Assembly: GCF_003014535.1 (NCBI RefSeq)
Contig: NZ_PYGD01000002.1
Coordinates: 248,001 to 312,000, forward strand
Length of the DNA: 64,000 nt
Direction of reading: 5' to 3'
Source: Taibaiella chishuiensis
GTDB lineage: Bacteria; Bacteroidota; Bacteroidia; Chitinophagales; Chitinophagaceae
The notes below the pieces were generated by a model, which was not told the DNA's origin, did no database searches, and saw only the letters and a list, made by a program, of their open reading frames with translations. Each line of letters starts with the position of its first letter. Position 1 is the first letter of the stretch. Position numbers and translations under genes: made by a program. Of the stretch, positions 1 through 64,000 are shown one piece after another.

Positions 1-273
1 TATTTCGTAAGCGCTGCCGGTTTATCGGCCAATCCCGACGGTATTCATTTCAATGCCGCATCCCTGCGTGTGTTCGGCTTGCGCTATTTCGATGCCTTTA
101 ACCGGCTTACTGATGCGGGCCCGGATGATCAGGAAGAAGAACTGCTGCAACGTATCTATGCCCGGCCTTACACCCTGAAGGAACAAACCGCATTACTGGA
201 ATACCGTTTTGCCAGCGGCGCTCTTACGTCCGAGGCTTACCAGCAGGCATTGGTAATACTGAAGCAGCAGTAG
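1..273 (+). CDS. Sialate O-acetylesterase-like SGNH hydrolase, C-terminal fragment
   Basis: The reading frame is open from base 1 to the TAG at 271-273, so only the last 90 residues are in the window. The segment NPDGIHFNAASLRVFGLRYF resembles the end of the SASA/DUF303 sialate O-acetylesterase domain, where an Asp-x-x-His pair (here DGIH) completes the SGNH catalytic site. A GTG at 70 would give 67 residues but would cut off the DGIH motif, so it is not the start. Such enzymes remove acetyl groups from sugars, usually in the periplasm. The signal peptide and nucleophile region are outside the window. Confidence 0.72.
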   Translation, partial: YFVSAAGLSANPDGIHFNAASLRVFGLRYFDAFNRLTDAGPDDQEEELLQRIYARPYTLKEQTALLEYRFASGALTSEAYQQALVILKQQ

Positions 274-320
274 TGCGTTATTGCTGGCGGGTATCACTAT
301 CAATAACAATTACAGAAAGA

Positions 321-359
321 GATCAGCGTTATTGCCTGCTTGGGGTTATAACGCTGATC
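321..359 (+). terminator. Hairpin after the esterase gene
   Basis: GATCAGCGTTAT (321-332) pairs perfectly with ATAACGCTGATC (348-359) across a 15-nt loop, 48 nt after the esterase stop. Only CTGTTT follows, so the T-tract is weak. Confidence 0.5.
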
Positions 360-516
360 CTGTTTGCTGGTAAGGCTTTGCGGGTGTAGATAACATGATG
401 TGTTGTGCTTTTATGCTATCGTAAATCTAAACAAAGCGTTATTATCACCGGAAAATGATGGCCTTCTCGGTTGTATCAGTTAAATTTGCAACGACCATCC
501 CATTACGTACGCCGAG

Positions 517-903
517 TTGAAATCTTTATTCAGAATATTTCTACCCTTTGTCCTGTGTCTTGTTGCGTTAATTCACATCGCAACACCGTCCAGGGCTGCA
601 CAGTTCTTTTCAGTAAAATATGCTGGAAACGGTTCGATGTGCATTGCCGCGGACGATGGCAATAACCTGGATGATATGGTGTTCCGCACCGATGCGGAAG
701 AACGTCATCAACCTAAAGCCGCCCGTATTTACCAGCGGTATATGGAACAGCTGCAGGCTTACTTTAACGTGCAGGCGGAAGCAAGGGTAAACCCGGTAAT
801 GGTCATGTTCGTGACCGATACTAAACCCATATGCAGTACTGCGTATAATAGTATCTGCCTCTCTTCCTGTTACGACTACATCTTCCGGCTCTCTCTCTTT
901 TAA
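517..903 (+). CDS. Hypothetical secreted protein, possibly truncated
   Basis: An open frame of 128 residues starting at TTG 517. Residues 1-28 look like a signal peptide: a Lys/Arg start, a hydrophobic run, then SRAAQ. The rest has no domain I recognise. It contains a Tyr/Gln-rich stretch (YQRYMEQLQAYF) and four cysteines, two of them in CLSSC. It ends abruptly in FRLSLF before a spacer of about 100 nt, so it could be the front half of a longer frameshifted gene. No ATG or ribosome-binding site supports the start, and it may not be expressed. Confidence 0.35.
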   Translation: MKSLFRIFLPFVLCLVALIHIATPSRAAQFFSVKYAGNGSMCIAADDGNNLDDMVFRTDAEERHQPKAARIYQRYMEQLQAYFNVQAEARVNPVMVMFVTDTKPICSTAYNSICLSSCYDYIFRLSLF

Positions 904-1010
904 TACCGTTCTATTCATTTATCTGTTCGGGTAGGCTTTATACGCATACCCGGGGTCATCTATTATTCCATCCGCCCGGAACCACCGGGCCAGTATACCT
1001 ATTTTCGATA

Positions 1011-2108
1011 ATGAACAAGAACTATTTCATTGCCGTTCCGGCATTGATCCTGGTCAGTGCATGCACCGATCTTAACGCCTCGCGCGATAATAGCGCCGAA
1101 CCCCAATCCTATCCTGTTATTTCTGTAATAGAAAAAGACACCGCACTCCATGCCCAATACGTGGCAGATATACAAGCCCGGAAAAATGTAGAGATCTATG
1201 CCCGGGTACCGGGTATCCTGGAGCATATCCATGTAGACGAAGGCGAAACTGTGCGTAAAGGGCAATTGCTGTTTACCATAAACGATGATGAACTGCAGAT
1301 CGCTTTATCCAAAGCCAACGCGGCATGGAATAATGCAAAGGCGGATGCGCATGTAGCAGAAGTAGAGCTGCAGCGTGTACAGACCCTGGTGCATAAAAAG
1401 ATCATTTCCAAGACCGAGCAGGAACTGGCCGAAGCCAAGCTCAATGCCCTGAAAGCAAAGATAGAAGAGGCTTTGTCGGAAAAGCAAACCGTACTGAAAC
1501 GTCTTTCCTATACCCGTATCCATTCGCCCTTCGACGGTGTGATCGATCGGTTACCGCTGAAGGAAGGCAGTTTCCTGCCCGAAAACACGCAGCTGACCAC
1601 GATTTCGGATATCCATTCGATGCTGGCCTATTTTAAGGTGTCGGAAAGCGAATACCTGAAACTGATGCAGGAAGGCCGGGACAGCACTATGGCAGCAAGT
1701 GTAAGCCTCGTACTGGCCGATGGATCCCTGTATCCTTATCCCGGTAAAATAGAAACCTATGGCAGCGAGATCGATGATAATACCGGCTCGGTAACCTTCA
1801 GGGCCGATTTCCCCAATCCCCGTAAAATGCTGAAACACGGCGCTTCCGGTACATTGATTATCGGCAGGCCCAATGCCCGTGTATTGATGGTGCCGCAGAA
1901 ATCGGTGCTGGAAATACAGGACAAGAACTATGTGTATGTGCTGGGCGCCGACAATACCGTACAGATGAAAAACTTTGAGCCGTCCAGCCGCATCAATGGT
2001 TATTACATCGTGGAAAGCGGTCTTACGGCAAAAGATAAGATCCTTTACGAAGGCGTACAGTCCATCAGGAGCGGGCAGAAGATAAGTCCCGTGGCGCCCC
2101 GCCTGTAA
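1011..2108 (+). CDS. RND efflux periplasmic adaptor (membrane fusion protein, AcrA/MexA type)
   Basis: This 365-residue lipoprotein bridges an inner-membrane RND pump to an outer-membrane channel. Its signal peptide ends in a lipobox with Cys18 (VSAC). Residues 60-90 carry the first biotinyl-lipoyl half (PGILEHIHVDEGETVRKGQL). Residues about 95-165 are a heptad-rich alpha-hairpin, and the second lipoyl half is at about 170-180 (HSPFDGVIDRLPLKEG). Beta-barrel and membrane-proximal domains follow. The length is normal for the family. It is the first gene of a three-gene operon with the pump 68 nt downstream and the outer-membrane factor after that. The substrate cannot be told from sequence. 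Confidence 0.93.
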   Translation: MNKNYFIAVPALILVSACTDLNASRDNSAEPQSYPVISVIEKDTALHAQYVADIQARKNVEIYARVPGILEHIHVDEGETVRKGQLLFTINDDELQIALSKANAAWNNAKADAHVAEVELQRVQTLVHKKIISKTEQELAEAKLNALKAKIEEALSEKQTVLKRLSYTRIHSPFDGVIDRLPLKEGSFLPENTQLTTISDIHSMLAYFKVSESEYLKLMQEGRDSTMAASVSLVLADGSLYPYPGKIETYGSEIDDNTGSVTFRADFPNPRKMLKHGASGTLIIGRPNARVLMVPQKSVLEIQDKNYVYVLGADNTVQMKNFEPSSRINGYYIVESGLTAKDKILYEGVQSIRSGQKISPVAPRL

Positions 2109-2176
2109 TACCGCAACCTATTTACTTAACCTCATTATAAGGTACAGGTTTCCCTGTGCCCCAGACTCCTTTTATT

Positions 2177-5100
2177 ATGATCGAAACATTTATCAGGCGA
2201 CCGGTGCTGTCGCTCGTGATTTCTCTTATCATTACCCTGGTCGGCGCCATGGCTTTGTTCCAGCTACCGGTAACGCAGTTCCCGGACATTGTACCGCCTT
2301 CCGTAATGGTAACGGCCCGGTATACCGGCGCCAATGCCGATGTGTCGGCCAAGGCGGTAGCGATGCCGATCGAAAGGGCTATTAACGGCGTACCGGGTAT
2401 GACGTATATGTCTACCGTTACCGGCAACGATGGGATCACCATGATCCAGGTCTTTTTCCAGGTAGGCACCGATCCCGACCAGGCTGCCGTAAACGTGCAG
2501 AACAGGGTAACTACCGTACTGGACGAATTACCGGAAGAGGTGATCAAAGCTGGCGTAACGACCGAAAAGGAAGTGAACAGCATGCTGATGTACCTCAATA
2601 TCACCAGTGCCGATGATGCCGCCGACGAGCAGTTTATCTTCAACTTTACGGATATCAATATTCTGCAGGAGCTGAAGCGGATCGATGGGGTGGGACGTGC
2701 AGAGATCATGGGGCAACAGGAGTATGCGATGCGCGTATGGCTGAAACCTGAGCGTATGCTGGCTTACGACATCTCGGCCGATGACATCGTAGCAGCCCTG
2801 AGGGCGCAGAACGTGGAAGCCGCGCCGGGCAAGACGGGCGAGAGCTCGGGCAAGAATCCGCAATCGGTACAGTATGTATTGCGGTATACCGGTAAGCTGT
2901 ACGAGCCGCAGCAATACGAGAACGTGGTATTGAGAGCCGACAACGATGGGGCGATACTGCGTCTTAAAGATGTGGCCGATGTAGAATTCGGTTCCATGAG
3001 TTATGGCATGGTGTCGAAAACGGATGGCCGGCCTTCAGCTTCGATCATGATCAAACAACGGCCGGGCTCCAATGCCCGCGATGTAATCCAGAACATCAAA
3101 GACCGTATGGAAGAGCTGAAGGAAACTTCCTTCCCGCCCAAGATGAACTACAATATGGCCTATGATGTATCGCGCTTCCTCGATGCGTCGATCAGCGAGG
3201 TGATCCGTACGCTTGTCGAAGCCTTCCTGCTGGTGGCTTTGGTGGTCTTTATCTTCCTGCAGGACTTCCGCTCTACGCTGATACCCGCACTGGCCGTACC
3301 TGTGGCGCTGGTCGGTACGCTTGCTTTTATGATGCTGATGGGCTTTTCGATCAACCTGCTTACACTCTTTGCGCTGGTACTGGCTATCGGTATCGTGGTC
3401 GACAACGCGATCGTGGTCGTCGAAGCGGTGCATATCAAGATGACCGAAAAACACCTGCCGCCGCTGGAGGCAACGATAGAAGCCATGAAAGAGATCAGCG
3501 GTGCTATTGTCGCCATCACCCTGGTAATGTCGGCCGTATTTATTCCCGTGGCCTTCCTGAGTGGTCCTGTAGGCGTATTCTACCGGCAATTTTCCCTTAC
3601 CCTGGCGATCTCGATCTTTATATCCGGTATCAATGCCTTGACGCTTACGCCGGCCTTATGCGCCCTGATGCTGAAACACAATACCCAGGTACAAAAGAAG
3701 GGCTTGCTGAACCGTTTCTTTAACGGCTTCAATAAACGCTTTGATGCCACCAATAATAAATACCGGTCGGTACTGGCAAAAATTGCCGGCCGCAGGGGGC
3801 TTACCCTGGTATTGCTGGCGCTGTTTTTTGCCGCTACCTGGGGCGCGGGCGCTATATTACCCGGCGGCTTTATTCCTACCGAAGACCAGGGCATGATCTA
3901 TGTGAATGTAACCACACCGCCGGGCGCTACCATGGAGCGTACGGATAAAGTACTGGATGAGGTAACGGCCATTGCCCGTAAAACGGCTGGTGTAGAGAAT
4001 GTGACTACCCTGGCGGGTTATAGCCTAGTTAACGAAATTGCCGGCGCTTCCTATGGGATGGCCATGATCAACCTGAAACCCTGGCATGAAAGAGACCAGG
4101 ATGTAAACGCCGTGATCGCTGCGATCGAACAAAAGGTAAAGCTGATCAATGATGCCAAGATCGAAGTATTCGCGCCGCCTACCGTGCCTGGTTTCGGTAA
4201 TACCGGCGGCTTTGAGCTGCGCCTGCTGGACAAGACCGGCAAAGGCGATGTGCAGCAAACCGCAGCGGTAACGCAGCAATTGGTGGATGCGCTGAACAAA
4301 ACTCCGGAGATCAGCGGCGCTTTCACCAGCTTCGATGCCTCTTTCCCGCAGTATATGATCCATATCGACCCGGATATGGCGGCCAAGAAAGGCGTTACCG
4401 CCGACAATGCGATGAGTACGCTGCAAACCTTGCTGGGCAGCTATTACGCCACCAACTTTATCCGGTTCAACCAGATGTATAAAGTGATGGTACAGGCAGG
4501 TCCGCAGTACCGCACCGCACCCGAAGATATCCTGAAACTTTATGTCAAGAACCGCCTCGGAGAGATGGTGCCTTTCTCCGCCTTCGTAAAGATCGAACGG
4601 GTATATGGCTCCGAGCAGCTTACGCGCTATAATATGTACCTGTCGGCCATGATCAATGGTAATGCCGGTGCGGGTTACAGTAGCGGTGATGCCATTGCTG
4701 CGGTCGAAAAGGTAGCTGCCAAAGTATTACCGAGGGGTTATAGTTACGAATGGAGCGGTATGACCCGCGAAGAGATCCTTTCGGGTAACCAGACAACCAT
4801 GATCTTCCTGGTCTGCCTGGTATTCGTATACCTCTTGCTGGCTGCGCAATACGAGAGTTTCCTCCTGCCGCTGCCGGTTCTCCTGAGCCTGCCTGCGGGT
4901 ATATTCGGCGCATTCCTTTCCCTGAAGCTGGCCGGGCTCGAAAACAATATTTATGCACAGGTGGCTTTGGTCATGCTGATCGGCCTGTTGGGTAAAAATG
5001 CAATCCTGATCGTGGAGTTTGCGATCAAGAGCCGCAAGGAGGGAGCGAGTATCCTGCAGGCCGGTATCGACGGCGCTACGCAACGGTTACGGCCCATCCT

Positions 5101-5293
5101 GATGACCTCCTTTGCCTTCGTGGCGGGCCTTATTCCTTTGTGTATCGCATCTGGTGCGGGCGCTATGGGCAACCGTTCCATCGGTACGGCTGCTGCCGGC
5201 GGCATGCTGATCGGTACGGTATTCGGCGTGCTGGTTATTCCGGGGCTCTATGTCCTGTTTGCCACCCTGTCTGAGCGAAAGAAAAAAAAATAA
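2177..5293 (+). CDS. RND multidrug efflux pump, HAE1 family (AcrB/MexB type)
   Basis: This is the proton-driven inner-membrane transporter of the tripartite pump. From ATG 2177 it has 1038 residues, typical of HAE1. An in-frame GTG at 2156 would add seven residues before the usual MIETFIRRPVLS-type start and is less likely. It shows the N-terminal TM1, two large periplasmic loops and the TM2-6 and TM8-12 blocks. The TM10 motif GLLGKNAILIVEF puts Lys940 where AcrB has its relay lysine. In TM4 the usual Asp-Asp pair reads Asp409-Asn410 (GIVVDNAIVVVE). The C-terminus is a short poly-lysine tail. The outer-membrane factor starts 32 nt later. Confidence 0.95.
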   Translation: MIETFIRRPVLSLVISLIITLVGAMALFQLPVTQFPDIVPPSVMVTARYTGANADVSAKAVAMPIERAINGVPGMTYMSTVTGNDGITMIQVFFQVGTDPDQAAVNVQNRVTTVLDELPEEVIKAGVTTEKEVNSMLMYLNITSADDAADEQFIFNFTDINILQELKRIDGVGRAEIMGQQEYAMRVWLKPERMLAYDISADDIVAALRAQNVEAAPGKTGESSGKNPQSVQYVLRYTGKLYEPQQYENVVLRADNDGAILRLKDVADVEFGSMSYGMVSKTDGRPSASIMIKQRPGSNARDVIQNIKDRMEELKETSFPPKMNYNMAYDVSRFLDASISEVIRTLVEAFLLVALVVFIFLQDFRSTLIPALAVPVALVGTLAFMMLMGFSINLLTLFALVLAIGIVVDNAIVVVEAVHIKMTEKHLPPLEATIEAMKEISGAIVAITLVMSAVFIPVAFLSGPVGVFYRQFSLTLAISIFISGINALTLTPALCALMLKHNTQVQKKGLLNRFFNGFNKRFDATNNKYRSVLAKIAGRRGLTLVLLALFFAATWGAGAILPGGFIPTEDQGMIYVNVTTPPGATMERTDKVLDEVTAIARKTAGVENVTTLAGYSLVNEIAGASYGMAMINLKPWHERDQDVNAVIAAIEQKVKLINDAKIEVFAPPTVPGFGNTGGFELRLLDKTGKGDVQQTAAVTQQLVDALNKTPEISGAFTSFDASFPQYMIHIDPDMAAKKGVTADNAMSTLQTLLGSYYATNFIRFNQMYKVMVQAGPQYRTAPEDILKLYVKNRLGEMVPFSAFVKIERVYGSEQLTRYNMYLSAMINGNAGAGYSSGDAIAAVEKVAAKVLPRGYSYEWSGMTREEILSGNQTTMIFLVCLVFVYLLLAAQYESFLLPLPVLLSLPAGIFGAFLSLKLAGLENNIYAQVALVMLIGLLGKNAILIVEFAIKSRKEGASILQAGIDGATQRLRPILMTSFAFVAGLIPLCIASGAGAMGNRSIGTAAAGGMLIGTVFGVLVIPGLYVLFATLSERKKKK

Positions 5294-5325
5294 AAATAAC
5301 CCGGAAGCATAATCCTGTTTACATT

Positions 5326-6786
5326 ATGACCTATTTAAAATATAAGCAGCTGCTGCTGCACTCCTCGTTAATCTCTGCTGTACTGCTTGCTTCCTGCGCG
5401 ATACCCGGCAGGAAAAAATTACCCGATCCCAAGCCGCTCCCCGCGCGTTTTGCCACGGACGGGGACAGCTTACAGAATATAGCCCTGCTCAGCCCGGACT
5501 CGTTTTTCCGGGATGCCCATTTACGCAATGCGATTAAAGACGTATTGCAGCATAACCCCGATATGCAGATTGCCTTGCAGCGCATCCGTACGGCCGGCGC
5601 TTACCTGAAAATGAGCAAGGGCGCGCTGTTGCCCTCTTTGAGCATGAATGCGCATGCAAGCGGTACCAAGTACGGGAAGTATACTATGGAAGGTGTAGGT
5701 AACTTCGATACGAACCTGTCGCCCAATATCGAAGAGGAACAGAAAGTCGGTACCAATCCTACGCCCGACTTCTGGCTGGGACTGAGTACCAACTGGGAAC
5801 TGGATATCTGGGGCAGGCTGGGCAAAATGAAAAAGGCTGCCCGACACCGGTTCATGGCCTCTGCCGAAGCCGCGGCCATGGTAAAATCGATGCTGGTTAC
5901 CCAAACCGCGCTCTTCTATTATGAATTGCTCACCCTCGACCGCGAACTGGAAATCCTGAAGGAAAATATCACCCTGCAGGAGCGTGCCCTGGAGATCGTG
6001 GTCGCACAAAAGGAAGGCGGGCGTGCCACCGAACTGGCCGTTCAGCAGTTCAATGCCCAATTGCTTAGTTCCAGGGGCCATTTGCTGGGTATACAACAGC
6101 GTATTACAGAAACCGAAAATAACCTGAATGCCCTTTCCGGCAAATACGAAGGCCACATCAGTCGGAGTGCTTTCCGTACCATCGATCAGAACTTTGATGC
6201 ACTCGATGCGGCTGGTATTCCTGCGGCTATACTGCGCAACCGGCCCGATATCCGGCAGGCCGAGGCCGAGATGCTTGCGGCTGATGCCGATCTGGGCGCT
6301 GCAAGAGCGGCGTTCTTTCCATCGCTTAACCTGTCGGCCTACACTGCATTCAGCGCCTTTAAAGGCGACTTGCTCTTCTCGGCCGGTTCGCTGGGCTTCC
6401 AACTCCTGGGTGGGCTCACAGCGCCCTTGTTCCAGAAGCACCAGATCCGTTCGCAGTACCGTATTGCCGAAGCCGGACAGCAAGAGCAGTTCTACAACTA
6501 TGAGCGCACGGTACTGAATGCCTATAAGGAAGTGCTGAACTATATCAGCAATATCCGTAACCTCGGGCAGCGTAGCGATCTGAAAGAAGAGGAAGTGACG
6601 GCCCTGGGTAATGGCGTCAGTATTTCGGAAGACCTGTATATAACGGGTTATGCTTCGTATATCGAACTTGTGGCTGCGCAGAAAAGCAAGCTGGAAGCCG
6701 AATTACAACTGATCGACCTGAAAAGGGCCGAGCTGTATACGGCCATCAACCTGTATAAGTCGCTTGGCGGCGGCTGGCGCGAATAA
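5326..6786 (+). CDS. Outer-membrane efflux lipoprotein (NodT/OprM/TolC family)
   Basis: This 486-residue protein is the outer-membrane exit duct of the RND pump. Its lipobox LLASC places the lipidated cysteine at residue 24. Two OEP repeats follow, at about 70-270 and 285-480. They contain the family motifs LGLSTNWELDIWGRLGK near residue 150, and RPDIRQAEAEMLAADADLGAARAAFFPSL-type sequence near residue 305. The length matches OprM/CusC. It is the last gene of the operon, and a strong terminator follows within 20 nt of the stop. Confidence 0.93.
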   Translation: MTYLKYKQLLLHSSLISAVLLASCAIPGRKKLPDPKPLPARFATDGDSLQNIALLSPDSFFRDAHLRNAIKDVLQHNPDMQIALQRIRTAGAYLKMSKGALLPSLSMNAHASGTKYGKYTMEGVGNFDTNLSPNIEEEQKVGTNPTPDFWLGLSTNWELDIWGRLGKMKKAARHRFMASAEAAAMVKSMLVTQTALFYYELLTLDRELEILKENITLQERALEIVVAQKEGGRATELAVQQFNAQLLSSRGHLLGIQQRITETENNLNALSGKYEGHISRSAFRTIDQNFDALDAAGIPAAILRNRPDIRQAEAEMLAADADLGAARAAFFPSLNLSAYTAFSAFKGDLLFSAGSLGFQLLGGLTAPLFQKHQIRSQYRIAEAGQQEQFYNYERTVLNAYKEVLNYISNIRNLGQRSDLKEEEVTALGNGVSISEDLYITGYASYIELVAAQKSKLEAELQLIDLKRAELYTAINLYKSLGGGWRE

Positions 6787-6805
6787 CGAACAACTCCTTA
6801 TGCAT

Positions 6806-6841
6806 AAATGGCCTGGTCTCTGCAAAGACCAGGCCATTTTT
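6806..6841 (+). terminator. Rho-independent terminator of the RND operon
   Basis: AAATGGCCTGGTCT (6806-6819) pairs with AGACCAGGCCATTT (6826-6839) over a 6-nt loop and runs into a short T-tract. Confidence 0.9.
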
Positions 6842-6936
6842 ATAGGTAGATCCGTGAAATGTATCAGTAATTCAGAGAAAACGTAAAGTGCGGTTGTACG
6901 GTCCGGGCGAATTTTGCGGTATAAAAAACAACAGAT

Positions 6937-7707
6937 ATGGAAACCACAACAGCACATATTGCATTGGTAACCGGCGGCAGCCGGGGATTGGGTAAAGACA
7001 TCGCCCTAAAGCTTGCGGCACAGGGTCGCGATGTGATCCTTACCTATAACAGCAAAGCAGAGGAAGCACAGGAGGTAGTAGCCGCTATACGCGCACAGGG
7101 CCGTTCAGCCCTGGCCCTACAGCTCAATACGGGCCGGTCGGATAGTTTTGCCGCCTTTGTGCAGCACCTGCAACAGGTGCTGGAACAGGATTTCGGAAGA
7201 AAGGGCATCGACTTCCTGGTCAACAACGCAGGCCATGGTATTACCGTACCTTCTTTTGCCGACACCACCGAGGCACAGTTCGATGAACTGGTGCAGGTAC
7301 ATCTTAAAGGCGTGTTTTTCCTCACGCAGCAACTGCTGCCCCTGCTCAACGATGGCGGCGCTATCGTGAACATCTCTACAGGCCTTACCCGGTTTACTCA
7401 TCCCGGCGCGGGCGCCTATGCCAGTGTGAAGGCCGGTGTGGAAACCCTTACCCGGTATATGGCTAAAGAATTGGGCCACCGGTATATCCGCGCCAATGTT
7501 GTAGCGCCGGGCGCGATTGCCACCGATTTCAACGGCGCACGCCTGCGCGATAACGCCCAGGTGCAGGATATGATCAAAAGCATTACGGCCCTGCCCCGCA
7601 TCGGCCAGGCCGACGATGTCGGCGGTGTGGTGGCCTTCCTGTGTTCGGATGATGCGAAATGGATCAGCGGGCAACGTATCGAAGTAGCCGGCGGTATGTA
7701 TCTCTGA
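6937..7707 (+). CDS. Short-chain dehydrogenase/reductase (FabG-like)
   Basis: A classical SDR of 256 residues. The nucleotide-binding motif TGGSRGLG is at residues 12-19, the structural NNAG motif near 100, the catalytic Ser in NIST near 143 and YASVK near 160. The end, GQRIEVAGGMYL, matches the usual SDR C-terminus. It probably reduces or oxidises a small alcohol or ketone with NAD(P)H; the substrate is unknown. A second SDR follows 27 nt downstream and an AraC regulator after that, so the three may be co-expressed. The start is ATG 6937, preceded at 6909-6916 by GAATTTTG, a weak match to the Bacteroidota -7 box. Confidence 0.88.
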   Translation: METTTAHIALVTGGSRGLGKDIALKLAAQGRDVILTYNSKAEEAQEVVAAIRAQGRSALALQLNTGRSDSFAAFVQHLQQVLEQDFGRKGIDFLVNNAGHGITVPSFADTTEAQFDELVQVHLKGVFFLTQQLLPLLNDGGAIVNISTGLTRFTHPGAGAYASVKAGVETLTRYMAKELGHRYIRANVVAPGAIATDFNGARLRDNAQVQDMIKSITALPRIGQADDVGGVVAFLCSDDAKWISGQRIEVAGGMYL

Positions 7708-7734
7708 TTATAAATAGTCAATGTCTCAATAGTC

Positions 7735-8337
7735 ATGAAACAAACAGTTATCGTTACCGGCGCTGCCGGTACTATAGGCAGCGCCTTATGCAGCAGCCTG
7801 GAACAACAGGGCCACCGGGTGGTCCGGGTATCCCGTAGCTCCGGTGATTATAAAGCCGATATGGGGGATAAAACAGCGATGGAGGCCGTATTTAAGGCTG
7901 TAGGACATTGCGATGCCGTAGTGAGCGCCGCAGGCGAGGTTGTGGCCTATCCGCTGGAACAGCTTACCGACGAGCATTTTGCCTTTGCCATAGCAAACAA
8001 AATGATGGGACAGATCAACCTGGCCCGTACGGCCTTGCCTTATATCGCCGACAAGGGTTCTGTTACCCTGGTATCGGGTATCTTATCGGACGAGCCCATC
8101 CTGGGTGGTGTTATTGGCACTATGGTCAACGGGGCGGTGGAAGGTTTTGTAAAAGCTGCGGCGCATGAACTGCCCCGTGGTATACGGATCAATTGTGTGT
8201 GTCCTAATGTACTGGCCGAGTCTGTGGCCTTTCATCCTTACTTCCCGGGTTTTGTACCGGTAGAGGCCTGGCGTGTGGTAAAGGCCTATGAGCGGTCGCT
8301 GCTGGGTATTATTAATGGCCGGGTATTGGCGGTATAA
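7735..8337 (+). CDS. Short atypical SDR-fold protein lacking the YxxxK motif
   Basis: A 200-residue Rossmann protein with the binding motif TGAAGTIG near its start and SAAGE in place of NNAG. Where classical SDRs have the catalytic Tyr-x-x-x-Lys, this protein has GTMVNGAVEGF, so Tyr and Lys are both absent. It still keeps the serine (LVSGILSDEP) and the downstream ELPRGIRINCVCPN motif. A compact SDR subfamily of about 200 residues with this pattern is common in Bacteroidota and Proteobacteria. Its activity is uncertain: it may use a different acid/base or only bind the cofactor. It follows the classical SDR by 27 nt. Confidence 0.78.
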   Translation: MKQTVIVTGAAGTIGSALCSSLEQQGHRVVRVSRSSGDYKADMGDKTAMEAVFKAVGHCDAVVSAAGEVVAYPLEQLTDEHFAFAIANKMMGQINLARTALPYIADKGSVTLVSGILSDEPILGGVIGTMVNGAVEGFVKAAAHELPRGIRINCVCPNVLAESVAFHPYFPGFVPVEAWRVVKAYERSLLGIINGRVLAV

Positions 8338-8410
8338 ACACGTTGCGGTTCCTGTGGGGTAGCGGCGCGGTCTCCTGATTTTTCGTAAATTTATATCCAG
8401 AATAAGCATC

Positions 8411-9313
8411 ATGCAACAGACCTTTATAGATGTGGCCACGATCAGCGACCTGCACCGGTTGTACAGCTGTCCGCCGCCGAAGCACCCGCTTGTTTCTTTT
8501 TTATCCCTGCAGGAAATAAGCCGGGATCAGTTCAGTGAAACCGAACAGGCCTACCGGCTCGGGTTCTATGCCGTGTACCTGAAACAGTTGAAAGGTTCGA
8601 TGAAGTATGGACGGTCACAATACGATTTCGACGAAGGCACCCTGGTGTTTACGGCGCCCGGCCAGGCTATATCCACGCAGCGCCGCTTATCCTACAATGA
8701 AGGCTGGGGCCTGTTTTTTCATCCCGGCCTGTTGTACCGTACTGCCCTGGGGCGTAAAATAAACGGGTATTCCTTTTTTAATTACGATGTGCATGAGTCG
8801 CTGCATATCTCCGACGAAGAGAAGAAGATACTGCGGGATTGCTGTGAACATATAAAGCGCGAATACACGCAGCAATTAGATAAACACACGGGCGATCTTA
8901 TCGTGAGCCATATAGAGCTGTTGCTGAACTATTGCAGCCGCTTTTACGACCGGCAGTTCCTGGCGCGTGCTTCTGTAAGCCACGATGTGGTACAGCAGTT
9001 CGAAACCCTGTTGCGGGATTACTTTTCCCGCGATACGCTTATCGAGGACGGTTTGCCGGATGTGGGCTACTTTGCGGACCGGCTGCATCTTTCGCCCAAT
9101 TACCTCTCCGACCTCCTGAATAAATATACCGGCAAAACTACGCAGGAGCATATACACCTGCAATTGGTGGAGCAGGCCAAACACCTGTTACTGGGCTCCG
9201 GTAGCTCGATCAGCGAAATAGCCTTTACACTTGGCTTTGAGCATCCATCTCATTTTACCCGGGTATTTAAAAACAAAACAGGGTTATCGCCCAAAGCCTT
9301 CCGGGCGGGTTAG
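8411..9313 (+). CDS. AraC family transcriptional regulator
   Basis: A 300-residue protein with an N-terminal AraC-binding-like cupin region (about 1-180) and a C-terminal double helix-turn-helix (about 205-300). The second HTH carries the signature ISEIAFTLGFEHPSHFTRVF followed by KNKTGLSPKAFR. It lies 73 nt downstream of the two SDR genes on the same strand, and this arrangement is common for AraC regulators that control neighbouring dehydrogenases. That link is inferred; no operator was identified. Confidence 0.9.
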   Translation: MQQTFIDVATISDLHRLYSCPPPKHPLVSFLSLQEISRDQFSETEQAYRLGFYAVYLKQLKGSMKYGRSQYDFDEGTLVFTAPGQAISTQRRLSYNEGWGLFFHPGLLYRTALGRKINGYSFFNYDVHESLHISDEEKKILRDCCEHIKREYTQQLDKHTGDLIVSHIELLLNYCSRFYDRQFLARASVSHDVVQQFETLLRDYFSRDTLIEDGLPDVGYFADRLHLSPNYLSDLLNKYTGKTTQEHIHLQLVEQAKHLLLGSGSSISEIAFTLGFEHPSHFTRVFKNKTGLSPKAFRAG

Positions 9314-9329
9314 GCGCGCTATAAAAATT

Positions 9330-9360
9330 AAAGCTGGCCGTTGTAAACGGCCAGCTTTTT
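9330..9360 (+). terminator. Rho-independent terminator after the AraC gene
   Basis: AAAGCTGGCCGTT (9330-9342) and AACGGCCAGCTTT (9346-9358) form a 13-bp stem with a 3-nt loop and a T-run. It lies between convergent genes. Confidence 0.9.
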
Positions 9361-9398
9361 GTTGTCTGTATCTTTATCGCCGATCCTAGGCTAAAAAC

Positions 9399-9860
9399 CT
9401 AGGGATCGATGGTCAGCAATACGTTATTGCCACCCAGGTTCATCCAGGTCATCTGCAGGGTAGGGCAGCTTGTTCCTGGTTGGTTCAGGCTGGAATAGGT
9501 GCCGGTAGCACAGGTGCCGGTGTTGCCTACCAATGGCGCAGTCGGGCCGGTAATACTGGTGTGGAAGGTAGCTGCGTCCCAACCGGAGCCTGCCGTCGTC
9601 ATGGTTGCATAACCGCTGGGTCCTACTGAGGTATAACGCCAGCCGGTGCCCCCGTTTAAGGAGTTTACGTTGTTGTAGGCATCGGAGGTGTTCGGGTTGA
9701 TCTTAAACCAGGTGTAGTACGAGCAGGATGCAGGCAGGTTGGCATCGTGCGCATAAGCCTCCAGGGCAATAATACAGCTCGTATTATTGGTGATAAACAA
9801 GGCGGCGTTGGCGCTTACCGCTGCCCCCGATAACAGGAGCATAGCGAATAGTTTCTTCAT
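9399..9860 (-). CDS. Small secreted protein of unknown function
   Basis: A 153-residue protein with a clear signal peptide (MKKLFAMLLLSGAAVSANAA). The mature part is rich in Thr, Asn, Gly and Ser and has five cysteines, which suggests a disulfide-bonded extracellular domain. I recognise no catalytic motif or family. The stop codon lies inside an imperfect inverted repeat (CGATCCTAGG at 9381-9390 with CCTAGGGATCG after it) that could act as a weak terminator. No gene is tightly linked to it; the next minus-strand gene ends 188 nt upstream. Confidence 0.65.
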   Translation of the reverse strand: MKKLFAMLLLSGAAVSANAALFITNNTSCIIALEAYAHDANLPASCSYYTWFKINPNTSDAYNNVNSLNGGTGWRYTSVGPSGYATMTTAGSGWDAATFHTSITGPTAPLVGNTGTCATGTYSSLNQPGTSCPTLQMTWMNLGGNNVLLTIDP

Positions 9861-10048
9861 AGATAAATAGTTTGTGATGGAAGACCAATTTCCGTTTTTT
9901 TAATCTGTTCGCCGGGCTGTTTTTTGTCAGCGGGCCAGAATTGTTTACCAGGGCGGTCAAAGCCTTTGTCTATGCCGTTCTTTGTTACCCCGGATAAAAA
10001 AGCCGCATACCTGTGCGTATGCGGCTCCCTAACGAAAAAAACAAAACA

Positions 10049-11113
10049 TCAGCGGATCAGCAGCAATTCGCCGCGAAAGGTTTTTACCTCATCATCGCGT
10101 TCCGACAACTCGATATGGTAAAAATACGTGCCTGCATCGCCGGGATTGCCGTTGTACAGGCCGTCCCAGCCCGCGAGCCCGTCGAAGGTGCTGAACACTT
10201 CTTTACCCCAACGGTTAAAAATGCGGAAGGCTTTCACCTCCTGGTAGCCGTAATTGGCAATGGCAAACCGGTCGTTGAGCCCGTCGCCATTGGGCGAAAA
10301 GGCATTGGGCAAAAACAACTGTTCCCGGATCAGGATGCTTACCCTGGCCGTATCGCGGCAACCGTATTCGTTAGCGCCTACTACGGTATAGGTGATGGGG
10401 GTACGGGGCGAGGCCATGGGCGATGCGTTGCGGGTATTATCCAGCCAGGTGGCCGGCGACCATTGGTAACTGGCAGCACCGGAAGCCTGTAACTGTACGT
10501 TTTCTCGCGGGTTTATCGTTTGGGTGGCCGATACGGTCAGTTCCGGCACCGGGCGCACAAATACGGTTATGGAATCGGAACCGGTACAACCGCTGCTGAC
10601 ATCGGTTACCCTGATCCTGAATTGTTGGGTACCGGTAATATACCCCGATGCGACACTGGTATCCGTACGGTCAAGCAGGGCGCCCGGCTCCCAGCGGTAC
10701 TGGTAAGCGCCGGCGTATAAGGTGCCGGTTTGCAGGTGCAGGTAACCGTTGCAGGTTTGCGAGTCGCGCAGGGGCGGGTAGACCACCACCGGCTTTTGGA
10801 TCAGCAGGTTGCGGCTTACGGTTTGCCCGTTTACGGTATACTTCAGGGCGCATTGATAGGGAAATACAGAGAGGCCTTCGGCCGCCAGCTGCGGATTAAA
10901 GGTCCATACGCCGTTCTCCTGTGTTACGCCGCATCCGCTGAAGCTCCCGCCTGCGGGTATGCCGCTCAGGCCATAAGCAGTATCCTGGTAACAATACTTA
11001 GTAGCGATCGGGCTGCCGTCGGTATAGGTTATAGCCTGGCCATACCCTAAGGTATAGCCAGACAACAGGAATATAACGATAAGCACTGCAGGTCTTGCTA
11101 TCCCGTATTTCAT
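10049..11113 (-). CDS. T9SS type B sorting-domain protein (gliding motility-associated C-terminal domain)
   Basis: A 354-residue secreted protein. A signal peptide covers about residues 1-26. Ig/PKD-like segments follow (for example ASGAASYQWSPATWLDNT). The C-terminal CHU_C domain starts near residue 268 with LFLPNAFSPNGDGLNDRF and continues through RIFNRWGKEVF and GTYFYHIEL. CHU_C domains direct export through the type 9 secretion system and cell-surface attachment. The gene begins 27 nt after the stop of the T9SS protein upstream on the same strand, so the two are probably one operon. No catalytic domain is present. Confidence 0.9.
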   Translation of the reverse strand: MKYGIARPAVLIVIFLLSGYTLGYGQAITYTDGSPIATKYCYQDTAYGLSGIPAGGSFSGCGVTQENGVWTFNPQLAAEGLSVFPYQCALKYTVNGQTVSRNLLIQKPVVVYPPLRDSQTCNGYLHLQTGTLYAGAYQYRWEPGALLDRTDTSVASGYITGTQQFRIRVTDVSSGCTGSDSITVFVRPVPELTVSATQTINPRENVQLQASGAASYQWSPATWLDNTRNASPMASPRTPITYTVVGANEYGCRDTARVSILIREQLFLPNAFSPNGDGLNDRFAIANYGYQEVKAFRIFNRWGKEVFSTFDGLAGWDGLYNGNPGDAGTYFYHIELSERDDEVKTFRGELLLIR

Positions 11114-11140
11114 ACTGCTTCAGTTTAATGCTGTTTGTGG

Positions 11141-13456
11141 TTATTGTTTTACTACTTTCTCTACACGGAGCAGGCGTCCTTTGGTATCGGCGATCTTCAG
11201 GAAATAGATACCGTCGGGCAAGGCTTCGAGCGATATCCTGTCGGTGTTGTCGTTTTGCAGGAGCGTACGGCCTTCTACACTGCCCAGGCTGAGCGATACT
11301 GGTATGGGGCTATTGATAAACAGGGTGTGTTGCGCCGGGTTAGGATAGATGCTGATCCTGTAGGCAGGGTTGCCGATATCGTCTATACCGGTTACATTGT
11401 TGACCGTATAGATCTCGGAGGTATCCGTACAGCCGTTTGCAAGGCCGGTGATCACCTGGTAATCGCCGTTCTGGTTTACGGTATAGGTCGCTGCGGTAGC
11501 GCCGTTGATCAGTATGCCGTTGCGCATCCATTTATAGGTATCATAAGCCGAGGTTACCCCCAGTTCGAAATTGTTTACGGTAATAAAAGGTTCGTCGATA
11601 TCATTGATGGTAAGATCGATGGTGATGATGCTGTCGCAGCCGCCATCGCTCCAGTAATGCTGGTTGTAGATACCGGAAGTGGTATAGGTAATGCCGTTCA
11701 GTGTATAGCTTTTACAGGCCGATACCTGGGTAATGCTGTGGAAAGTATCGGCACATGCGTATTTAACGAGGTAAGCGCCCATATCGAAGTTGTTGCCCGC
11801 CTGGGTCATCATATAGGGGGCGGTATCGTTCGGGCCTTTAAAGTCGGCAGCATTCCTGCGCAGGGTACCGGCGATATACATATTGTTGGATTGATCAAGA
11901 AATACTTCGCCGACCGGTACCTGTTGTGCGGATATATGCGGCAACTGGCCCAGGCGCATACTCCAGTCTGTAGCGCCGCCCGGTTTGTAGCGCTTTACAA
12001 AGCCGTGGGTATTGGTCTGGTAGGTAATGCCCGCAATATTAAATTCGGCAACTACACTGCCGCCGATATAGATATTATTCAGGGCGTCGTGTTTTAACCG
12101 GGTAGGTATGATCTGGTTGTCGGTAAGCGGCATGCCGAGCTGCAGCAATTCGCCCCATTGTACGGCGCCGCTGGTATCTGTTTTGGCAATATACCCGCCA
12201 TTGATATGTGCATCGGGCATACCGCCGTTAATGGCCGTAAGCAATAAGGAGGGCGACAGGCGCAGGGTATCGAGGAAGGTGCCGGCGATAACGGGTACAC
12301 CGGCTGTATCCAGGCTCAGATCCTTTACGGTGCCCTGGTAGCAATTAAAGGTCTTTACCCATAACACATCGCCGGCATCGGTATACTTGGCGAGGAAGGG
12401 GCTGTAACGCTGTGTGCCGGAGATGGGCGTGGTGACTATATGAGGCTGGGTTACGGTACCGAAATTAACCGTATCGTAGAGCGAGCCTGCCACATAGATA
12501 TGACCATAGGGATCCGGTGCGGCCTTGAAGTCGTAAATGCCGCCGCGTTTCTCGGTGGTCTTTACAATCCGGAACGAATTAAAGGCGCCGGTGGCCTGGT
12601 CCATCTTTACCCAAAAGCCATAACGCTGATCGGTAAGACCGGAATTCGTACTGATGATATGTTGTGTATTGGCGCCGCCATTATCAAAGATCAGGGTATC
12701 ATTCTGGCCCGTACCCAGTACTGTGCCCGAAAGGATCATTTCGCCGGAGGTATTTACCGCAAGGCTTTGCACATCAAAAGTTGCCGCCATTTTATAGATA
12801 CCCACGAAAGGCACCTTGCGCGATACGATCTGTTTCACCCATTTAAAATTGCCGGCCGAATCCAGCTTCAGTACGAAGCCTGCTTTAGAGGTAGTCAGCG
12901 TGGTATCGGGGCCCGAAAGCAAGGCTTCGGCTGCCGGATCGGGATTAAAGTCGACTACACCCGGGAAGTCGCCGGCGATATAGATATTGGCGCTGTCGTC
13001 TACGACAAGGCCGCGGGCCGACGGGCCATTATAAATATGGTTAAAGATGAAATTCCTTTTATCCAGCTTTTTTACCCAGATCATATTGGAGTCGGCATCC
13101 ATCTTGCTGATGAAAAACTCGTATTGACCGGTGCCGGTGGGCATCTGTGTATTGACGATAAGCGGGCTGTACCCACCTGCAAATTTGATGGTATCTTCAA
13201 AGATGCCGACACTGTATATGTTTTTTTGTCGGTCTGTAGCCACCCTGTGGATATAGACCTGGCCTGCGCTGCCGCTGCCCGTAGTGCCTGTGGCGGTAGA
13301 CATGGTATGGTGCTGGACGCCCCAACTGGTAAGCTGGTACTGTGCTTGTGCCGGTATAAAGCAGCACTGCAGCAGCAACAGCAGCAACAGGTATTTGCTG
13401 TTGCGCAACACGCCGCGCTGTGGTCCTGCATTGACTTTAGGTTGTGTTACCTTCAT
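11141..13456 (-). CDS. T9SS type A sorting-domain protein with SBBP-like beta-propeller repeats
   Basis: A secreted protein of 771 residues from ATG 13456, which is preceded by an A-rich leader. An upstream in-frame start at 13519 would place 21 residues before the signal peptide and would lie upstream of the candidate transcription start. The body has repeats of the form NIYIAGxF...FVLKLDSAGNFKWVKQ, typical of SBBP beta-propeller repeats. These are followed by a Cys-containing Ig-like segment and a C-terminal type A sorting domain (YRISIYPNPAQHTLFINS, ending RVEKVVKQ). It is co-oriented with the type B cargo gene 27 nt downstream. Its role is probably structural or adhesive at the surface. 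Confidence 0.88.
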   Translation of the reverse strand: MKVTQPKVNAGPQRGVLRNSKYLLLLLLLQCCFIPAQAQYQLTSWGVQHHTMSTATGTTGSGSAGQVYIHRVATDRQKNIYSVGIFEDTIKFAGGYSPLIVNTQMPTGTGQYEFFISKMDADSNMIWVKKLDKRNFIFNHIYNGPSARGLVVDDSANIYIAGDFPGVVDFNPDPAAEALLSGPDTTLTTSKAGFVLKLDSAGNFKWVKQIVSRKVPFVGIYKMAATFDVQSLAVNTSGEMILSGTVLGTGQNDTLIFDNGGANTQHIISTNSGLTDQRYGFWVKMDQATGAFNSFRIVKTTEKRGGIYDFKAAPDPYGHIYVAGSLYDTVNFGTVTQPHIVTTPISGTQRYSPFLAKYTDAGDVLWVKTFNCYQGTVKDLSLDTAGVPVIAGTFLDTLRLSPSLLLTAINGGMPDAHINGGYIAKTDTSGAVQWGELLQLGMPLTDNQIIPTRLKHDALNNIYIGGSVVAEFNIAGITYQTNTHGFVKRYKPGGATDWSMRLGQLPHISAQQVPVGEVFLDQSNNMYIAGTLRRNAADFKGPNDTAPYMMTQAGNNFDMGAYLVKYACADTFHSITQVSACKSYTLNGITYTTSGIYNQHYWSDGGCDSIITIDLTINDIDEPFITVNNFELGVTSAYDTYKWMRNGILINGATAATYTVNQNGDYQVITGLANGCTDTSEIYTVNNVTGIDDIGNPAYRISIYPNPAQHTLFINSPIPVSLSLGSVEGRTLLQNDNTDRISLEALPDGIYFLKIADTKGRLLRVEKVVKQ

Positions 13457-13520
13457 AGAGATTCTTTTTTGAAGTGAATGGCCTTGCCGGTAGCGGAAAT
13501 GCAAGGCCGGATAATGCATA

Positions 13521-13528
13521 CAAAATTA
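13521..13528 (-). promoter_or_regulatory. Candidate -7 box for the T9SS gene pair
   Basis: On the minus strand this reads TAATTTTG, a full match to TAnnTTTG. It would start transcription about 58 nt before ATG 13456. No clear -33 box was seen. Confidence 0.45.
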
Positions 13529-13575
13529 CTTTTCCATATGCCCGGTATAAGAGTGGGAGTACCCGATTTTGAAAG

Positions 13576-13587
13576 AGTAGATCTACT
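13576..13587. promoter_or_regulatory. Perfect 12-bp palindrome between divergent genes
   Basis: AGTAGATCTACT lies between the T9SS pair (minus) and the sensor kinase (plus), about 90 bp upstream of the kinase -7 candidate. It is a possible operator; the binding protein is unknown. Confidence 0.35.
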
Positions 13588-13672
13588 TATAGGGCGAAAA
13601 ATAATGTATCTGTCGTGTGTAAAAAGGACAGTAAAATGACAAAGGTCTTCGTGAAGCGCGCTGTCAATACGG

Positions 13673-13680
13673 TATTTTTG
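13673..13680 (+). promoter_or_regulatory. Candidate -7 box for the kinase/regulator pair
   Basis: TATTTTTG matches TAnnTTTG and lies 62 nt before ATG 13743. Confidence 0.4.
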
Positions 13681-13742
13681 CGCTTTGCAGAAAAGTATGC
13701 TTAACTTACAGGGACGCATTACTTTCCCGAAGGATCAATTTC

Positions 13743-15704
13743 ATGAGGCTGAAGCAACTCTATTTATTTTTTTTATTACTGGCAGTATCTTTCACTCCTG
13801 CCTTTGCACAGGAACCGGTAAGCGGCGTGCGCAATTTCCTGCAGCTTTCCGATACGGCCGATATCCGCAGCCGTATAGCCGCGGCTAAAAAGATGGCGGT
13901 TACCGACCCGGTACAGGCCGCCGGCAAGTTCCGTTACCTGATGCAGCAAAGTATGCAGCTGGCCTATAGCTACGGGATCGTTGTATCGGGTATCGAATCG
14001 GGCAACCTGGAAGTGCGGGATGGCAACTACGAGGCCGCCCTGCTTTTTTATAATCATGCCCTGGCTGCTTGCGATGCTGCTACCAGACCGCTTTTTGCAG
14101 CGCTTATCCATAACCTTACCGGCAATGTATGCAACCTGCAGGCCCGGTATGAACAGGCTTCTTTTTATTATTATAAAGCGGTACAACTGGCCGAGCAATA
14201 CCCGGCCCGCCAACTGCCGCCCAGTTATGCTTACAGCAACCTGGCCACCGTACTGGCACAACTCCGGCAATACGATAAGGCCCTGGCCTATGCTGCTAAA
14301 GCGCTGCATGCAGCCACACAGCTCCGGGATACCGCCCTGCAGGTAAACCAGCTGATGAACCTGGGCGTGATCAGTTATGAGCAGAAAGATATTCAACAGG
14401 CCCTGTCGTATCTCGAAGCAGCCGCAGCCCTGGCCCTGCACGGCCACGATTTTGTAAGCCTGCACAAGATCCGGGTCAATACCGCTGCCGTATACATGGA
14501 ACTGGAGGAGCCGCGCAAGGCTTTGCAACAGCTCCTGGAAGCTGCAGAACTGGAATCGGTCCATCATATTGCCTACCACGAACGTAATGTTACGCTCAGC
14601 AGTATCGGCGATGTATACCTGCAGCTCAAACAATGGGACAAGGCCCGGACTTATTTCGCTATGGCCTGGACCGGTAGCGGCCAGTTGCCTAAAGAGCGCC
14701 TGTTCCTGTTGCAGAAGCTGGCCGAACTGAAAACACGTACCGGCGATTATAAAGGTGCCTTGGCCTTGCGCAGGCAGTACGAAACCCTGAGCGACAGTAT
14801 TGAAAGCAGCGCGGTAACCCTGCAGGTACACGAAATGGAAACCCGCTACCGCACTGCGGAGAAGGACCGGGAGATCGCCTTAAAGCAGGCACATATTACA
14901 CGGCAGGCACAACAGATCACGCAAAAGAACCTCTGGCTGGCCATTACCGCCCTGGGCATCCTGTTGTTGCTGTTGTCGGGTGGGGCGGCCTGGTTTTATA
15001 CCCGGCAAAAAAATAAGATTACCGAACGCAACCGGCAGATCGAAATGCTGCAAGTCCGGCTGGAAGGCGAAGACGACGAGCGGCAAAGGCTGGCACAGGA
15101 ACTGCACGATGGTATCGGCAGCCAGCTGGCAGGTGCCAAATCGTACCTGCTGGCCCTGGGTAATGCCCATCCCGAACTGGCCGAACACCACTACTATCGC
15201 CGCACGGGGCAGATCCTGAACGAGACTGCGGCCGACTTGCGGCGTGTAGCGCATAACCTGCTGCCGGGTGTTATCAGCTCGTCCGGGCTGGCCGATGCGG
15301 TACAGGCTTATTGTAAAGACCTGGGGCAACGCAGCGACCTGGATATCGAGTTTCATGCTTATGGCAACTTCAGTTTTGTAGCGCCTGTACTTTCCCTGCA
15401 TATCTACCGCATCATACAGGAACTCTTGCATAATGTCGTCAAACATGCCGGGGCTTCGGAGGCGATCGTATTGCTCAATGAGCATCCCGCCGAGATCAGT
15501 ATCCTGGTAGAAGATAATGGTATCGGCATAAGCGAAACCGCGGGCAGCAAAGGGATCGGGCTTACCAATATCCGCAAGCGCGTCGACCTGTTGTCGGGTA
15601 ATATGCAGATCGAGTCGGCCGGGCAACAGGGTACCATCGTCAGCATTTTCCTGCCCAAAGATGTACAACGGGCCAATATGGCTTCGGGCCGGCAATTTCA
15701 TTAA
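13743..15704 (+). CDS. TPR-containing sensor histidine kinase (HisKA_3/NarX type)
   Basis: A 653-residue kinase. It has a signal peptide (residues 1-23, ending PAFAQ), a periplasmic array of TPR repeats (about 40-340) and a coiled coil. One membrane segment lies near 397-418 (LAITALGILLLLLSGGAAWF). The HisKA_3 dimerisation box is RQRLAQELHDGIGSQLAG, with the phospho-accepting His455. The HATPase domain runs from about 540 to 645 (N-box QELLHNVVKHA, G-box GSKGIGLTNIRKR). The NarL-type regulator begins 31 nt downstream and is the expected partner. The signal is unknown; TPR sensor domains of this kind are common in Bacteroidota. Confidence 0.92.
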   Translation: MRLKQLYLFFLLLAVSFTPAFAQEPVSGVRNFLQLSDTADIRSRIAAAKKMAVTDPVQAAGKFRYLMQQSMQLAYSYGIVVSGIESGNLEVRDGNYEAALLFYNHALAACDAATRPLFAALIHNLTGNVCNLQARYEQASFYYYKAVQLAEQYPARQLPPSYAYSNLATVLAQLRQYDKALAYAAKALHAATQLRDTALQVNQLMNLGVISYEQKDIQQALSYLEAAAALALHGHDFVSLHKIRVNTAAVYMELEEPRKALQQLLEAAELESVHHIAYHERNVTLSSIGDVYLQLKQWDKARTYFAMAWTGSGQLPKERLFLLQKLAELKTRTGDYKGALALRRQYETLSDSIESSAVTLQVHEMETRYRTAEKDREIALKQAHITRQAQQITQKNLWLAITALGILLLLLSGGAAWFYTRQKNKITERNRQIEMLQVRLEGEDDERQRLAQELHDGIGSQLAGAKSYLLALGNAHPELAEHHYYRRTGQILNETAADLRRVAHNLLPGVISSSGLADAVQAYCKDLGQRSDLDIEFHAYGNFSFVAPVLSLHIYRIIQELLHNVVKHAGASEAIVLLNEHPAEISILVEDNGIGISETAGSKGIGLTNIRKRVDLLSGNMQIESAGQQGTIVSIFLPKDVQRANMASGRQFH

Positions 15705-15735
15705 TCCTTAGTTTTTATTATTTTAGGCCCTGAAG

Positions 15736-16374
15736 ATGGATGTAAGGATAGCTATTACGGACGACCACCCGATGGTACGCGACGGACTTGCCGCAATGCT
15801 GCAGGCGGCGGGCGGTATTACGATTACGGCAAAGTATGCCTCGGGTAATGCTTTGCTGGCCGGGCTCAAAACGGATGTGCCCGATGTATTGCTGCTTGAT
15901 ATGCACCTGCCCGATATGCATGGCAGGGAGATCGTAAAAGCGTTGCGCAAACAGTTTCCCGGCCTGAAGATCATTATCGTTACCAGTACCGAAAGCGTGT
16001 TCCTGGTCAAAGCCATGCTGGATGCTGGCGCCAGGGCTTACCTGCTTAAAACGGCGGGCCAGGATCAGCTTAGCGATGCCATCCGCCAGGTAATGGCGGG
16101 CGAGGTGGTGCTCTCTCCCGAAGTAAAAGAGCTGTTGCTCAAAAATGCCCTGAAGCAAAAAAGTAACCTGGCCTATAACGAAGAACTGACGGAACGCGAG
16201 ATCCGCATCCTGGAGCTGATCGCCGAAGAGCTGACCAGCCCGGAAATAGCAGAACAGCTGCACCTGAGCCAGCGTACTATTGAGAATTACCGCCTGGGAC
16301 TTATGCAAAAACTCGGCGCTAAAAATATGGCGGGCCTGGTTAAAAAAGCGATACTGATGGGTATTATCCGGTAA
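15736..16374 (+). CDS. NarL/FixJ family response regulator
   Basis: A 212-residue two-domain regulator. The receiver domain has acidic residues near the start (ITDDHPMVRDG), the phospho-acceptor Asp55 (LLLDMHLPD) and Lys near 105 (YLLKTAG). The LuxR-type HTH at about 145-207 includes LTEREIRILELIAEELTSPE and LSQRTIENYRLGLMQKLGA. It probably takes phosphate from the TPR kinase immediately upstream. An unusual dyad-containing promoter begins 27 nt after its stop and is a plausible target; an identically built promoter occurs at 26914-26982. Confidence 0.93.
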   Translation: MDVRIAITDDHPMVRDGLAAMLQAAGGITITAKYASGNALLAGLKTDVPDVLLLDMHLPDMHGREIVKALRKQFPGLKIIIVTSTESVFLVKAMLDAGARAYLLKTAGQDQLSDAIRQVMAGEVVLSPEVKELLLKNALKQKSNLAYNEELTEREIRILELIAEELTSPEIAEQLHLSQRTIENYRLGLMQKLGAKNMAGLVKKAILMGIIR

Positions 16375-16400
16375 ACCGGTTCCTGTCCTGCCTGTCCGGA

Positions 16401-16467
16401 GGAAATTTCCCCTGTTCATAAACCGGTGTTTCACGGTTGTATAAAGCGCCAGGGGTTCCGATCTTTG
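16401..16467 (+). promoter_or_regulatory. Operator/promoter unit, copy 1 (shared with 26914-26982)
   Basis: The palindrome GGAAATTTCC (16401-16410) is followed by CCTGT, then the dyad AAACCGGTGTTT (16420-16431) and CAC. A TTG at 16437-16439 is 20 nt from GATCTTTG (16460-16467), which fits a Bacteroidota -33/-7 pair. Copy 2 has the same elements at exactly the same spacings: 19 nt from palindrome to dyad and 47 nt from dyad to the end of TTTG. It sits directly downstream of the NarL-type regulator gene. Confidence 0.6.
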
Positions 16468-16470
16468 CAG

Positions 16471-16485
16471 CCGGCTTAAAGCCGG
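16471..16485 (+). repeat. Small hairpin just after the predicted transcription start
   Basis: CCGGCTT-A-AAGCCGG would form near the 5' end of the transcript, ahead of the tiny ORF. The copy 2 unit also has a hairpin in its leader (27035-27070). Confidence 0.4.
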
Positions 16486-16518
16486 ATGTAAACCGAAAAG
16501 AACCCCATCTTTAAAATC

Positions 16519-16596
16519 TTGAAAGTCTTGATCCGTAAAATATCATTGATCCTCGCCGCCTTATTGCTGTCCCTCTATATTTGTTATGCCTTGTAA
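16519..16596 (+). CDS. Candidate 25-residue hydrophobic peptide
   Basis: A TTG-started frame encodes L/M-KVLIRKISLILAALLLSLY followed by ICYAL: a positively charged start, one hydrophobic helix and a Cys near the end. There is no ATG and no clear ribosome-binding site, so on its own it would be ignored. It is listed because the promoter unit in front of it recurs at 26914, where it is also followed by a hydrophobic peptide of 27 residues with a Cys near its end. If real, it would be an inner-membrane micropeptide; its function is unknown. Confidence 0.3.
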   Translation: MKVLIRKISLILAALLLSLYICYAL

Positions 16597-16751
16597 TGCG
16601 ACAGTGGGTTAAGTAAGGGAGTAACTGCCTGCGCCGTTTTTTATAAAGGCAGTCCTGTTATATCTGTTAAAAATACGGCGGGCCGGGCGGACGGTGTACT
16701 TATTTGTCTTAATTTGAAGCCTCGAACACCGTCAAAAAAAATTGCAGCAAT

Positions 16752-17024
16752 ATGACTACGAAAGAAACATTTACGCTTAGCGGCGAAAACCTGCTTAAGA
16801 AAATAAAGGAGTTGATCGCGGAAGGCAACATCCGTAAAATTACCATTACCGATAAGTCCGGTAAGGAACTTATGTCCTTCCCCATGACCCTGGGCCTGGT
16901 CGGTGCATTGCTGGCGCCGGTGCTGGCTGCGGTCGGCGCTATGGCTGCCCTGGTCAGCGAGTGCAATATTACCGTAGAACGTAATGAGCCCGGGCAGGAA
17001 GCAGAAGGTACGAAAGTGCCCTGA
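16752..17024 (+). CDS. DUF4342 family protein
   Basis: A 90-residue protein matching the DUF4342 pattern: an N-terminal helix with GENLLKKIKELIAEGN, a beta pair with RKITITDKSGKELMSFP, then a glycine/alanine-rich hydrophobic segment (LGLVGALLAPVLAAVGAMAA) that could span or lie in a membrane. The C-terminus is charged and weakly conserved. The family's function is not established. It is the next plus-strand gene after the two-component pair and the tiny ORF, 155 nt away, and a strong terminator follows it. Confidence 0.82.
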   Translation: MTTKETFTLSGENLLKKIKELIAEGNIRKITITDKSGKELMSFPMTLGLVGALLAPVLAAVGAMAALVSECNITVERNEPGQEAEGTKVP

Positions 17025-17055
17025 TCTGGCTGAGTTGCCTTGTATAAACGTACGA

Positions 17056-17100
17056 TACCCCTGTTACCGCTGCTCCGGCACGGTACAGGGGTAATTTTTT
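17056..17100 (+). terminator. Rho-independent terminator after the DUF4342 gene
   Basis: TACCCCTGTTACCG (17056-17069) pairs with CGGTACAGGGGTA (17081-17093) with one bulge, followed by a T-run. Confidence 0.88.
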
Positions 17101-17140
17101 GGGGACAATGTAGTCCTGCCGGATTTTACAAGCTTTACGC

Positions 17141-19771
17141 TTAGAAATTGAGGGTATAGGCCAGCGATATGGCAATGGGTAAGAGCGAAGTGCCCGAAAG
17201 CTGGGCGTCGGTATTGCTTACGAAGTAGAAGAAGGGATTCTGCCGGTTATACACATTCAGTACGCTCAGGTTCAGTACCCCGGTTACCCCTTCTTTAAAC
17301 TGCGACAACCAGTTGACGCCAAGGTCGAGCCGGTGATAGGCCCGCAGGTCGGTAGTGGCAATAAAGGCCCTGACCTCCTTGTCGTACCAGGGCAGATCGG
17401 CCGTACGGATAATCAGGGTAGGTGGCTTGGGCTTACTCTGGAACGAAAATACAGCTGTGAGTTCCAGGTGTTTGTTGAATTTATAGGTATTGACCAGGTT
17501 CAGGTTATGCCGCCGGTCGTACTTATACAAAAAGGTCTGGCCGTAGTTGACATCGGGCAGCGTGCGTGTACTCCAGGACAGGGCATAACTCAGCCAGCCG
17601 CGGTATTTGCCCTTTGATTTACGGAGCGAAAATTCGACACCATAAGCCTCGCCATCACCGGTGGCGACCCTTGAAGCCCAGGAGCCGTAAGAAGAAACCG
17701 AGGTCACTCTCCTGAAGGTCAGGTACTCCGTTACATTTCTGGAATCCTTATAATAAGATTCTATGCAGAGGTCCAGCAGCCCGTTAAAGATCTGTCCGTT
17801 CAGACCCAGGCTGACCTGGTTGGATATCTGGGGTTTGATGGTGTCCGATGAGGGAATCCAGAAGTCGGCCGGCAACGAGGTCTGGCTCCTGGAGAGCCGG
17901 TGCAGGGCCTGTTGCATACGCGCGTAAGCCAGGTTAGCCGACCATTTTTCGTTGAACTGGTACCGCATATTAAACCTGGGTTGCAGCGATGAGTAGGATA
18001 CCTTTTCGTAAAAATACCGGTTGAAGTGCAGGCCGGCAGAGAGCCGCAATTTGGGCGAAAGCATCATATTGTCTTCCGCAAAAAAGCCGGCCTCGTTCAC
18101 GCCATTGTCATTAACGATATCCTGCAGCACGGTAGGCACAAAGATAAACGGGCGTTGCGGGGTATAGTCGACGGTAATGATCTGCCTGATACTATGCGGG
18201 TCGAAATTGTGACGCATGTAAAATATGCCGGCCTCGAATTCGTGTTTGCCACCCGGCGCATAGCGGGCCTGGAACTTGGCGGTCAGATCGGATACACCGG
18301 TAGTGATCCGCTCATTGCCCCGCCTTACATAAACGGTGTCGACAAGCTGGGATACATTGTTGTACTGGTTGCTGATCGCCAGTTTATAGGCAGAGTAGGA
18401 GATGCTCAGGTTGCTGGTAAGCGCACCGGAATAATTGTGCTGCCAACGGAATACCGCAGCCCGGTTTTCGGTATTCATCTGGATGGTCTGCTTCAGGTAT
18501 TGTCCCTCTGCGATCTGGATACTGTCGCTGGTCAGTTTGAAGCGATCCTGGGAAATATACCCGCTCAGGAAAATTTGATCTTTATCCGAAAAACGGTGGC
18601 GCAGTTTGAAGCTCAGGTCCTGGAAATAAAAATTGAGCCCCGGGGTAAACAGCCGCACATAATAATCGTGGTAACTTCTCCTGCCGGCAATGGAAAATGT
18701 GGTCTTGTTTTTTACGATAGGGCCTTCGAGGGAAAAGTCGGCGGCCATAGTGCCGACCGAAACACTGCCATGGTAATGTTCGAGGTCGCCACTTTTCAGC
18801 GTAATGTCCCATACCGAAGAGATACGCCCGCCATAACGCGCCGGGAATGCACCTTTGTAGATATTGATATCCTTTACCGCGCGGGAACTTACCGACGATA
18901 ACAAGCCGAACAGGTGGGTAGCGCCATAGATATTAACATCGTCCAGCAGCAGCAGGTTCTGGTCCGGCGAGCCGCCTCTTACGATCAGGCTGCCCGATCC
19001 GTCGTAGGCTTCCTGTATACCCGGCGCTGTTTTTACCATACTCAACAGGTCCACATCGCCCGCAAAGCGGGGCAGGAAAGAGAGCTCGCTAAAAGAGAGC
19101 TTGATCCGGCTGAGGGGAGAAAAGGGGGTAATATCGGAGGAGGCAACCACCAGGATAGAGTCGAGGCCCTCGTGGGCGACATCCATTTTTATTTTGATCA
19201 TCGGGGCATTTACACCGTGTAATACGATCTCTACGGGTTTGTAGCTCATATAACTCAGGCGCAGCTTCAGCGTGTCCGATATGGCAGGTATACTGAAATA
19301 GCCGTCCTTGTCGGTAAAGGTGCCGCCATTCTGGTGCTCCGGGTCCAGGATGGTAACGCCCTGCAGGCGTTCGCCGGTTTCTTTGTCTTCGATCACGCCT
19401 TTAAAAAGCCGGTCGGCGCCGGGGTTACGTTCTTCCCGTTCGGCGGGGCCGATCAGGATCACTTTGTGTTTTTCTTCAAAATGGAAACCGGTACCTTTTA
19501 ACAGGTAGCGGAGTACGACCGATAATTTTTCATCCTGGAAACTTTTGGCGCCTACGGGGAAATTGCGGAGCCCGGTGGTTTCGTAAGCAAAAGGCAGACC
19601 TGAGGCCTGCTGTAGTTGCAATAAACATTTATCCAGGCTCCCGGGGCCAAGGTCGAGGGTGACCCTGGTGTCCAGCAGCTGGGCATGTGCACTTATTCCT
19701 ATAAGCAGGACCGTCAGTAGTGAAAGAAGCAGCCTGGAATAAGTGTTTGCTACAAACCACCTACATACCAT
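17141..19771 (-). CDS. TonB-dependent receptor with STN and carboxypeptidase-regulatory domains (FecA-like)
   Basis: An outer-membrane receptor of 876 residues. After a signal peptide (to about residue 30, ISAHAQ) come a secretin/TonB N-terminal (STN) domain at about 40-105, a carboxypeptidase D regulatory-like domain at about 120-200 and a plug near 220-330 (VRGGSPDQNLLLLDDVNIYG). A 22-strand-type barrel ends in AISLAYTLNF. STN domains interact with FecR-type anti-sigma proteins, and FecR and ECF sigma genes lie directly upstream, so this is probably a signal-transducing uptake receptor. It is not SusC-type, and no SusD follows. The ligand is unknown; an iron chelate or small glycan or peptide would be typical. 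Confidence 0.9.
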   Translation of the reverse strand: MVCRWFVANTYSRLLLSLLTVLLIGISAHAQLLDTRVTLDLGPGSLDKCLLQLQQASGLPFAYETTGLRNFPVGAKSFQDEKLSVVLRYLLKGTGFHFEEKHKVILIGPAEREERNPGADRLFKGVIEDKETGERLQGVTILDPEHQNGGTFTDKDGYFSIPAISDTLKLRLSYMSYKPVEIVLHGVNAPMIKIKMDVAHEGLDSILVVASSDITPFSPLSRIKLSFSELSFLPRFAGDVDLLSMVKTAPGIQEAYDGSGSLIVRGGSPDQNLLLLDDVNIYGATHLFGLLSSVSSRAVKDINIYKGAFPARYGGRISSVWDITLKSGDLEHYHGSVSVGTMAADFSLEGPIVKNKTTFSIAGRRSYHDYYVRLFTPGLNFYFQDLSFKLRHRFSDKDQIFLSGYISQDRFKLTSDSIQIAEGQYLKQTIQMNTENRAAVFRWQHNYSGALTSNLSISYSAYKLAISNQYNNVSQLVDTVYVRRGNERITTGVSDLTAKFQARYAPGGKHEFEAGIFYMRHNFDPHSIRQIITVDYTPQRPFIFVPTVLQDIVNDNGVNEAGFFAEDNMMLSPKLRLSAGLHFNRYFYEKVSYSSLQPRFNMRYQFNEKWSANLAYARMQQALHRLSRSQTSLPADFWIPSSDTIKPQISNQVSLGLNGQIFNGLLDLCIESYYKDSRNVTEYLTFRRVTSVSSYGSWASRVATGDGEAYGVEFSLRKSKGKYRGWLSYALSWSTRTLPDVNYGQTFLYKYDRRHNLNLVNTYKFNKHLELTAVFSFQSKPKPPTLIIRTADLPWYDKEVRAFIATTDLRAYHRLDLGVNWLSQFKEGVTGVLNLSVLNVYNRQNPFFYFVSNTDAQLSGTSLLPIAISLAYTLNF

Positions 19772-19809
19772 TCACAAAAGAATTCTTTGTTCCTCCGGGG
19801 AAACTCTGT

Positions 19810-20778
19810 CTATTGCGTAATTTTAATGTTCTTACCATCATGTTCAAAGCTGAGACCACTCACCGAATGCAGCATATCCAGAACGGCATCTACCGTAAGA
19901 TCCCTGGAAAAGCTCATATTGAACCGGTACGGAGCCGTTTGCTTCGGATCGTATTTCAGGTTGACATGATACATGGTTTGTAATAATACGGATATTTCGC
20001 TTAACGACACAGCGTTCAGGTAAATAATTCCATTATTGTTCCAGGCTTTAACTTCCTCGGGGGCATATTTTTTCTTCCGGAACGATTTATCGTTGCAGGA
20101 ATACGATAATTTTTCCCCGGGTTTCAGCACATCGAGTTTGTCTTTGTCCTCATCAACCTGTACCAGTCCGGTAATAACACTAATCTCCACGCGTTTGGTT
20201 CCCCTGCGTACGTCAACTACGAAAGAGGTACCGAGCACCTTCACAGAAACATGTTCAGGAGTATAGACGGTAAATGGCGCCTGTTTGTTAGGCTGAACGG
20301 AAAAGTGGGCGATGCCGTCGAGGGTGACATGCCGCTCGTGGCTGGCAAAATGTTCGGGATAACGGATACTGCTTCCGCCGGATAACCATACCAGCGAACT
20401 GTCGGGCAGGGTAACCGGCAGCTGGGCGATGCCCTGGGGCGCGGTTACTTCGATCATTTGTTCTGTACCGTTACCGCTAAAGAAATAAACGCCGAGCAGG
20501 GACAGGCACACCAGCAGGGCGGCAGCCGCTGCGATAGCCTTTATCCTGAACGTAAGCCGGCGAGACTTTTGCGGAGCTGTAGCGATCCGGGCGCGGATCG
20601 CCGTATGTATATCCGATTTAATGCGCTCTTTCTCTTCGTCTGAAACGAAGGTAAGGGCCTCGATAACCGGGGGCTCGTCAAACCATTGATTTAAAAGGGC
20701 CTCTTCTGCTTCCGTACAGGTACCCAGCCTCTGCTTTTCCAGCAGCACAAGAAGTTGTTCTTTGTCTATTATTCGCAT
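19810..20778 (-). CDS. FecR family anti-sigma/signal-transduction protein
   Basis: 322 residues from ATG 20778 (MRIIDKEQ). A start ten codons earlier is possible but less natural. The N-terminal cytoplasmic part (about 1-75) binds sigma. One membrane segment lies near 78-98 (AIAAAAALLVCLSLLGVYFF). The periplasmic FecR domain (about 105-215) contains GGSSIRYPEHF and VKVLGTSFVVDVR. A DUF4974/STN-like C-terminal domain ends the protein. It relays receptor occupancy to the ECF sigma factor encoded 69 nt upstream and is followed 38 nt later by the receptor gene. Confidence 0.92.
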   Translation of the reverse strand: MRIIDKEQLLVLLEKQRLGTCTEAEEALLNQWFDEPPVIEALTFVSDEEKERIKSDIHTAIRARIATAPQKSRRLTFRIKAIAAAAALLVCLSLLGVYFFSGNGTEQMIEVTAPQGIAQLPVTLPDSSLVWLSGGSSIRYPEHFASHERHVTLDGIAHFSVQPNKQAPFTVYTPEHVSVKVLGTSFVVDVRRGTKRVEISVITGLVQVDEDKDKLDVLKPGEKLSYSCNDKSFRKKKYAPEEVKAWNNNGIIYLNAVSLSEISVLLQTMYHVNLKYDPKQTAPYRFNMSFSRDLTVDAVLDMLHSVSGLSFEHDGKNIKITQ

Positions 20779-20847
20779 AAAAAATGTATCGTTGCAAAAT
20801 GCCTGCATCGGGGCTCGTTACAAAGACAAAGCCCGGCGGCTTTAATA

Positions 20848-21444
20848 CTAGGTCGCGTTGAAAAAAATATATAAATAAATACCTAACAATATCATAATGA
20901 TTCGGTAATGTTCCAGCCCCGACCTGATTCGTTTTAAAGCATTACTCAATTGGTTCTTTACAGTTTGTTCGGACAAAGACAATTTTTGGGCTACTTCGGC
21001 GATCGAATACCCTTCTTCCTTGTTCAGGGTAAATACATCTTTCATCTTGTCGGGCAGCTTGCCGATTTCGCCGAGATAGAGTTGCCGCAATTCCTTTTCA
21101 CTATACCGTTCCTGTACTTCGAATCCCGCCACCGGCGCTTGTACCGCTGCATTATGATTGTGTTTCTTCTTGGTATTGAGCGACCGGATATGGTTAAAAA
21201 CCCGGTTGCGGAGCGCTACCTTAATATAGCCCTCCAGTGTTTCCGTTATATTGATCTGCTCCCGCTTTACCCAAAGGTCCACGAATAGCTCCTGGACGAT
21301 GTCCTTGGCGCTTTCCTGGTCGAGCAGGTGCCAGTAGCAGGTCTTGTACGACTGCTCCCAATACCTGTTGTACAGGATTTCGAAGGCGGCAGCGTCCTCC
21401 TGCTTGACCAAAAGCCAGAGTTCTATATCTGATAGTGCGTTCAA
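20848..21444 (-). CDS. FecI-like ECF RNA polymerase sigma-70 factor
   Basis: A 198-residue sigma factor of the Bacteroidota FecI-like group. Region 2 is at about 20-90 (LLDQESAKDIVQELFVDLW) and region 4 at about 120-180 (FTLNKEEGYSIAEVAQKLSLS then QTVKNQLSNALKRIR). The last 20 residues are hydrophobic, which is frequent in this group. It is the first gene of the sigma/FecR/receptor unit and should direct transcription of the receptor when the ligand binds. Confidence 0.93.
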   Translation of the reverse strand: MNALSDIELWLLVKQEDAAAFEILYNRYWEQSYKTCYWHLLDQESAKDIVQELFVDLWVKREQINITETLEGYIKVALRNRVFNHIRSLNTKKKHNHNAAVQAPVAGFEVQERYSEKELRQLYLGEIGKLPDKMKDVFTLNKEEGYSIAEVAQKLSLSEQTVKNQLSNALKRIRSGLEHYRIIMILLGIYLYIFFNAT

Positions 21445-21820
21445 AAAAGATGATTAAAACAAATGAGTTATTAAAATGATGGCTATTGGTTTAAGACCCC
21501 TGTCGTATTAAAGCACTAAAGATAATACAAAAATGTAACGCACAAATATTTACCCTGAAGAGGCCGTCCACGGCCATTTTCAGGGTTTCCCGGATTTTTT
21601 TTTCGAAAAAATGAGCGTCTGCCTAGTACGATCTTTTTGACGCTGTGTCTTTAAAGTATAGCCCCCCGTTATACAGCACGTATAACAGTACAGGGGGACA
21701 CAGATCGGGACAAAAGCCGGCAAGGATAGCAAGAATAAAAAGTATTCCCGGATTTCGCAGGCCAGGTGCCGGAAACTGAAAGAGAGGACTAAGTGGAATA
21801 CTCTGTTTAAACAAGATTTT
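21445..21820. other. Intergenic region with an isolated hairpin
   Basis: CCCTGAA (21553-21559) pairs with TTCAGGG (21579-21585), with inner GGCCGT/ACGGCC arms. A T-run on the plus strand follows at 21595-21604. No plus-strand gene ends nearby, so its role is unclear. The open frames here on the minus strand lack coding features. Confidence 0.4.
21516..21524 (-). promoter_or_regulatory. Candidate promoter of the sigma/FecR/receptor unit
   Basis: The minus strand reads TATCTTTAG, close to TAnnTTTG, with a TTG 18 nt upstream. It lies about 72 nt before the sigma start codon. Confidence 0.4.
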
Positions 21821-22021
21821 ATGAAAAAGTCAAAAGTAATAATCACCGGTATGCGCCTGCTCCTGTTGCTGGGATTGTTTCTTTTGGGAAAAGAAGTGGG
21901 CGCTTTGGCGATCCCGGGTAAACGACAGGCGGAGACTCCGACTTCCGACCTCGTAGTTAAATCCTGCGGTATGGTGCTGAAAGTGTCCGGACAAATGGTA
22001 AACCCGGAGCGGGATAAGTGA
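21821..22021 (+). CDS. Small protein with N-terminal signal or membrane segment
   Basis: A 66-residue ORF from ATG 21821. A basic start (MKKSKVIITGMR) is followed by LLLLLGLFLLG, consistent with a signal peptide or single membrane helix. The rest is a short polar tail with one Cys. No family was recognised. It stands alone between the sigma gene (divergent) and the OrfA-like gene. It could be a leader or micropeptide, or a chance ORF. Confidence 0.4.
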   Translation: MKKSKVIITGMRLLLLLGLFLLGKEVGALAIPGKRQAETPTSDLVVKSCGMVLKVSGQMVNPERDK

Positions 22022-22126
22022 CGTGAGGTTTGAATTTGGAACGATAGAGCACGGTCTTTGCAGGCCGGGAACAAGGGAAAAAGGTAATATCGAACATCAA
22101 TAGAGGGGGAACATTATTATTAACCT

Positions 22127-22468
22127 ATGTACGGTATCCGTAAGATGCCGGAATACATGAACAATAATCCTGTTTACGCAATGGAAATAAAAGAGATAAA
22201 ACGGACAAGACCGACCAAAAGAAAACTGATCCAGGCATTTGAAGAATTTAAGGATGGCAGATCGTGGGAAGACATTTGTAAAGAAATGGAAATATACTGG
22301 GATTCCAACTCAAAGTACAACGGAATGGTGATCGCCGATATCAAGCGGTTAAAAGAACTTGAGGTGGAAAATGCAAGGCTGAGAGATATGTATGTATCGC
22401 TAAGCCTGGCCTATACCGAACTAAAAAATAAAACAGGAATTGCGCTTGAAATGGGATTCGAATCCTAA
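22127..22468 (+). CDS. Orphan IS3-family OrfA-like protein
   Basis: A 113-residue protein. Its residues about 37-105 align with IS3-family OrfA: GRSWEDICKEM matches the helix before the OrfA HTH, and KYNGMVIADIKRLKELEVEN then RLRDMYVSLSL matches the conserved KYGGM...KRLKELE.EN.RLKKMYADLSL leucine zipper. The DNA-reading helix, normally of the ISKSTFYNW type, is replaced by IYWDSNS. No OrfB integrase or terminal inverted repeat follows in the next 220 nt before a terminator. It is therefore either a decayed IS relic or an OrfA domain kept for another role. Starts at ATG 22127, 22145, 22157 or 22181 are all possible. Confidence 0.65.
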   Translation: MYGIRKMPEYMNNNPVYAMEIKEIKRTRPTKRKLIQAFEEFKDGRSWEDICKEMEIYWDSNSKYNGMVIADIKRLKELEVENARLRDMYVSLSLAYTELKNKTGIALEMGFES

Positions 22469-22611
22469 GCAGCGTTCCGGAACATATTGATGGTTCTTCC
22501 GGGTTAAATGGGGTAAAAATAGCCGTTTACGGCGGCCCGGCCGAACCATCTCCTTTTTTGTTGATCAATAGAATAAGCTCAAGGCGATTTAGACTGGATT
22601 TTATGCACTCA

Positions 22612-22645
22612 AAAAAGACGTACGCGAGTACGTCTTTTTCTTTTT
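22612..22645 (+). terminator. Rho-independent terminator downstream of the OrfA-like gene
   Basis: AAAAAGACGTAC (22612-22623) and GTACGTCTTTTT (22628-22639) form a perfect 12-bp stem with a GCGA loop, followed by a T-rich run. Confidence 0.88.
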
Positions 22646-22782
22646 TGTATCGTGCTTGTGTATTGTAAAAAACGGCGCTTCGGGGTTCTCAGGGATCAAG
22701 CGGAATTCCTGTGGGATTAATAAAAAGGGTTGTTCTTAAAACGAATCATCATTTGGCCAGATCCTTATTTATTTGCTTAGCT

Positions 22783-22805
22783 ATTCGTAGTGTCTCGCTA
22801 CGAAT
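22783..22805. repeat. REP-like hairpin TTCGTAG-N7-CTACGAA
   Basis: A perfect 7-bp stem within copy 1. Related hairpins lie at 27434-27456 and 27996-28017, and a degenerate one near 27247. Confidence 0.6.
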
Positions 22806-22946
22806 TTACCAAGCTTGGCAGTTACTACTATTTGCAGCAGTGGAATGGGATCAGGCGGAATTTCTGGGGGGGATTAAGGATCGAGTCTGCAGATCTGTTC
22901 GCATGTTATTTATTCAAGGGAAATTAATAGGGAGCGCTTTAGTTAT

Positions 22947-23315
22947 TCAGGGTAGATAAATATACCGTAATATCAGTTCCTTGCCGGCGAATGTGATGTT
23001 GTGCATTTCATTTTTTCTCGCAGCGATACGGCGACGCAGCGAACGGGTGCATATTGGTCGTAACATCTGGTCACTAACCGCGTAGAAATGCTTTGCCCAA
23101 CGCCCATTACATGCACTGCCGGGACGCCAAGCCAGGAAACAACCAAACATACCGACCTTTAGAAAAAGGGCGTTAATAAACCGCGTAGCGCTCATGAGCA
23201 CCAACAGAAAAATAAAAAATACGGCGAATAAATGCCGCAGGACGCCGTATAGAAAGAAATACAGTTCCCACAGTCTGGCCCTGTACTTTAGTTCATTCGT
23301 CATTCCTTCGTCCAT
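22947..23315 (-). CDS. Doubtful ORF inside repeat copy 1
   Basis: A 122-residue frame starting MDEGMTNELKYRARLWELYF with a hydrophobic segment (LFAVFFIFLLVLM). The same frame in repeat copy 2 is broken by one extra T in a T-run, at about residue 32. Among the first 40 codons I count at least three amino-acid changes between copies, so there is no sign of purifying selection. The C-terminal third crosses the GCAGCGATACGG repeat block. It is probably not a functional gene. Confidence 0.2.
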   Translation of the reverse strand: MDEGMTNELKYRARLWELYFFLYGVLRHLFAVFFIFLLVLMSATRFINALFLKVGMFGCFLAWRPGSACNGRWAKHFYAVSDQMLRPICTRSLRRRIAARKNEMHNITFAGKELILRYIYLP

Positions 23316-23542
23316 TTTTTTACTACTGCCCGGACTTATTTCTTTTAGGCGTACAAGGCATTTTTAGCACTTTTTCTACAGTCTTGATTTTTGCTTCTTT
23401 GTATTAAGACAAAGAAGAATAAAAAATCAGGGTAAGTACACCGGAGTACCCCAACTTTTCCGCTTGATCCGTGGAATGCGCGTTTTTTTCTTGCAGCGAT
23501 GCGGCGACGCAGCGGGCTGTTCCCTTTACGTTTGATCCGTTC

Positions 23543-23923
23543 TCAGCCCTGTTTTACCCGTGCAGTATTTTCAAAAATAATGTTGGTGAGCAGAGCCCTG
23601 TCTTCCGATGAAAAATGAGCATGCCCGATGCCGACCAGTTGTGCATAAAGTCCTTCGGCGGGTTGTGTAAAAGTGCTGTAGGCATAGTCTACCAGTCCGT
23701 CGACATATTTTTGGCCGGCGCCCATCCCGGTTAATTTCCCGGCTACGAAACCGTTAATGGTTTCGATGTCCAGGAAACAAAGCAGGCGGCCTACACCAAA
23801 GCAATACCCGTAATAGGTCAGGCCGAATACATTGAACAAGGTCTCGTCCTGTAAGTCCCACCGCGGGTCGGTAACGACGGTATGGAATAACTGTTCTGCT
23901 TTTTCCTGAAATACGGTTTCCAT
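23543..23923 (-). CDS. Hypothetical protein
   Basis: A 126-residue soluble-looking protein with no signal peptide, rich in aromatics (FNVFGLTYYGYCFGVGRLL) and predicted mostly helical from its composition. I recognise no family. The start METVFQEKAEQ at ATG 23923 is the only good one. It is 35 nt downstream of the ankyrin gene on the same strand, so the two are likely co-transcribed. Both lie between the two copies of the inverted-end repeat, so they may have been acquired together. Confidence 0.62.
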   Translation of the reverse strand: METVFQEKAEQLFHTVVTDPRWDLQDETLFNVFGLTYYGYCFGVGRLLCFLDIETINGFVAGKLTGMGAGQKYVDGLVDYAYSTFTQPAEGLYAQLVGIGHAHFSSEDRALLTNIIFENTARVKQG

Positions 23924-23958
23924 TTCTTCTTCGTTTTGATAATACCTCTAAGGTATCG

Positions 23959-25023
23959 TTATCGTTTATAATCCGGTTGGTCCAGCAAAACAGGGTCCGG
24001 GTTCATCAATACCCAGCGGTTGGCCAGTTCACAAAGGTAATTAAGCGTATCGGTGGGTGCGTCGCCGCTTTTACGGATATCGTGTACCTGTAACGCAAGT
24101 TCCGCAAGTGTACCGGTGTCCAGCGCATTACCCGAAGACAGGTGATGCAGGTAAGCATCCAGCATTTTCTTAAAGTCCAGATGCCAGTTGCCGCCGCCAT
24201 TGCGGTATATTTCATCCCGCACTTTGCCGGCAATGCGCACCACCTCGCCCTGTACTGTTTTAGCCGGGCCTTTCGACGGTACCAGCAGTTCCCATAATTC
24301 CTCGAACTGTTTGGGCCAGGTGTCGCCGCTTACGGTAATGGGCGATACGCCATCGTGCATCACGCGTTTTTTAACGGGTGTTACCTGGTACATTTCGTAC
24401 AGGGTAGTCAGGGCCCGGTCCGTATCTTCGAGGTAGTCCTTATTGAAATTCTGGCGGTGAAATTCGAAATCTTCTCCCCGGCGGGTAATGGCGTCTTTCA
24501 TCTTTTGCGTTATCGGATCACCATCCTTAAGTAACATTTTCGACAGGGTTACCAGGTTGACCAGGTCGATATTGCTGGCACGGGTCAGCGCGCATTCCAG
24601 TGGTGTTTGTCGTTGCCCATCGAGTGCCTGCGTATCGGCGCCATGGGCGATCAATTGTTCCGCAGCTGCGGTATTAAAGCCGCTTCCTGCTGCAAAGTGT
24701 AGCGGGGTAGAACCGTATTGGTCCACCGCGTGTACATTGGCGCCCAGTTCGAGCAATACAGATACGTCGCCGCTGCGGGACATGGCATGCCGGTGCAGGG
24801 CGGTACGGTTATAGGTGTCGACGGCTTCCAGGTCGGCCCCGTTTTGTACCAGCCAGCGCACCAGTTCGCCTGGTACCCAATGAAAACTCAGTGCCGTCGC
24901 TTTGCCATAACCGCCTCTTGCATCCGGTTCGCAGGTGTCAAATACCCTGATCAGTGCAGGCATATCTTTTTTTTCGATCAGGGTGTCAAAATCTTTGGGT
25001 AAGGTCTTTTTTTTCTTTGCCAT
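23959..25023 (-). CDS. Ankyrin-repeat protein
   Basis: A 354-residue cytoplasmic protein. Residues about 30-170 hold ankyrin repeats, seen as NGADLEAVDTYNRTALH, GANVHAVDQYGSTPLHFAA and HGADTQALDGQRQTPLECA. The C-terminal half (about 190-354) has no recognised motif and is charged and helical. Ankyrin repeats mediate protein binding; the partner is unknown. The adjacent 126-residue protein, 35 nt downstream, is the obvious candidate. Confidence 0.85.
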   Translation of the reverse strand: MAKKKKTLPKDFDTLIEKKDMPALIRVFDTCEPDARGGYGKATALSFHWVPGELVRWLVQNGADLEAVDTYNRTALHRHAMSRSGDVSVLLELGANVHAVDQYGSTPLHFAAGSGFNTAAAEQLIAHGADTQALDGQRQTPLECALTRASNIDLVNLVTLSKMLLKDGDPITQKMKDAITRRGEDFEFHRQNFNKDYLEDTDRALTTLYEMYQVTPVKKRVMHDGVSPITVSGDTWPKQFEELWELLVPSKGPAKTVQGEVVRIAGKVRDEIYRNGGGNWHLDFKKMLDAYLHHLSSGNALDTGTLAELALQVHDIRKSGDAPTDTLNYLCELANRWVLMNPDPVLLDQPDYKR

Positions 25024-25362
25024 GGTTTGTTGTTTATAATGCAGGCCAGCCGTCTGTTTCCTTTTATTAGGCTAAAACGCCGGTATATAACGCCGGAAAG
25101 GGCTACAAGTTCAAATATAGCCTAAAGCCGGCAGCTGGCCGGACAACCGTAAAAGTGTTATTTTCGATGTTGGATAGGAGATGTGAGAAAAAGTGTTCCC
25201 GCAGCTGTCATGCTTCGTCACAATTACTTCAATAAAGCCAGCTAACTGAAGCGCTTCTGCTAATACATGTCCCTTTATCAAAGCCAGCTAACCGGTGAGA
25301 TCCTTCGCTGCGCTCAGGATGACATCAACCCTCCAACATCTAACATCTAACATCTCAATACT
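25024..25362. other. Intergenic region with short direct repeats
   Basis: AAAGCCAGCTAAC occurs twice (near 25236 and 25280), and CATCTAA-type units recur just before the next start codon. No open frame with coding features was seen. It must hold the divergent promoters of the ankyrin and Crp/Fnr genes. Confidence 0.45.
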
Positions 25363-25932
25363 ATGAATCCGCTATTCGACTATCTCAGCCTGTTTACCCA
25401 TATACCCGGCGAAGACCGCGAGGCGATCAGCGCCTGTGCCCGGTTGCGCGATGTAGGCGAGGGGGAGGTTTTACTACAGGCGGGCAAGCCTGCCCGCGAG
25501 TTTTTCTTTATCTGCAGCGGGGTATTGAAGATCGTAACTACCAACGAAAAAGGTGTTGATGTCGTCCTGCATTTTCTGAAGGAGCACCAGTTCTGTACCA
25601 TTCTCGATAGCCTGAATCGTGGTGTTATCGCGGAAGAAAGTATTGCAGCGGCCTGCCCGGCATCCCTTATCGTATTCCCGAGAGCCGACCTGTTCCGGCT
25701 TTACGATCGCTTTCCTTATTTCAAAACCCTGATCGGCGAGATTACCCAACAGGCCCTGCTGGCCAAGATACAGGCCCGTAATGCTTACCTGGGCGAAGAC
25801 GCCACTACCCGGTACCGAAAATTCCTGATGCGGCAGCCGGATATCGCCCTCAAAGTATCCCAGGCCGATATCGCTTCTTACCTCGGGGTCACGCAACAAT
25901 CGCTCAGCCGCATCCGGCGTAATATACGTTGA
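25363..25932 (+). CDS. Crp/Fnr family transcriptional regulator
   Basis: A 189-residue regulator. The cyclic-nucleotide-binding fold is at about 15-120, with GKPAREFFFICSGVLKIV and an Arg/Phe-rich phosphate-cassette-like region. A C-terminal HTH (about 145-189) ends QADIASYLGVTQQSLSRIRR. No cysteine cluster for an Fe-S centre is present. An SDR gene follows 84 nt downstream, with a 16-bp palindrome in the gap. Another member of this family is encoded at 62356-62922. Confidence 0.9.
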   Translation: MNPLFDYLSLFTHIPGEDREAISACARLRDVGEGEVLLQAGKPAREFFFICSGVLKIVTTNEKGVDVVLHFLKEHQFCTILDSLNRGVIAEESIAAACPASLIVFPRADLFRLYDRFPYFKTLIGEITQQALLAKIQARNAYLGEDATTRYRKFLMRQPDIALKVSQADIASYLGVTQQSLSRIRRNIR

Positions 25933-25950
25933 GGATAGCGGTTTTCTCTT

Positions 25951-25966
25951 TTTACCATTTGGTAAA
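25951..25966. promoter_or_regulatory. Palindromic operator candidate upstream of the SDR gene
   Basis: TTTACCA-TT-TGGTAAA is a perfect inverted repeat 19 nt after the Crp/Fnr stop and about 50 nt before ATG 26017. It continues as TAAC, and 15 of 20 positions match the palindrome at 59852-59871. Confidence 0.5.
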
Positions 25967-26016
25967 TAACCTGCAGACTACGGTGCCGAATTTTGCTTTA
26001 TAAAAATAAAGTGATC

Positions 26017-26757
26017 ATGATGACACCAGAAAAAGCACTGCTCCTGGCAGGTAAAAAAGTAATTGTTTTAGGGGGTACTTCAGGTATTGGCCTGGCTACT
26101 GCAAAGGCAGCCGCGGCCGAAGGAGCCCATGTAACCGTAGCATCGGGCAATGCAGACCGGGTTGCAGCGGCGCTCGAAGTCTTACCATCCGGTAGTTCCG
26201 GTTATACCGCCAACCTCGGTGAGGAGCAGGCGATACGCGAACTATTCGAAAAAACAGGCCCGTTGGACCACCTGGTCTATACGGCCGGCGAAAACCTGAA
26301 ACTGGACCCTATATCGGGTATGGACCTTGAAGCCGCCAAAGCCTTTTTCAACATTCGCTACTGGGGCGCCCTGGCTGCGGTTAAATATGCGGCGCCGCTT
26401 ATCCGCGACGGCGGATCGATTAATCTTACCGGTGGTATTGCGGCTGCCCGGCCCGGGGTGGGCTGGTCGATAGGGGCCAGTATCTGTGGCGCTATGGAAG
26501 CCTTTACTCGTGCTATGGCGGTAGAGCTTGCGCCGGTAAGGGGCAACCTGGTAGCGCCGGGCGTGATCAAAACAAACCTGTGGAATGGCTTTGCCGAGCA
26601 GGATCGCAGCGCTTTATTCGATACGGTAGCCCAAAGTGCCCTGGTAAAACGCGTGGGCGAGGCCGACGATATCGCTAAAGCTTTTCTTTACCTCATGACC
26701 CAGTCTTTTTGTACCGGGCAAAGCCTGGTGGTAGATGGCGGTTCCGTACTGGTATAG
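26017..26757 (+). CDS. Atypical SDR-family protein
   Basis: 246 residues from ATG 26017 (an adjacent ATG at 26020 is equally possible; the longer TTG-started frame is unlikely). The Rossmann motif GGTSGIGLATA is near residue 16 and TAGE replaces NNAG. The usual YxxxK position reads GWSIGASICGAMEAF, so both catalytic residues are missing, as in the compact SDR at 7735-8337. The C-terminal GQSLVVDGGSVLV is normal. It is probably regulated through the palindrome in front of it, and is either an alternative-mechanism reductase or a cofactor-binding protein. Confidence 0.82.
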   Translation: MMTPEKALLLAGKKVIVLGGTSGIGLATAKAAAAEGAHVTVASGNADRVAAALEVLPSGSSGYTANLGEEQAIRELFEKTGPLDHLVYTAGENLKLDPISGMDLEAAKAFFNIRYWGALAAVKYAAPLIRDGGSINLTGGIAAARPGVGWSIGASICGAMEAFTRAMAVELAPVRGNLVAPGVIKTNLWNGFAEQDRSALFDTVAQSALVKRVGEADDIAKAFLYLMTQSFCTGQSLVVDGGSVLV

Positions 26758-26795
26758 ACCGGCGTGAGGCAGCTTAAGGAATAGGGACAAGAACC

Positions 26796-26824
26796 GGGCA
26801 GATCGTTAAGGTCTGCCCTTTTTT
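26796..26824 (+). terminator. Rho-independent terminator after the SDR gene
   Basis: GGGCAGA (26796-26802) and TCTGCCC (26812-26818) form a stem with a 9-nt loop, followed by six T. Confidence 0.82.
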
Positions 26825-26913
26825 GGAAGCGGCGAAAGGCCAGGAATGTTACGCATGATGTATTACGGGATTGATGCCCTGTAAACGGGAAATCAACAGG
26901 GTCATAACGGGTA

Positions 26914-26982
26914 GGGGAAATTTCCCCTGTCGAGAAACCGGAGTTTCACTCTTGCCGGGGCATGGGGATAGTATCATCTTTG
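26914..26982 (+). promoter_or_regulatory. Operator/promoter unit, copy 2 (shared with 16401-16467)
   Basis: A perfect 14-bp palindrome GGGGAAATTTCCCC (26914-26927) is followed by TGT, then the dyad AAACCGGAGTTT (26935-26946) with CAC. A TTG at 26952-26954 is 20 nt from CATCTTTG (26975-26982). Element order and every spacing are identical to copy 1, although the core promoter spacers differ in sequence. This argues for one regulator acting at both sites. Confidence 0.62.
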
Positions 26983-27034
26983 CATCAGAAAACGATGAAG
27001 CCCCTAAACCCACCTAGTAAAACATTACACCTTT

Positions 27035-27070
27035 CACCACCATTGCCGTCAAACCCCGGCAATGGTGGTG
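27035..27070 (+). repeat. Strong hairpin in the leader of the second tiny ORF
   Basis: CACCACCATTGCC and GGCAATGGTGGTG form a perfect 13-bp stem with a 10-nt loop. It ends 14 nt before ATG 27085. No T-run follows, so it is more likely a leader structure than a terminator. Confidence 0.55.
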
Positions 27071-27084
27071 TAAAACCGCAGGAT

Positions 27085-27168
27085 ATGAATACACTCTTCA
27101 AATTGCTTTGTCTCTTCTTTTTTGTCACGCTGCTGTTTATCGGTTGCGCGCTGGCAACTGTTGCCTGA
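27085..27168 (+). CDS. Candidate 27-residue hydrophobic peptide
   Basis: ATG 27085 opens MNTLFKLLCLFFFVTLLFIG followed by CALATVA: a short basic start and one hydrophobic helix with a Cys near the end. An in-frame ATG at 26995 would give 57 residues, but its extra segment is encoded by the hairpin and is Pro-rich. The peptide has the same architecture as the one at 16519-16596 and sits behind the same kind of operator/promoter. Its function is unknown; it is a possible membrane micropeptide. Confidence 0.42.
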   Translation: MNTLFKLLCLFFFVTLLFIGCALATVA

Positions 27169-27343
27169 TATCCCGAAATCCTCTATCCTATCCACCGGCT
27201 ATCCCGGTGGCATTGTTGTATGTAGCCGTTGCCCGCAGCTGCATTGTTCGTAGTGTCCCGCTAATGTACTATTTGTGGATCAACGTAAAAAGTTGTTGAT
27301 TTTCAAAAAAGATATAGCTTTTGCTTTTGGATGAAAAGAGATA

Positions 27344-27946
27344 GGATCAAGCGGAATTCGTGTGGGATTAATAAAAAGCCTTGTTCTTAAAACGAATCAT
27401 CATTTTGCCAAATCCCTATTTATTTACTTAGCTATTTGTAGTGCTTCGCTACGAATTTACCTGGCCTGGCAGCTATTACCATTTGCAGCAGCGGAATACG
27501 TTTTTTCTCGCAGCGATACGGCGACGCAGCGAACGGGTGTATATTGGTCGTAATACCTGACCTCCAACCGCCTAGACATGCTTTGCTCATCACCCGTTAC
27601 ATACACTGCCGGGACGTCAAAACATACCGACCTTTAGAAAAAGGGCGTTAATAAACCGCGTAGCGCTCATGAGCACCAATAGAAAAATAAAAAAATACAG
27701 CGAATAAATGCTGCAGGACGCCGTATAAAAAGAAATACAGTTCCCACAGTCTGGTCCTGTACCTTAGTTCGTTCGTCATTCCTTCGTCCATTTCTTACTA
27801 CTGCCCGGACTTATTTCTTTTAGGCGTACAAGGCATTTTTAGCACTTTTTCTACAGTCTTGATTTTTGCTTCTTTGTATTAAGACAAAGAAGAATAAAAA
27901 AAACAGGGTAGGTATACCGGTGTTCCACAACTTTTCCGCTTGATCC
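27344..27946. repeat. Repeat element with inverted ends, copy 2 (603 bp)
   Basis: It has the same terminal GGATCAAGCGGAA / TTCCGCTTGATCC pair as copy 1 and the same orientation. It lacks the extra internal block of copy 1, and the shared parts differ by scattered substitutions and small indels. The flanks read TA before and TA after the ends, which would fit a TA target, but copy 1 does not show this. The two copies enclose 23471-27343. Confidence 0.7.
27434..27456. repeat. REP-like hairpin in repeat copy 2
   Basis: TTTGTAG-N7-CTACGAA, with one G-T pair, equivalent to 22783-22805. Confidence 0.55.
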
Positions 27947-27995
27947 TACTTTACGCTTAATCAAACTTAATCCACAACTTTTGTCCTTGACCCCT

Positions 27996-28017
27996 ATTCG
28001 TAGCATCCCACTACGAA
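27996..28017. repeat. REP-like hairpin outside the repeat element
   Basis: TTCGTAG-CATCCCA-CTACGAA has the same stem as in the repeat copies but lies just beyond copy 2, next to the stop of the methyltransferase gene. Confidence 0.55.
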
Positions 28018-28030
28018 CCGCTTCTTTAAT

Positions 28031-28912
28031 TTATTCCGCCAGCTTTAAACGCCATGTTGCCTGTATACGCCGACCACCGTTTTGCAGCTGTTCCAGGAGT
28101 TCCGCAGGCGCCGAAGCTACGAGGTATTGCAATGCATCGGTGCTGCCGAAATCGGGTTCCGCTTCCCGGTCGATCTCGAAACCTTCGCCACGGAAAAAGT
28201 CCGCGGCTGCTTCCAGGCTGTCGAATTTATTATCATCGATACGGTGGGCTTCAAGAAATTGTTGTAGCTCGTCTTTGGGCAGCAGCCCTGCAAAACGGGC
28301 TTCATCCTTCAGGTAGATATCTGCCGTAATCCAATACCCGCCTCTTTCCTGCAATACGTTACGGATAATGGCACAGAGCTGTTTCTTCTCTTCGGTATTG
28401 AGATACATCAGCAAACCTTCGTTAATGATCGTAAGCGGTCCGGGTGCAAAGCGGTCTGTAATGGCCCTGAAATCCGTTTCGTGCAGGGCGTTCAGCGGCT
28501 GCATTTCCAGTTTGCCCTTGGCTTCGGGTAAGCCGGCCTGCAGCGCTTCGAGCAAGGGTCTTTTAGCGGCAATAAGGTCCGGCAGGTCGGTATCTATAAA
28601 GTGTACTTCCTGTTCGGTGCTCAGCTGCAGGCCCCGGAAAGAAAAGCCGGAGGAGAGTTCAAGGATATGGGAGGGTTGTATATCGGCCAGCAGGGCATTG
28701 ACCTGCTGGTAGCGGCTTTCGAAATGTACCACCCGGGCCCAGTAACCGAAGTCTTTACGTTCGAAGTCGGGTATGAAATGGTCCGGCAGGCTAATAAGTC
28801 TTGCGGCCTCGCGGGCAAAGGGGATACCCGTATGCCCTTTCATCAGTAACAGTACTTTGGCCGAAGGACTTATGGTGGCATAGTCGCGGTTCGCGGAGGA
28901 ATCACTGTTCAT
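28031..28912 (-). CDS. SAM-dependent methyltransferase (leucine carboxyl methyltransferase-like fold)
   Basis: A 293-residue protein related to the LCMT/PPM1 class of methyltransferases. The SAM-binding motif is HILELSSGFSFRG near residue 85, the acidic loop VHFIDTDLPDLIAAKR near 107-120, and the post-motif INEGLLMYL near 165. Members of this class in bacteria often O-methylate carboxylates in secondary metabolism, but the substrate here is unknown. The gene has no close co-oriented partner. Its promoter must lie in the 270 nt shared with the divergent thioesterase. Confidence 0.82.
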   Translation of the reverse strand: MNSDSSANRDYATISPSAKVLLLMKGHTGIPFAREAARLISLPDHFIPDFERKDFGYWARVVHFESRYQQVNALLADIQPSHILELSSGFSFRGLQLSTEQEVHFIDTDLPDLIAAKRPLLEALQAGLPEAKGKLEMQPLNALHETDFRAITDRFAPGPLTIINEGLLMYLNTEEKKQLCAIIRNVLQERGGYWITADIYLKDEARFAGLLPKDELQQFLEAHRIDDNKFDSLEAAADFFRGEGFEIDREAEPDFGSTDALQYLVASAPAELLEQLQNGGRRIQATWRLKLAE

Positions 28913-29096
28913 AACAAACGTTTTGAGTATTCAAATGTCCGCCATTTTGCAACGTAAACAAGAGGTCCGGCCATAGCTATCCCTTATCCCTGCATCAGCC
29001 AAAATTTAAGTCCGCTGCGGACAAGGCTTTCCGGCTGCCTGGTTTATCCCGCAGGCCAACCGGACGCTCCCGGTGCTGTGTGTGCAATTATTTTTC

Positions 29097-29104
29097 TAGC
29101 TTTG
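29097..29104 (+). promoter_or_regulatory. -7 box for the thioesterase/AhpD genes
   Basis: TAGCTTTG is a full TAnnTTTG match 79 nt before ATG 29183. Confidence 0.45.
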
Positions 29105-29182
29105 CCGCTTCCCGGTTAACGGTATTACCTATTATCCTTGCCGGGCGATGTGCTACGTTTAACCTGCCTTAAACCGTTTTCT

Positions 29183-29701
29183 ATGTCTGCAGCTTTAAAT
29201 CCCAGGCCCCAAAGTACGCACAGGATCCGTTTCGACGACTGCGATCCTTTCGGCCATCTCAATAATATCAGCTACCAGCGTTATTTCCTGCGTGCCCGCG
29301 AAGATCATGTACTGGACTTTTATGCATTCGACCTGTTCCGGCATATGGCCATCCAAAAAACAGGCTGGGTGGTTTCATCCTTCCAGATCCGTTACCTGGC
29401 GCCGGCTTTGATGAATGAATTGGTAGTAATCGAATCGGCCCTGGTACAATATGATGCTTCTTCACTCTGGGTGGAAGCGATTATGTATGATCAAAAACAG
29501 GAGCGCATCAAAGCCCTGGCCTGGATGCAGTTTGCTTATATAGATGCGCAAACCGGTCGCAGGACTGAACACGACGAAGCCTTTACCGCTTTGATGGCCG
29601 CCGTACGGGTACCCGGACACCCGGCATTGGGCGCCTCTTTCGAACAACGTGGCGACACCCTGAAGGCCGAAAGCCGCCAGCGCACTTCGGGTGCGGGATA
29701 G
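29183..29701 (+). CDS. Hot-dog fold acyl-CoA thioesterase (4-hydroxybenzoyl-CoA thioesterase family)
   Basis: 172 residues from ATG 29183 (MSAALNPRP); the longer TTG-started frame is less likely. The motif DDCDPFGHLNNISYQRYF is the family's substrate-binding and catalytic segment, with Asp/His and the Asn after it. The hot-dog helix and strands follow (WVVSSFQIRYLAPALMNE). These enzymes hydrolyse acyl-CoA thioesters in the cytoplasm. The AhpD-like gene begins 27 nt downstream, so the two are probably co-transcribed. Confidence 0.87.
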   Translation: MSAALNPRPQSTHRIRFDDCDPFGHLNNISYQRYFLRAREDHVLDFYAFDLFRHMAIQKTGWVVSSFQIRYLAPALMNELVVIESALVQYDASSLWVEAIMYDQKQERIKALAWMQFAYIDAQTGRRTEHDEAFTALMAAVRVPGHPALGASFEQRGDTLKAESRQRTSGAG

Positions 29702-29727
29702 ATCACTGTAAAAGCATCAATAAAAAT

Positions 29728-30180
29728 ATGGAACAGAGAATTGCTTTGCCCGACCTGGCCCAGGGTTTTGCCTCGGGCCTGTTTCAATCAGGCGCTTATA
29801 TCAAAAAATCGGGCCTCGACCCGAAATTGCTGGAACTGGTGTATTACCGCGTTTCGCAGATCAACGGTTGCGCCTATTGCCTGGACATGCACCACCAGGA
29901 GGCTGTACAACTGGGGGAGACCGAGTTACGGCTGCATACGCTGGCTGCCTGGACCGAGTGTCCTTATTTCAGCGAGGCCGAAAGGGCGGCGTTGGCCTGG
30001 GCCGAGGCCGTAACCCGTGCGGAAGCGCCGGATGCGGTGTACGAACAGCTTAAAGGTTTTTATACCCAACAGCAGATCGCGGACCTCACCCTGGCTATTG
30101 CCAATATCAATAGCTGGAATCGCATCAATATCGCCTTTCGCGCTACTCCCGGGCATTACCGTCCGGGTATGTTTGGCTAG
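29728..30180 (+). CDS. Carboxymuconolactone decarboxylase/AhpD-like protein
   Basis: A 150-residue all-helical AhpD-like protein. The redox motif is Cys48-x-x-Cys51 with His55 (NGCAYCLDMH), the pattern of peroxidase-reducing AhpD proteins. The C-terminal NINSWNRINIAF is also typical. It probably has thiol peroxidase or disulfide reductase activity. It shares the RVSQINGCAYCLDMH segment exactly with the protein at 31456-31920, so the two are paralogues separated by one epimerase gene. Confidence 0.9.
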   Translation: MEQRIALPDLAQGFASGLFQSGAYIKKSGLDPKLLELVYYRVSQINGCAYCLDMHHQEAVQLGETELRLHTLAAWTECPYFSEAERAALAWAEAVTRAEAPDAVYEQLKGFYTQQQIADLTLAIANINSWNRINIAFRATPGHYRPGMFG

Positions 30181-30341
30181 GAACAGGGTATGAACTGTTT
30201 ATTACAACAGGAAATACCTGCCTTTCTTACCCGGGCAGGCTGTGAGATAAACCTGTTTACCACAGCGGGTACAGATATAAAGGGCTGTGCCCGCTTTATC
30301 TGCCGGGTTAAAAAGAAGCCGGCACTAAACTTATATATACG

Positions 30342-31322
30342 ATGAAAATAGTAGTAACCGGTAGCAGCGGACACCTGGGCGAGGCGCTTGTGCGTACGCT
30401 CCGGGCCGCCAATCACGAAGTGCTGGGCCTGGACCGGCTTGCCGCTCCTTTTACGACCCATACAGGTTGTATCACCGATCGCGACCTGGTACGGCAATTG
30501 TTGCAAGGTGTCGACGTGATCCTGCATACTGCTACCCTGCATAAACCCCATGTAGCGACACATAGCCGCCAGGATTTTGTCGATACCAATATCAGTGGCA
30601 CGCTCAACCTGCTGGAAGAGGCCGTGGCAGCCGGCGTTCGCGCTTTTATATATACCAGCACGACCAGTACTTTCGGTGCTGCGCTCAGCCCGGCGCGCGA
30701 CCGGCCCGCTGCCTGGATCACAGAATCTGTGCAGCCGGTGCCGAAAAATATATACGGTATTACCAAAACGGCGGGCGAAGACCTGTGTATGTTGTTTCAC
30801 CGCAAATACAACCTGCCCTGTATCGTGTTGCGTACTTCCCGCTTTTTTGCAGAGGCCGACGACGATGCCGCGGTAAGAGCTAGTTATGCCGATGCCAATA
30901 TAAAGGCCAACGAGTTGCTGTACCGCAGGGTCGATATCGAAGATGTAGTGACGGCGCATATACAGGCCATGGCACGGGCAGAGGCGATCGGCTTCAGTAC
31001 TTATATCATCAGTGCTACTACACCTTTCCGGCAGGAGCACCTGGAACTCTTGCATCGCGATGCGCCTGCCGTGGTGCGGGCCTTATACCCCGGTTACGAA
31101 AAGCTGTATGCAAAGCTGGGCTGGAAAATGTTTCCCGAAATAGGCCGTGTTTATGTAAATGATAAGGCTGTGGCCGAACTGGACTGGCATCCGCGTTACG
31201 ATTTCGGATATGTACTGGACTGCCTGGCGCGGGACGTCGATTTTCGTAGTCCCCTGGCGCTGCTGACCGGTAGTAAAGGTTATCATCCCGGCACTTTTGA
31301 ACAAGGTCCTTATCCTGTATAG
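30342..31322 (+). CDS. NAD(P)-dependent epimerase/dehydratase (extended SDR)
   Basis: A 326-residue extended SDR. The nucleotide-binding motif is VTGSSGHLGEALV (residues 4-16), the catalytic Ser/Thr is near 105 (YTSTTST), and Tyr and Lys are in NIYGITKTAGED near 140. The C-terminal part is substrate-binding. The end, DVDFRSPLALLTGSKGYH, is characteristic of a subgroup annotated only as NAD-dependent epimerase. It lies between the two AhpD-like genes, an arrangement reminiscent of the decarboxylase/oxidoreductase/epimerase sets linked to some ECF sigma factors. Confidence 0.88.
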   Translation: MKIVVTGSSGHLGEALVRTLRAANHEVLGLDRLAAPFTTHTGCITDRDLVRQLLQGVDVILHTATLHKPHVATHSRQDFVDTNISGTLNLLEEAVAAGVRAFIYTSTTSTFGAALSPARDRPAAWITESVQPVPKNIYGITKTAGEDLCMLFHRKYNLPCIVLRTSRFFAEADDDAAVRASYADANIKANELLYRRVDIEDVVTAHIQAMARAEAIGFSTYIISATTPFRQEHLELLHRDAPAVVRALYPGYEKLYAKLGWKMFPEIGRVYVNDKAVAELDWHPRYDFGYVLDCLARDVDFRSPLALLTGSKGYHPGTFEQGPYPV

Positions 31323-31455
31323 CTTTTATATTTGAGCGGCTTACGGGTGTTGTTTAAAAAAATATAAAAAAATAAAAATGATCTTGTCCAATACCGGGCA
31401 GCCCGGTTGTTATTGATTTATAAAACAGTTTAAAACCGCTTAAAAAATCAAAACA

Positions 31456-31920
31456 ATGGACGTAAGAATCAATTTGCAGGAAAATGGAAAACAGGCTTTT
31501 GCTGCGCTCTTCGGAATGAACAAATACCTGTCTAAATGCGGCATCGAAGACATGCTGCTGGAACTTATCTACTTCAGGGTATCCCAGATCAATGGCTGTG
31601 CTTACTGCCTGGATATGCATGCCAAAGACCTGAGGGCCAAAGGCGAAACCGAGCAACGCCTGTACCTGCTCAGTTCCTGGCACGAAGCGCCCCTGTATAC
31701 CGGCCGCGAACGTGCAGCGCTTACCTGGGCCGAAGCCTTAACCAAATTGGGTGGCGGTACCGTACCGGATCGTATCTACAACGCCGTACGCGAAGAGTTT
31801 TCCGAACAGGAGGTGATCGACCTTACGGTGGCTGTCATAACCATCAACAGTTATAACCGTATCAATATCGCCTTTGGAGCGCCGGTAGGTACTTACGAAG
31901 TAGGCCAGTTCAATTCTTAA
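31456..31920 (+). CDS. Carboxymuconolactone decarboxylase/AhpD-like protein (second copy)
   Basis: 154 residues with the same redox motif (Cys48, Cys51, His55) and overall plan as the protein at 29728-30180, but clearly diverged outside the core. The YCII gene starts 25 nt after its stop, with the ECF42-like sigma gene after that, so it belongs to the sigma-associated cluster. AhpD-like proteins are recurrent neighbours of ECF sigma factors with C-terminal extensions. It is probably a thiol-based peroxide or disulfide reductase. Confidence 0.9.
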   Translation: MDVRINLQENGKQAFAALFGMNKYLSKCGIEDMLLELIYFRVSQINGCAYCLDMHAKDLRAKGETEQRLYLLSSWHEAPLYTGRERAALTWAEALTKLGGGTVPDRIYNAVREEFSEQEVIDLTVAVITINSYNRINIAFGAPVGTYEVGQFNS

Positions 31921-31945
31921 AATAACCCGCTAAACCCATAAAAAA

Positions 31946-32302
31946 ATGAACGAGTTCTTATTGATCTTCAGGAAAGAAAATGAAAGCCGGGAAAGCCAGC
32001 CTTCCCCCGAGCAGATGCAGGCATCCATCAAACCCTGGCAGGACTGGCTGGGCGGTATTGCCGCACGCAATAAACTGGTAAGCGCCGGTAACCGGTTGCA
32101 TGCCGAAGGCATGGTCGTAAAACCCGGTAATATGGTGACCAATGGCCCGTATGTTGATATTAAAGAAGCCATCGGCGGCTTTACCATCGTGCGCGCCGAA
32201 GACTTCGATGAAGCTACCGAGATGGCAAAAGCCTGTCCTATACTGACCGCACCCTGGAATGGCAGTGTGGAAGTAAGGATGTTGATGGAACGTGAACTCT
32301 GA
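31946..32302 (+). CDS. YCII/DGPF-domain protein
   Basis: A 118-residue ferredoxin-like-fold protein of the YCII-related (DGPF) family: PGNMVTNGPYVDIKEAIGGF stands where the family has the DGPF segment. The family is cytoplasmic, of uncertain function, and is the standard genomic partner of ECF42 sigma factors. The sigma gene begins 47 nt downstream, separated only by a terminator-like hairpin. DGPF genes are known targets of ECF42 sigma factors in other bacteria. Confidence 0.9.
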   Translation: MNEFLLIFRKENESRESQPSPEQMQASIKPWQDWLGGIAARNKLVSAGNRLHAEGMVVKPGNMVTNGPYVDIKEAIGGFTIVRAEDFDEATEMAKACPILTAPWNGSVEVRMLMEREL

Positions 32303-32309
32303 TATAAAC

Positions 32310-32349
32310 GGGTTGCCTTTGTATCTTGCAAAGGCAACCCTCTTTTTTT
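32310..32349 (+). terminator. Intrinsic terminator/attenuator abutting the sigma start codon
   Basis: GGGTTGCCTTTG (32310-32321) pairs perfectly with CAAAGGCAACCC (32329-32340). TC and seven T follow, and the next base is the A of ATG 32350. The hairpin thus ends the YCII transcript and also occupies the translation-initiation region of the sigma gene. Confidence 0.85.
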
Positions 32350-33606
32350 ATGAACGAACAGGAGCTGCTCCCGCATTTATTCAGAACGGAATACCGGAAG
32401 ATCGTTTCGGTACTCTGCGCCAGTTTTGGTATCGAGCATATCGAAACGGCCGAAGACCTGGTCAGTGATACCTTCCTGGCCGCAGCGGAACTGTGGTCGT
32501 TAAAAGGGCTGCCACCCAACCCGGTAGCCTGGTTATACACCGTGGCGAAGAATAAAACAAAAAACCTGTTGAAACGCGACGACCTGTTCCGCAATAAACT
32601 AAGCCCGGAGATCCGGTATCATACGGCAGCAAGCGAGTTGCCGGAACTCGACCTGTCGGAGCAGAACATCAGGGATAGCCAGCTGGCAATGATCTTTACG
32701 GTATGCGATCCCTGTATCGCGCCGGAGGCGCAGATTGCGCTGGCACTTAACCTGCTTTGCGGTTTTGGTGTACAGGAAATTGCCGATGCCTTTCTTACCG
32801 GCAGGGAGGTGATCTATAAACGACTGAGCCGTGCCAAAGAAAAACTGAAACAGGAACAGATCGCGATCGAGAAGCCGGTTGCAGCGGCAGTGGGCGACCG
32901 GATGGACCGGGTACTTACTGCCTTATATCTCTTGTTCAACGAAGGGTACTATTCGATGGTTGCCGATTCTGTAGTACGCAAGGACCTGTGTGCAGAAGCA
33001 ATGCGGCTGGCCTACCTGCTTACCGAAGATGCCATAACCGATACGCCGGCCGTAAATGCCTTACTGGCCCTGATGTGCTTCCATGTGTCCCGCTTTGATG
33101 CGCGCACCGACGAGCGCGGCGAGATTGTATTGTACGCCGACCAGGATACCCGTTTGTGGAGTCCCGAACTGGTCGGTAAAGGCACCTTCTACCTCAATAA
33201 GGCTTCGCAGGGTACGCAATTATCCCGGTACCACCTCGAGGCGGCCATTGCCTACTGGCATACCCGCAAAGAGGATACTGCCGAAAAATGGGAAGCGATC
33301 CTGCAGCTCTACAACCAATTGCTGCAGCTCGAATACTCGCCCATAGCCGCGCTGAACCGCACTTACGCCCTGTCCAAAGCCAACGGGAAAGAGGAAGCGA
33401 TAGCCGCCGCCTTACAACTGGGGCTTAGCGGCAACCAGTTCTACCATTCCTTGCTCGGTCACCTGTATACCGGTATCGATACCGCTCAAGCCATCGGTTA
33501 TTATGAAGAAGCGCTGCGGCTGGCGCATACGCCCGCCGAACAAGCGCCGCTGCTCCGCAACCTGGAACGTTTAAGCAACCCTGCGCATGAATCCCATAAC
33601 CCGTAA
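32350..33606 (+). CDS. ECF42-like RNA polymerase sigma factor with C-terminal TPR-type extension
   Basis: 418 residues from ATG 32350 (MNEQELLPHL). Sigma region 2 is at about 10-80 (EDLVSDTFLAAAELW) and region 4 at about 115-175 (FGVQEIADAFLTGREVIYKR). A long C-terminal domain (DUF6596-like, about 190-415) follows, with ALYLLFNEGYYS and the TPR-like motif YSPIAALNRTYALSKANG. This layout and the YCII partner are diagnostic of ECF42, which works without a classical anti-sigma factor. The P-loop kinase gene overlaps its 3' end by 20 nt, indicating translational coupling. Confidence 0.9.
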   Translation: MNEQELLPHLFRTEYRKIVSVLCASFGIEHIETAEDLVSDTFLAAAELWSLKGLPPNPVAWLYTVAKNKTKNLLKRDDLFRNKLSPEIRYHTAASELPELDLSEQNIRDSQLAMIFTVCDPCIAPEAQIALALNLLCGFGVQEIADAFLTGREVIYKRLSRAKEKLKQEQIAIEKPVAAAVGDRMDRVLTALYLLFNEGYYSMVADSVVRKDLCAEAMRLAYLLTEDAITDTPAVNALLALMCFHVSRFDARTDERGEIVLYADQDTRLWSPELVGKGTFYLNKASQGTQLSRYHLEAAIAYWHTRKEDTAEKWEAILQLYNQLLQLEYSPIAALNRTYALSKANGKEEAIAAALQLGLSGNQFYHSLLGHLYTGIDTAQAIGYYEEALRLAHTPAEQAPLLRNLERLSNPAHESHNP

Positions 33607-34144
33607 CAATTTTATCGTCATTACCGGCGGCCCCGGAGCGGGTAAGACTACCCTGATCCGCGAGCTGGAGCAGCGTGGCTACCGCTGTATAGAAGAAGTG
33701 GCACGCCGGCTGATTGCCGAACAACTGGAAGCCGGTGGCGATGCCTTGCCCTGGCAGGACAAAGAAAGATATAAACAACTGATGTTCGACCGGTCGGTAG
33801 CCGCTTACCGGGATACGCCTGATGAGGATAAACCGGTGTTCTTCGACCGCGGCCTGCCCGATACTTTATGTTATGCGGCGCTGGAAGGATTACAGATCAG
33901 CGACGAGATGAAAGTCCTGGCTGCCGGCCTGCGTTACCATACTACAGTCTTTTTATTGCCGCCCTGGCAGGCCATTTACCATACCGATCGCGAGCGTAAA
34001 CAAGATTGGCAGGAAGCGGTGCGTACCGCTGCCCTTATGGAACAGACCTATACTGACTATGGCTACAGGCCCGTAACGGTGCCAACCGGACCGGTAGCAG
34101 CTCGTGCCGATTTTGTGCTGCAAACCCTTGCGAACGGCGGCTGA
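33587..34144 (+). CDS. P-loop AAA family ATPase/kinase-like protein
   Basis: A 185-residue protein with a Walker A motif GGPGAGKTT near residue 14, an early acidic segment EEVARRLIAEQ, and FFDRGLPDTLCY near 85, which resembles the DRG motif of nucleoside-kinase-like AAA_28 proteins. It probably phosphorylates a small molecule. The ATG lies inside the sigma gene, so it is co-translated with it. Its stop at 34144 directly touches the stop of the convergent HxlR gene. Confidence 0.85.
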   Translation: MNPITRNNFIVITGGPGAGKTTLIRELEQRGYRCIEEVARRLIAEQLEAGGDALPWQDKERYKQLMFDRSVAAYRDTPDEDKPVFFDRGLPDTLCYAALEGLQISDEMKVLAAGLRYHTTVFLLPPWQAIYHTDRERKQDWQEAVRTAALMEQTYTDYGYRPVTVPTGPVAARADFVLQTLANGG

Positions 34145-34534
34145 TCAGGCCTGCAGCCGGTCGCGCTTTTCCTGCTCCCTGATTTTCTTCCGGTGCTGTT
34201 TGCCCCAACTGATCATTTCGAGGATAATGTTGCCGAACGATTTACAGTATTCGGTCGATACATACTCCACCTTCGTTGGGAAGTCTGGATCTTCGATCCT
34301 TCGGATCAGCTTATTCAGCTCCATCTCTTTCAATTCCCGCGAAAGCATACGGGTGGTAATGCCCGGTATGCTGCGTTCGATCTCGCGAAAACGGTGGTTG
34401 CCGTTGCAGATCGAATTGATGATCGGCAGTTTCCACTTGCCGCCGATCACGTAGATCGTATCCTGCAGGGCCTGTATCTCGTCGGCCTGGTTACGCGGGC
34501 TGGATAATATCGCTTTTATGGCTTTACTGTTCAT
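34145..34534 (-). CDS. HxlR family winged-helix regulator
   Basis: A 129-residue HxlR-type regulator: GGKWKLPIINSICNGNHRFREI then PGITTRMLSRELKEMELN, which is the winged helix with its recognition helix. The C-terminal helix is for dimerisation. It lacks the usual N-terminal cysteine of redox-sensing members. It is transcribed divergently from the SDR at 34616, across a region with repeated GTTATAC boxes, which fits direct control of that SDR and of itself. Confidence 0.92.
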   Translation of the reverse strand: MNSKAIKAILSSPRNQADEIQALQDTIYVIGGKWKLPIINSICNGNHRFREIERSIPGITTRMLSRELKEMELNKLIRRIEDPDFPTKVEYVSTEYCKSFGNIILEMISWGKQHRKKIREQEKRDRLQA

Positions 34535-34535
34535 T

Positions 34536-34589
34536 TGGTATCATGCGTTATACTGGTTACAAAGTTATACCACCTGGCCGATACCTTTG
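34536..34589. promoter_or_regulatory. Divergent promoter/operator of the HxlR-SDR pair
   Basis: GTTATAC occurs twice in direct orientation (34547-34553 and 34564-34570) inside an outer inverted pair TGGTAT (34536-34541) and ATACCA (34567-34572). TACCTTTG (34582-34589) is a full -7 match for the SDR gene. The repeats cover the region just upstream of it. Confidence 0.55.
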
Positions 34590-34615
34590 TGTTTTCATTT
34601 AAAAAAATACACATT

Positions 34616-35353
34616 ATGAACATGAAGGATAAAGTAGTCGTCATTACCGGCGGCAACAGCGGTATTGGTTATGCCACCGCTAAAGAACTTAAATCGCTTG
34701 GTGCAAAAGTAACGATAACAGGTAGGCGTAAAGCCGCACTGGAGGAGGCTGCGGCCGATCTCGGCGTCGATGCTATAGTCGCCGACCAGTCGAAGCTGGA
34801 AGATATAGAACAACTGGTGGCAGCAGTAAAGGAACAACACGGTAACGTAGATTTCCTGTTTATCAATGCGGGCATTGCCCAAACCTCGCTGATCGCAGCG
34901 GCTACCGAGCAGCATTTCGACGATATCATGGATATCAATTTTAAAGGTGCTTATTTTACCCTGAGCCGCTTTATTCCCTTGTTGCAGGCGGGTAGTTCGG
35001 TCATCTTCCTGTCGTCCAATACGGCCAGTATGAATCACCCGGCCTCGTCGGTATACTCGGCAAGTAAGGCCGCATTAAATGTTATCATGCGGGTAGCCGC
35101 GCTCGAGCTGGCCCCGCTGGGTATACGGGTAAACGCGGTAAGCCCCGGACCTACCCAAACGGAAGTGTTGAACAAGGCTGGCCTGGACGCTTCGGCGCTG
35201 GCGCAATTGCAGGAGCAGATCGTAGCGCGGGTGCCCCTGGCTAAAATGGGTACGGCCGATGATGTCGCTAAAATGGTGGCTTATCTTTTTGGTGAACACG
35301 CCTCCTTTATTACGGGCTCCGAATTTATTATGGACGGTGGTATGGTGTTATAA
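34616..35353 (+). CDS. Short-chain dehydrogenase/reductase
   Basis: A classical SDR of 245 residues from ATG 34616 (MNMKDKVVV; a second ATG lies two codons later). It shows TGGNSGIGYATA, INAG in place of NNAG, the catalytic Ser in FLSSNTAS, and Tyr/Lys in YSASK. The C-terminal SEFIMDGGMVL is normal. It is probably NADP-dependent. The start is confirmed by the -7 box at 34582-34589, which lies inside the longer open frame. The divergent HxlR gene is its likely repressor or activator. Confidence 0.9.
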   Translation: MNMKDKVVVITGGNSGIGYATAKELKSLGAKVTITGRRKAALEEAAADLGVDAIVADQSKLEDIEQLVAAVKEQHGNVDFLFINAGIAQTSLIAAATEQHFDDIMDINFKGAYFTLSRFIPLLQAGSSVIFLSSNTASMNHPASSVYSASKAALNVIMRVAALELAPLGIRVNAVSPGPTQTEVLNKAGLDASALAQLQEQIVARVPLAKMGTADDVAKMVAYLFGEHASFITGSEFIMDGGMVL

Positions 35354-35415
35354 CCCGTATGCAGGGATTGGCGAAGCCTGCCGCGACGATACAGGTCACA
35401 GCAGGCTTTGGTGGG

Positions 35416-35988
35416 TTAGTCTATTTTAATATCGTAATGGGCCAGCAGGCCGGTAACGGCGGGCAGCGAGAACCGGGCCTTTTTGATCCGGTTCTTTTCG
35501 GGGTTGATAGCATAGTTGACGGCTGTTCTGAAATCGGCTTTTTCCAGCACCGAACGATCGAAGGTAGCGCCTGCCAGGTCGCATTGCTCAAATACCGCAT
35601 TGCTGAAATCGCTTTCCGAAAAGTCGGCTTCTTTCAGCTGGCAGTTGCGGAAGCGGGTCTTGGTCAGTTTCAACTGGTAAAACGAAGCATGGTCGAGCAG
35701 GCAGTTGTCGAAGGAGAAGGTCATGCCAAAGGTATTGCAATTGGGAAATTGCAGGCCCAGCATTTTACAGTCCTTGAAATGAGTATCGCGAATGGATGCC
35801 TGGTTAAGTTTCGCCAGGCTGAGGTTGCAGCTGATAAAGGTGCAGCCGGTGAAGAGCTGTTGCTTCAGGTCGGCCTCCTGGAACTGGCAGCCGGTAAAGG
35901 TGCAACGCTCGTATTCGGCTTTGGGCAAGGGTTGCAGGGTGGCGTCCCATTTATCGAAAATCCTGTCTGTAATATATTCCGGCTCCAT
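35416..35988 (-). CDS. Pentapeptide-repeat protein (Qnr/McbG-like)
   Basis: 190 residues from ATG 35988 (MEPEYITDR); the longer frame would run into the LanC gene and has no support. It is built of repeats of the A(D/N)Lxx type (FTGCQFQEADLKQQLFTGCT, FRNCQLKEADFSESDFSNAV), which form a right-handed quadrilateral beta-helix. The C-terminal RFSLPAVTGLLAHYDIKI resembles the tail of Qnr-like proteins. Some relatives protect gyrase from toxins or quinolones. It is 112 nt downstream of the LanC-like gene on the same strand, so a self-protection role is conceivable but unproven. Confidence 0.87.
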   Translation of the reverse strand: MEPEYITDRIFDKWDATLQPLPKAEYERCTFTGCQFQEADLKQQLFTGCTFISCNLSLAKLNQASIRDTHFKDCKMLGLQFPNCNTFGMTFSFDNCLLDHASFYQLKLTKTRFRNCQLKEADFSESDFSNAVFEQCDLAGATFDRSVLEKADFRTAVNYAINPEKNRIKKARFSLPAVTGLLAHYDIKID

Positions 35989-36100
35989 CTTGGTCTTACT
36001 CTTTTTGGGGTTGTGGCCTGCAAAGCTAAAGAATTCATCAACCCTGACCATTAAAAAAAGCAGGCAAAGATGGGATAACCGGAGCGATAGGGAGGTGTCA

Positions 36101-37267
36101 TTATAAAAGAAATGCTTCTGACCAGTTGCGGTGTTCTCCGGACAGGTAGTCGGCAAGTACGATACCTACGCCCGCCCAGCCATCCAGCAGACTTACCGGG
36201 TTATCCTTGTATTGCTCTTCGGTCATGTTCTTGTCGGTCTGTGCAATGGTTTCGCTGATCCAGTATCCATAAGGCTCGAGATAAGCTTCGTTACCCGTTT
36301 CCCGGTACAGGCATTTATAAAACTGTGCCAGACCGGCACTGCCATGACAAAAGTGGCTGTCGGTGCTGAGGGTGTCTTCGGCAGTTCTGCGGCTTAAGGT
36401 ATGCAGGCCAATACGCTCGGCCGTTTCCAGGTATTGCGGCTCGTTCAGCAGGTTGCCCGCTCTTACCAGCAGCAGGGCTATATTGAGGTCGCCATAACAC
36501 CAGGCCAGGCGGTTAGAGATACTGGGTGGCGCATCGGAACCAATGGTAAAAGGAAACAGGGTAAGCTCTTCGCGCGTGGCGCCGGCAGGGAGTTCCAGTT
36601 GCAGGATAAATGCAATGCCGGTCCTGATCAGCTCTTCGGCGCGGGCCTGGTCCTGCAGGCGGGGCCAGGCAGCAATCAACAGCAGCAGCAAACCGCTGAG
36701 CCCGTGTGCCAGGCCCAGGTCGGCCTTATTGTTGAGCCGCTCCAGGCTCTTGTTGACAAAATAAATGCCCCCGGGTGTCACTACCGCTTTGTCCATAAAC
36801 AAGGTGGCTAACCGGTTGAGGTAACGGTCGGTAACGGCTGTTGGCCGGCGTGCCGAAAAGTAATGGAAGGCGCCCATGGCGCCGTGCAGGTAATCGGTTT
36901 CGCCTTGTTCGAGTTGTGCATAGGCGCTATCGAACAGGTATTCGTCGAGGTCGGCAAATTCTTCATCGAGATCGAAATCGATCAGCCCGTTCCGCTGGAG
37001 GTTGCATACCGTATAGGCAAAGCCGGTAGCGCCATTGGCATAGGCCGTACCGTTCAGGCGGGCATTGGTGCCGTTTACTTCTTCAAATACCGTCATCAGC
37101 AGGTTTTCGCCCCGCGCCACCAAATCCGGATCGTCCAGTATAGCCCCGGTATGATAATAGTAATACGCCAGGCCCAAAGCCCCGCTGAGCAAACCATTAT
37201 GGGGTATATCGCTTGTTGCCAGCAGCTCGTTGATCCGCTGTATCTTTTCCCGGGCAAGATCCTTCAT
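36101..37267 (-). CDS. Lanthionine synthetase C-like cyclase (LanC family)
   Basis: A 388-residue alpha-toroid cyclase. The LanC motifs are complete: GLAHGLSG (His188), LAWCYGD (Cys257) and FCHGSAGLA (Cys307-His308). The two Cys and last His are the zinc ligands that activate cysteine thiols for addition to dehydroalanine or dehydrobutyrine, and His188 lies in the active site. The internal G-rich repeats of the seven-fold toroid are visible. It lies in line with a LytTR two-component system and lanthipeptide-type precursors on the same strand. No LanB dehydratase gene is in the window, so substrate dehydration must come from elsewhere if this is a working cyclase. Confidence 0.9.
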   Translation of the reverse strand: MKDLAREKIQRINELLATSDIPHNGLLSGALGLAYYYYHTGAILDDPDLVARGENLLMTVFEEVNGTNARLNGTAYANGATGFAYTVCNLQRNGLIDFDLDEEFADLDEYLFDSAYAQLEQGETDYLHGAMGAFHYFSARRPTAVTDRYLNRLATLFMDKAVVTPGGIYFVNKSLERLNNKADLGLAHGLSGLLLLLIAAWPRLQDQARAEELIRTGIAFILQLELPAGATREELTLFPFTIGSDAPPSISNRLAWCYGDLNIALLLVRAGNLLNEPQYLETAERIGLHTLSRRTAEDTLSTDSHFCHGSAGLAQFYKCLYRETGNEAYLEPYGYWISETIAQTDKNMTEEQYKDNPVSLLDGWAGVGIVLADYLSGEHRNWSEAFLL

Positions 37268-37378
37268 AAGTTGCCTGTTTTTTCTGCAAAATGGACAGAA
37301 TCCCTCCCGGTAAAAAAAAAGATGTACGAGCCTGTGCTTTCCTGTTGCCAGCCGGACTTTGCGGGGTACAAAGCCTGC

Positions 37379-38098
37379 TTAATGGATCATACGCGACCGC
37401 ATCATTTCCAGGAACGCCGGCCGGTATACATTACCCAGGATGATTTCTGCCTTGTTGTTCCGTTTTAAAATGATCGCGTTGCCGTCTACTGCTGCGATAT
37501 TGGCAATCGGTACGATAAAGGATTTATGCACCCGGATAAACTGTTTGGAGGAAAGACTTTCTTCCAGGTCTTTCATATTCATCAGCGACAACAGCTTACG
37601 GTCGCCGCAGATGATGGCTACATAGTTGCGCATGCCTTCGATATAGTCGATCTCGTTGATCTCTACTTTGATAAGCTTGCCTTTGCTGTCGCCTTGTATA
37701 ATGATAAAGTCTTCGTGGGCGCCGGCTTTGGGCGAGGTTTGTGCATCTATGATTTCCTTGGCCTTTTGTGTGGCTTTGAGAAAACGGGTAAAGGGTACCG
37801 GTTTCAACAGGTAATCGATGATGTCGAGGTCGAAACCATCGAGGGCATACTGGCTATAGGCTGTGGTAAAAATAACCTTACACTTCCCGTTGATGGCCTT
37901 TACGAATTCAAGACCGGTAAGGCCCGGCATCTGGATGTCGAGAAAGATGAGGTCGATATCCTTTTCGTTAATCAGGCTCAGGCCTTCCAGCGGATCAGTA
38001 GTGGTCGCTACCAGCTTCAGGTAGGGCACTTTTTCTACATAAGCAGCAATGATATTGATCGCCGGCTGCTCATCGTCTATAATCAGGCATTGGATCAT
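37379..38098 (-). CDS. LytTR family response regulator
   Basis: 239 residues. The receiver domain has acidic residues at IIDDEQPA, phospho-acceptor Asp54 (LIFLDIQMPGL) and Lys near 105 (YLLKPV). The LytTR DNA-binding domain is at about 140-235 (EINEIDYIEGMRNYVAI, FIRVHKSFIV). It overlaps the kinase gene by 4 nt, so the two are translationally coupled. The LanC gene starts 111 nt downstream. Its targets may include the precursor genes; LytTR proteins bind paired direct repeats, which I could not assign with confidence. Confidence 0.93.
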   Translation of the reverse strand: MIQCLIIDDEQPAINIIAAYVEKVPYLKLVATTTDPLEGLSLINEKDIDLIFLDIQMPGLTGLEFVKAINGKCKVIFTTAYSQYALDGFDLDIIDYLLKPVPFTRFLKATQKAKEIIDAQTSPKAGAHEDFIIIQGDSKGKLIKVEINEIDYIEGMRNYVAIICGDRKLLSLMNMKDLEESLSSKQFIRVHKSFIVPIANIAAVDGNAIILKRNNKAEIILGNVYRPAFLEMMRSRMIH

Positions 38099-39141
38099 TT
38101 GTGCAGGGTTTGTTCTGGTTCGAAATAGGGGATAGTCAGCTGTACTTTAAATAAGTTTCCTTCGTTTATCGTTTGCAGTCCTTTGTCGCTGTTGTACAGC
38201 AGCACCAGGCGTTGCCTGATGTTGCTGATGCCCAGGCCCTGGGATACGCCAGCAATTACAGGGTTTTTCTTATTTACGGTCGTAAAGATCAGTTTTTTTT
38301 CTTTTTCATCTATCGTGCAGGTTATTTCGGCTTTGCTGGCCGCGTCTTTCAGGTCGGCATGTTTGAATATATTTTCTACCAGGGTCATCAGCAGCATGGG
38401 CACGATCTTTTTATGTTCCGTATTGCCCTCGATCTTCAGGCTTACGGGTATCTTGTCGGAGAACCGGAACTTGTTTAGCTGAACCACATTCTGGATATGT
38501 TCGATTTCATCTTCTAGGTTGGCCAGGCCGCGCGTGGCTGAGAAGTCGGTGAGCGAGTAGCGCATCATTTGCGATAGCAGCATAATCGCTTCGGCCACAT
38601 CGGGGCGTTGCTGGAAGGTTTCGGAATAAAAAAAGTTAAGACAGTTGTACAGGAAGTGCGGGTTGATCTGTGCACGCAGGAAGTTGTTTTCCGATTGCAG
38701 CAACTCTTTCTGCAGGATCAGTTTTTGCTGTTCCAGCTCCTTTACCTTCTCCTGTTTCATAAAGAACTTAACCACGAAGAAATAACCTATGGCCGGGATA
38801 AAAAACTGCGTGGTAACCTGGGTTACGGTAAAAATGATCTGCTGCTGGGTAAATACAACAGGCTCGTACAGCTTATTGTAAACAAAAACATACAGCAGCG
38901 TAAAGGAGTAGCTGCCGCTAACGCAGATCAGCAGCAGGGGTATACTGTACAGCTTCTTGCGTTTGGGCGCCAGGAACAGGAAGTACAGGAAGGCGTAAGC
39001 CGTATAAAATACCCAGAACTGTTGGAACAGGATAATGAACTCGATAGGAAGATGAAAGCTCGGCGCGAAAAAAAAATCCATGGACATTGCCCAGACGGAG
39101 TAGCATAACAAGACAAGAAGATGCCATTTCGTTTTTTTCAT
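38095..39141 (-). CDS. LytS-type sensor histidine kinase
   Basis: A 348-residue membrane kinase. Four hydrophobic segments lie in the first 128 residues, followed by a coiled coil (VKELEQQKLILQKELLQS). The His_kinase domain has the phospho-accepting His162 in FLRAQINPHFLYNCLNF, and the ATPase domain has MTLVENIFKH and GLGISNIRQRL. No extracellular sensor domain is present, so the membrane segments probably do the sensing. This is common for kinases that detect peptides or membrane-active agents. Its partner regulator gene overlaps the 3' end. Confidence 0.92.
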   Translation of the reverse strand: MKKTKWHLLVLLCYSVWAMSMDFFFAPSFHLPIEFIILFQQFWVFYTAYAFLYFLFLAPKRKKLYSIPLLLICVSGSYSFTLLYVFVYNKLYEPVVFTQQQIIFTVTQVTTQFFIPAIGYFFVVKFFMKQEKVKELEQQKLILQKELLQSENNFLRAQINPHFLYNCLNFFYSETFQQRPDVAEAIMLLSQMMRYSLTDFSATRGLANLEDEIEHIQNVVQLNKFRFSDKIPVSLKIEGNTEHKKIVPMLLMTLVENIFKHADLKDAASKAEITCTIDEKEKKLIFTTVNKKNPVIAGVSQGLGISNIRQRLVLLYNSDKGLQTINEGNLFKVQLTIPYFEPEQTLHK

Positions 39142-39171
39142 AATCGGTTGGGGCGCTTGCCCCTGGTCATA

Positions 39172-39207
39172 TTAAAACGCAAAGTACCGGCAAGCCGATA
39201 CTTTGCG
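39172..39207 (-). terminator. Terminator between the distal precursor and the kinase gene
   Basis: CGCAAAGTA (39178-39186) and TACTTTGCG (39199-39207), with inner CGGC/GCCG arms, form a long hairpin. On the minus strand TTTTAAT follows. Confidence 0.72.
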
Positions 39208-39273
39208 TAATTGGTGTTAAACAATATCAGGTTACGTTCCCGGTAATGCTGCTGCATAGGCTACCGGCAGGTA

Positions 39274-39528
39274 TTAGGGGTATTGGATCAATTGTTTATC
39301 TTGTTTATCGCTGTCGGTATCGGGCTTCTGCGGCTTGTAAGGACAGTTGGTGCCCAGGTATCCGCTATAAATGGATAAGCCGCTTGTAGTGGTCTGGCCT
39401 CCGGTATTTTTGCCTTCAAGCGGACCACCGCCATTGATCTGGGCAGCTTCTGCTGCACTAAGGTCTGCAATTACCATTTTTTTCAGACCGAGCCTGGAGG
39501 TCATAGATTTACGGATCGTACGCTTCAT
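39274..39528 (-). CDS. Lanthipeptide-type precursor, divergent core
   Basis: An 84-residue precursor. The leader MKRTIRKSMTSRLGLKKMVI is followed by ADLSAAEAAQINGGG, which matches the Bacteroidota double-glycine leader (LxLKK...I..LS..E...I.GG). The core is unlike its neighbours: a single Cys (GTNCPYKP), many Thr/Ser (GGQTTTSGLSIYSG) and a charged tail (PDTDSDKQDKQ). With one Cys it could form at most one thioether ring. It lies immediately upstream of the kinase gene, behind its own terminator, so it may act as a signal peptide rather than an effector. Confidence 0.75.
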   Translation of the reverse strand: MKRTIRKSMTSRLGLKKMVIADLSAAEAAQINGGGPLEGKNTGGQTTTSGLSIYSGYLGTNCPYKPQKPDTDSDKQDKQLIQYP

Positions 39529-39821
39529 ATTTTACTTCTGTTTAAAATGATGAGTGATGTGGCAAATTAACGCAATTTAATGATATATATAATTTAATAC
39601 GCGAAATATCACTAACTGGTGACAAACGACAGGATTTCGGGTACAATCGGCCTTTTTCGCGGTCAAAATCGGCCTGTTTTTGTGTTAAAGTGTTCAAAAA
39701 TAATCGCTTAGATAGCCGTATTTCCTCCGGCCCGGCAGCGGGGTAAACGCTTGTAAAAAAAGTAAAATGCTGGTTTTCAATCTTATTGAAAAAAAGACAC
39801 TGCAGCGTGGCAATAATCTCT
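39529..39821. other. Intergenic region of the precursor cluster
   Basis: AT-rich. A 99-residue minus-strand frame here has no coding features. It should contain the promoter of the distal precursor gene. Confidence 0.4.
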
Positions 39822-39857
39822 AAAAAACCACTGCAAGCCATGGGGCTTGCAGTGGTT
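39822..39857 (-). terminator. Strong terminator ending the four-precursor run
   Basis: AACCACTGCAAGCC (39826-39839) and GGCTTGCAGTGGTT (39844-39857) form a perfect 14-bp stem with a 4-nt loop. On the minus strand a T-run follows, 24 nt after the precursor stop at 39881. Confidence 0.92.
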
Positions 39858-39880
39858 CCGTTAACTACGGCATCGTATGA

Positions 39881-40105
39881 TTAAATGAATTTAGTGGTCA
39901 GGTCGATCACGTCGATGATGAAATCGCCGGGAGGTTTAGGGCCTGTTTCGCGGTTGCAGCACAGGAAACCGGAACAGTTACCATAAGAGGTAGTGAATTG
40001 TGGTTTACCACCGGCTACTGCGGTCATTTCATTTTTAGACAGGTTGGCGATGGCTTGTTTTTTCAGTTGCAGTTTAGAACTGCCGGCCAGGTTTGTTTTT
40101 TTCAT
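39881..40105 (-). CDS. Class I lanthipeptide-type precursor (T-S-x-G-x-C family)
   Basis: 74 residues. The leader runs to Gly-Gly at 32-33 (KLQLKKQAIANLSKNEMTAV then AGG), a match to Bacteroidota lanthipeptide leaders. The core begins KPQFTTSYGNCSGFLCC, giving three Cys behind three Ser/Thr. That is enough for thioether rings or alternatively a disulfide. The tail DFIIDVIDLTTKFI is hydrophobic. It is the last of four similar genes on the strand before a strong terminator. Confidence 0.85.
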   Translation of the reverse strand: MKKTNLAGSSKLQLKKQAIANLSKNEMTAVAGGKPQFTTSYGNCSGFLCCNRETGPKPPGDFIIDVIDLTTKFI

Positions 40106-40176
40106 GATCGTTTGTTTTTTGTATAAGGAAGAAAATACGTATTGAAATAATGCGGACCTCCGCGTAATGGTGCTGG

Positions 40177-40425
40177 TTATACGAGAGGTTGCATACCCAG
40201 GCCGTTGTCGTTATTATCCGTCGTACACTTTAAAGTCGGGAAAAAATCGTCGATCAGTACGGTTGACTTCGTAGGTGAGCAGCAAAGGAAACCGCTGCAA
40301 TTACCGAAGGATGTGGTCCAGGCAGGTTTACCACCTTGTACGTTTTCTGATTCTGATTTGCTCAGGTTAGCGATGGCTTGTTTCCTGAATTGCAGTTTGC
40401 TGTTGTTTTGATTTATTTTTTTCAT
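40177..40425 (-). CDS. Class I lanthipeptide-type precursor (T-S-x-G-x-C family)
   Basis: 82 residues. The leader ends at Gly-Gly 31-32 (LQFRKQAIANLSKSESENVQ then GG). The core KPAWTTSFGNCSGFLCCS has three Cys, and a fourth lies in the tail (TLKCTTD). It is nearly identical to the preceding precursor through the TTSFG.CSGFLCC segment and diverges after it. Constant leader and ring region with a variable tail is typical of multi-precursor sets. It is spaced 71 nt from the next gene. Confidence 0.86.
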   Translation of the reverse strand: MKKINQNNSKLQFRKQAIANLSKSESENVQGGKPAWTTSFGNCSGFLCCSPTKSTVLIDDFFPTLKCTTDNNDNGLGMQPLV

Positions 40426-40474
40426 GCTGTAAATTTTAGAGGTGCTGTAAACAAGAAAATAGAGGTGCTGTAAA
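40425..40474. repeat. Direct repeats in a precursor leader region
   Basis: GAGGTGCTGTAAA occurs at 40439-40451 and 40462-40474, and its TGCTGTAAA part also at 40425-40433, immediately before the precursor start codon. They may be slippage repeats or regulator sites. Confidence 0.4.
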
Positions 40475-40667
40475 TAAGAAACCGGTTACCTGGTGTGTGT
40501 GCCCTGTAATGCAGTAGCGTCGCAGGACACACACGTATAATTTTTTCAGGTTGTAATGGGCAACGCTTCGCCGGGCCCGCTACCATAAGGGTACAGGAGT
40601 ACAGCAGGTATGCTGTATCACTTCGATACTGTTACAGGGAGAAGCCGGTTGGCGTATGTGCCGGGTA

Positions 40668-40901
40668 TTACTGAGGCGTATTGTTACCGCCGCAATCGTT
40701 GGTGATGTTGTCGATGATGTCTTTGATCAGTTCTTTACTCTTAGAAGGAGAGCAACATAAGAAGCCGCTGCATTTTCCGAAAGAGGTAGTCCAGGCCGCT
40801 TCCCCGCCTTGTACATGGCTCATTTCAGAACGGTTCAGGTTAACGATCGCTTCTTTCCTGAATTGCAGTTTGCTGTTTGCAGTTTGATTTACTTTTTTCA
40901 T
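40668..40901 (-). CDS. Class I lanthipeptide-type precursor (T-S-x-G-x-C family)
   Basis: 77 residues from ATG 40901 (MKKVNQ), chosen to align with the MKK start of its paralogues. The leader ends at Gly-Gly 32-33 (KLQFRKEAIVNLNRSEMSHV then QGG). The core EAAWTTSFGKCSGFLCCS has three Cys, with one more in the acidic tail (ITNDCGGNN). It is separated by about 240 nt from the next precursor, so each gene may have its own promoter. Confidence 0.86.
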   Translation of the reverse strand: MKKVNQTANSKLQFRKEAIVNLNRSEMSHVQGGEAAWTTSFGKCSGFLCCSPSKSKELIKDIIDNITNDCGGNNTPQ

Positions 40902-41055
40902 GTTATGCAATTTTTGAAATTAGTATTTGTTCCTACTCTGTTATAAAGGTTTTCGGATTCCCCTTTTTTTGAAGGCATGCGGAAGCCTGCAGTATTCCGT
41001 GCCGGTACTGGTATACTCATGTTTACTAAATCTAATGGAGGGGCTGTATTGCTGA

Positions 41056-41277
41056 TCAGGCAAAGGTTGCCGCCTGGAGCACCGGCGGATTTTCCTCCGG
41101 TGCTGTTGTGCCATCCAGGTCGCAGCAGAATACCCCTGTGCAGCGGCCTATAGAAGTGCTCCATGCCCGGGGTTCTGCATTTCCTCCTTTTATATAATCC
41201 AGGCTGCTTACCGATAAAGTAGCGATGGCCTGTTTATGTAAATGAAGTTTTCCTTTTTTATAAGTAGTCGATTTCAT
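41056..41277 (-). CDS. Class I lanthipeptide-type precursor (T-S-x-G-x-C family, divergent)
   Basis: 73 residues. The leader KLHLHKQAIATLSVSSLDYI is followed by KGG (Gly-Gly 31-32). The core NAEPRAWSTSIGRCTGVFCC keeps the W-S/T-T-S-x-G-x-C-[ST]-G-x-x-C-C plan but changes most variable positions. The tail is acidic and proline-rich (TTAPEENPP) and has no further Cys. It is the most upstream precursor on the strand. Confidence 0.85.
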   Translation of the reverse strand: MKSTTYKKGKLHLHKQAIATLSVSSLDYIKGGNAEPRAWSTSIGRCTGVFCCDLDGTTAPEENPPVLQAATFA

Positions 41278-41538
41278 AGCAGTGTTTTAATCAGGAATGT
41301 ATAAGCCACTTGAATGGTATCGATCGCTGAAACATATAGCTGTTGCGGTATTGCTGTTTTGCTGTATGTTTTTGCTAAGATAAAAGTAGATCAATATTTA
41401 TAACGGCAAACGATTATTACACCAACAGTAACTTTTAGCATACAAACTATAAAATGACCCTAATAAGCCGCGTGCAGAAAATTGCGTTAAGCGAATCTTA
41501 CGCCCGTATTAACTTTGGACGAATTAATGGTTGGTTAA

Positions 41539-41568
41539 TTGAACCGTAATATTTCCCTGCTACTTTTG
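41539..41568 (+). promoter_or_regulatory. Promoter of the secreted protein gene
   Basis: TTG (41539-41541), 19 nt, then TACTTTTG (41561-41568): a good -33/-7 pair. Transcription would start near 41574, only about 7-13 nt before the candidate start codons. Confidence 0.6.
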
Positions 41569-41580
41569 CATTCAAAATCA

Positions 41581-42228
41581 ATGGCCATGAAATCTACCCG
41601 CTTGTTTGTATACTTTGCAGTCCTGGCAACCGCTCCCGGCGCGCTCTGGGCAAGGAAAGAAAAGGCAGTGCAGGGCAATCAGCAGCAGGCGCAGGTATTG
41701 ATCGTAGGCCTCGATAAAAATGTAAAATCGAACTATTATTACGACGACCTGATCGCTGAGCAGACGGGTATACAGGCCGATAGTATCGATCACCGGTATA
41801 ATGCCATCATTGCTGCAAACATCATCGCTGCGGGCAGTAACGGCTCCTGCCGCTTTACCTTTGCCAACCTGGAACCTGCAGTACATTGCGAGCGTATTGT
41901 CGGTAAGATCCATGTGGCGGGCGAAGCGGAACAATGCGTAGCCAGCCTCAACGATGTTACTACAGAAGAGCTGCGGGCTACCCTGGACGAAGCGCATGCC
42001 GATTACCTGCTGGTGCTCAACCAGCACTACCTGAAATGGCAGGAAGAGCCTATGCGCACGGTATTTCACATGATCAGCTATACTTTATTTGATAAGAATA
42101 AGAAACAGGTGACTTCAGGTAACCAGTACTTTACCTCTATGAATCTTGAAGCGCCCGATAAAGTAGCGCAGCTGAGCCGCAAGACCAGTTCGAAGATTGC
42201 CGCTGCCATTGCCCGTTCCCTGGATTGA
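41581..42228 (+). CDS. Secreted protein of unknown function
   Basis: 215 residues from ATG 41581 (MAMKST; ATG 41587 is equally possible). The longer TTG frame begins inside the promoter and is excluded. A signal peptide ends near AGALWA-type sequence at about residue 24. The mature protein has two Cys in NGSCRFTFANLEPAVHC and one later, with alternating strand and helix character and no motif I recognise. It resembles uncharacterised Bacteroidota periplasmic proteins. The Oar-like receptor gene starts 191 nt downstream on the same strand, so a link is possible. Confidence 0.65.
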   Translation: MAMKSTRLFVYFAVLATAPGALWARKEKAVQGNQQQAQVLIVGLDKNVKSNYYYDDLIAEQTGIQADSIDHRYNAIIAANIIAAGSNGSCRFTFANLEPAVHCERIVGKIHVAGEAEQCVASLNDVTTEELRATLDEAHADYLLVLNQHYLKWQEEPMRTVFHMISYTLFDKNKKQVTSGNQYFTSMNLEAPDKVAQLSRKTSSKIAAAIARSLD

Positions 42229-42419
42229 TAACCTGACCCTAACCATTTACAGTTATAAATAAGATGACTCCCGGTGCTGCACCGCGGAACAGGCCGTAGT
42301 ATGTCTGCTGCAGAAGACAAGACGGCACCTGTATCCCGGCAGATGCCGGAAGCGCCTCCTATTGCCCGGACCCAGCCATAACCAACCACTCCTTTATTCC
42401 GTAACCAAAAATCAACAGC

Positions 42420-45400
42420 ATGATTAAAATCATTACAAGAGTTCTGTCCCTTTGTATGCTGCTGCTCTGCATCCCCGCAGTGCTGTTTGCCCAGGGCACC
42501 CAGGCTATTATCGCAGGTAAGGTTTCCGATACAAAGACCGGGCCTGCCATAGGCGCTACGATCACTGTTAAAAACGAATCAACAGGTTTTAAAACAAGTA
42601 CGCTTTCCAACGAAAAAGGGGAGTACACGATCAAACAGTTACCGCTTGGCAGTCCTTATACCGTAACTGTTACCTATATGGGCTTCGGCGAACAAAAAAA
42701 GACGGGGTATACCCTTAACCAGGGCGACCTGCTGCGCATCAACTTCGACCTCGAAAGTGCCTCCACCGAGATCAAAGCCGTGGAAGTAGTGGCCAACTCG
42801 CTGAAGAATAATGTGAAGACCATCGGTTCGGCTACCTCCGTTACTGCCAAGGATATTGCAAAGCTGCCGGTTAACGGGCGTAACTTTACGTCACTCATCG
42901 ACCTTTCGCCCCTGAGCTCCGGCATTAATCTCTCCGGGCAGCTGGCTTCCTCTACCAACTTCACGATCGATGGTATGACCGCCAAAGGCACGGTGGCCGC
43001 GGGTACCACGGCCGGCGCCTATTCGATATCGATGGAGGCCGTGCGTGAATTTAAAGTAGTCACGAATCAATACGATGTTACCTATGGCCGCAGTGGTGGC
43101 GGTACCATCAGCACGGTTACCAAATCAGGCACCAATACCTTATCCGGCAGTGCCTTCACTTTTGCCCGTACCAACTGGCTGTCCAGCCGTTACGACCTGC
43201 GGGGCAATGAGCGTAATCAGAAGTATTCGACCTACCAGTACGGCTTTTCGCTCGGCGGCCCCATTATCCGGGACCGTGCGCACTTCTTCGTGGCATGGGA
43301 TCACCAGGCCGACTCCCGCCCGCTGTACATTGCAGACATACAGGCGCCTACAGACGAAGCCAACTATAAAGTGAACCAGGCGACCCTTGATCGCTATATG
43401 GGTATAGGCCGTGCCAAATATGGTTTAGGTAGTTCGCCCCAGTTCGGCGCTTTCGATAAGAGCAAAAGAACAGAAGCGGCTTTCGCCCGTATCGACTGGC
43501 AGCTGAATTCCCGTAACCTGCTTACTATCCGTAATAACTTTATCTATGATATGGACAACCAGTCGGATGGCGATAACTCGGGTATCAACCTGTATGAAAG
43601 CTATTCCAGCCGTAAAAGTTATAACAATAGTCTCATGGCCACCCTGCGTTCCGTACTGGGTCCCAGGATTACCAATGAGCTGAAAGTGCAACACTTCCTG
43701 GTAAGCGAGGAGATGATTGCCAATAACCTGTTGCCTTCGGCCAGTATCCCGCGTGCCATCGTCGAGAACGTAGAGTCGGTATCCGGCAGCCAGAAGTATT
43801 ATAACTCCATCCAGCTGGGTGGCCAGCGTTATACTCCCGAATGGTTTAAGGACAACGTGGTACAGCTGGTCAACAACCTGTATTACAATACCGGTAAGAT
43901 CAATTATACCTTTGGTGTGGACCTGATGTATACCAATATGCATTCGCGTTACGGCAGTGAAATGAATGGCCGCTTTTACTTTACAGGCTTGGATAATTTC
44001 GACAACCTGAAGCCTTACCGTTATGCCCGGGACGTGTCCCTGGTCAGCGATCCCAGTGTAAGGATGAATACCCTGGCCTCCGGCGCTTATGCACAGATGG
44101 AGACCAAACTGGCGAGGGGCCTGGATATGATGGCCGGCCTCCGGCTGGATTATACCCGTTACTTCGATCGTGCAAATTTCAGCCAGACCGTATACAATGA
44201 ACTGGGCCTGCGTACCGATAATGCCGTGTCTACCCTGCAGCTGCAACCCCGTATCCAGTTTAACTGGGACGTAGCCGAGAAACATACCGACATCGTGCGC
44301 CTGGGCGGTGGTATTTTCGGATCCGACCTCAACAACTATTCCATGATCAATAATATGTTGTTCGATGGTACCCGCATCGCGTCTATCGATGTGCAGGGAG
44401 CCCTGGTGCCTGCGCCTAACTTCCCGGCCTACCGCCAGAACCCGGCTACAGCGCCCGGCGCCGAGTTGTTCGATATACCCGGCATCAGCAAACTGTATAC
44501 CATCAATACCAATAGTGCCAATACCAAAGTTCCCGTGGTATACAAGATGAACTTCTCGTATAACCACTTCTTTACCGACAGGCTGCGTATCGGTATCAGC
44601 GGTTATGCTACCTGGGCACGCAACAACTATATGTACATCGACCGCAATATGGTGGATAAGCCCTTCTTCACCATTGCCGAAGAAGCGAACCGCGGTGTTT
44701 ATGTGCCTGCTGCCAGCATCAACCCTACCAATGGCGCTACCAACTGGCTCAACAGCCGTAAGACCGACAAAGTGGGCCGTGTGCTCGAACTCGTAAGTGA
44801 AGGCAAGATCAACCAGTACTCCTTTGTAGTAGACGGTACCTACCGCTACTTCCGCGACGGGCAGGTATCCTTCTCTTATACCTGGAACGATGCTAAAGAC
44901 AATACCTCCTATAATGGTAACGTAGCCAATACCGCTACCCTCGATCTTATGGTGAAGGACGATCCGCGCGATCTGAGTCATATGACTTATTCCAACGGCC
45001 AGTTCCGCCATAAAGTGGTGTTCTATGGTACAGCGCCCAGTATCTGGGGTGTTACCATAGGCCTGCGGTTCTCCGGCCTGGCGGGTACCCGTTACTCCCT
45101 GGCGGTAAGCGGTAATATGAACGGCGATTTTGTATCCTCCAACGACCTGCCCTACATCTATGATATCAATAACCCCAACACGCCGGAATACCTGCGTAAA
45201 GGCATACAGGGCATTCTCGATAACCCCGATGCTGAAGCCAGCGTGAAGAAATACCTGCGTGATAACATGGGTAAGATCGCCGAGCGTAATGGTGGTGTTA
45301 ACGGCTTTTATGGCGTATTCGATCTGCGCCTGGCCAAGAAGTTCATGATCTTCAAATCTCATGGTATCGAGGCTTCCGTCGATATCTTCAACCTGGCTAA

Positions 45401-45578
45401 TATGTTTAAGAAGAGCTGGGGTGTAGGGCATAACCTGGGTAAGCAAAACCTGTATACCATTAAAAGTTTCGATACCGAGAATCAGCGTTTTGTATACAAC
45501 GTAAACGGTACTACCGGTGTATCCGGTCTTAATGGTAGCCCTTTCCAGGTACAGCTGGGACTGCGTTACGCCTTTTAA
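42420..45578 (+). CDS. TonB-dependent receptor, Oar-like
   Basis: A 1052-residue outer-membrane protein. A signal peptide (to AVLFAQ, about residue 25) is followed by a carboxypeptidase-regulatory-like domain (about 30-115) and a plug (about 125-240, with NGRNFTSLIDLSP and VREFKVVTNQYDVTYGRSGG). A large barrel ends in VQLGLRYAF. The plug and barrel motifs are those of Oar-like receptors, which carry large or polymeric ligands. The phosphodiesterase genes that follow are co-oriented but separated by a terminator. Confidence 0.92.
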   Translation: MIKIITRVLSLCMLLLCIPAVLFAQGTQAIIAGKVSDTKTGPAIGATITVKNESTGFKTSTLSNEKGEYTIKQLPLGSPYTVTVTYMGFGEQKKTGYTLNQGDLLRINFDLESASTEIKAVEVVANSLKNNVKTIGSATSVTAKDIAKLPVNGRNFTSLIDLSPLSSGINLSGQLASSTNFTIDGMTAKGTVAAGTTAGAYSISMEAVREFKVVTNQYDVTYGRSGGGTISTVTKSGTNTLSGSAFTFARTNWLSSRYDLRGNERNQKYSTYQYGFSLGGPIIRDRAHFFVAWDHQADSRPLYIADIQAPTDEANYKVNQATLDRYMGIGRAKYGLGSSPQFGAFDKSKRTEAAFARIDWQLNSRNLLTIRNNFIYDMDNQSDGDNSGINLYESYSSRKSYNNSLMATLRSVLGPRITNELKVQHFLVSEEMIANNLLPSASIPRAIVENVESVSGSQKYYNSIQLGGQRYTPEWFKDNVVQLVNNLYYNTGKINYTFGVDLMYTNMHSRYGSEMNGRFYFTGLDNFDNLKPYRYARDVSLVSDPSVRMNTLASGAYAQMETKLARGLDMMAGLRLDYTRYFDRANFSQTVYNELGLRTDNAVSTLQLQPRIQFNWDVAEKHTDIVRLGGGIFGSDLNNYSMINNMLFDGTRIASIDVQGALVPAPNFPAYRQNPATAPGAELFDIPGISKLYTINTNSANTKVPVVYKMNFSYNHFFTDRLRIGISGYATWARNNYMYIDRNMVDKPFFTIAEEANRGVYVPAASINPTNGATNWLNSRKTDKVGRVLELVSEGKINQYSFVVDGTYRYFRDGQVSFSYTWNDAKDNTSYNGNVANTATLDLMVKDDPRDLSHMTYSNGQFRHKVVFYGTAPSIWGVTIGLRFSGLAGTRYSLAVSGNMNGDFVSSNDLPYIYDINNPNTPEYLRKGIQGILDNPDAEASVKKYLRDNMGKIAERNGGVNGFYGVFDLRLAKKFMIFKSHGIEASVDIFNLANMFKKSWGVGHNLGKQNLYTIKSFDTENQRFVYNVNGTTGVSGLNGSPFQVQLGLRYAF

Positions 45579-45602
45579 ATAAAAAAGAACAGGCATGCAT
45601 TT

Positions 45603-45646
45603 AAGGATCACATACTGCCCCGGTGGCGGTAGGTGATCCTTGTTTT
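45603..45646 (+). terminator. Terminator after the Oar-like receptor
   Basis: AAGGATCAC (45603-45611) and GTGATCCTT (45633-45641), with an inner TAC.GCC/GGC.GTA stem, form a long hairpin followed by GTTTT. Confidence 0.85.
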
Positions 45647-45682
45647 AAACCGGTTGATACGGCCATCCTTAATAAAAGATTT

Positions 45683-46444
45683 ATGAGTAAGACAAAAATA
45701 AAAATAGGCATGCTTGCGCTGATGATCGGTAGTAATGCCGTATTTGCCCGCACCCGGATCATTGCCCACCAGGGATATTGGGACTGTGCCGGCTCGGCCC
45801 GCAATTCGGTAGCCGCGCTGGGCAAGGCCCAGGAGCTTAAAGTATATGGCTCCGAATTCGATGTGCATCTTACCAGCGATGGCGTACTCGTGGTATATCA
45901 TGATGATGAGATCGATGGCAAACTGATAGAGGCCCATACGTACGCGGAGCTTCGGGAAGTAAGGCTGACCAATGGCGAAAAGCTGCCGACCCTGGAGCAA
46001 TACCTCGAGCAGGGCAAAAAGGCCAAAGGCACGAGGCTGATCCTGGAAATAAAGCCGCATAAGGACAAGCACGCCGAAGACCGCGCGGTAGCCGCTATCC
46101 TGGATATGGTCAAGAAACACAAAGCCGAAGGCATTACCGAATACATCTCTTTCAGCCTAAACATCTGTAAAGAGCTGTTGCGCTTGTCTCCTGGTGTTAC
46201 CGTGGCTTACCTCAAGGGCGATCTTGCCCCGCAGGCCTTGAAAAACCTGGGTTTGAGCGGACTGGATTATCACTATAGCGTCATCGGCGATCATCCCGGT
46301 TGGATCAAAGCGGCGCAGGCCCTGGGTATGACCGTCAATGTATGGACCGTAAACGATCCTGTTATCGTAAAAACACTGGTCGGTCAGGGTGTGGATTATA
46401 TCACTACAGATAAGCCGGTCGAAATGACCGCCCTGTTGCGCTGA
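45683..46444 (+). CDS. Glycerophosphodiester phosphodiesterase
   Basis: 253 residues from ATG 45683 (MSKTKIKIG); an earlier in-frame start would lie inside the terminator. A signal peptide ends near NAVFA. The GDPD signature appears as RIIAHQGYW (catalytic His), SEFDVHLTSDGVLVVYHDDE (metal-binding Glu/Asp and the second His), and a C-terminal VNVWTVNDP. It hydrolyses glycerophosphodiesters to glycerol-3-phosphate and an alcohol in the periplasm. The NPP-type phosphodiesterase gene follows 53 nt downstream. Confidence 0.92.
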   Translation: MSKTKIKIGMLALMIGSNAVFARTRIIAHQGYWDCAGSARNSVAALGKAQELKVYGSEFDVHLTSDGVLVVYHDDEIDGKLIEAHTYAELREVRLTNGEKLPTLEQYLEQGKKAKGTRLILEIKPHKDKHAEDRAVAAILDMVKKHKAEGITEYISFSLNICKELLRLSPGVTVAYLKGDLAPQALKNLGLSGLDYHYSVIGDHPGWIKAAQALGMTVNVWTVNDPVIVKTLVGQGVDYITTDKPVEMTALLR

Positions 46445-46497
46445 GTGGTAAGCCGCGCCAATTGTATTGTTGCTCTTTAACTTATTAATGCTTCTTT

Positions 46498-47844
46498 ATG
46501 AAAAAACTTCTTTTTGCATGCCAGCTTTCGCTGGGCCTTACGGCAGGTCTTTATGCACAGGACCGCCATGTTATCGTGATCAGCGTGGACGGTTTCCGTC
46601 CCGAATTTTATAAAGACCCCTCCTGGGGTATGGTCAACCTGCGCCAGGCGATGGGCGAAGGCGCTCATGCCGAGGGCGTACGCGGTGTATTTCCTACGGT
46701 TACTTATCCGTCGCATACCACGATACTGACCGGTGTAAAGCCGCTGAAACATGGTATCTACTATAACACGCCGGTAGAAGCCACGGGCATTACCGGCCGC
46801 TGGTATTGGGAGCATGACTCCATTAAAGTGCCGACTATATGGACGGCGGCCAAGAAGGCGGGCCTGAGCACGGCCTGTGTAAGCTGGCCGGTTACCGTGG
46901 GGGCGCCTATTACCTACAATATACCCGAAACCTGGGATCTGCCTGCCCGGGAGGGCGGAGAGATGGACCGTATAGCCGCTACCGCCAGGCAAGCCAACCC
47001 TGCCGGGCTGTTTGAAGAGGTACAGCAATATGCAACCGGCAAACTCGATGCCAGCGACTTTACACTCGATTACCTCAGCGGTGATGAAAACCTGGCCCGT
47101 ATCGGTGCTTACCTGGTACGCAAATACAAGCCCGGTTTCCTGGCGGTGCATATTGCCAATGTCGATCATTTCGAACACGAGCAGGGCAGGGATGGCGATA
47201 AAGTACGTGCAGCCGTAGCCTCGGCCGATCGTGCAATCAAAACCATTATCGAAGCCACGGAGAAAGCAGGCATCCGGGAGAATACGACCTTCCTGGTCGT
47301 AGGCGATCACGGTTTTGTCGATATCCATACCCAGCTTGCGCCTAATGTATTGTTGACTAAAGCGGGTCTTATCGATCCTAAAAACCGTAAAGACTGGAAA
47401 GCTTATTTCCATGCCAGCGGCGGCTCCACCTTCCTGCACCTGCGCGACAACAAGGATAAGCAGACCCTGGAAAAAGTAAAAGCCTTACTGGCTGCTATGC
47501 CTGCAGCGCAGAAAAACCTGTTCCGCGTGGTAGACCGTGCCGAGCTGGATGTCGTTGGCGCCGACCCGAATGCCGCGCTGGCACTGGCTCCCGTGCAGGG
47601 TGTTACCTTCAGTCCTGCGCTCGAGGGCGATATCCTGAAAGCGGCACATGGCGGCACGCATGGTTACTATCCCGATTTTAAAGAGATACAGACTGGTTTC
47701 GTCGCTTTTGGTAAAGGTATCCGCAAGGGCGTAACGCTGCCGGTAATGGGCCTGGAAGATATTGCCCCGCTTATTGCACGGCTGCTCAATATCGACTTCC
47801 CTTCGGCCGACGGTATCCTGTATCCCGGTCTGCTGGCTAAATAA
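46498..47844 (+). CDS. Nucleotide pyrophosphatase/phosphodiesterase (NPP, alkaline phosphatase superfamily)
   Basis: 448 residues with a signal peptide (to about residue 20, GLYAQ). The metal-binding Asp lies in VISVDGFRPEF and the nucleophilic Thr in FPTVTYPSHTTILTG. The remaining metal ligands are in ANVDHFEHEQG (Asp, His) and VVGDHGFVDIH (Asp, His), with a last His in HGGTHGYYPD. Together with the glycerophosphodiesterase immediately upstream it suggests scavenging of phosphate from extracellular phosphodiesters. The length is usual for bacterial NPPs. Confidence 0.93.
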   Translation: MKKLLFACQLSLGLTAGLYAQDRHVIVISVDGFRPEFYKDPSWGMVNLRQAMGEGAHAEGVRGVFPTVTYPSHTTILTGVKPLKHGIYYNTPVEATGITGRWYWEHDSIKVPTIWTAAKKAGLSTACVSWPVTVGAPITYNIPETWDLPAREGGEMDRIAATARQANPAGLFEEVQQYATGKLDASDFTLDYLSGDENLARIGAYLVRKYKPGFLAVHIANVDHFEHEQGRDGDKVRAAVASADRAIKTIIEATEKAGIRENTTFLVVGDHGFVDIHTQLAPNVLLTKAGLIDPKNRKDWKAYFHASGGSTFLHLRDNKDKQTLEKVKALLAAMPAAQKNLFRVVDRAELDVVGADPNAALALAPVQGVTFSPALEGDILKAAHGGTHGYYPDFKEIQTGFVAFGKGIRKGVTLPVMGLEDIAPLIARLLNIDFPSADGILYPGLLAK

Positions 47845-47888
47845 ACAGGGCACGTGTTGTTACCGTTACCACATGGTTACTTATAAAA

Positions 47889-47919
47889 AAAGGTGTTCCC
47901 GATTACCGGGAACACCTTT
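47889..47919. terminator. Bidirectional terminator between convergent genes
   Basis: AAAGGTGTTCCCG (47889-47901) and CGGGAACACCTTT (47907-47919) form a 13-bp stem. The T-run is best on the minus strand, which serves the multicopper oxidase gene. Confidence 0.88.
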
Positions 47920-47938
47920 GTAAGTTAATGAGGATCGT

Positions 47939-50365
47939 TTAGTAAGACAGGGTAATGCCTGCACCAAAGCCCATATCGCTATCGTAGTGCGTGGACAACG
48001 CGAAGTAGCGGGTTACGATATACCGGAAGCCGGCCATGTACTCTTTATCCGTATTGGCCATAAAGTTGAAGCGCAGCCTGCGAGTTATCGGTATGTCTTC
48101 GCGTTTAAGCTGGAAGCGGAGTTTGCCCTTGCTGTCGATCCTGGCCTCTGCTACGATCAGCATGGGCAGGGTATACTGGAAGCCGGCTACCAGGGCCTTC
48201 CTGTTGCTCTGGTTGCTGAGCTGGCCAAACATATTGCGTTCCGTACCATCGCGCATACTGTTGTAGTGATAGTCGAAGCCGATAAAGGGAAAGAACCATT
48301 GCATGCGTCCCATATAACGGCCAAAGTAGGTTTCGCTTTCGTTACCATGACTGGCTTTTAAGCCCAGCCGCCATTCGGTAGACAAGCGGTAACGTGTATT
48401 GGCGATCATAAACTGTCCGTCGCTGCCATTACTCTCCAGGCCGGCCATGCCCATCAGGTGCACCATCCGGTCGTCATGGTTCAGCATACGGCGGGCATAA
48501 GCGGGGTCGGGCAGTTCGGGATTGGGCGGCGATTGCTCGTAGCTGAATACGCGGCCCATGCCACTCATCATATGGTACAGGATATGGCAGTGGAAGAACC
48601 AGTCGCCGCTTTCCGTCGCGGCAAATTCAAGTGTGTCGGTTTCCATGGGTAAAATGTCCAGCACGTTTTTAAGCGGTGCATATTCGCCCTGGCCGTTCAG
48701 TACCCTGAAGTCGTGGCCATGCAGGTGCATCGGGTGGCGCATCATGGAGTTATTATACAGTACGATCTTTACCCGTTCTCCTTTACGGATCAGGATCCGG
48801 TCCGATTCCGAAACGGTTTTATTATCCAGGGTCCATACATAACGGTCCATATTACCGGTAAGTTCGAAGCGCAGCAGCCGTTCCGGGCCTTCAGGCAGGG
48901 TAGTCGGCTCTGTAGCGCGCAGCATGCCGTAGTTCAGTGTTACCAGGTCGCCTGTTGCTGCGGGCATCTGGTGCCCGGCATGTTCCATGCCCGTCATCGG
49001 CATTTCCTGTTGCTGCTTGCTGTCTTTTTTATGGTCCTTGTCGTCACCGCTTATTTCCGGGTACATCACCGTATTCATGTCCATCTGCTGATTGCTCATC
49101 TGCATGCCCATGGGCGCCATATTACCATCCATCTTCATCATGCCGTTCATCATCTTCATGCCTTCAAAATATTTCAGCCGGCGCAATTCCGGAGCGGACA
49201 TTTTCATGCCTTTGCCCAGCCAGAGCGAGGTGTATTTGGTACGGTCTTCGGCGGTAGCCCGGAATTCGTACTGCATGTTTTCGGGTATGGTTACGATCAC
49301 GTCATAGGTTTCTGATGGCGCAATGATCAGGCGATCCACTTCTACCGGACTTACATCATTGCCGTCGTTGCCCACCACCGTAATTTTTCCGCCCGCCCAG
49401 GTCAGCCAGAAATAGGTGGAGGCGCCGCCATTGATCAGGCGCAGTTTTACTTTATCGCCTGCTTTGAATTGCGGGTGCTCGCTGTTTTCCTGCCCGTTGT
49501 TCAGCAGTTTTTCATAATACACATCGCTTACATCCATGGCGTTCATTCTTTTCCATTCATTGCCCAGTTTGGTGCCGAAGTGGCCTTTGCTAATGGCTTC
49601 GGTATAACTCTGTGTGGCGCCTTTTTTAATGGCAAACCAGTCGTTGGCATTGTGCAGGAAGCGTTCTATCTCTTTGGGCCGCATGTCGCTCCAGTCGCTG
49701 AGCACTACCGGTATAGCGGGTATAATGGGCTCGGCTACCTTGTTAAAGATCAGGGCGCCATACATACCGCTTTGTTCCTGCAGGCCGGTATGGCTATGGT
49801 ACCAGTAAGTACCGTTCTGCTTTACGGGAAAGGTGTACAGGTAGGTGCTGTGCGGTTTTATAGGCATCTGGGTAAGAAAAGGTACGCCATCGTAGCGGTT
49901 GGGCAGGAATACGCCGTGCCAGTGTACGGAGGTCTCTTCATCCATCAGGTTATGTACATAAATCTCGGCCGTATCCCCCTCGGTAAAGGTGAGGGTGGGG
50001 GCAGGAATGCTGCCGTTTATGGCAATGGCTTTTTTTGTTTTGCCGGAATAGGCCACCAGCGTGTCTTTTACGTACAGGTCGTACCGCACGGTCCTGGGGG
50101 CGGCGGGTCGGCCGGCAGTCGTATTGTGCTCTGTAGTGGCCGGTGAAGGTTGTGCGGTGGGCGAGGTAGCCTGGTCTTTTATAACCAGGTCCATACCGCA
50201 TTTGGGGCATTTGCCGGGGCCGGCTTGTTGTATTTCAGGGTGCATCGGGCAGGTGTACAACACCGGCGATGCCTGCTGCATTGCTTTGCCGGTATGGTGC
50301 CCGTGCTGTGCAAATGTAAAGCCCGCCAGGCCGGTGAGCAGGGCCAGGAGCATTAATTTTTTCAT
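47939..50365 (-). CDS. Multicopper oxidase with N-terminal metal-binding motif and C-terminal CopB-like domain
   Basis: An 808-residue protein with a signal peptide (to TFAQ). Residues about 38-62 are a heavy-metal-binding segment (YTCPMHPEIQQAGPGKCPKC). Three cupredoxin domains carry all four copper-binding motifs: VHWHGVF, YWYHSHTGLQ, RHPMHLHGHDF and WFFHCHILYHMMSGMG. A Met-rich stretch (MKMMNGMMKMDG) may bind Cu(I). After about residue 620 the sequence becomes strand-rich (QWFFPFIGFDYHY, ending AGITLSY), resembling the outer-membrane CopB barrel. It therefore looks like a CopA-CopB fusion that oxidises Cu(I) at the outer membrane. Confidence 0.9.
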   Translation of the reverse strand: MKKLMLLALLTGLAGFTFAQHGHHTGKAMQQASPVLYTCPMHPEIQQAGPGKCPKCGMDLVIKDQATSPTAQPSPATTEHNTTAGRPAAPRTVRYDLYVKDTLVAYSGKTKKAIAINGSIPAPTLTFTEGDTAEIYVHNLMDEETSVHWHGVFLPNRYDGVPFLTQMPIKPHSTYLYTFPVKQNGTYWYHSHTGLQEQSGMYGALIFNKVAEPIIPAIPVVLSDWSDMRPKEIERFLHNANDWFAIKKGATQSYTEAISKGHFGTKLGNEWKRMNAMDVSDVYYEKLLNNGQENSEHPQFKAGDKVKLRLINGGASTYFWLTWAGGKITVVGNDGNDVSPVEVDRLIIAPSETYDVIVTIPENMQYEFRATAEDRTKYTSLWLGKGMKMSAPELRRLKYFEGMKMMNGMMKMDGNMAPMGMQMSNQQMDMNTVMYPEISGDDKDHKKDSKQQQEMPMTGMEHAGHQMPAATGDLVTLNYGMLRATEPTTLPEGPERLLRFELTGNMDRYVWTLDNKTVSESDRILIRKGERVKIVLYNNSMMRHPMHLHGHDFRVLNGQGEYAPLKNVLDILPMETDTLEFAATESGDWFFHCHILYHMMSGMGRVFSYEQSPPNPELPDPAYARRMLNHDDRMVHLMGMAGLESNGSDGQFMIANTRYRLSTEWRLGLKASHGNESETYFGRYMGRMQWFFPFIGFDYHYNSMRDGTERNMFGQLSNQSNRKALVAGFQYTLPMLIVAEARIDSKGKLRFQLKREDIPITRRLRFNFMANTDKEYMAGFRYIVTRYFALSTHYDSDMGFGAGITLSY

Positions 50366-50459
50366 TGCTTTAATTTAAAAGGTGAGCCTGCATCCCGTTC
50401 TGTTGCCGATAATATAAGGCAAAAGGATGCATATTGTTCACGGAAGGAACAGGAAAATA

Positions 50460-50488
50460 CCATAGCCGGCAGTAACGAGCCGGCTATG
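50460..50488 (-). terminator. Hairpin between the DUF3347 and oxidase genes
   Basis: CATAGCCGGC (50461-50470) and GCCGGCTATG (50479-50488) form a 10-bp stem. On the minus strand GTATTTTCC follows. It probably reduces rather than blocks read-through into the oxidase gene. Confidence 0.65.
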
Positions 50489-50511
50489 GATATACCGGGT
50501 ATACCGGGTGC

Positions 50512-50952
50512 TTACTTGATCGTTTCTGCTACAGAGCCGCAGGTAAGCATCTTGTTGCCGAAGTAAGGATTGCGGACTTGTTGTTCGGCACTCAGCCAGC
50601 TGGCTTTCTTCATCGGGCAGTACATTTTATACACCGGCGCCGGGAGCGATTTGTCGGTTTTTACCAGTTGTACCATCTCGTCGGAAAACGAACTGAAATA
50701 ACTGCGTTGCTTTTCGATATCGTTGCTGGCGGCAATTTGCCCGGCGGTCTTAACCAGGGCTGCTTTGTTGCCGTCTTTGCCGGCTTCGGCAGCAAAGGCT
50801 TTGGCCTGCTCTGCGGCCAGTGTGGTATTGCCACTCACCAGCGCATCTTTCAGGCTGTAATAACGGTTCAGGAGGTTGCCGGTTTTATCCTGGGCAAAAG
50901 TAGTGGTAGCGCCGGCAGCCAGCAGGCCCAGCAGGAAAAGGATCTTTTTCAT
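50512..50952 (-). CDS. DUF3347 family copper-associated periplasmic protein
   Basis: A 146-residue protein with a signal peptide (to TTFAQ). The mature domain is helical with the DUF3347 features LLNRYYSLKDALVSGN and VYKMYCPMKKASWLS, where Cys and Met residues could bind metal, and a further Cys (MLTCGSV). DUF3347 proteins occur with copper and silver efflux genes in Bacteroidota. It sits between a His-rich secreted protein and a multicopper oxidase, all on the minus strand, consistent with copper handling. Confidence 0.9.
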   Translation of the reverse strand: MKKILFLLGLLAAGATTTFAQDKTGNLLNRYYSLKDALVSGNTTLAAEQAKAFAAEAGKDGNKAALVKTAGQIAASNDIEKQRSYFSSFSDEMVQLVKTDKSLPAPVYKMYCPMKKASWLSAEQQVRNPYFGNKMLTCGSVAETIK

Positions 50953-51025
50953 GATTGCATGATTGTTATGTTAATGATTTTTTTTGAAGAGTGGGCCATA
51001 GCCCCTGGTACATCGCAACACTAAA

Positions 51026-51412
51026 TCAAATCTGAAAACGCTGGATCGCAATCCTGGTGCCTGGAGCGCGGGGAGGATAAAAAAAGTAAGGGGCCGTATT
51101 TACCGGGCGCATTACCGGCCGGTTGTTCAATAGGGTCAATACGAAAGCAGCAGGAGCATGCAGCCGGAACGGCGCAGGGCTGGCCTGTTCGCGGATGGCT
51201 GCGGTATACAACCGGTCGGCCTTGATCAGTTGTACTGTAGTTTCAGTACAGCAACGGTGCGCCGTTTCCTGGTGGCTGGTGTGTTGGGTATGCCGGTGTT
51301 GTGTATGGGCCTGCAATGGGCCTGCGGCGCACAGGAAGACCGTAAGTACCTGTATCAGTAACAGGTGCAGCAGGAAAAAAGCTGTAAGACGTATAGTGCT
51401 TCCGTTTTTCAT
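51026..51412 (-). CDS. His-rich exported protein of the copper cluster
   Basis: A 128-residue protein with a strongly hydrophobic start (LTAFFLLHLLLIQVLTVFLC) followed by HTQHRHTQHTSHQETAHRCC, a His/Cys cluster suited to metal binding. The C-terminal YPPRAPGTRIAIQRFQI is a tail I associate with small proteins encoded next to copper resistance genes in Bacteroidota. The function is unknown. It is 74 nt upstream of the DUF3347 gene on the same strand and is probably the first gene of that set. Confidence 0.7.
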   Translation of the reverse strand: MKNGSTIRLTAFFLLHLLLIQVLTVFLCAAGPLQAHTQHRHTQHTSHQETAHRCCTETTVQLIKADRLYTAAIREQASPAPFRLHAPAAFVLTLLNNRPVMRPVNTAPYFFYPPRAPGTRIAIQRFQI

Positions 51413-51515
51413 AAAACAAGGTATCCGTCGGGGATAGGATACAAAGGTAGAAGCGTGGGCCAGGCCTCCTGTTACAGAATTCAGGAAAATACTTACAAGA
51501 TTTTGCCGGCAGGGT

Positions 51516-51704
51516 TTAGGATCGGGTAAGCTCAGCTTTGAAATGATCGAAAGCTTCTTTCTTCAGGTTGAAGTATTTAAGGGCCTGTTCTTCGGTCATC
51601 AGTCCCTGCCCGATAAACGAAAGGGCGAGCTGTACCGTAGTGCGGATAACGTCTGCATCGCAGCAACGGTTAGGCTCTTTGGAATGTTGGGCGTCTGCAC
51701 TCAT
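51516..51704 (-). CDS. Small hypothetical protein
   Basis: 62 residues from ATG 51704 (MSADAQHSKEP). A longer frame starts at 51794, but its extra part overlaps the cupin gene's terminator. It carries a CC pair near the start and a helical C-terminus (EEQALKYFNLKKEAFDHFKA). No family was recognised, although the helical half resembles short SHOCT-like or regulator-tail segments. It is 104 nt upstream of the His-rich protein on the same strand. Confidence 0.5.
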   Translation of the reverse strand: MSADAQHSKEPNRCCDADVIRTTVQLALSFIGQGLMTEEQALKYFNLKKEAFDHFKAELTRS

Positions 51705-51783
51705 GAAGCAAATATCGGATAATCTTCGTTTTATACCCCATGCTAACGCGTTTTGCCGGAAATTATTGTGCCCGGGCCAAAAT

Positions 51784-51814
51784 AAAATCCGCAACGGGCC
51801 GGGTTGCGGATTTT
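51784..51814 (-). terminator. Terminator after the cupin gene
   Basis: AAAATCCGCAAC (51784-51795) and GTTGCGGATTTT (51803-51814) form a 12-bp stem with a T-rich run on the minus strand. Confidence 0.85.
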
Positions 51815-51840
51815 AACAGCGGTTATAAAATAATGCTGGC

Positions 51841-52185
51841 TTACGAAGATTGGAGAAAACCGCCGTCGACGATCAGCAGTTGCACGCCATGCTCCGATAC
51901 GGAGCGGTGGGCGCTTGCACCGTCGGATACGACGTAACTCATGCCGGGCTCCAGCCGGAAGCGCCGGCCATCGCTCAGTTCTGTTTCGAAAGCTCCTTCA
52001 AGACAATGTACGATATGGCCCCGCTCACACCAGTGGTCGGCGAGGTAACCCGCGCTATAGGTCACCAGCCGGATGCGGAGGTCGCCAAACTGCAGGGTTT
52101 GCCACCAGGCGGTACCGGTCGTACCGGTATGTTCGGTTTTCGGGATACTGCTCCAGTCGATATGCCGGAAAGGGATCGTGCTCAT
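51841..52185 (-). CDS. DHCW-motif cupin protein
   Basis: 114 residues from ATG 52185 (MSTIPFRHIDW). The single-domain cupin contains the motif DHWCERGHIVHCLEG, which gives its subfamily its name, and the second cupin box LEPGMSYVVSDGASAHRS. Such proteins are small metal-binding beta-barrels of unknown substrate. The gene follows signal peptidase I by 25 nt on the same strand, so they are probably co-transcribed; the frame from the upstream start would overlap the peptidase gene. Confidence 0.85.
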   Translation of the reverse strand: MSTIPFRHIDWSSIPKTEHTGTTGTAWWQTLQFGDLRIRLVTYSAGYLADHWCERGHIVHCLEGAFETELSDGRRFRLEPGMSYVVSDGASAHRSVSEHGVQLLIVDGGFLQSS

Positions 52186-52210
52186 AACGGTTGGTTTTTG
52201 CGTTGATCTT

Positions 52211-53773
52211 TTACTCCTGCAAGGTACCAACATTCCGGAATAACCGGTTCCAGCGTATATTGCCTTTTGAGTAGGCGCTGGACTGCTCTTCGGGTGTGCT
52301 GTTCGCGCCATAGCTCAGCCATACGAAGGCAGCTTTGCCCACGATATGATCTTCGGGTACGAAGCCCCAGAACCGGGAGTCTTCGGAGTTATGCCGGTTA
52401 TCGCCCATCATCCAGTAATAATCCATTTTAAAGGTATACTGTGCCGTTTCCCGGTCATTGATCCAATACCTGCCCTCCCTTTCAACAAAGCGGTTCTGTT
52501 CGTAAACTTCGATCGCCCGGCGGTACAGGGCTACTGTTGCAGCATTGAGGGTAATCGTCATGCCTTTGGCAGGTACGCGCAGGGCGCCATAGTTGTCCTG
52601 GTTCCAGGGGAACAGTGCGGGGTTTTGCGGAAAGGTAAACTGGCCTGTGCCCGCGGTATAACCTGCCGGTTCCGAATGCGGCTGTACGCCCGTTACGCCG
52701 GGCAGCCTTTGCAGGGCTACTGTTGTTTCCTGTTCCATTTCCATAAGATAACCTGTGGCGGCATTGCCGCCTTTAAAAAGGATATGATTTGCTTCCGCAT
52801 ATTCCGGTGACAGGTAGAAGCGGCTGTCGGCCTGCACGCGATAGTCGGTGCGCTGGTGCGGGAAATCCTGCCCCTGTTGCCCGTTTACATAAACCCTGCC
52901 ATCCCGGATGGCTATTTCATCACCGGGCAAACCAATGCACCGTTTAATAAAGTTTTCTCTTTTATCTACCGGCCTGGCGAACACCCTGGTACGGTTCCAT
53001 ATGGTTTCGCGGCCATACATACGGGTAAAGGCATAGTAATCGTGACCGGGGTTGTCGGCCATAACGGTATCATTGGCCGGGAAGTTGAATACGACGATAT
53101 CGTTGCGCTGTACTTTGCCGAAACCCGGCAGCCGGCGGTATTTCCAGGATACGGCATCGGTATAGGAGTTGCCGCCAAGGAGGGGCATGGTATTATGCAC
53201 CAGCGGTACGGCCACGGGCGTCATCGGCATTCTCGCGCCATAAGCCACTTTGCTGACAAACAGGTAATCATTGACCAGCATGGTGCCTTCCATAGAGCCG
53301 GAAGGGATCGTATAGGCCTCGATAAAAAAGGTGCGGATAATGGTGGCAGCCACTACCGCGAAGGCTGCGGCATCGAGCCATTCGCGCCAGGCTTTCTGCT
53401 CCCTGCGGCTTGCACCGGTCGTTTCGGGGCCCAGGTAGCGGTCTTTATGGTTAAAGCCGATATAAGCAAAATACAGGAAGGGTACGATAGCGGTAAGGGC
53501 ATGCTGGTATACCCGGGTCTTGCCAAAACTGCGTACAAATTCAAGATAGATACCAATGGAAAAGAGATAGCCCAGGATGGGTATGAACTGTGCAAAGAAC
53601 CACCATTTCGGTTTACGGGTAAGCTGCAGGATATACCAGGTATTCAATACCGGGATGAGCGCTTTCCAGGCGGGATAACCCGCCTTGGCAAACATACGGT
53701 ACAGCCCGATCACGGGCAGGACAAAGACAATTACCAGGAAGGCAATAATGGCCAGCGTTTGGTTGATATCCAT
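52211..53773 (-). CDS. lepB: Signal peptidase I
   Basis: A 520-residue Bacteroidota-type signal peptidase I. The N-terminal membrane region (about 1-110) has several helices (DUF5684-like: AGYPAWKALIPVLNTWYIL) ahead of the peptidase, which explains the length. The catalytic Ser is in YTIPSGSMEGTML near residue 160 and the general-base Lys in NFIKRCIGLPGDE near 275. The conserved box YWMMGDNRHNSEDSRFWGFV is near 455. It cleaves signal peptides of exported proteins at the inner membrane. The cupin gene follows 25 nt downstream. Confidence 0.95.
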   Translation of the reverse strand: MDINQTLAIIAFLVIVFVLPVIGLYRMFAKAGYPAWKALIPVLNTWYILQLTRKPKWWFFAQFIPILGYLFSIGIYLEFVRSFGKTRVYQHALTAIVPFLYFAYIGFNHKDRYLGPETTGASRREQKAWREWLDAAAFAVVAATIIRTFFIEAYTIPSGSMEGTMLVNDYLFVSKVAYGARMPMTPVAVPLVHNTMPLLGGNSYTDAVSWKYRRLPGFGKVQRNDIVVFNFPANDTVMADNPGHDYYAFTRMYGRETIWNRTRVFARPVDKRENFIKRCIGLPGDEIAIRDGRVYVNGQQGQDFPHQRTDYRVQADSRFYLSPEYAEANHILFKGGNAATGYLMEMEQETTVALQRLPGVTGVQPHSEPAGYTAGTGQFTFPQNPALFPWNQDNYGALRVPAKGMTITLNAATVALYRRAIEVYEQNRFVEREGRYWINDRETAQYTFKMDYYWMMGDNRHNSEDSRFWGFVPEDHIVGKAAFVWLSYGANSTPEEQSSAYSKGNIRWNRLFRNVGTLQE

Positions 53774-54177
53774 GGGGTTCGGATTAAAAAGGATGAGTAA
53801 AAAGACGAATACTCAAATATAAAAATGAGCCTCGTCCCATCCATGTATCCGGCCAGCTCTTCGGTGAAATGTAGGCGAACAGGCGGCTTTTCGCGGTAAA
53901 GAAATGTATTCCTATTACCCGGTTCGCTTGTTCCGGGAAAGGCCTGTACCTGCAACCTTACGGGCTCAGAAATGCTTTGTATGTTGATAAAATGCAATAA
54001 AATAAAATGTTAATTTTTTAAAATTAATTTCCTGTAAGTCCTTGTTTTTTAAGTAATATAATTTTGATAGTGAATTATTTATTGAATATGTACCCGGTAT
54101 TTTATAGTATTACGTTATTGTTAATTTAACGGTTTGGTAATAGTGTGAAAATATGTTCGTCAAAATTTTTTTAATGT
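53774..54177. other. AT-rich intergenic region
   Basis: About 400 nt between divergent genes, distinctly AT-rich from 53990 onward. It presumably holds both promoters. The 88-residue minus-strand frame over the first part has no coding features. Confidence 0.45.
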
Positions 54178-57100
54178 ATGAAAAGAATACTGTTTACACT
54201 TTGTTTTTTACCAGTATCTACGGCCTTTGCGCAGGTGGCCGGGCATGTGGTGATCAGCGAGATTTATGGCGGCGGCGGTAATACAGGCGCAACGTATACG
54301 CACGATTTTATAGAATTATACAACCCCACGGCGGCCCCTGTTGTGCTTACGGGCTGGTCGGTACAATATGCAGCGGCTACGGGTACCAGTTGGCAGAAGA
54401 CCGACCTGGCGGGTACCATACCGGCCTATGGTTTTTACCTGGTACGGCAGGCGCAGGGCGCGGGTGGCACTACACCTTTACCTGTGCCCGATGCAACGGG
54501 CTCCATTGCTATGGCGGCTGCCGGTGGTAAGGTGGCCCTGGTCAGCAATACCACGGTATTAAGCGGCGCTTGCCCCGCCGGGGCACAGATCGTCGACTTT
54601 GTCGGTTTTGCCACCAACGCCAATTGTAATGAAGGCGGGACCAATACTCCTGCACCCGGCGCAACGACTTCGGCAGAGCGTAAAGCCTCGGCTGCATCGA
54701 CGGCTGTGAGCCTTGCTGCCGGCGGTACCGAAGCTGCGGCGGGCAATGCTTATGATACGGATGTAAACGGTTCTGATTTTGTAGTGCAGTCCGCGATCAA
54801 CCCGCAGAACACCGCCAGTGCGGCCGAACCCCCGGTTGCCGCGGCCCATATAGTTTACGCCGCGGCTGGTAACAACGGCGCAGAACCCGCAACCAATGGC
54901 AGCTTTATGATCAATCTTGGCAGTCCTGCGCCTGCAGGCGGTATTACCGTTACTTACAGCCTCTCGGGTACGGCACTGGCCGGCACGGACTATACCGATG
55001 CCGGTGCAGGCAGCATTTTCCTACCCGGTGCTGCAACTATGGCAACCCTTCCCATCACTGTATTGGACGATACGCTCACCGAAGGCAATGAAACCGTGAT
55101 CCTGTCGTTGTTATCGGCCGCCGGGGGGTATACGGTATCGCCGGCCGTGGCTTCTATAATCATTACAGATAACGAGGTAGCGGTCACCCGCATCCATACC
55201 ATACAGGGTGCAGGTGCAACGGCAACAGCGGGCACTTATACGGCAGAAGCCGTGGTAACCGGCGTTTATCCCGTTCTGAGCCCTGCAGGCTTTTATATCC
55301 AGGAAGAAGATGTGGATGCCGATGCCAACCCGGCAACCTCCGAAGGTATTTTTGTGGTATCGCCTGCGGCTGTGGTTGTGGGCGACCGGGTACGCGTAAC
55401 GGGCGCCGTGCTCGAAAGCGGCGCCAGTCCTTCGTTTAACCAGGCTGTTTTCAATACACCCTCTGTTATTGTATTGGCGCATGATATATCCTTACCCACG
55501 GCCACGGATATCTTGTTGCCGGTTAATGCAGCGGCCGACCTGGAGGCTTACGAGGGTATGCTGGTCCGGTTTCCCGGTGTGCTTACGGTAACCAATAACT
55601 ATACGCTCGGTCGCTTCGGCGAGGTGGGGCTGTCGGCCGGTGGCGCGGTATACCAGCCCACACAGCTGGTCGATCCCAACGATATAACGCCTGAAGGCAC
55701 TACAAGCAGCGGCGCGGCTAATGTAGCTGCGATCAATGCTTTAAAGAACAGTAACGCGGTACGCAGTATCCTGCTGGACGATGGCCGTAATACCACCACA
55801 ACGCTGCCTTATGCCGACTCCGTGGATCATACGTTAAGACTGGGCAGTACTACGAATAACCTTACGGGTATTATGGGTTACGCGTTCAATGTGTACCGTA
55901 TACAGCCCGTAACCACGGCCCCGCCTGTATTCAGCTATGCGCCCCGGCCTGCATTACCGCCGGTCGGTGCGGCCAATATTAAAGTCGCCAGTTTTAATGT
56001 ACTCAATTACTTTAACGGGAACGGCGCCGGCGGCGGGTTTCCTACCGAACGTGGTGCACATTCCGTAGCGGAATTTAACAGGCAGCGGACCAAGATCATT
56101 AGTGCCCTGGCGCAGATGAATGCCGATGCCGTAGGGCTGCTGGAAATCGAAAACGACGGAACGGGTCCCGGTTCTGCCATACAGGACCTGGTCAATGGGC
56201 TTAACGCCGTAATGGGCCCGGCAACGTATAGCTTTATCAACGACGGGGCAACGATCCAGACCTATGGTACCGACGCCATCCGTTGCGGGCTGATCTATAA
56301 ACCGGCAACGCTGACGCCGGTAGGCGCAGCCATGCTGAGCCCGAGCGATAGCTTTAACCGGCCGCCATTGGTACAAACTTTCCAGGTGGCGGGATCTGCG
56401 GAGCTGTTCAGCTTTGCGGTGAATCATTACAAATCGAAAGGGTGTACCGGCAGTACCGGCGCCGATACCGACCTGCTCGATGGCCAGTCCTGCTATAACG
56501 ATCGCCGGAAGCTGCAATCCCAGGCCCTGCTGCATTTCTTCAACAATACCGTGATCCCGGTATCGGGAACGGATCGTATTATTGCTGTTGGCGATTACAA
56601 TGCTTACTACGAGGAGGATCCGCTGGATATGCTTCGTGCTGCGGGTTACAGCGTGTTGAGCACCGGGTCTAATTATTCCTACCAGTTCGACGGGCAGATC
56701 GGTTCGCTGGATCATGCTATTGTCAGCAGTACGCTCCATACGCATGTGGCCGGCGCTTCCGAATGGAATATCAATGCCGCGGAACCGGTATACCTCGATT
56801 ATAACGATACGGTTGATGATGGCGGCAGCGATATGATCAACCCTTTGGGCAACTACTATACCGCCACGCCTTACCGCTCTTCCGACCACGACCCGGTAAT
56901 CGTAGGGCTCAACCTGGGTACGCCGCTACCGCTGGGCCTGATCCGTTTTACAGCTACGAAACAAGCTGCAGCCGTGCAACTGAACTGGACCACCGGACCC
57001 CAAACGCATAGCGATCCGTTCCTGGTTGAAAGAGCCGGCCGGGAGGGCGATTGGAAGCCTTTGGCCGAAGTGCCTGTACGGGGTAATACGCTTGCAGCAA

Positions 57101-57462
57101 TAGATTATAGTTTCGCCGACCAGCAACCGTTAAAAGGTTGGAACCTGTACCGGATAAGGTACACAGGCGACAATGGGCAGCCCGTGTACGGCCCGGTACG
57201 GCAGGTGTATTTCGAAGAGGGTACTGCTACAATCTATCCCAACCCCGTACAGCACACGCTCAGGGTTGCTGGTGTGTCTGCAGCGGGAACTGTGCTGGTC
57301 GAGGTGGTCAATACCATGAGCCAGGTGTTGCTCCGCGGAGAGCGGCCGGTTACAGCCGGGGTATTGCAGTTGGATGTAAACCGCCTGCAGCCAGGTGTTT
57401 ATGCTTTGAGTATCCGGAGTGGCAACGGGATCATCTATAACGGCCGTTTTGTAAAACAATGA
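54178..57462 (+). CDS. Secreted T9SS nuclease: lamin-tail, Calx-beta and endonuclease/exonuclease/phosphatase domains
   Basis: A 1094-residue secreted enzyme. Signal peptide 1-19 (VSTAFAQ). The lamin-tail domain (about 22-150) opens HVVISEIYGGGGNTGATY, and a Calx-beta domain spans about 225-330 (LTEGNETVILSLLSAA). An OB-like segment follows. The EEP domain (about 600-920) has KVASFNVLNYF, LLEIENDG, NHYKSKG, GDYNAYYEEDP and the terminal SSDHDPVIVG, all expected catalytic or metal-binding positions. The last 75 residues form a type A sorting domain (ATIYPNPVQHTLRV). It resembles ExeM/NucH-type extracellular DNases, probably used for extracellular DNA degradation. Confidence 0.92.
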   Translation: MKRILFTLCFLPVSTAFAQVAGHVVISEIYGGGGNTGATYTHDFIELYNPTAAPVVLTGWSVQYAAATGTSWQKTDLAGTIPAYGFYLVRQAQGAGGTTPLPVPDATGSIAMAAAGGKVALVSNTTVLSGACPAGAQIVDFVGFATNANCNEGGTNTPAPGATTSAERKASAASTAVSLAAGGTEAAAGNAYDTDVNGSDFVVQSAINPQNTASAAEPPVAAAHIVYAAAGNNGAEPATNGSFMINLGSPAPAGGITVTYSLSGTALAGTDYTDAGAGSIFLPGAATMATLPITVLDDTLTEGNETVILSLLSAAGGYTVSPAVASIIITDNEVAVTRIHTIQGAGATATAGTYTAEAVVTGVYPVLSPAGFYIQEEDVDADANPATSEGIFVVSPAAVVVGDRVRVTGAVLESGASPSFNQAVFNTPSVIVLAHDISLPTATDILLPVNAAADLEAYEGMLVRFPGVLTVTNNYTLGRFGEVGLSAGGAVYQPTQLVDPNDITPEGTTSSGAANVAAINALKNSNAVRSILLDDGRNTTTTLPYADSVDHTLRLGSTTNNLTGIMGYAFNVYRIQPVTTAPPVFSYAPRPALPPVGAANIKVASFNVLNYFNGNGAGGGFPTERGAHSVAEFNRQRTKIISALAQMNADAVGLLEIENDGTGPGSAIQDLVNGLNAVMGPATYSFINDGATIQTYGTDAIRCGLIYKPATLTPVGAAMLSPSDSFNRPPLVQTFQVAGSAELFSFAVNHYKSKGCTGSTGADTDLLDGQSCYNDRRKLQSQALLHFFNNTVIPVSGTDRIIAVGDYNAYYEEDPLDMLRAAGYSVLSTGSNYSYQFDGQIGSLDHAIVSSTLHTHVAGASEWNINAAEPVYLDYNDTVDDGGSDMINPLGNYYTATPYRSSDHDPVIVGLNLGTPLPLGLIRFTATKQAAAVQLNWTTGPQTHSDPFLVERAGREGDWKPLAEVPVRGNTLAAIDYSFADQQPLKGWNLYRIRYTGDNGQPVYGPVRQVYFEEGTATIYPNPVQHTLRVAGVSAAGTVLVEVVNTMSQVLLRGERPVTAGVLQLDVNRLQPGVYALSIRSGNGIIYNGRFVKQ

Positions 57463-57615
57463 TCCCATTAGTATGACGGTATCCGAACCCTGATGAAACA
57501 GGCTGGAATAGCTTCCCGCTTCAATATTAAGTTTGGGATAAATTATGTGTTCCCGCCGTTTTCTTCTGTATTCCTGTAATAATATTGCGTTGTATAACCA
57601 TTATATTACTACATT

Positions 57616-57825
57616 ATGCTGAAGCAAATAGACGCTACCTACGAGGAGTATGTAAAAGCAGGCAAACGGGTAAGCCGCATCGAGATCAGCCCTATCGGAA
57701 TGGATCATCTGAACAGTGAGCTGAAGAACCGCAAAGAGGAGCCCGAATGGCTGGATTTCGTTAAAGTGAATAAAGACATTTTTGGTTTTGCAATAACCGG
57801 TATTGGCGACAAGCAGCCTTCATAA
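57616..57825 (+). CDS. Small hypothetical protein
   Basis: A 69-residue charged, soluble protein (KAGKRVSRIEISPIGMDHLN) from ATG 57616. It appears to have a helix-strand-helix make-up and no signal peptide. I do not recognise a family. It stands alone, 153 nt after the nuclease gene and before the AraC gene. Codon use is like that of its neighbours, which supports it being real. Confidence 0.55.
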   Translation: MLKQIDATYEEYVKAGKRVSRIEISPIGMDHLNSELKNRKEEPEWLDFVKVNKDIFGFAITGIGDKQPS

Positions 57826-57998
57826 GCAGTATTGCCCGCTTTCCTACCGGTAGTATGCATGAAATATTTCGCAGGCGCCGGATCCCGGACAGGACAGCCA
57901 GCTGCGGCCTGTCCGGGATTTAACCGGTTTCATATGGTTTTGTATTTTAACGTAAACGTATCGCGGGAAAAAACGATATTTGTACATCGCCACTCCGT

Positions 57999-58787
57999 AT
58001 GCAATACAAGCAATTCGACATACCGCCTGCCCTGAAAGATAAAGTCCATTCCTTCTGGACCCTGGAAGACGATGGTTCCGGCACAATGCCCAAAGTATTC
58101 CGTACGATAGCCGATGGCAGGCCCGGCCTCATTTTTCAGCATAGCGACAGCGGTACGATGTATAAGGCCGGGAAGAAGCTGCCTCCCTTATTCCTCTACG
58201 GCGCTACTACAAAACACAGCCTCATTACCCTGGAAGGTAACTTTAAGACTACCGGCGTCTTCTTTAGTCCCCTGGTATTAAAAACCGTGTTCGGGCTCGA
58301 TGCCAGCCTGCTTACCGACGATTGTATGGATGGCGCTGATATACACCAGGCCGGCCGGCAACGGCTGCTGGAGCAGTTGCTGAACAGCAATACCGGGGCG
58401 CAGCAGGTCGATATGCTCTCCGGCTTTCTTTCCGGCGCCGTGAAGGGGGATGTGCCTTCACGCGATAAGGTGGAATACGCTGTAAGCCGTATCATGGCTA
58501 AACGGGGCAATATCACCATCGAAGAACTGACGCGCGATATCTATGTAACGGAACGCAGCCTGGAAAGGGCTTTTAAGGCATTTGTCGGTATGAGCCCCAA
58601 ACTCTTTATCCGCATCAGCAGGTTTCGCGCTGCCATGGGCCAGCTGAACAACAGCGACTACGGGCGGCTTACCGATATTGCCTTCGCGCACGACTATGCC
58701 GACCAGAGCCATTTTACCCGCACCTTCAGGGAGTTTACCGGCTTTTCGCCCCGCCAGTACCTGCGCCAATCAGGCGAGGTAGCCTGA
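57999..58787 (+). CDS. AraC family transcriptional regulator
   Basis: A 262-residue regulator. The N-terminal DUF6597-like sensor half has FWTLEDDGSGTMPKVF and GRPGLIFQ. The C-terminal double HTH (about 160-260) has ITIEELTRDIYVTERSLERA and LTDIAFAHDYADQSHFTRTF, ending FTGFSPRQYLR. It is the same family as the protein at 8411-9313 but with a different sensor domain. The cytochrome c gene is 185 nt downstream behind its own promoter. Confidence 0.9.
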   Translation: MQYKQFDIPPALKDKVHSFWTLEDDGSGTMPKVFRTIADGRPGLIFQHSDSGTMYKAGKKLPPLFLYGATTKHSLITLEGNFKTTGVFFSPLVLKTVFGLDASLLTDDCMDGADIHQAGRQRLLEQLLNSNTGAQQVDMLSGFLSGAVKGDVPSRDKVEYAVSRIMAKRGNITIEELTRDIYVTERSLERAFKAFVGMSPKLFIRISRFRAAMGQLNNSDYGRLTDIAFAHDYADQSHFTRTFREFTGFSPRQYLRQSGEVA

Positions 58788-58830
58788 TACTTTGTCGGAT
58801 TCCTTCTATTTTACCCCCTTCGTGACGTGC

Positions 58831-58838
58831 TACCTTTG
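58831..58838 (+). promoter_or_regulatory. -7 box upstream of the cytochrome c gene
   Basis: TACCTTTG is a full TAnnTTTG match, 44 nt after the AraC stop and 135 nt before ATG 58973. Confidence 0.4.
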
Positions 58839-58972
58839 TATCCACACAAAAAGGTAATCATGCCTGTCATGCCATAATCCCGTTAGCGGCGCCCGGTACC
58901 GGTAGGGGCCGTCTCCCGGGGGATACTGCGCAATGCTTACCTCCGGGTTTCATCTTTTATAAATCTTCGACT

Positions 58973-59290
58973 ATGTTACAAAAGCGACGCCGGCTGGCGG
59001 CCGTTATCGTGCCGCTCTTCCTGTTTACAGGCCTGAGCGCCTTTATACCCAAAGAGCAGGTATACGATGGCGGTAAAGAACTGTATGAAAAAAAATGTGC
59101 GCGCTGTCATGGCAAAGACGGTACCAAAGGCCTGTTTGGCGCGCGTAACCTGCAGATCAGCAAACTCGACGATGCCGGTTACATCCGGGTCATCAGCGAA
59201 GGGCGCAATATTATGCCCGCCTGGCAAAAGAAACTGAACGAAGGGCAGATCAACCTGATCGTGCTCTATATTAAAGCACTGCGTAAATAA
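58973..59290 (+). CDS. Single-heme c-type cytochrome
   Basis: A 105-residue exported protein. The basic N-terminus MLQKRRRLAAVIVPLFLFTG is the signal sequence. Heme attaches at CARCHG near residue 41, and the axial Met is in EGRNIMPAWQKKLN near 83. The size and motifs fit a class I cytochrome c, which shuttles electrons in the periplasm. The DUF1772 membrane protein gene starts 20 nt downstream and is probably co-transcribed. Which dehydrogenase or oxidase it serves is not evident from the window. Confidence 0.9.
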   Translation: MLQKRRRLAAVIVPLFLFTGLSAFIPKEQVYDGGKELYEKKCARCHGKDGTKGLFGARNLQISKLDDAGYIRVISEGRNIMPAWQKKLNEGQINLIVLYIKALRK

Positions 59291-59310
59291 AAACACACAA
59301 TCCCATACAA

Positions 59311-59835
59311 ATGAAAACCTCAGAACTGATCCTGCTCCTGGCCACGATCGTGGCGGCATTAATGGCCGGCCTTTTTTATGCTTATTCCTGCTCCGTAGTG
59401 CCCGGCCTGGGACGCCTGCCCGACCTGGAATACCTTAATGCCATGCAATCCATTAACCGGGCTATTCTTAACCCGCTTTTTCTCTGCTGTTTTATGGGCG
59501 CCTTGCTGTTGCTGCCCCTGGGTACCTGGACTGCTTACCGTACCGGCGGTCTTACAACACGTTGCTGGCTATTGCTGCTGGCTACTGCTGCTTATGTCCT
59601 GGGTGTGTTTGGCGTTACCATAACGGGCAATGTGCCGATGAACGAGGCACTGGATAAATTAGTGCTGGATAACAGTACCGCCGATCAGCTGCGGATGCAC
59701 CGGGCGGCATTCGAAAGCCGCTGGAATACCTTAAATCATGTGCGTACTGTTTTTGCTGTACTGGCCCTGGTCTTTGCGGTATTGGCCTGTATTAGCCGCA
59801 CAGCGGTTCGTACAGGCATCCGGATACAGGAGTGA
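59311..59835 (+). CDS. DUF1772 family membrane protein
   Basis: A 174-residue protein with four hydrophobic segments (about 6-28, 52-72, 82-104 and 144-164). The DUF1772 features are FYAYSCSVVPGLGRLPDLEY at the first loop and ITGNVPMNEALD before the third, followed by WNTLNHVRTV. The family includes anthrone oxygenase-like proteins, but most members have no known activity. It is 20 nt downstream of the cytochrome c gene. Confidence 0.87.
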   Translation: MKTSELILLLATIVAALMAGLFYAYSCSVVPGLGRLPDLEYLNAMQSINRAILNPLFLCCFMGALLLLPLGTWTAYRTGGLTTRCWLLLLATAAYVLGVFGVTITGNVPMNEALDKLVLDNSTADQLRMHRAAFESRWNTLNHVRTVFAVLALVFAVLACISRTAVRTGIRIQE

Positions 59836-59841
59836 CCGGCA

Positions 59842-59877
59842 AATGGTAAAATTTATCGATCGGTAAATAACACCATT
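59842..59877. promoter_or_regulatory. Nested palindrome upstream of the DUF1348 gene
   Basis: The inner imperfect palindrome ATTTATCGATCGGTAAAT (59851-59868) and the outer AATGGT (59842-59847) / ACCATT (59872-59877) pair share one centre, giving a 36-bp site. This is a TetR-like operator pattern. It shares GGTAAATAAC with the site at 25951. Confidence 0.5.
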
Positions 59878-59972
59878 GAAAGCGCTATCTCCACCATAAC
59901 CTTCCGCCCGGCCTTGCGAACTTTGTGCGGGATGCAGCGATCCTGCTTCCTTTCAACCAACAATTGTAAGCA

Positions 59973-60383
59973 ATGGAACAGAAACTTCCTTTACCGCCGT
60001 TCAACCTGGATACCGCCCGGGAAAAAGTGCAACTTGCCGAAGATGCCTGGAACAGCCGCGACCCGGAGCGGGTTGCACTGGCCTATACGGTCGATACCGA
60101 ATGGCGTAACCGTTCGCAGTTTATTAATGGCCGGGCCGAAGTGGTCGCCTTTCTGAGCGGTAAGTGGCAGCGCGAGCTGGGTTATAAACTCCGCAAGGAA
60201 CTATGGGCCTTTATGGATAACCGCATTGCGGTTCGTTTCGAGTACGAATACCGGAACGAAGCCGGGCAATGGTTCCGTGCTTATGGTAATGAAAACTGGG
60301 AATTTGATGAGCATGGCCTGATGCGCAAACGTTATGCCAGCATCAATGACCTGGAGATCGCCGAAAGCGATCGCCGCTTATAA
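59973..60383 (+). CDS. DUF1348 (nuclear transport factor 2-like) protein
   Basis: A 136-residue NTF2-fold protein. The DUF1348 features are clear: [20 protein letters not shown], the [14 protein letters not shown] segment, and [20 protein letters not shown]. The family forms a cone-shaped barrel with a small-molecule pocket; the substrate is unknown. The candidate -7 box GAACTTTG (59918-59925) and the 36-bp palindrome lie upstream, so it is probably controlled by a TetR-type repressor encoded elsewhere. A strong terminator follows. Confidence 0.9.
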
Positions 60384-60406
60384 AGGTCAGGGTACAAGTT
60401 TCATAA

Positions 60407-60436
60407 AGCCGCCTCTAATAGAGAGGCGGCTCCTTT
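60407..60436 (+). terminator. Terminator after the DUF1348 gene
   Basis: AGCCGCCTCT (60407-60416) and AGAGGCGGCT (60422-60431) form a 10-bp stem followed by CCTTTAT. Confidence 0.85.
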
Positions 60437-60505
60437 ATCGGGTGTAACCCTGCTGTGCCAGCTTTACGGCCGGTAAGCGAAACCCCTTACCGGCATGCTC
60501 TTCGT

Positions 60506-60943
60506 TTATTGTTCCGCGAGGGTCTTTACCACTTCCAGGGCTTTGGGCCAGGCCCGGGTAAAATAGTCTTTGTATTCTTCCGTAATGTCGGTTTTTACGG
60601 TCAGTTCCGACTGATCGGCTATCGTGGTCAGCCAGTACTCTTCCATAGCCCCGGACCAGGCTTGTGTGGCTGCACTGTCGTAGTCTACCACGCCTTTGTT
60701 CACCATGCCGATATGCCTGATCGACATCTGTTCATTAGGGATGTTTTCTACCACGGTGGCGATCATGCCTTCGTCGTCAGCGTTGAGGAAAGATACCTTG
60801 CTTCCCTTACTCCAGTCGCCTTCCGCACGGGAACCCTCCGAAAACGGCGCTGTCCACTGCGGGTAAGTGCTATCGCCCCAAAGGACGTCCCAGATCTTTT
60901 CGCGCGATGCCTCGATCCTGATTTTAAATTCCAGCTTTTCCAT
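60506..60943 (-). CDS. SRPBCC (START-like/AHSA1) domain protein
   Basis: A 145-residue single-domain protein of the SRPBCC fold: EFKIRIEASREKIWDVLWG at the start, EGDWSKGSKVSFL in the middle, and a long C-terminal helix TRAWPKALEVVKTLAEQ closing the hydrophobic pocket. Family members bind lipids or small hydrophobic ligands; most bacterial ones have no assigned role. It follows the DUF1801 gene by 32 nt on the same strand, a frequent pairing in Bacteroidota. Confidence 0.9.
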   Translation of the reverse strand: MEKLEFKIRIEASREKIWDVLWGDSTYPQWTAPFSEGSRAEGDWSKGSKVSFLNADDEGMIATVVENIPNEQMSIRHIGMVNKGVVDYDSAATQAWSGAMEEYWLTTIADQSELTVKTDITEEYKDYFTRAWPKALEVVKTLAEQ

Positions 60944-60975
60944 ATTGTACTTTTTTAGATTATAGTAATAACGGC

Positions 60976-61335
60976 TTACTGGCCCATAAGTTGGACCCAG
61001 TTGCGTACCATTTGTTGCAGGGCTTTTTTATTCGCTTTAACAGCAGCCATATCATAGAATTTGGCATAGACCTTGCCTTTAGTGGCCTCTTCAAAAAAAT
61101 CGGATACTTTGGGCAGCAGGTCGCCTTTATGAAAGATCACGGCTACATACTTCATGATCTTCGGATTGATCGTTGCCATATCGCCTTTGTAGGCATAACT
61201 GGGCCCGCCCCATTTAATATCTTCTGTAATGCCGGGCGCTGCTTCGCGGATGATCTTGCATACCGCTTCCAGTTCGGCTTTCAGGGGATGTTCCAGCCCG
61301 GCCATAAAGGCGTTTACTTTTGTTGTGTTTTCCAT
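60976..61335 (-). CDS. DUF1801 family protein
   Basis: 119 residues from ATG 61335 (MENTTKVNAF). The YdhG/DUF1801 signature is present: EDIKWGGPSYAYKGDMATI and the K-rich FFEEATKGKVYAKFYDM. It is a small alpha/beta protein related to frataxin-fold YdhG proteins, and its function is not established. The adjacent SRPBCC gene is downstream by 32 nt. The longer frame upstream runs into the region in front of the divergent acetyltransferase gene. Confidence 0.88.
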   Translation of the reverse strand: MENTTKVNAFMAGLEHPLKAELEAVCKIIREAAPGITEDIKWGGPSYAYKGDMATINPKIMKYVAVIFHKGDLLPKVSDFFEEATKGKVYAKFYDMAAVKANKKALQQMVRNWVQLMGQ

Positions 61336-61495
61336 AGCAATGTCTTGTTCTAGGCAAAGGTCTTGCAATACCGCCTCCCGCCAAAGGGGGGATTCAGACA
61401 AAAAAGCGGGTATAATGCGCCGTTCTTTGCGTCGAGCCGCTCATAATTTGTTTAACTTGCCCTGGTTAATAGTACATCACGTTATATCCCGGTTT

Positions 61496-62344
61496 ATGGC
61501 CCATACACTTCGCTTCGCTACATTGGAACAGGTTGCAGCGGCACAATTGACAACAGTTTTTAATGCCGCTTTTGCAGAATATTTTGTACCGATTCAACTC
61601 AATACCGAACAGTTGCAGCAGAAACTGATCAACGATTCTGTAGTGTTAAGCCTCTCTGCCGGCGCTTTCGACGGGGACGAGCTCGTAGGGTTTATCCTGC
61701 ATGGCGCCGATACGGTGCAAGGGGAATTTACCGTATATAATGCCGGTACCGGCGTATTGCCCGCTTATCGCGGCCGGCAGGTAACGCAGGCCATGTACCG
61801 CTTTATATTACCTGTATTGAAGGCCCGGGGCGCCGCTAAGGCTTTGCTGGAAGTGATCGATAAGAACGAGCCGGCGATTAAAAGTTATAAGGCAACGGGT
61901 TATACCCAACAACGCGAATTCCTGTGTTTTAAAGGAACGCCGCAATTACCGGGAGCCGGTAATTGGGAGGTACAGGAAATACAGCAACCCGATTGGGCCT
62001 ATATGCAAACCTTCTGGGACTGGCAACCCGCCTGGCAGAACGGGCAGACGGCCTTGCGTAATGCAGGCAGTGCTTATCGTATAGCCGGTATCTGCGAAGG
62101 AGACCGGTTGGTGGCTTATGCAGCATACAACCAGCAGAACCGTATCGCGCAATTTGCCGTAGATAAAGCATACCGGGGCAGGGGATTGGCCACAGCGCTG
62201 TTCCGCCATATCAGCCAGGACGGTACAAAACCTGTGACGCTGGTTAATATCCCGGCAGATGCGGGCGCCACCCTTGCCTTCCTGGAAAGGGCAGGACTGG
62301 AAATGTTTATCAGGCAATACGAAATGGCTATGCCCCTGAGCTAA
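61496..62344 (+). CDS. Tandem GNAT acetyltransferase
   Basis: 282 residues from ATG 61496 (MAHTLRFATLEQ). The longer frame overlaps the divergent DUF1801 gene and is excluded. Two GNAT domains lie in tandem. The first has GVLPAYRGRQVTQAMYRF and NEPAIKSYKATGY (about 75-130). The second has AVDKAYRGRGLATALFRH (about 220-240) followed by AGATLAFLERAGLE. Both carry acetyl-CoA pyrophosphate-binding loops, the second closer to consensus (RGRGLA). The substrate is unknown. The Crp/Fnr gene begins 11 nt downstream. Confidence 0.9.
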   Translation: MAHTLRFATLEQVAAAQLTTVFNAAFAEYFVPIQLNTEQLQQKLINDSVVLSLSAGAFDGDELVGFILHGADTVQGEFTVYNAGTGVLPAYRGRQVTQAMYRFILPVLKARGAAKALLEVIDKNEPAIKSYKATGYTQQREFLCFKGTPQLPGAGNWEVQEIQQPDWAYMQTFWDWQPAWQNGQTALRNAGSAYRIAGICEGDRLVAYAAYNQQNRIAQFAVDKAYRGRGLATALFRHISQDGTKPVTLVNIPADAGATLAFLERAGLEMFIRQYEMAMPLS

Positions 62345-62355
62345 TACGGAATACT

Positions 62356-62922
62356 ATGGAAAAGATCAGGGCGTATTTCGGGCAAATGACGGCCATGTCG
62401 GAGCAGGACTGGGCTTACTTCCGGTTGAAACTGGAACGGGTGGAACTGCCGCGTAAGACCCTGCTGTTGCGTGCAGGCCAGACCGAAAATTATTTGTCTT
62501 TTATCGAGGACGGTGCGGTACGGTATTATATGCCCGGCATAGAGCAGGAGCTCACTTTTGCCTTTACCTTTACCAACCAGTTCGTCAGCGCTTATGATTC
62601 CTTCCTGCTGCGCCAACCCTCCGTTTATCATGTAGAGACCCTTACGGCTACCACGCTGTGGCGGCTCAGCTACAAAGATCTGCAGGATGTTTACCGCGAA
62701 ACGGCCGTAGGTAACCTGGTGGGCCGGCTGGCCGCCGAAGACATTTTTATGAAGAAATCGCGCCGCGAGCTTTCCTTATTACAGGAGACAGCCGAAGAGC
62801 GTTACCTGGCGCTGTTTTCAGAGCAACCCCACCTCTTGTTGCAGGTGCCGCTTAAATATATTGCCTCCTATATCGGTGTTACACCACAGGCCCTGAGCCG
62901 TATCCGCCGGCGTATTTCTTAA
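62356..62922 (+). CDS. Crp/Fnr family transcriptional regulator
   Basis: A 188-residue regulator with a cyclic-nucleotide-binding fold (about 20-120: LLRAGQTENYLSFIEDGAVR) and a C-terminal HTH (KYIASYIGVTPQALSRIRR). It has no Cys cluster, so it is not an FNR-type oxygen sensor. It starts 11 nt after the acetyltransferase gene and precedes the DoxX gene by 58 nt, where the inverted repeat CAACTTT/AAAGTTG (62956-62974) overlaps a -7-like AACTTTG. It may regulate DoxX. Confidence 0.9.
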   Translation: MEKIRAYFGQMTAMSEQDWAYFRLKLERVELPRKTLLLRAGQTENYLSFIEDGAVRYYMPGIEQELTFAFTFTNQFVSAYDSFLLRQPSVYHVETLTATTLWRLSYKDLQDVYRETAVGNLVGRLAAEDIFMKKSRRELSLLQETAEERYLALFSEQPHLLLQVPLKYIASYIGVTPQALSRIRRRIS

Positions 62923-62955
62923 CCCGGGTTCATTGTCCGGCCGGAGGAATGGTCG

Positions 62956-62974
62956 CAACTTTGTAAAAAAGTTG
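62956..62974. promoter_or_regulatory. Inverted repeat overlapping a promoter-like box
   Basis: CAACTTT-GTAAA-AAAGTTG, 34 nt after the Crp/Fnr stop and 6 nt before ATG 62981. Confidence 0.35.
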
Positions 62975-62980
62975 AAACCC

Positions 62981-63433
62981 ATGAAACCACTCCTGTTGCT
63001 TTTAATCGTCTTTGTACTGGCCCTGCTGATCATGAAAGTAGCGGCGGCGGCGGTCGATATTGCCTTTGCGGCGCGTATTGCCATGGCTGCCATGTTGTTG
63101 TTTACCGCCCTGGGGCATTTCCTGTTTACTAAAGGTATGTCGATGATGCTGCCACCGGGCATCCCATACAGAACGGCCATCATTTATTTAACGGGGGTAT
63201 TCGAGATTACTGCCGCCCTGGGGCTGTTGGTGCCCGCGGTACGCATGCCTGTGGGCGTGGCGCTTATTGTTTTCTTTATCCTGCTGTTGCCCGCAAATAT
63301 TTATGCAGCCGCGCTGCATCTCGATTATGAAAAAGGGACCTATACCGGTAAAGGATTGGGCTATCTCTGGTTCCGCGTGCCGATGCAACTCTTATTTATC
63401 GCCTGGGTATACCTTTCGGCTGTCAGGTTTTAG
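62981..63433 (+). CDS. DoxX-like membrane protein
   Basis: 150 residues from ATG 62981 (MKPLLLLLIV). It has four hydrophobic segments with the DoxX pattern: ARIAMAAMLLFTALGHFLFT, then GIPYRTAIIYLTGVFEITAA, GVALIVFFILLLPANIYAA and FRVPMQLLFIAWVYLS. DoxX-family proteins are small quinone- or thiol-linked membrane proteins; the exact role is unknown. It is downstream of a Crp/Fnr regulator and is probably under its control. Confidence 0.86.
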   Translation: MKPLLLLLIVFVLALLIMKVAAAAVDIAFAARIAMAAMLLFTALGHFLFTKGMSMMLPPGIPYRTAIIYLTGVFEITAALGLLVPAVRMPVGVALIVFFILLLPANIYAAALHLDYEKGTYTGKGLGYLWFRVPMQLLFIAWVYLSAVRF

Positions 63434-63496
63434 GTCCGTAGCGGTTGTTACTACCGCCCTGACGGTTATCTTTGGTGTGTATTATACCTCTAACCT

Positions 63497-63958
63497 ATGT
63501 TTAGGATTTTTTTTATCACCCTCTGCCTGGTTATACCCGCCCTGCCTGCAGCCGCGCAACACGCGCCTGCCGTCTATAATAAGAAGCTGGCCGATAGCCT
63601 CGGCGCCGATGCCTATGGCATGAAAGGGTATGTACTGGTGATCCTGAAGACGGGACCGGCCGTCATGAAGGACAAAAAGATAACCGACAGCCTGTTTGCC
63701 GGGCACCTGGCCAATATAGGCCGGCTGGCGCATGAAGGTAAACTGGTGGTTGCCGGCCCGATGGGGAAAAACGACAAACAATACCGGGGCATTTTTATAC
63801 TTGCGGTTAAAGATAAAACAGAAGCGGAAGGCTTACTGGATACGGACCCTGCAGTAACGGCCGGGTTACTGGCCGCTGAACTGTACGACTGGTACGGCTC
63901 TGCGGCCCTGCCGGCTTACCTGGGCGTACACGAACAGATCGAACAAAAGAAGCCCTAG
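63497..63958 (+). CDS. Secreted YCII-related protein
   Basis: A 153-residue exported protein. The signal peptide (MFRIFFITLCLVIPALPAAA) is followed by a YCII-like ferredoxin-fold domain: KGYVLVILKTG near 43, FAGHLANIGRLAHEGKLVVA near 68-87 with the conserved His, and RGIFILAVKDKTEAEGLLD. The YCII domain is usually cytoplasmic, as in the 31946-32302 gene, so an exported version is less common. It ends 42 nt before the window edge. Confidence 0.85.
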   Translation: MFRIFFITLCLVIPALPAAAQHAPAVYNKKLADSLGADAYGMKGYVLVILKTGPAVMKDKKITDSLFAGHLANIGRLAHEGKLVVAGPMGKNDKQYRGIFILAVKDKTEAEGLLDTDPAVTAGLLAAELYDWYGSAALPAYLGVHEQIEQKKP

Positions 63959-64000
63959 GCGAACTTGCACCTATGGGGCCGGAATAAAGAAAAAGCCACA

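Follow-up and report, generated by a model that had tools for sequence, protein, structure and literature searches.

The window, a stretch of 64,000 nucleotides of the Taibaiella chishuiensis genome, holds a locus of eight genes that all lie in line on the minus strand, and the gene content given by the initial annotation, namely five precursors with double-glycine leaders, a LytS-type kinase, a LytTR regulator and a LanC, is confirmed at the stated coordinates. The precursors are P1 (41056..41277, 73 aa, with a GG leader and STSIGRCTGVFCC in its core), P2 (40668..40901, 77 aa, core TTSFGKCSGFLCC), P3 (40177..40425, 82 aa, core TTSFGNCSGFLCC), P4 (39881..40105, 74 aa, core TTSYGNCSGFLCC) and the divergent P5 (39274..39528, 84 aa, with a GG leader). 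For P2, the ATG at 40901 is preferable as start to the TTG at 40910. Scored with NF038153, the class I lanthipeptide leader L1a model with a cut-off of 22 bits, P2, P3 and P4 lie over the cut-off (41, 32 and 32.2 bits) and P1 and P5 under it (19.3 and 14.7 bits). The core motif [ST]-T-S-x-x-x-C-[ST]-G-x-x-C-C is common to P1–P4 and is absent from P5, the core of which has a single Cys; precursors bearing this motif are multiplied to four copies in this genome. The leader and the Ser/Thr/Cys core that characterize class I precursors are hence both present, the leader over cut-off in P2–P4 and the motif in P1–P4. Additionally, a leader model from the genome's own precursors picks out exactly P1–P5 from 407 small ORFs in the window and nothing from 514 in its reversed sequence, a result that is partly circular because P1–P5 were included in building the model.

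The LanC-like cyclase (36101..37267, minus strand, 388 aa) matches PF05147 with an E-value of 3.5e-40, and its residues Asp125, His188, Arg253, Cys257, Tyr258, Cys307 and His308 are invariant in an alignment with three relatives. We take these seven residues to be the counterparts of the NisC zinc ligands and catalytic residues, a correspondence that fits alignments of the window LanC to LANCL proteins and NisC-family chains. The match and the invariant active site bear out the earlier statement that all zinc ligands are in place, and a LanC with zinc ligands and catalytic residues, as in a class I cluster, is present. The LytS-type sensor histidine kinase (38095..39141, minus strand, 348 aa; PF06580, E 4.5e-20) precedes the LytTR response regulator (37379..38098, minus strand, 239 aa; Response_reg and LytTR domains), whose 5' end overlaps the 3' end of the kinase gene.

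Three non-coding elements accompany these genes on the minus strand. Specifically, a candidate operator or leader element 5' of P2 (40930..40970) consists of the inverted AAAGG-N12-CCTTT followed by AGAGTAGGAA, and it also precedes the first precursor in T. helva and T. koreensis; an RNA structure for this element is unsupported, with no stable fold (z +0.82). A strong terminator-like hairpin with a T-run lies 3' of P4 (39824..39859, folding z -6.0; absent from the terminator pattern-scan list), and a second terminator-like hairpin with a T-rich tail lies between P5 and the kinase gene (39177..39208, found by the pattern scan, folding z -5.5). Because the sigma-70 promoter scan (5 promoter-like patterns versus 8.6 expected) and the terminator scan (7 terminator-like versus 7.6 expected) are overall at chance level, transcription units are suggested by the two strong hairpins only.

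The initial annotation had stated that no LanB and no C39 exporter is present, and this holds beyond the window, as whole-genome Pfam searches find neither on contig C2, while tblastn with 27 LanB and 13 exporter queries gives no hit inside the window at E <= 1e-3. Two usual components of a class I cluster, a LanB and an exporter or leader protease, are thus missing from the locus; the latter component is not strictly defining, being missing from many class I clusters too. Elsewhere in the genome both exist, which answers the whole-genome search that had been suggested. A hub on contig C1 contains LanB, LanC, LanC, C39-ABC and HlyD genes, with the hub LanB (LanB1) at C1:1004541-1007648; a second LanB/LanC pair lies about 9.5 kb from it (LanB2, C1:1017134-1020292), and a divergent LanB, LanB3, is found on contig C7. 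In total, Pfam searches place LanB at three sites and return six LANC_like matches. As the LANC_like frames are all 403–464 aa long, too short for fused enzymes, no class II, III or IV synthetase is apparent, we rejected such a synthetase on frame lengths, and LanB is the dehydratase at hand. The initial annotation had also considered that a complete operon elsewhere might own these leaders. A complete operon with similar adjoining leaders does exist on C1, but the ownership part does not stand: since the window precursors sit with their own LanC, the C1 operon would serve rather than replace the locus.

The LanB-less gene order recurs in two congeners, T. helva and T. koreensis, as a comparison with related genomes, also proposed earlier, reveals: no LanB lies within about 10 kb of their window-type loci (20 kb fetched). 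Both congeners hold an orthologous hub, with identities to that of T. chishuiensis of 56–57% for LanB, 84% for C39-ABC and 68% for HlyD. In particular, T. koreensis has one canonical LanB, located in its LanB/C39/HlyD hub, plus one divergent LanB, and its four LanC genes are all away from the hub; a precursor lies no more than about 1.2 kb from each of them, and the 19–20 kb fetched around each contain no LanB. The LytTR regulator is 67–68% identical in the two congeners. Of the four Taibaiella genomes sampled, three keep precursors, LanC and regulator; leaders and the LanB/C39 hub likewise occur together in three, and the remaining genome has no leaders and no LanB. Between T. helva and T. 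koreensis, LanC has a dN of 0.13 and a dS of 1.0, and the precursors a dN of 0.12–0.14 and a dS of 0.8–1.6 (NG86; values rough, as dS is near or above 1). On the other hand, the surroundings of the window locus differ from those of the congener loci, and the LanCs of these loci form no single exclusive group in the tree, so LanB loss may have occurred more than once. The pair formed at the window locus between T. chishuiensis and T. koreensis probably passed our synteny filter through LanC and the regulator themselves, and positional orthology of the locus is therefore not claimed.

A scan of named genomes with a single LanC query gave no match, and an alignment query retrieved 37 LanC loci, of which ten and a further seven were annotated and the rest appear in trees only or were unused. 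The window LanC groups with relatives in the tree (support 100/99, then 99/97), and three of these, L135, L137 and L173, have a LanB in cis; L134 is uninformative on this point because its contig measures 4 kb. As this LanC lineage adjoins a LanB in three related genomes, the cognate LanB was probably lost in Taibaiella. We rejected relocation of that LanB within the genome, since the seven Taibaiella LanBs are separated in the tree from those encoded in cis with the related LanCs. By eye the cores of the window and of L173 suggested homology, but this proved insignificant (E 1.6).

The leaders extend far beyond the window. In the genome, 63 leaders over the cut-off occupy 37 places (10-kb grouping) on 16 contigs, and no LanB, LanC or C39 gene was found within 10 kb of 52 of them. 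Altogether 79 leader matches were obtained, from which 70 precursors were extracted (the nine omitted are all under the cut-off); the motif LxLxKx5L is strict in 54/70 and in relaxed form in 70/70. The extracted precursors number at least 64 in T. helva and at least 49 in T. koreensis, in the regions with listed matches. In a phylum sample, any leader of the family occurs in 9 of 395 genomes, and one other genome has at least 19 matches, which form a single tandem array spanning about 3.3 kb. The leader model used for the congener and later comparisons includes the window's own leaders. With 63 leaders, three LanBs and six LanCs, the repertoire combines many dispersed precursors with few modifying enzymes, as in prochlorosin-like systems.

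A ranking model built from seven leaders of other genera only was applied to the 70 leaders of this genome. It places P3, P4, P2, P1 and P5 at ranks 4, 5, 6, 10 and 25, the hub-adjacent leaders at 3, 7 and 12, and the LanB2-adjacent leaders at 33 and 51; the window five versus 60 others give a one-sided p of 0.0006, which is only nominal because the leaders are paralogous. A single genome, G140, supplied three of the seven leaders in this model, and it has no LanB match beyond a LanB1-like fragment. The hub LanB is not the sole candidate dehydratase: LanB2 on C1 and LanB3 on C7 are alternatives, and P5 ranks just 25 of 70.

Core conservation was compared in other precursors, namely 26 pairs from syntenic sites of T. 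koreensis and T. helva, each a reciprocal best hit for which two or more flanking ORFs are shared. Only one of these pairs is of the window type, and 24 are orphan, with no LanB, LanC or C39 in their flanks. In the cores, Cys is kept at 151/155 and Ser/Thr at 203/219 positions (189 identical), versus 526/699 in columns that contain none of these residues, whereas in the leaders Ser/Thr are identical at 72/124, versus 571/696; this choice of pairs favours conserved ones, and the contrast between leader and core stays within the same pairs. Cores that keep Ser/Thr together with Cys, next to leaders that do not keep Ser/Thr, display the pattern expected of thioether formation.

The initial annotation had left two readings, LanB and export in trans or a reduced or different pathway. 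The former is favoured, because LanB, LanC and C39-ABC are encoded elsewhere and the LanB-less arrangement recurs in two congeners. On balance, we propose that the locus is probably a satellite that has its own LanC within a distributed class I lanthipeptide system and draws on dehydration, most likely by the hub LanB, and export in trans. P1–P4, and perhaps P5, would be made with LxLxKx5L double-glycine leaders, under control of the LytS/LytTR pair, for which peptide-controlled expression, as suggested earlier, is plausible. A LanB encoded elsewhere, most likely that at C1:1004541-1007648, would dehydrate Ser/Thr, the locus's own LanC would form thioether rings with the three core cysteines, and the hub C39-ABC/HlyD exporter would cut at GG and export the products.

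Dehydration in trans could also be carried out by LanB2 or LanB3 instead of LanB1. Each is a full-length protein with the Pfam N and C domains, LanB2 is a neighbour of the hub on C1, and the in-cis LanBs of related LanCs score best against LanB2 in a labelling search (about 33–34%); in the tree, however, these LanBs do not group with LanB2, the LanB matches of T. koreensis, which has a window-type locus, include no LanB2 ortholog, those of T. helva include none of the LanB3 type, and the low ranks of the LanB2-adjacent leaders also make this assignment unlikely. Similarly improbable is a locus outside lanthipeptide biosynthesis, in which no dehydration takes place and either the cores are exported with disulfides or LanC is otherwise employed, in binding or regulation. 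The missing dehydratase in cis is compatible with this, and Cys-rich cores (12.6% Cys over 62 cores) suit disulfides too, but LanC keeps its full active site at low dN/dS, its lineage stands beside LanB in three related genomes, and core Ser/Thr are kept almost like Cys while leader Ser/Thr are not, which disulfides alone do not predict.

The absence here of the LanB and exporter genes that related clusters have, together with the lack of a kinase beside the regulator in the T. helva and T. koreensis window-type loci, could further suggest that the locus is what remains of a decaying LanB-LanA-HK-RR-LanC cluster. We give this little credence, as every gene is intact, precursors, LanC and regulator are retained across most of the sampled genus, dN/dS indicates purifying selection, and the motif-bearing precursors have multiplied. 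Extending the satellite reading, it is possible, if somewhat short of probable, that Taibaiella has a genome-wide class I system in which one promiscuous LanB and a C39/HlyD hub serve several LanC/precursor satellites plus about 50 orphan precursors, and in which it is the cyclase rather than the dehydratase that accompanies the peptides.

Walker et al. 2020 (PMC7268733) describe class I lanthipeptide clusters of Bacteroidota in which the double-glycine leaders carry LxLxKx5L. The window system resembles these in leader motif, GG site, LanC and a C39 exporter in the genome, and differs in that its precursors have no LanB and C39-ABC alongside. In that survey, class I was assigned by a LanB within seven genes of LanC, a rule under which the window locus would not be assigned to class I. 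Pinensin from Chitinophaga is likewise a class I lanthipeptide of the same phylum, but has a split LanB (PMC7268733). Prochlorosins, which are class II and rely on one bifunctional LanM (PMC7268733, PMC12328550), also have numerous precursors that differ in core but are alike in leader type, many of them distant from the modifying enzyme, whereas Taibaiella has separate LanB and LanC families, several precursor-linked LanCs and a GG-protease exporter hub. LanB and LanC genes without a partner are reported from Spirosoma linguale and Microscilla marina (Marsh et al. 2010, PMC3091789), where, as here, such genes outnumber the clusters with both; the passages of PMC3091789 on these genomes describe no dispersed precursor repertoires, LanC-plus-precursor satellites or LanB-exporter hub. 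The LanA-LanC-LanB clusters of Chryseobacterium (L157–L163) have LanB in cis in 7/7 loci, unlike the window; the core of L157, TSxxxCTGWTC, is the best non-Taibaiella match to the window core model (E 0.001, 249 precursors), but in these clusters LanC is only about 25% identical to the window LanC and the motif pattern occurs in 2/7 loci. In an open-access library, we found no paper linking Taibaiella, or the term orphan precursor, with lanthipeptides.

If this reading is true, class I biosynthesis could be split over a genome, with a shared dehydration and export hub and with precursor sites that are either cyclase-bearing or bare. Surveys that rely on the proximity of LanC to a LanB or to precursors would then miss most such peptides, given that 52 of the 63 leaders are more than 10 kb away. 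A LanB that is promiscuous by nature and has dozens of candidate clients would also be useful in peptide engineering, and the system would offer a direct test of how LanB and LanC divide leader recognition and ring pattern. A LanC that travels with its peptides would let cores and rings diversify with no rebuilding of whole clusters.

The window locus comprises eight genes in line on the minus strand: those of the precursors P1 to P5, a LytS-type kinase (PF06580), a LytTR regulator and a LanC cyclase (PF05147, E 3.5e-40). P1 to P4 share the core motif [ST]-T-S-x-x-x-C-[ST]-G-x-x-C-C, the related but divergent P5 has a single core Cys, and only P2–P4 score over the cut-off of the class I leader model NF038153. 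In an alignment with three relatives, the window LanC keeps Asp125, His188, Arg253, Cys257, Tyr258, Cys307 and His308, which we take to have the roles of their NisC counterparts. A pentapeptide-repeat protein gene (35416–36156) overlaps the LanC gene directly downstream. An element upstream of P2 (40930–40970) is common to the first precursor of T. helva and T. koreensis and occurs nowhere else among 175 loci examined. Additionally, two strong hairpins, one after P4 and one after P5, suggest separate transcripts, although overall the promoter/terminator pattern scan does no better than chance. Neither a LanB dehydratase nor a C39 exporter was found in the 64-kb window and, because a complete class I cluster includes LanB in cis, the locus is not such a cluster.

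The window spans C2:248001–312000 of the T. chishuiensis genome (5.84 Mb, 24 contigs), which carries three LanBs. LanB1 (C1:1004541–1007648), matched by NisB at E 7.5e-31, lies in a hub with two LanCs, a C39-ABC exporter and HlyD. Another C39 match, at C1:520792 in a 526-aa frame, is weak (E 2.7e-6). Beside LanB2 (C1:1017134–1020292) and LanC3, two MvdD-type ATP-grasp proteins (PF21068; C1:1014515–1016605, L047:1515–3605) make a mixed graspetide/lanthipeptide site possible. The divergent LanB3 (C7:237079–239898) and its T. koreensis counterpart (922–939 aa) each adjoin a two-component pair (L048 on C7; L172 on G101 C20), with no LanC within the 19–20 kb examined at these two loci. All six LANC_like matches in the genome lie in frames of 403–464 aa and thus give no sign of a fused class II–IV synthetase.

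Among 294 genomes of the family, the P1–P4 model strongly matches two of the same genus, T. helva and T. koreensis, whose window-type loci each contain two precursors, a LanC (50–51% identical to the window LanC) and a regulator (67–68%), with no kinase beside the regulator and no LanB within the 20 kb examined. Both possess the LanB1/C39-ABC/HlyD hub (LanB 56–57%, C39-ABC 84% and HlyD 68% identical to that of T. chishuiensis). T. koreensis has one canonical LanB, that of the hub, one LanB3-type LanB, and four LanC genes away from the hub, each at most about 1.2 kb from a precursor. In T. helva, a second LanB over two frames (726 + 302 aa; G001 C33:61813–64914, L124:10813–13914) lies beside a LanC; this is a LanB split in the way reported for pinensin, or else the gene is broken. 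A fourth Taibaiella genome has no match for LanB, LanC or leader, and its C39-ABC is 40% identical to that of the hub.

To rank 70 T. chishuiensis leaders, we used a model of seven leaders from three other genera: three adjoin a LanB of the LanB1 clade, one adjoins a related LanC, and three come from a genome that lacks a full LanB. P3, P4, P2, P1 and P5 rank 4, 5, 6, 10 and 25, a pair on contig C4 ranks 1 and 2, hub-adjacent leaders rank 3, 7 and 12, and LanB2-adjacent leaders rank 33 and 51. A model from related in-cis leaders places P4, P3 and P1 high (1, 4 and 7), and P2 and P5 at 16 and 32. LanB2 was not found in T. koreensis, though the window-type locus is present there. The leader ranks and this locus without LanB2 favour LanB1, not decisively, as the enzyme that would serve the window peptides.

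A tree of 42 LanCs places the window LanC with those of T. helva, T. koreensis, L134, L135 and L137 (100/99), then with L173 (99/97). L135, L137 and L173, loci of relatives, hold LanB, C39-ABC, precursor, kinase, regulator and LanC all together (the L137 LanB ORF is 690 aa); L134, a 4-kb contig, is uninformative on LanB in cis. In a tree of 27 LanBs, those of L135 and L137 pair (93/84) and then join L173 and others (86/91), and the seven Taibaiella LanB rows are placed outside this grouping. Given the LanC relatives with LanB in cis, and the separate placement of their LanBs, the cognate LanB of the window LanC was probably lost in Taibaiella rather than moved. There may have been more than one such loss, since the surroundings of the window locus differ from those of the congener loci and the three LanCs form no exclusive group.

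NF038153 has 79 matches in the T. chishuiensis genome at E ≤ 1. Of these, 63 exceed the cut-off; grouped at 10 kb, they make up 37 places spread over 16 contigs, and 52 of them have no LanB, LanC or hub C39 gene within 10 kb. In the 62 over-cut-off precursors with a GG or GA site, the median number of core Cys is five and the core Ser/Thr content 19%. One stretch of about 5 kb (C3:258924–263479, L052) carries at least nine precursors with differing cores on both strands, intermixed with a small, seemingly exported protein of 146 aa that looks like those at L046:3692 and L060:6065. Leader matches occur in 11 of 195 genomes of the family sample, with at least 38 in each of T. chishuiensis, T. 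helva and T. koreensis and 1–7 in the other eight, and in 9 of 395 genomes of the phylum sample. In another Bacteroidota family, a stretch of about 3.3 kb (G492 C1:2257066–2260358) holds an array of 19 or more matches to class I leaders.

Of 32 reciprocal best hits linking precursors of T. koreensis with those of T. helva, 26 are syntenic pairs, 24 of them without LanB, LanC or C39 in the flanks examined. Their cores (dN 0.124, dS 1.57) and leaders (dN 0.123, dS 0.95) were compared by residue class. Specifically, core Cys is identical in 151/155 columns, and core Ser/Thr is kept as Ser or Thr in 203/219 (189 identical); identity is 526/699 in columns that contain none of these three residues, Pro being the next best kept class (84/106). 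Leaders show the opposite order (Ser/Thr 72/124 identical versus 571/696 for others). This joint constraint on core Ser/Thr and Cys is the pattern predicted by lanthionine formation, not by disulfides alone.

Published work already describes Bacteroidota with unpaired LanB and LanC genes (PMC3091789), and also scattered class II precursors (PMC7268733). In the open-access papers searched, we found no account of class I precursors dispersed in this way, with satellites that bear a LanC and a hub that combines LanB and exporter. On sequence grounds, we propose that the window locus acts like one component of a class I lanthipeptide pathway.
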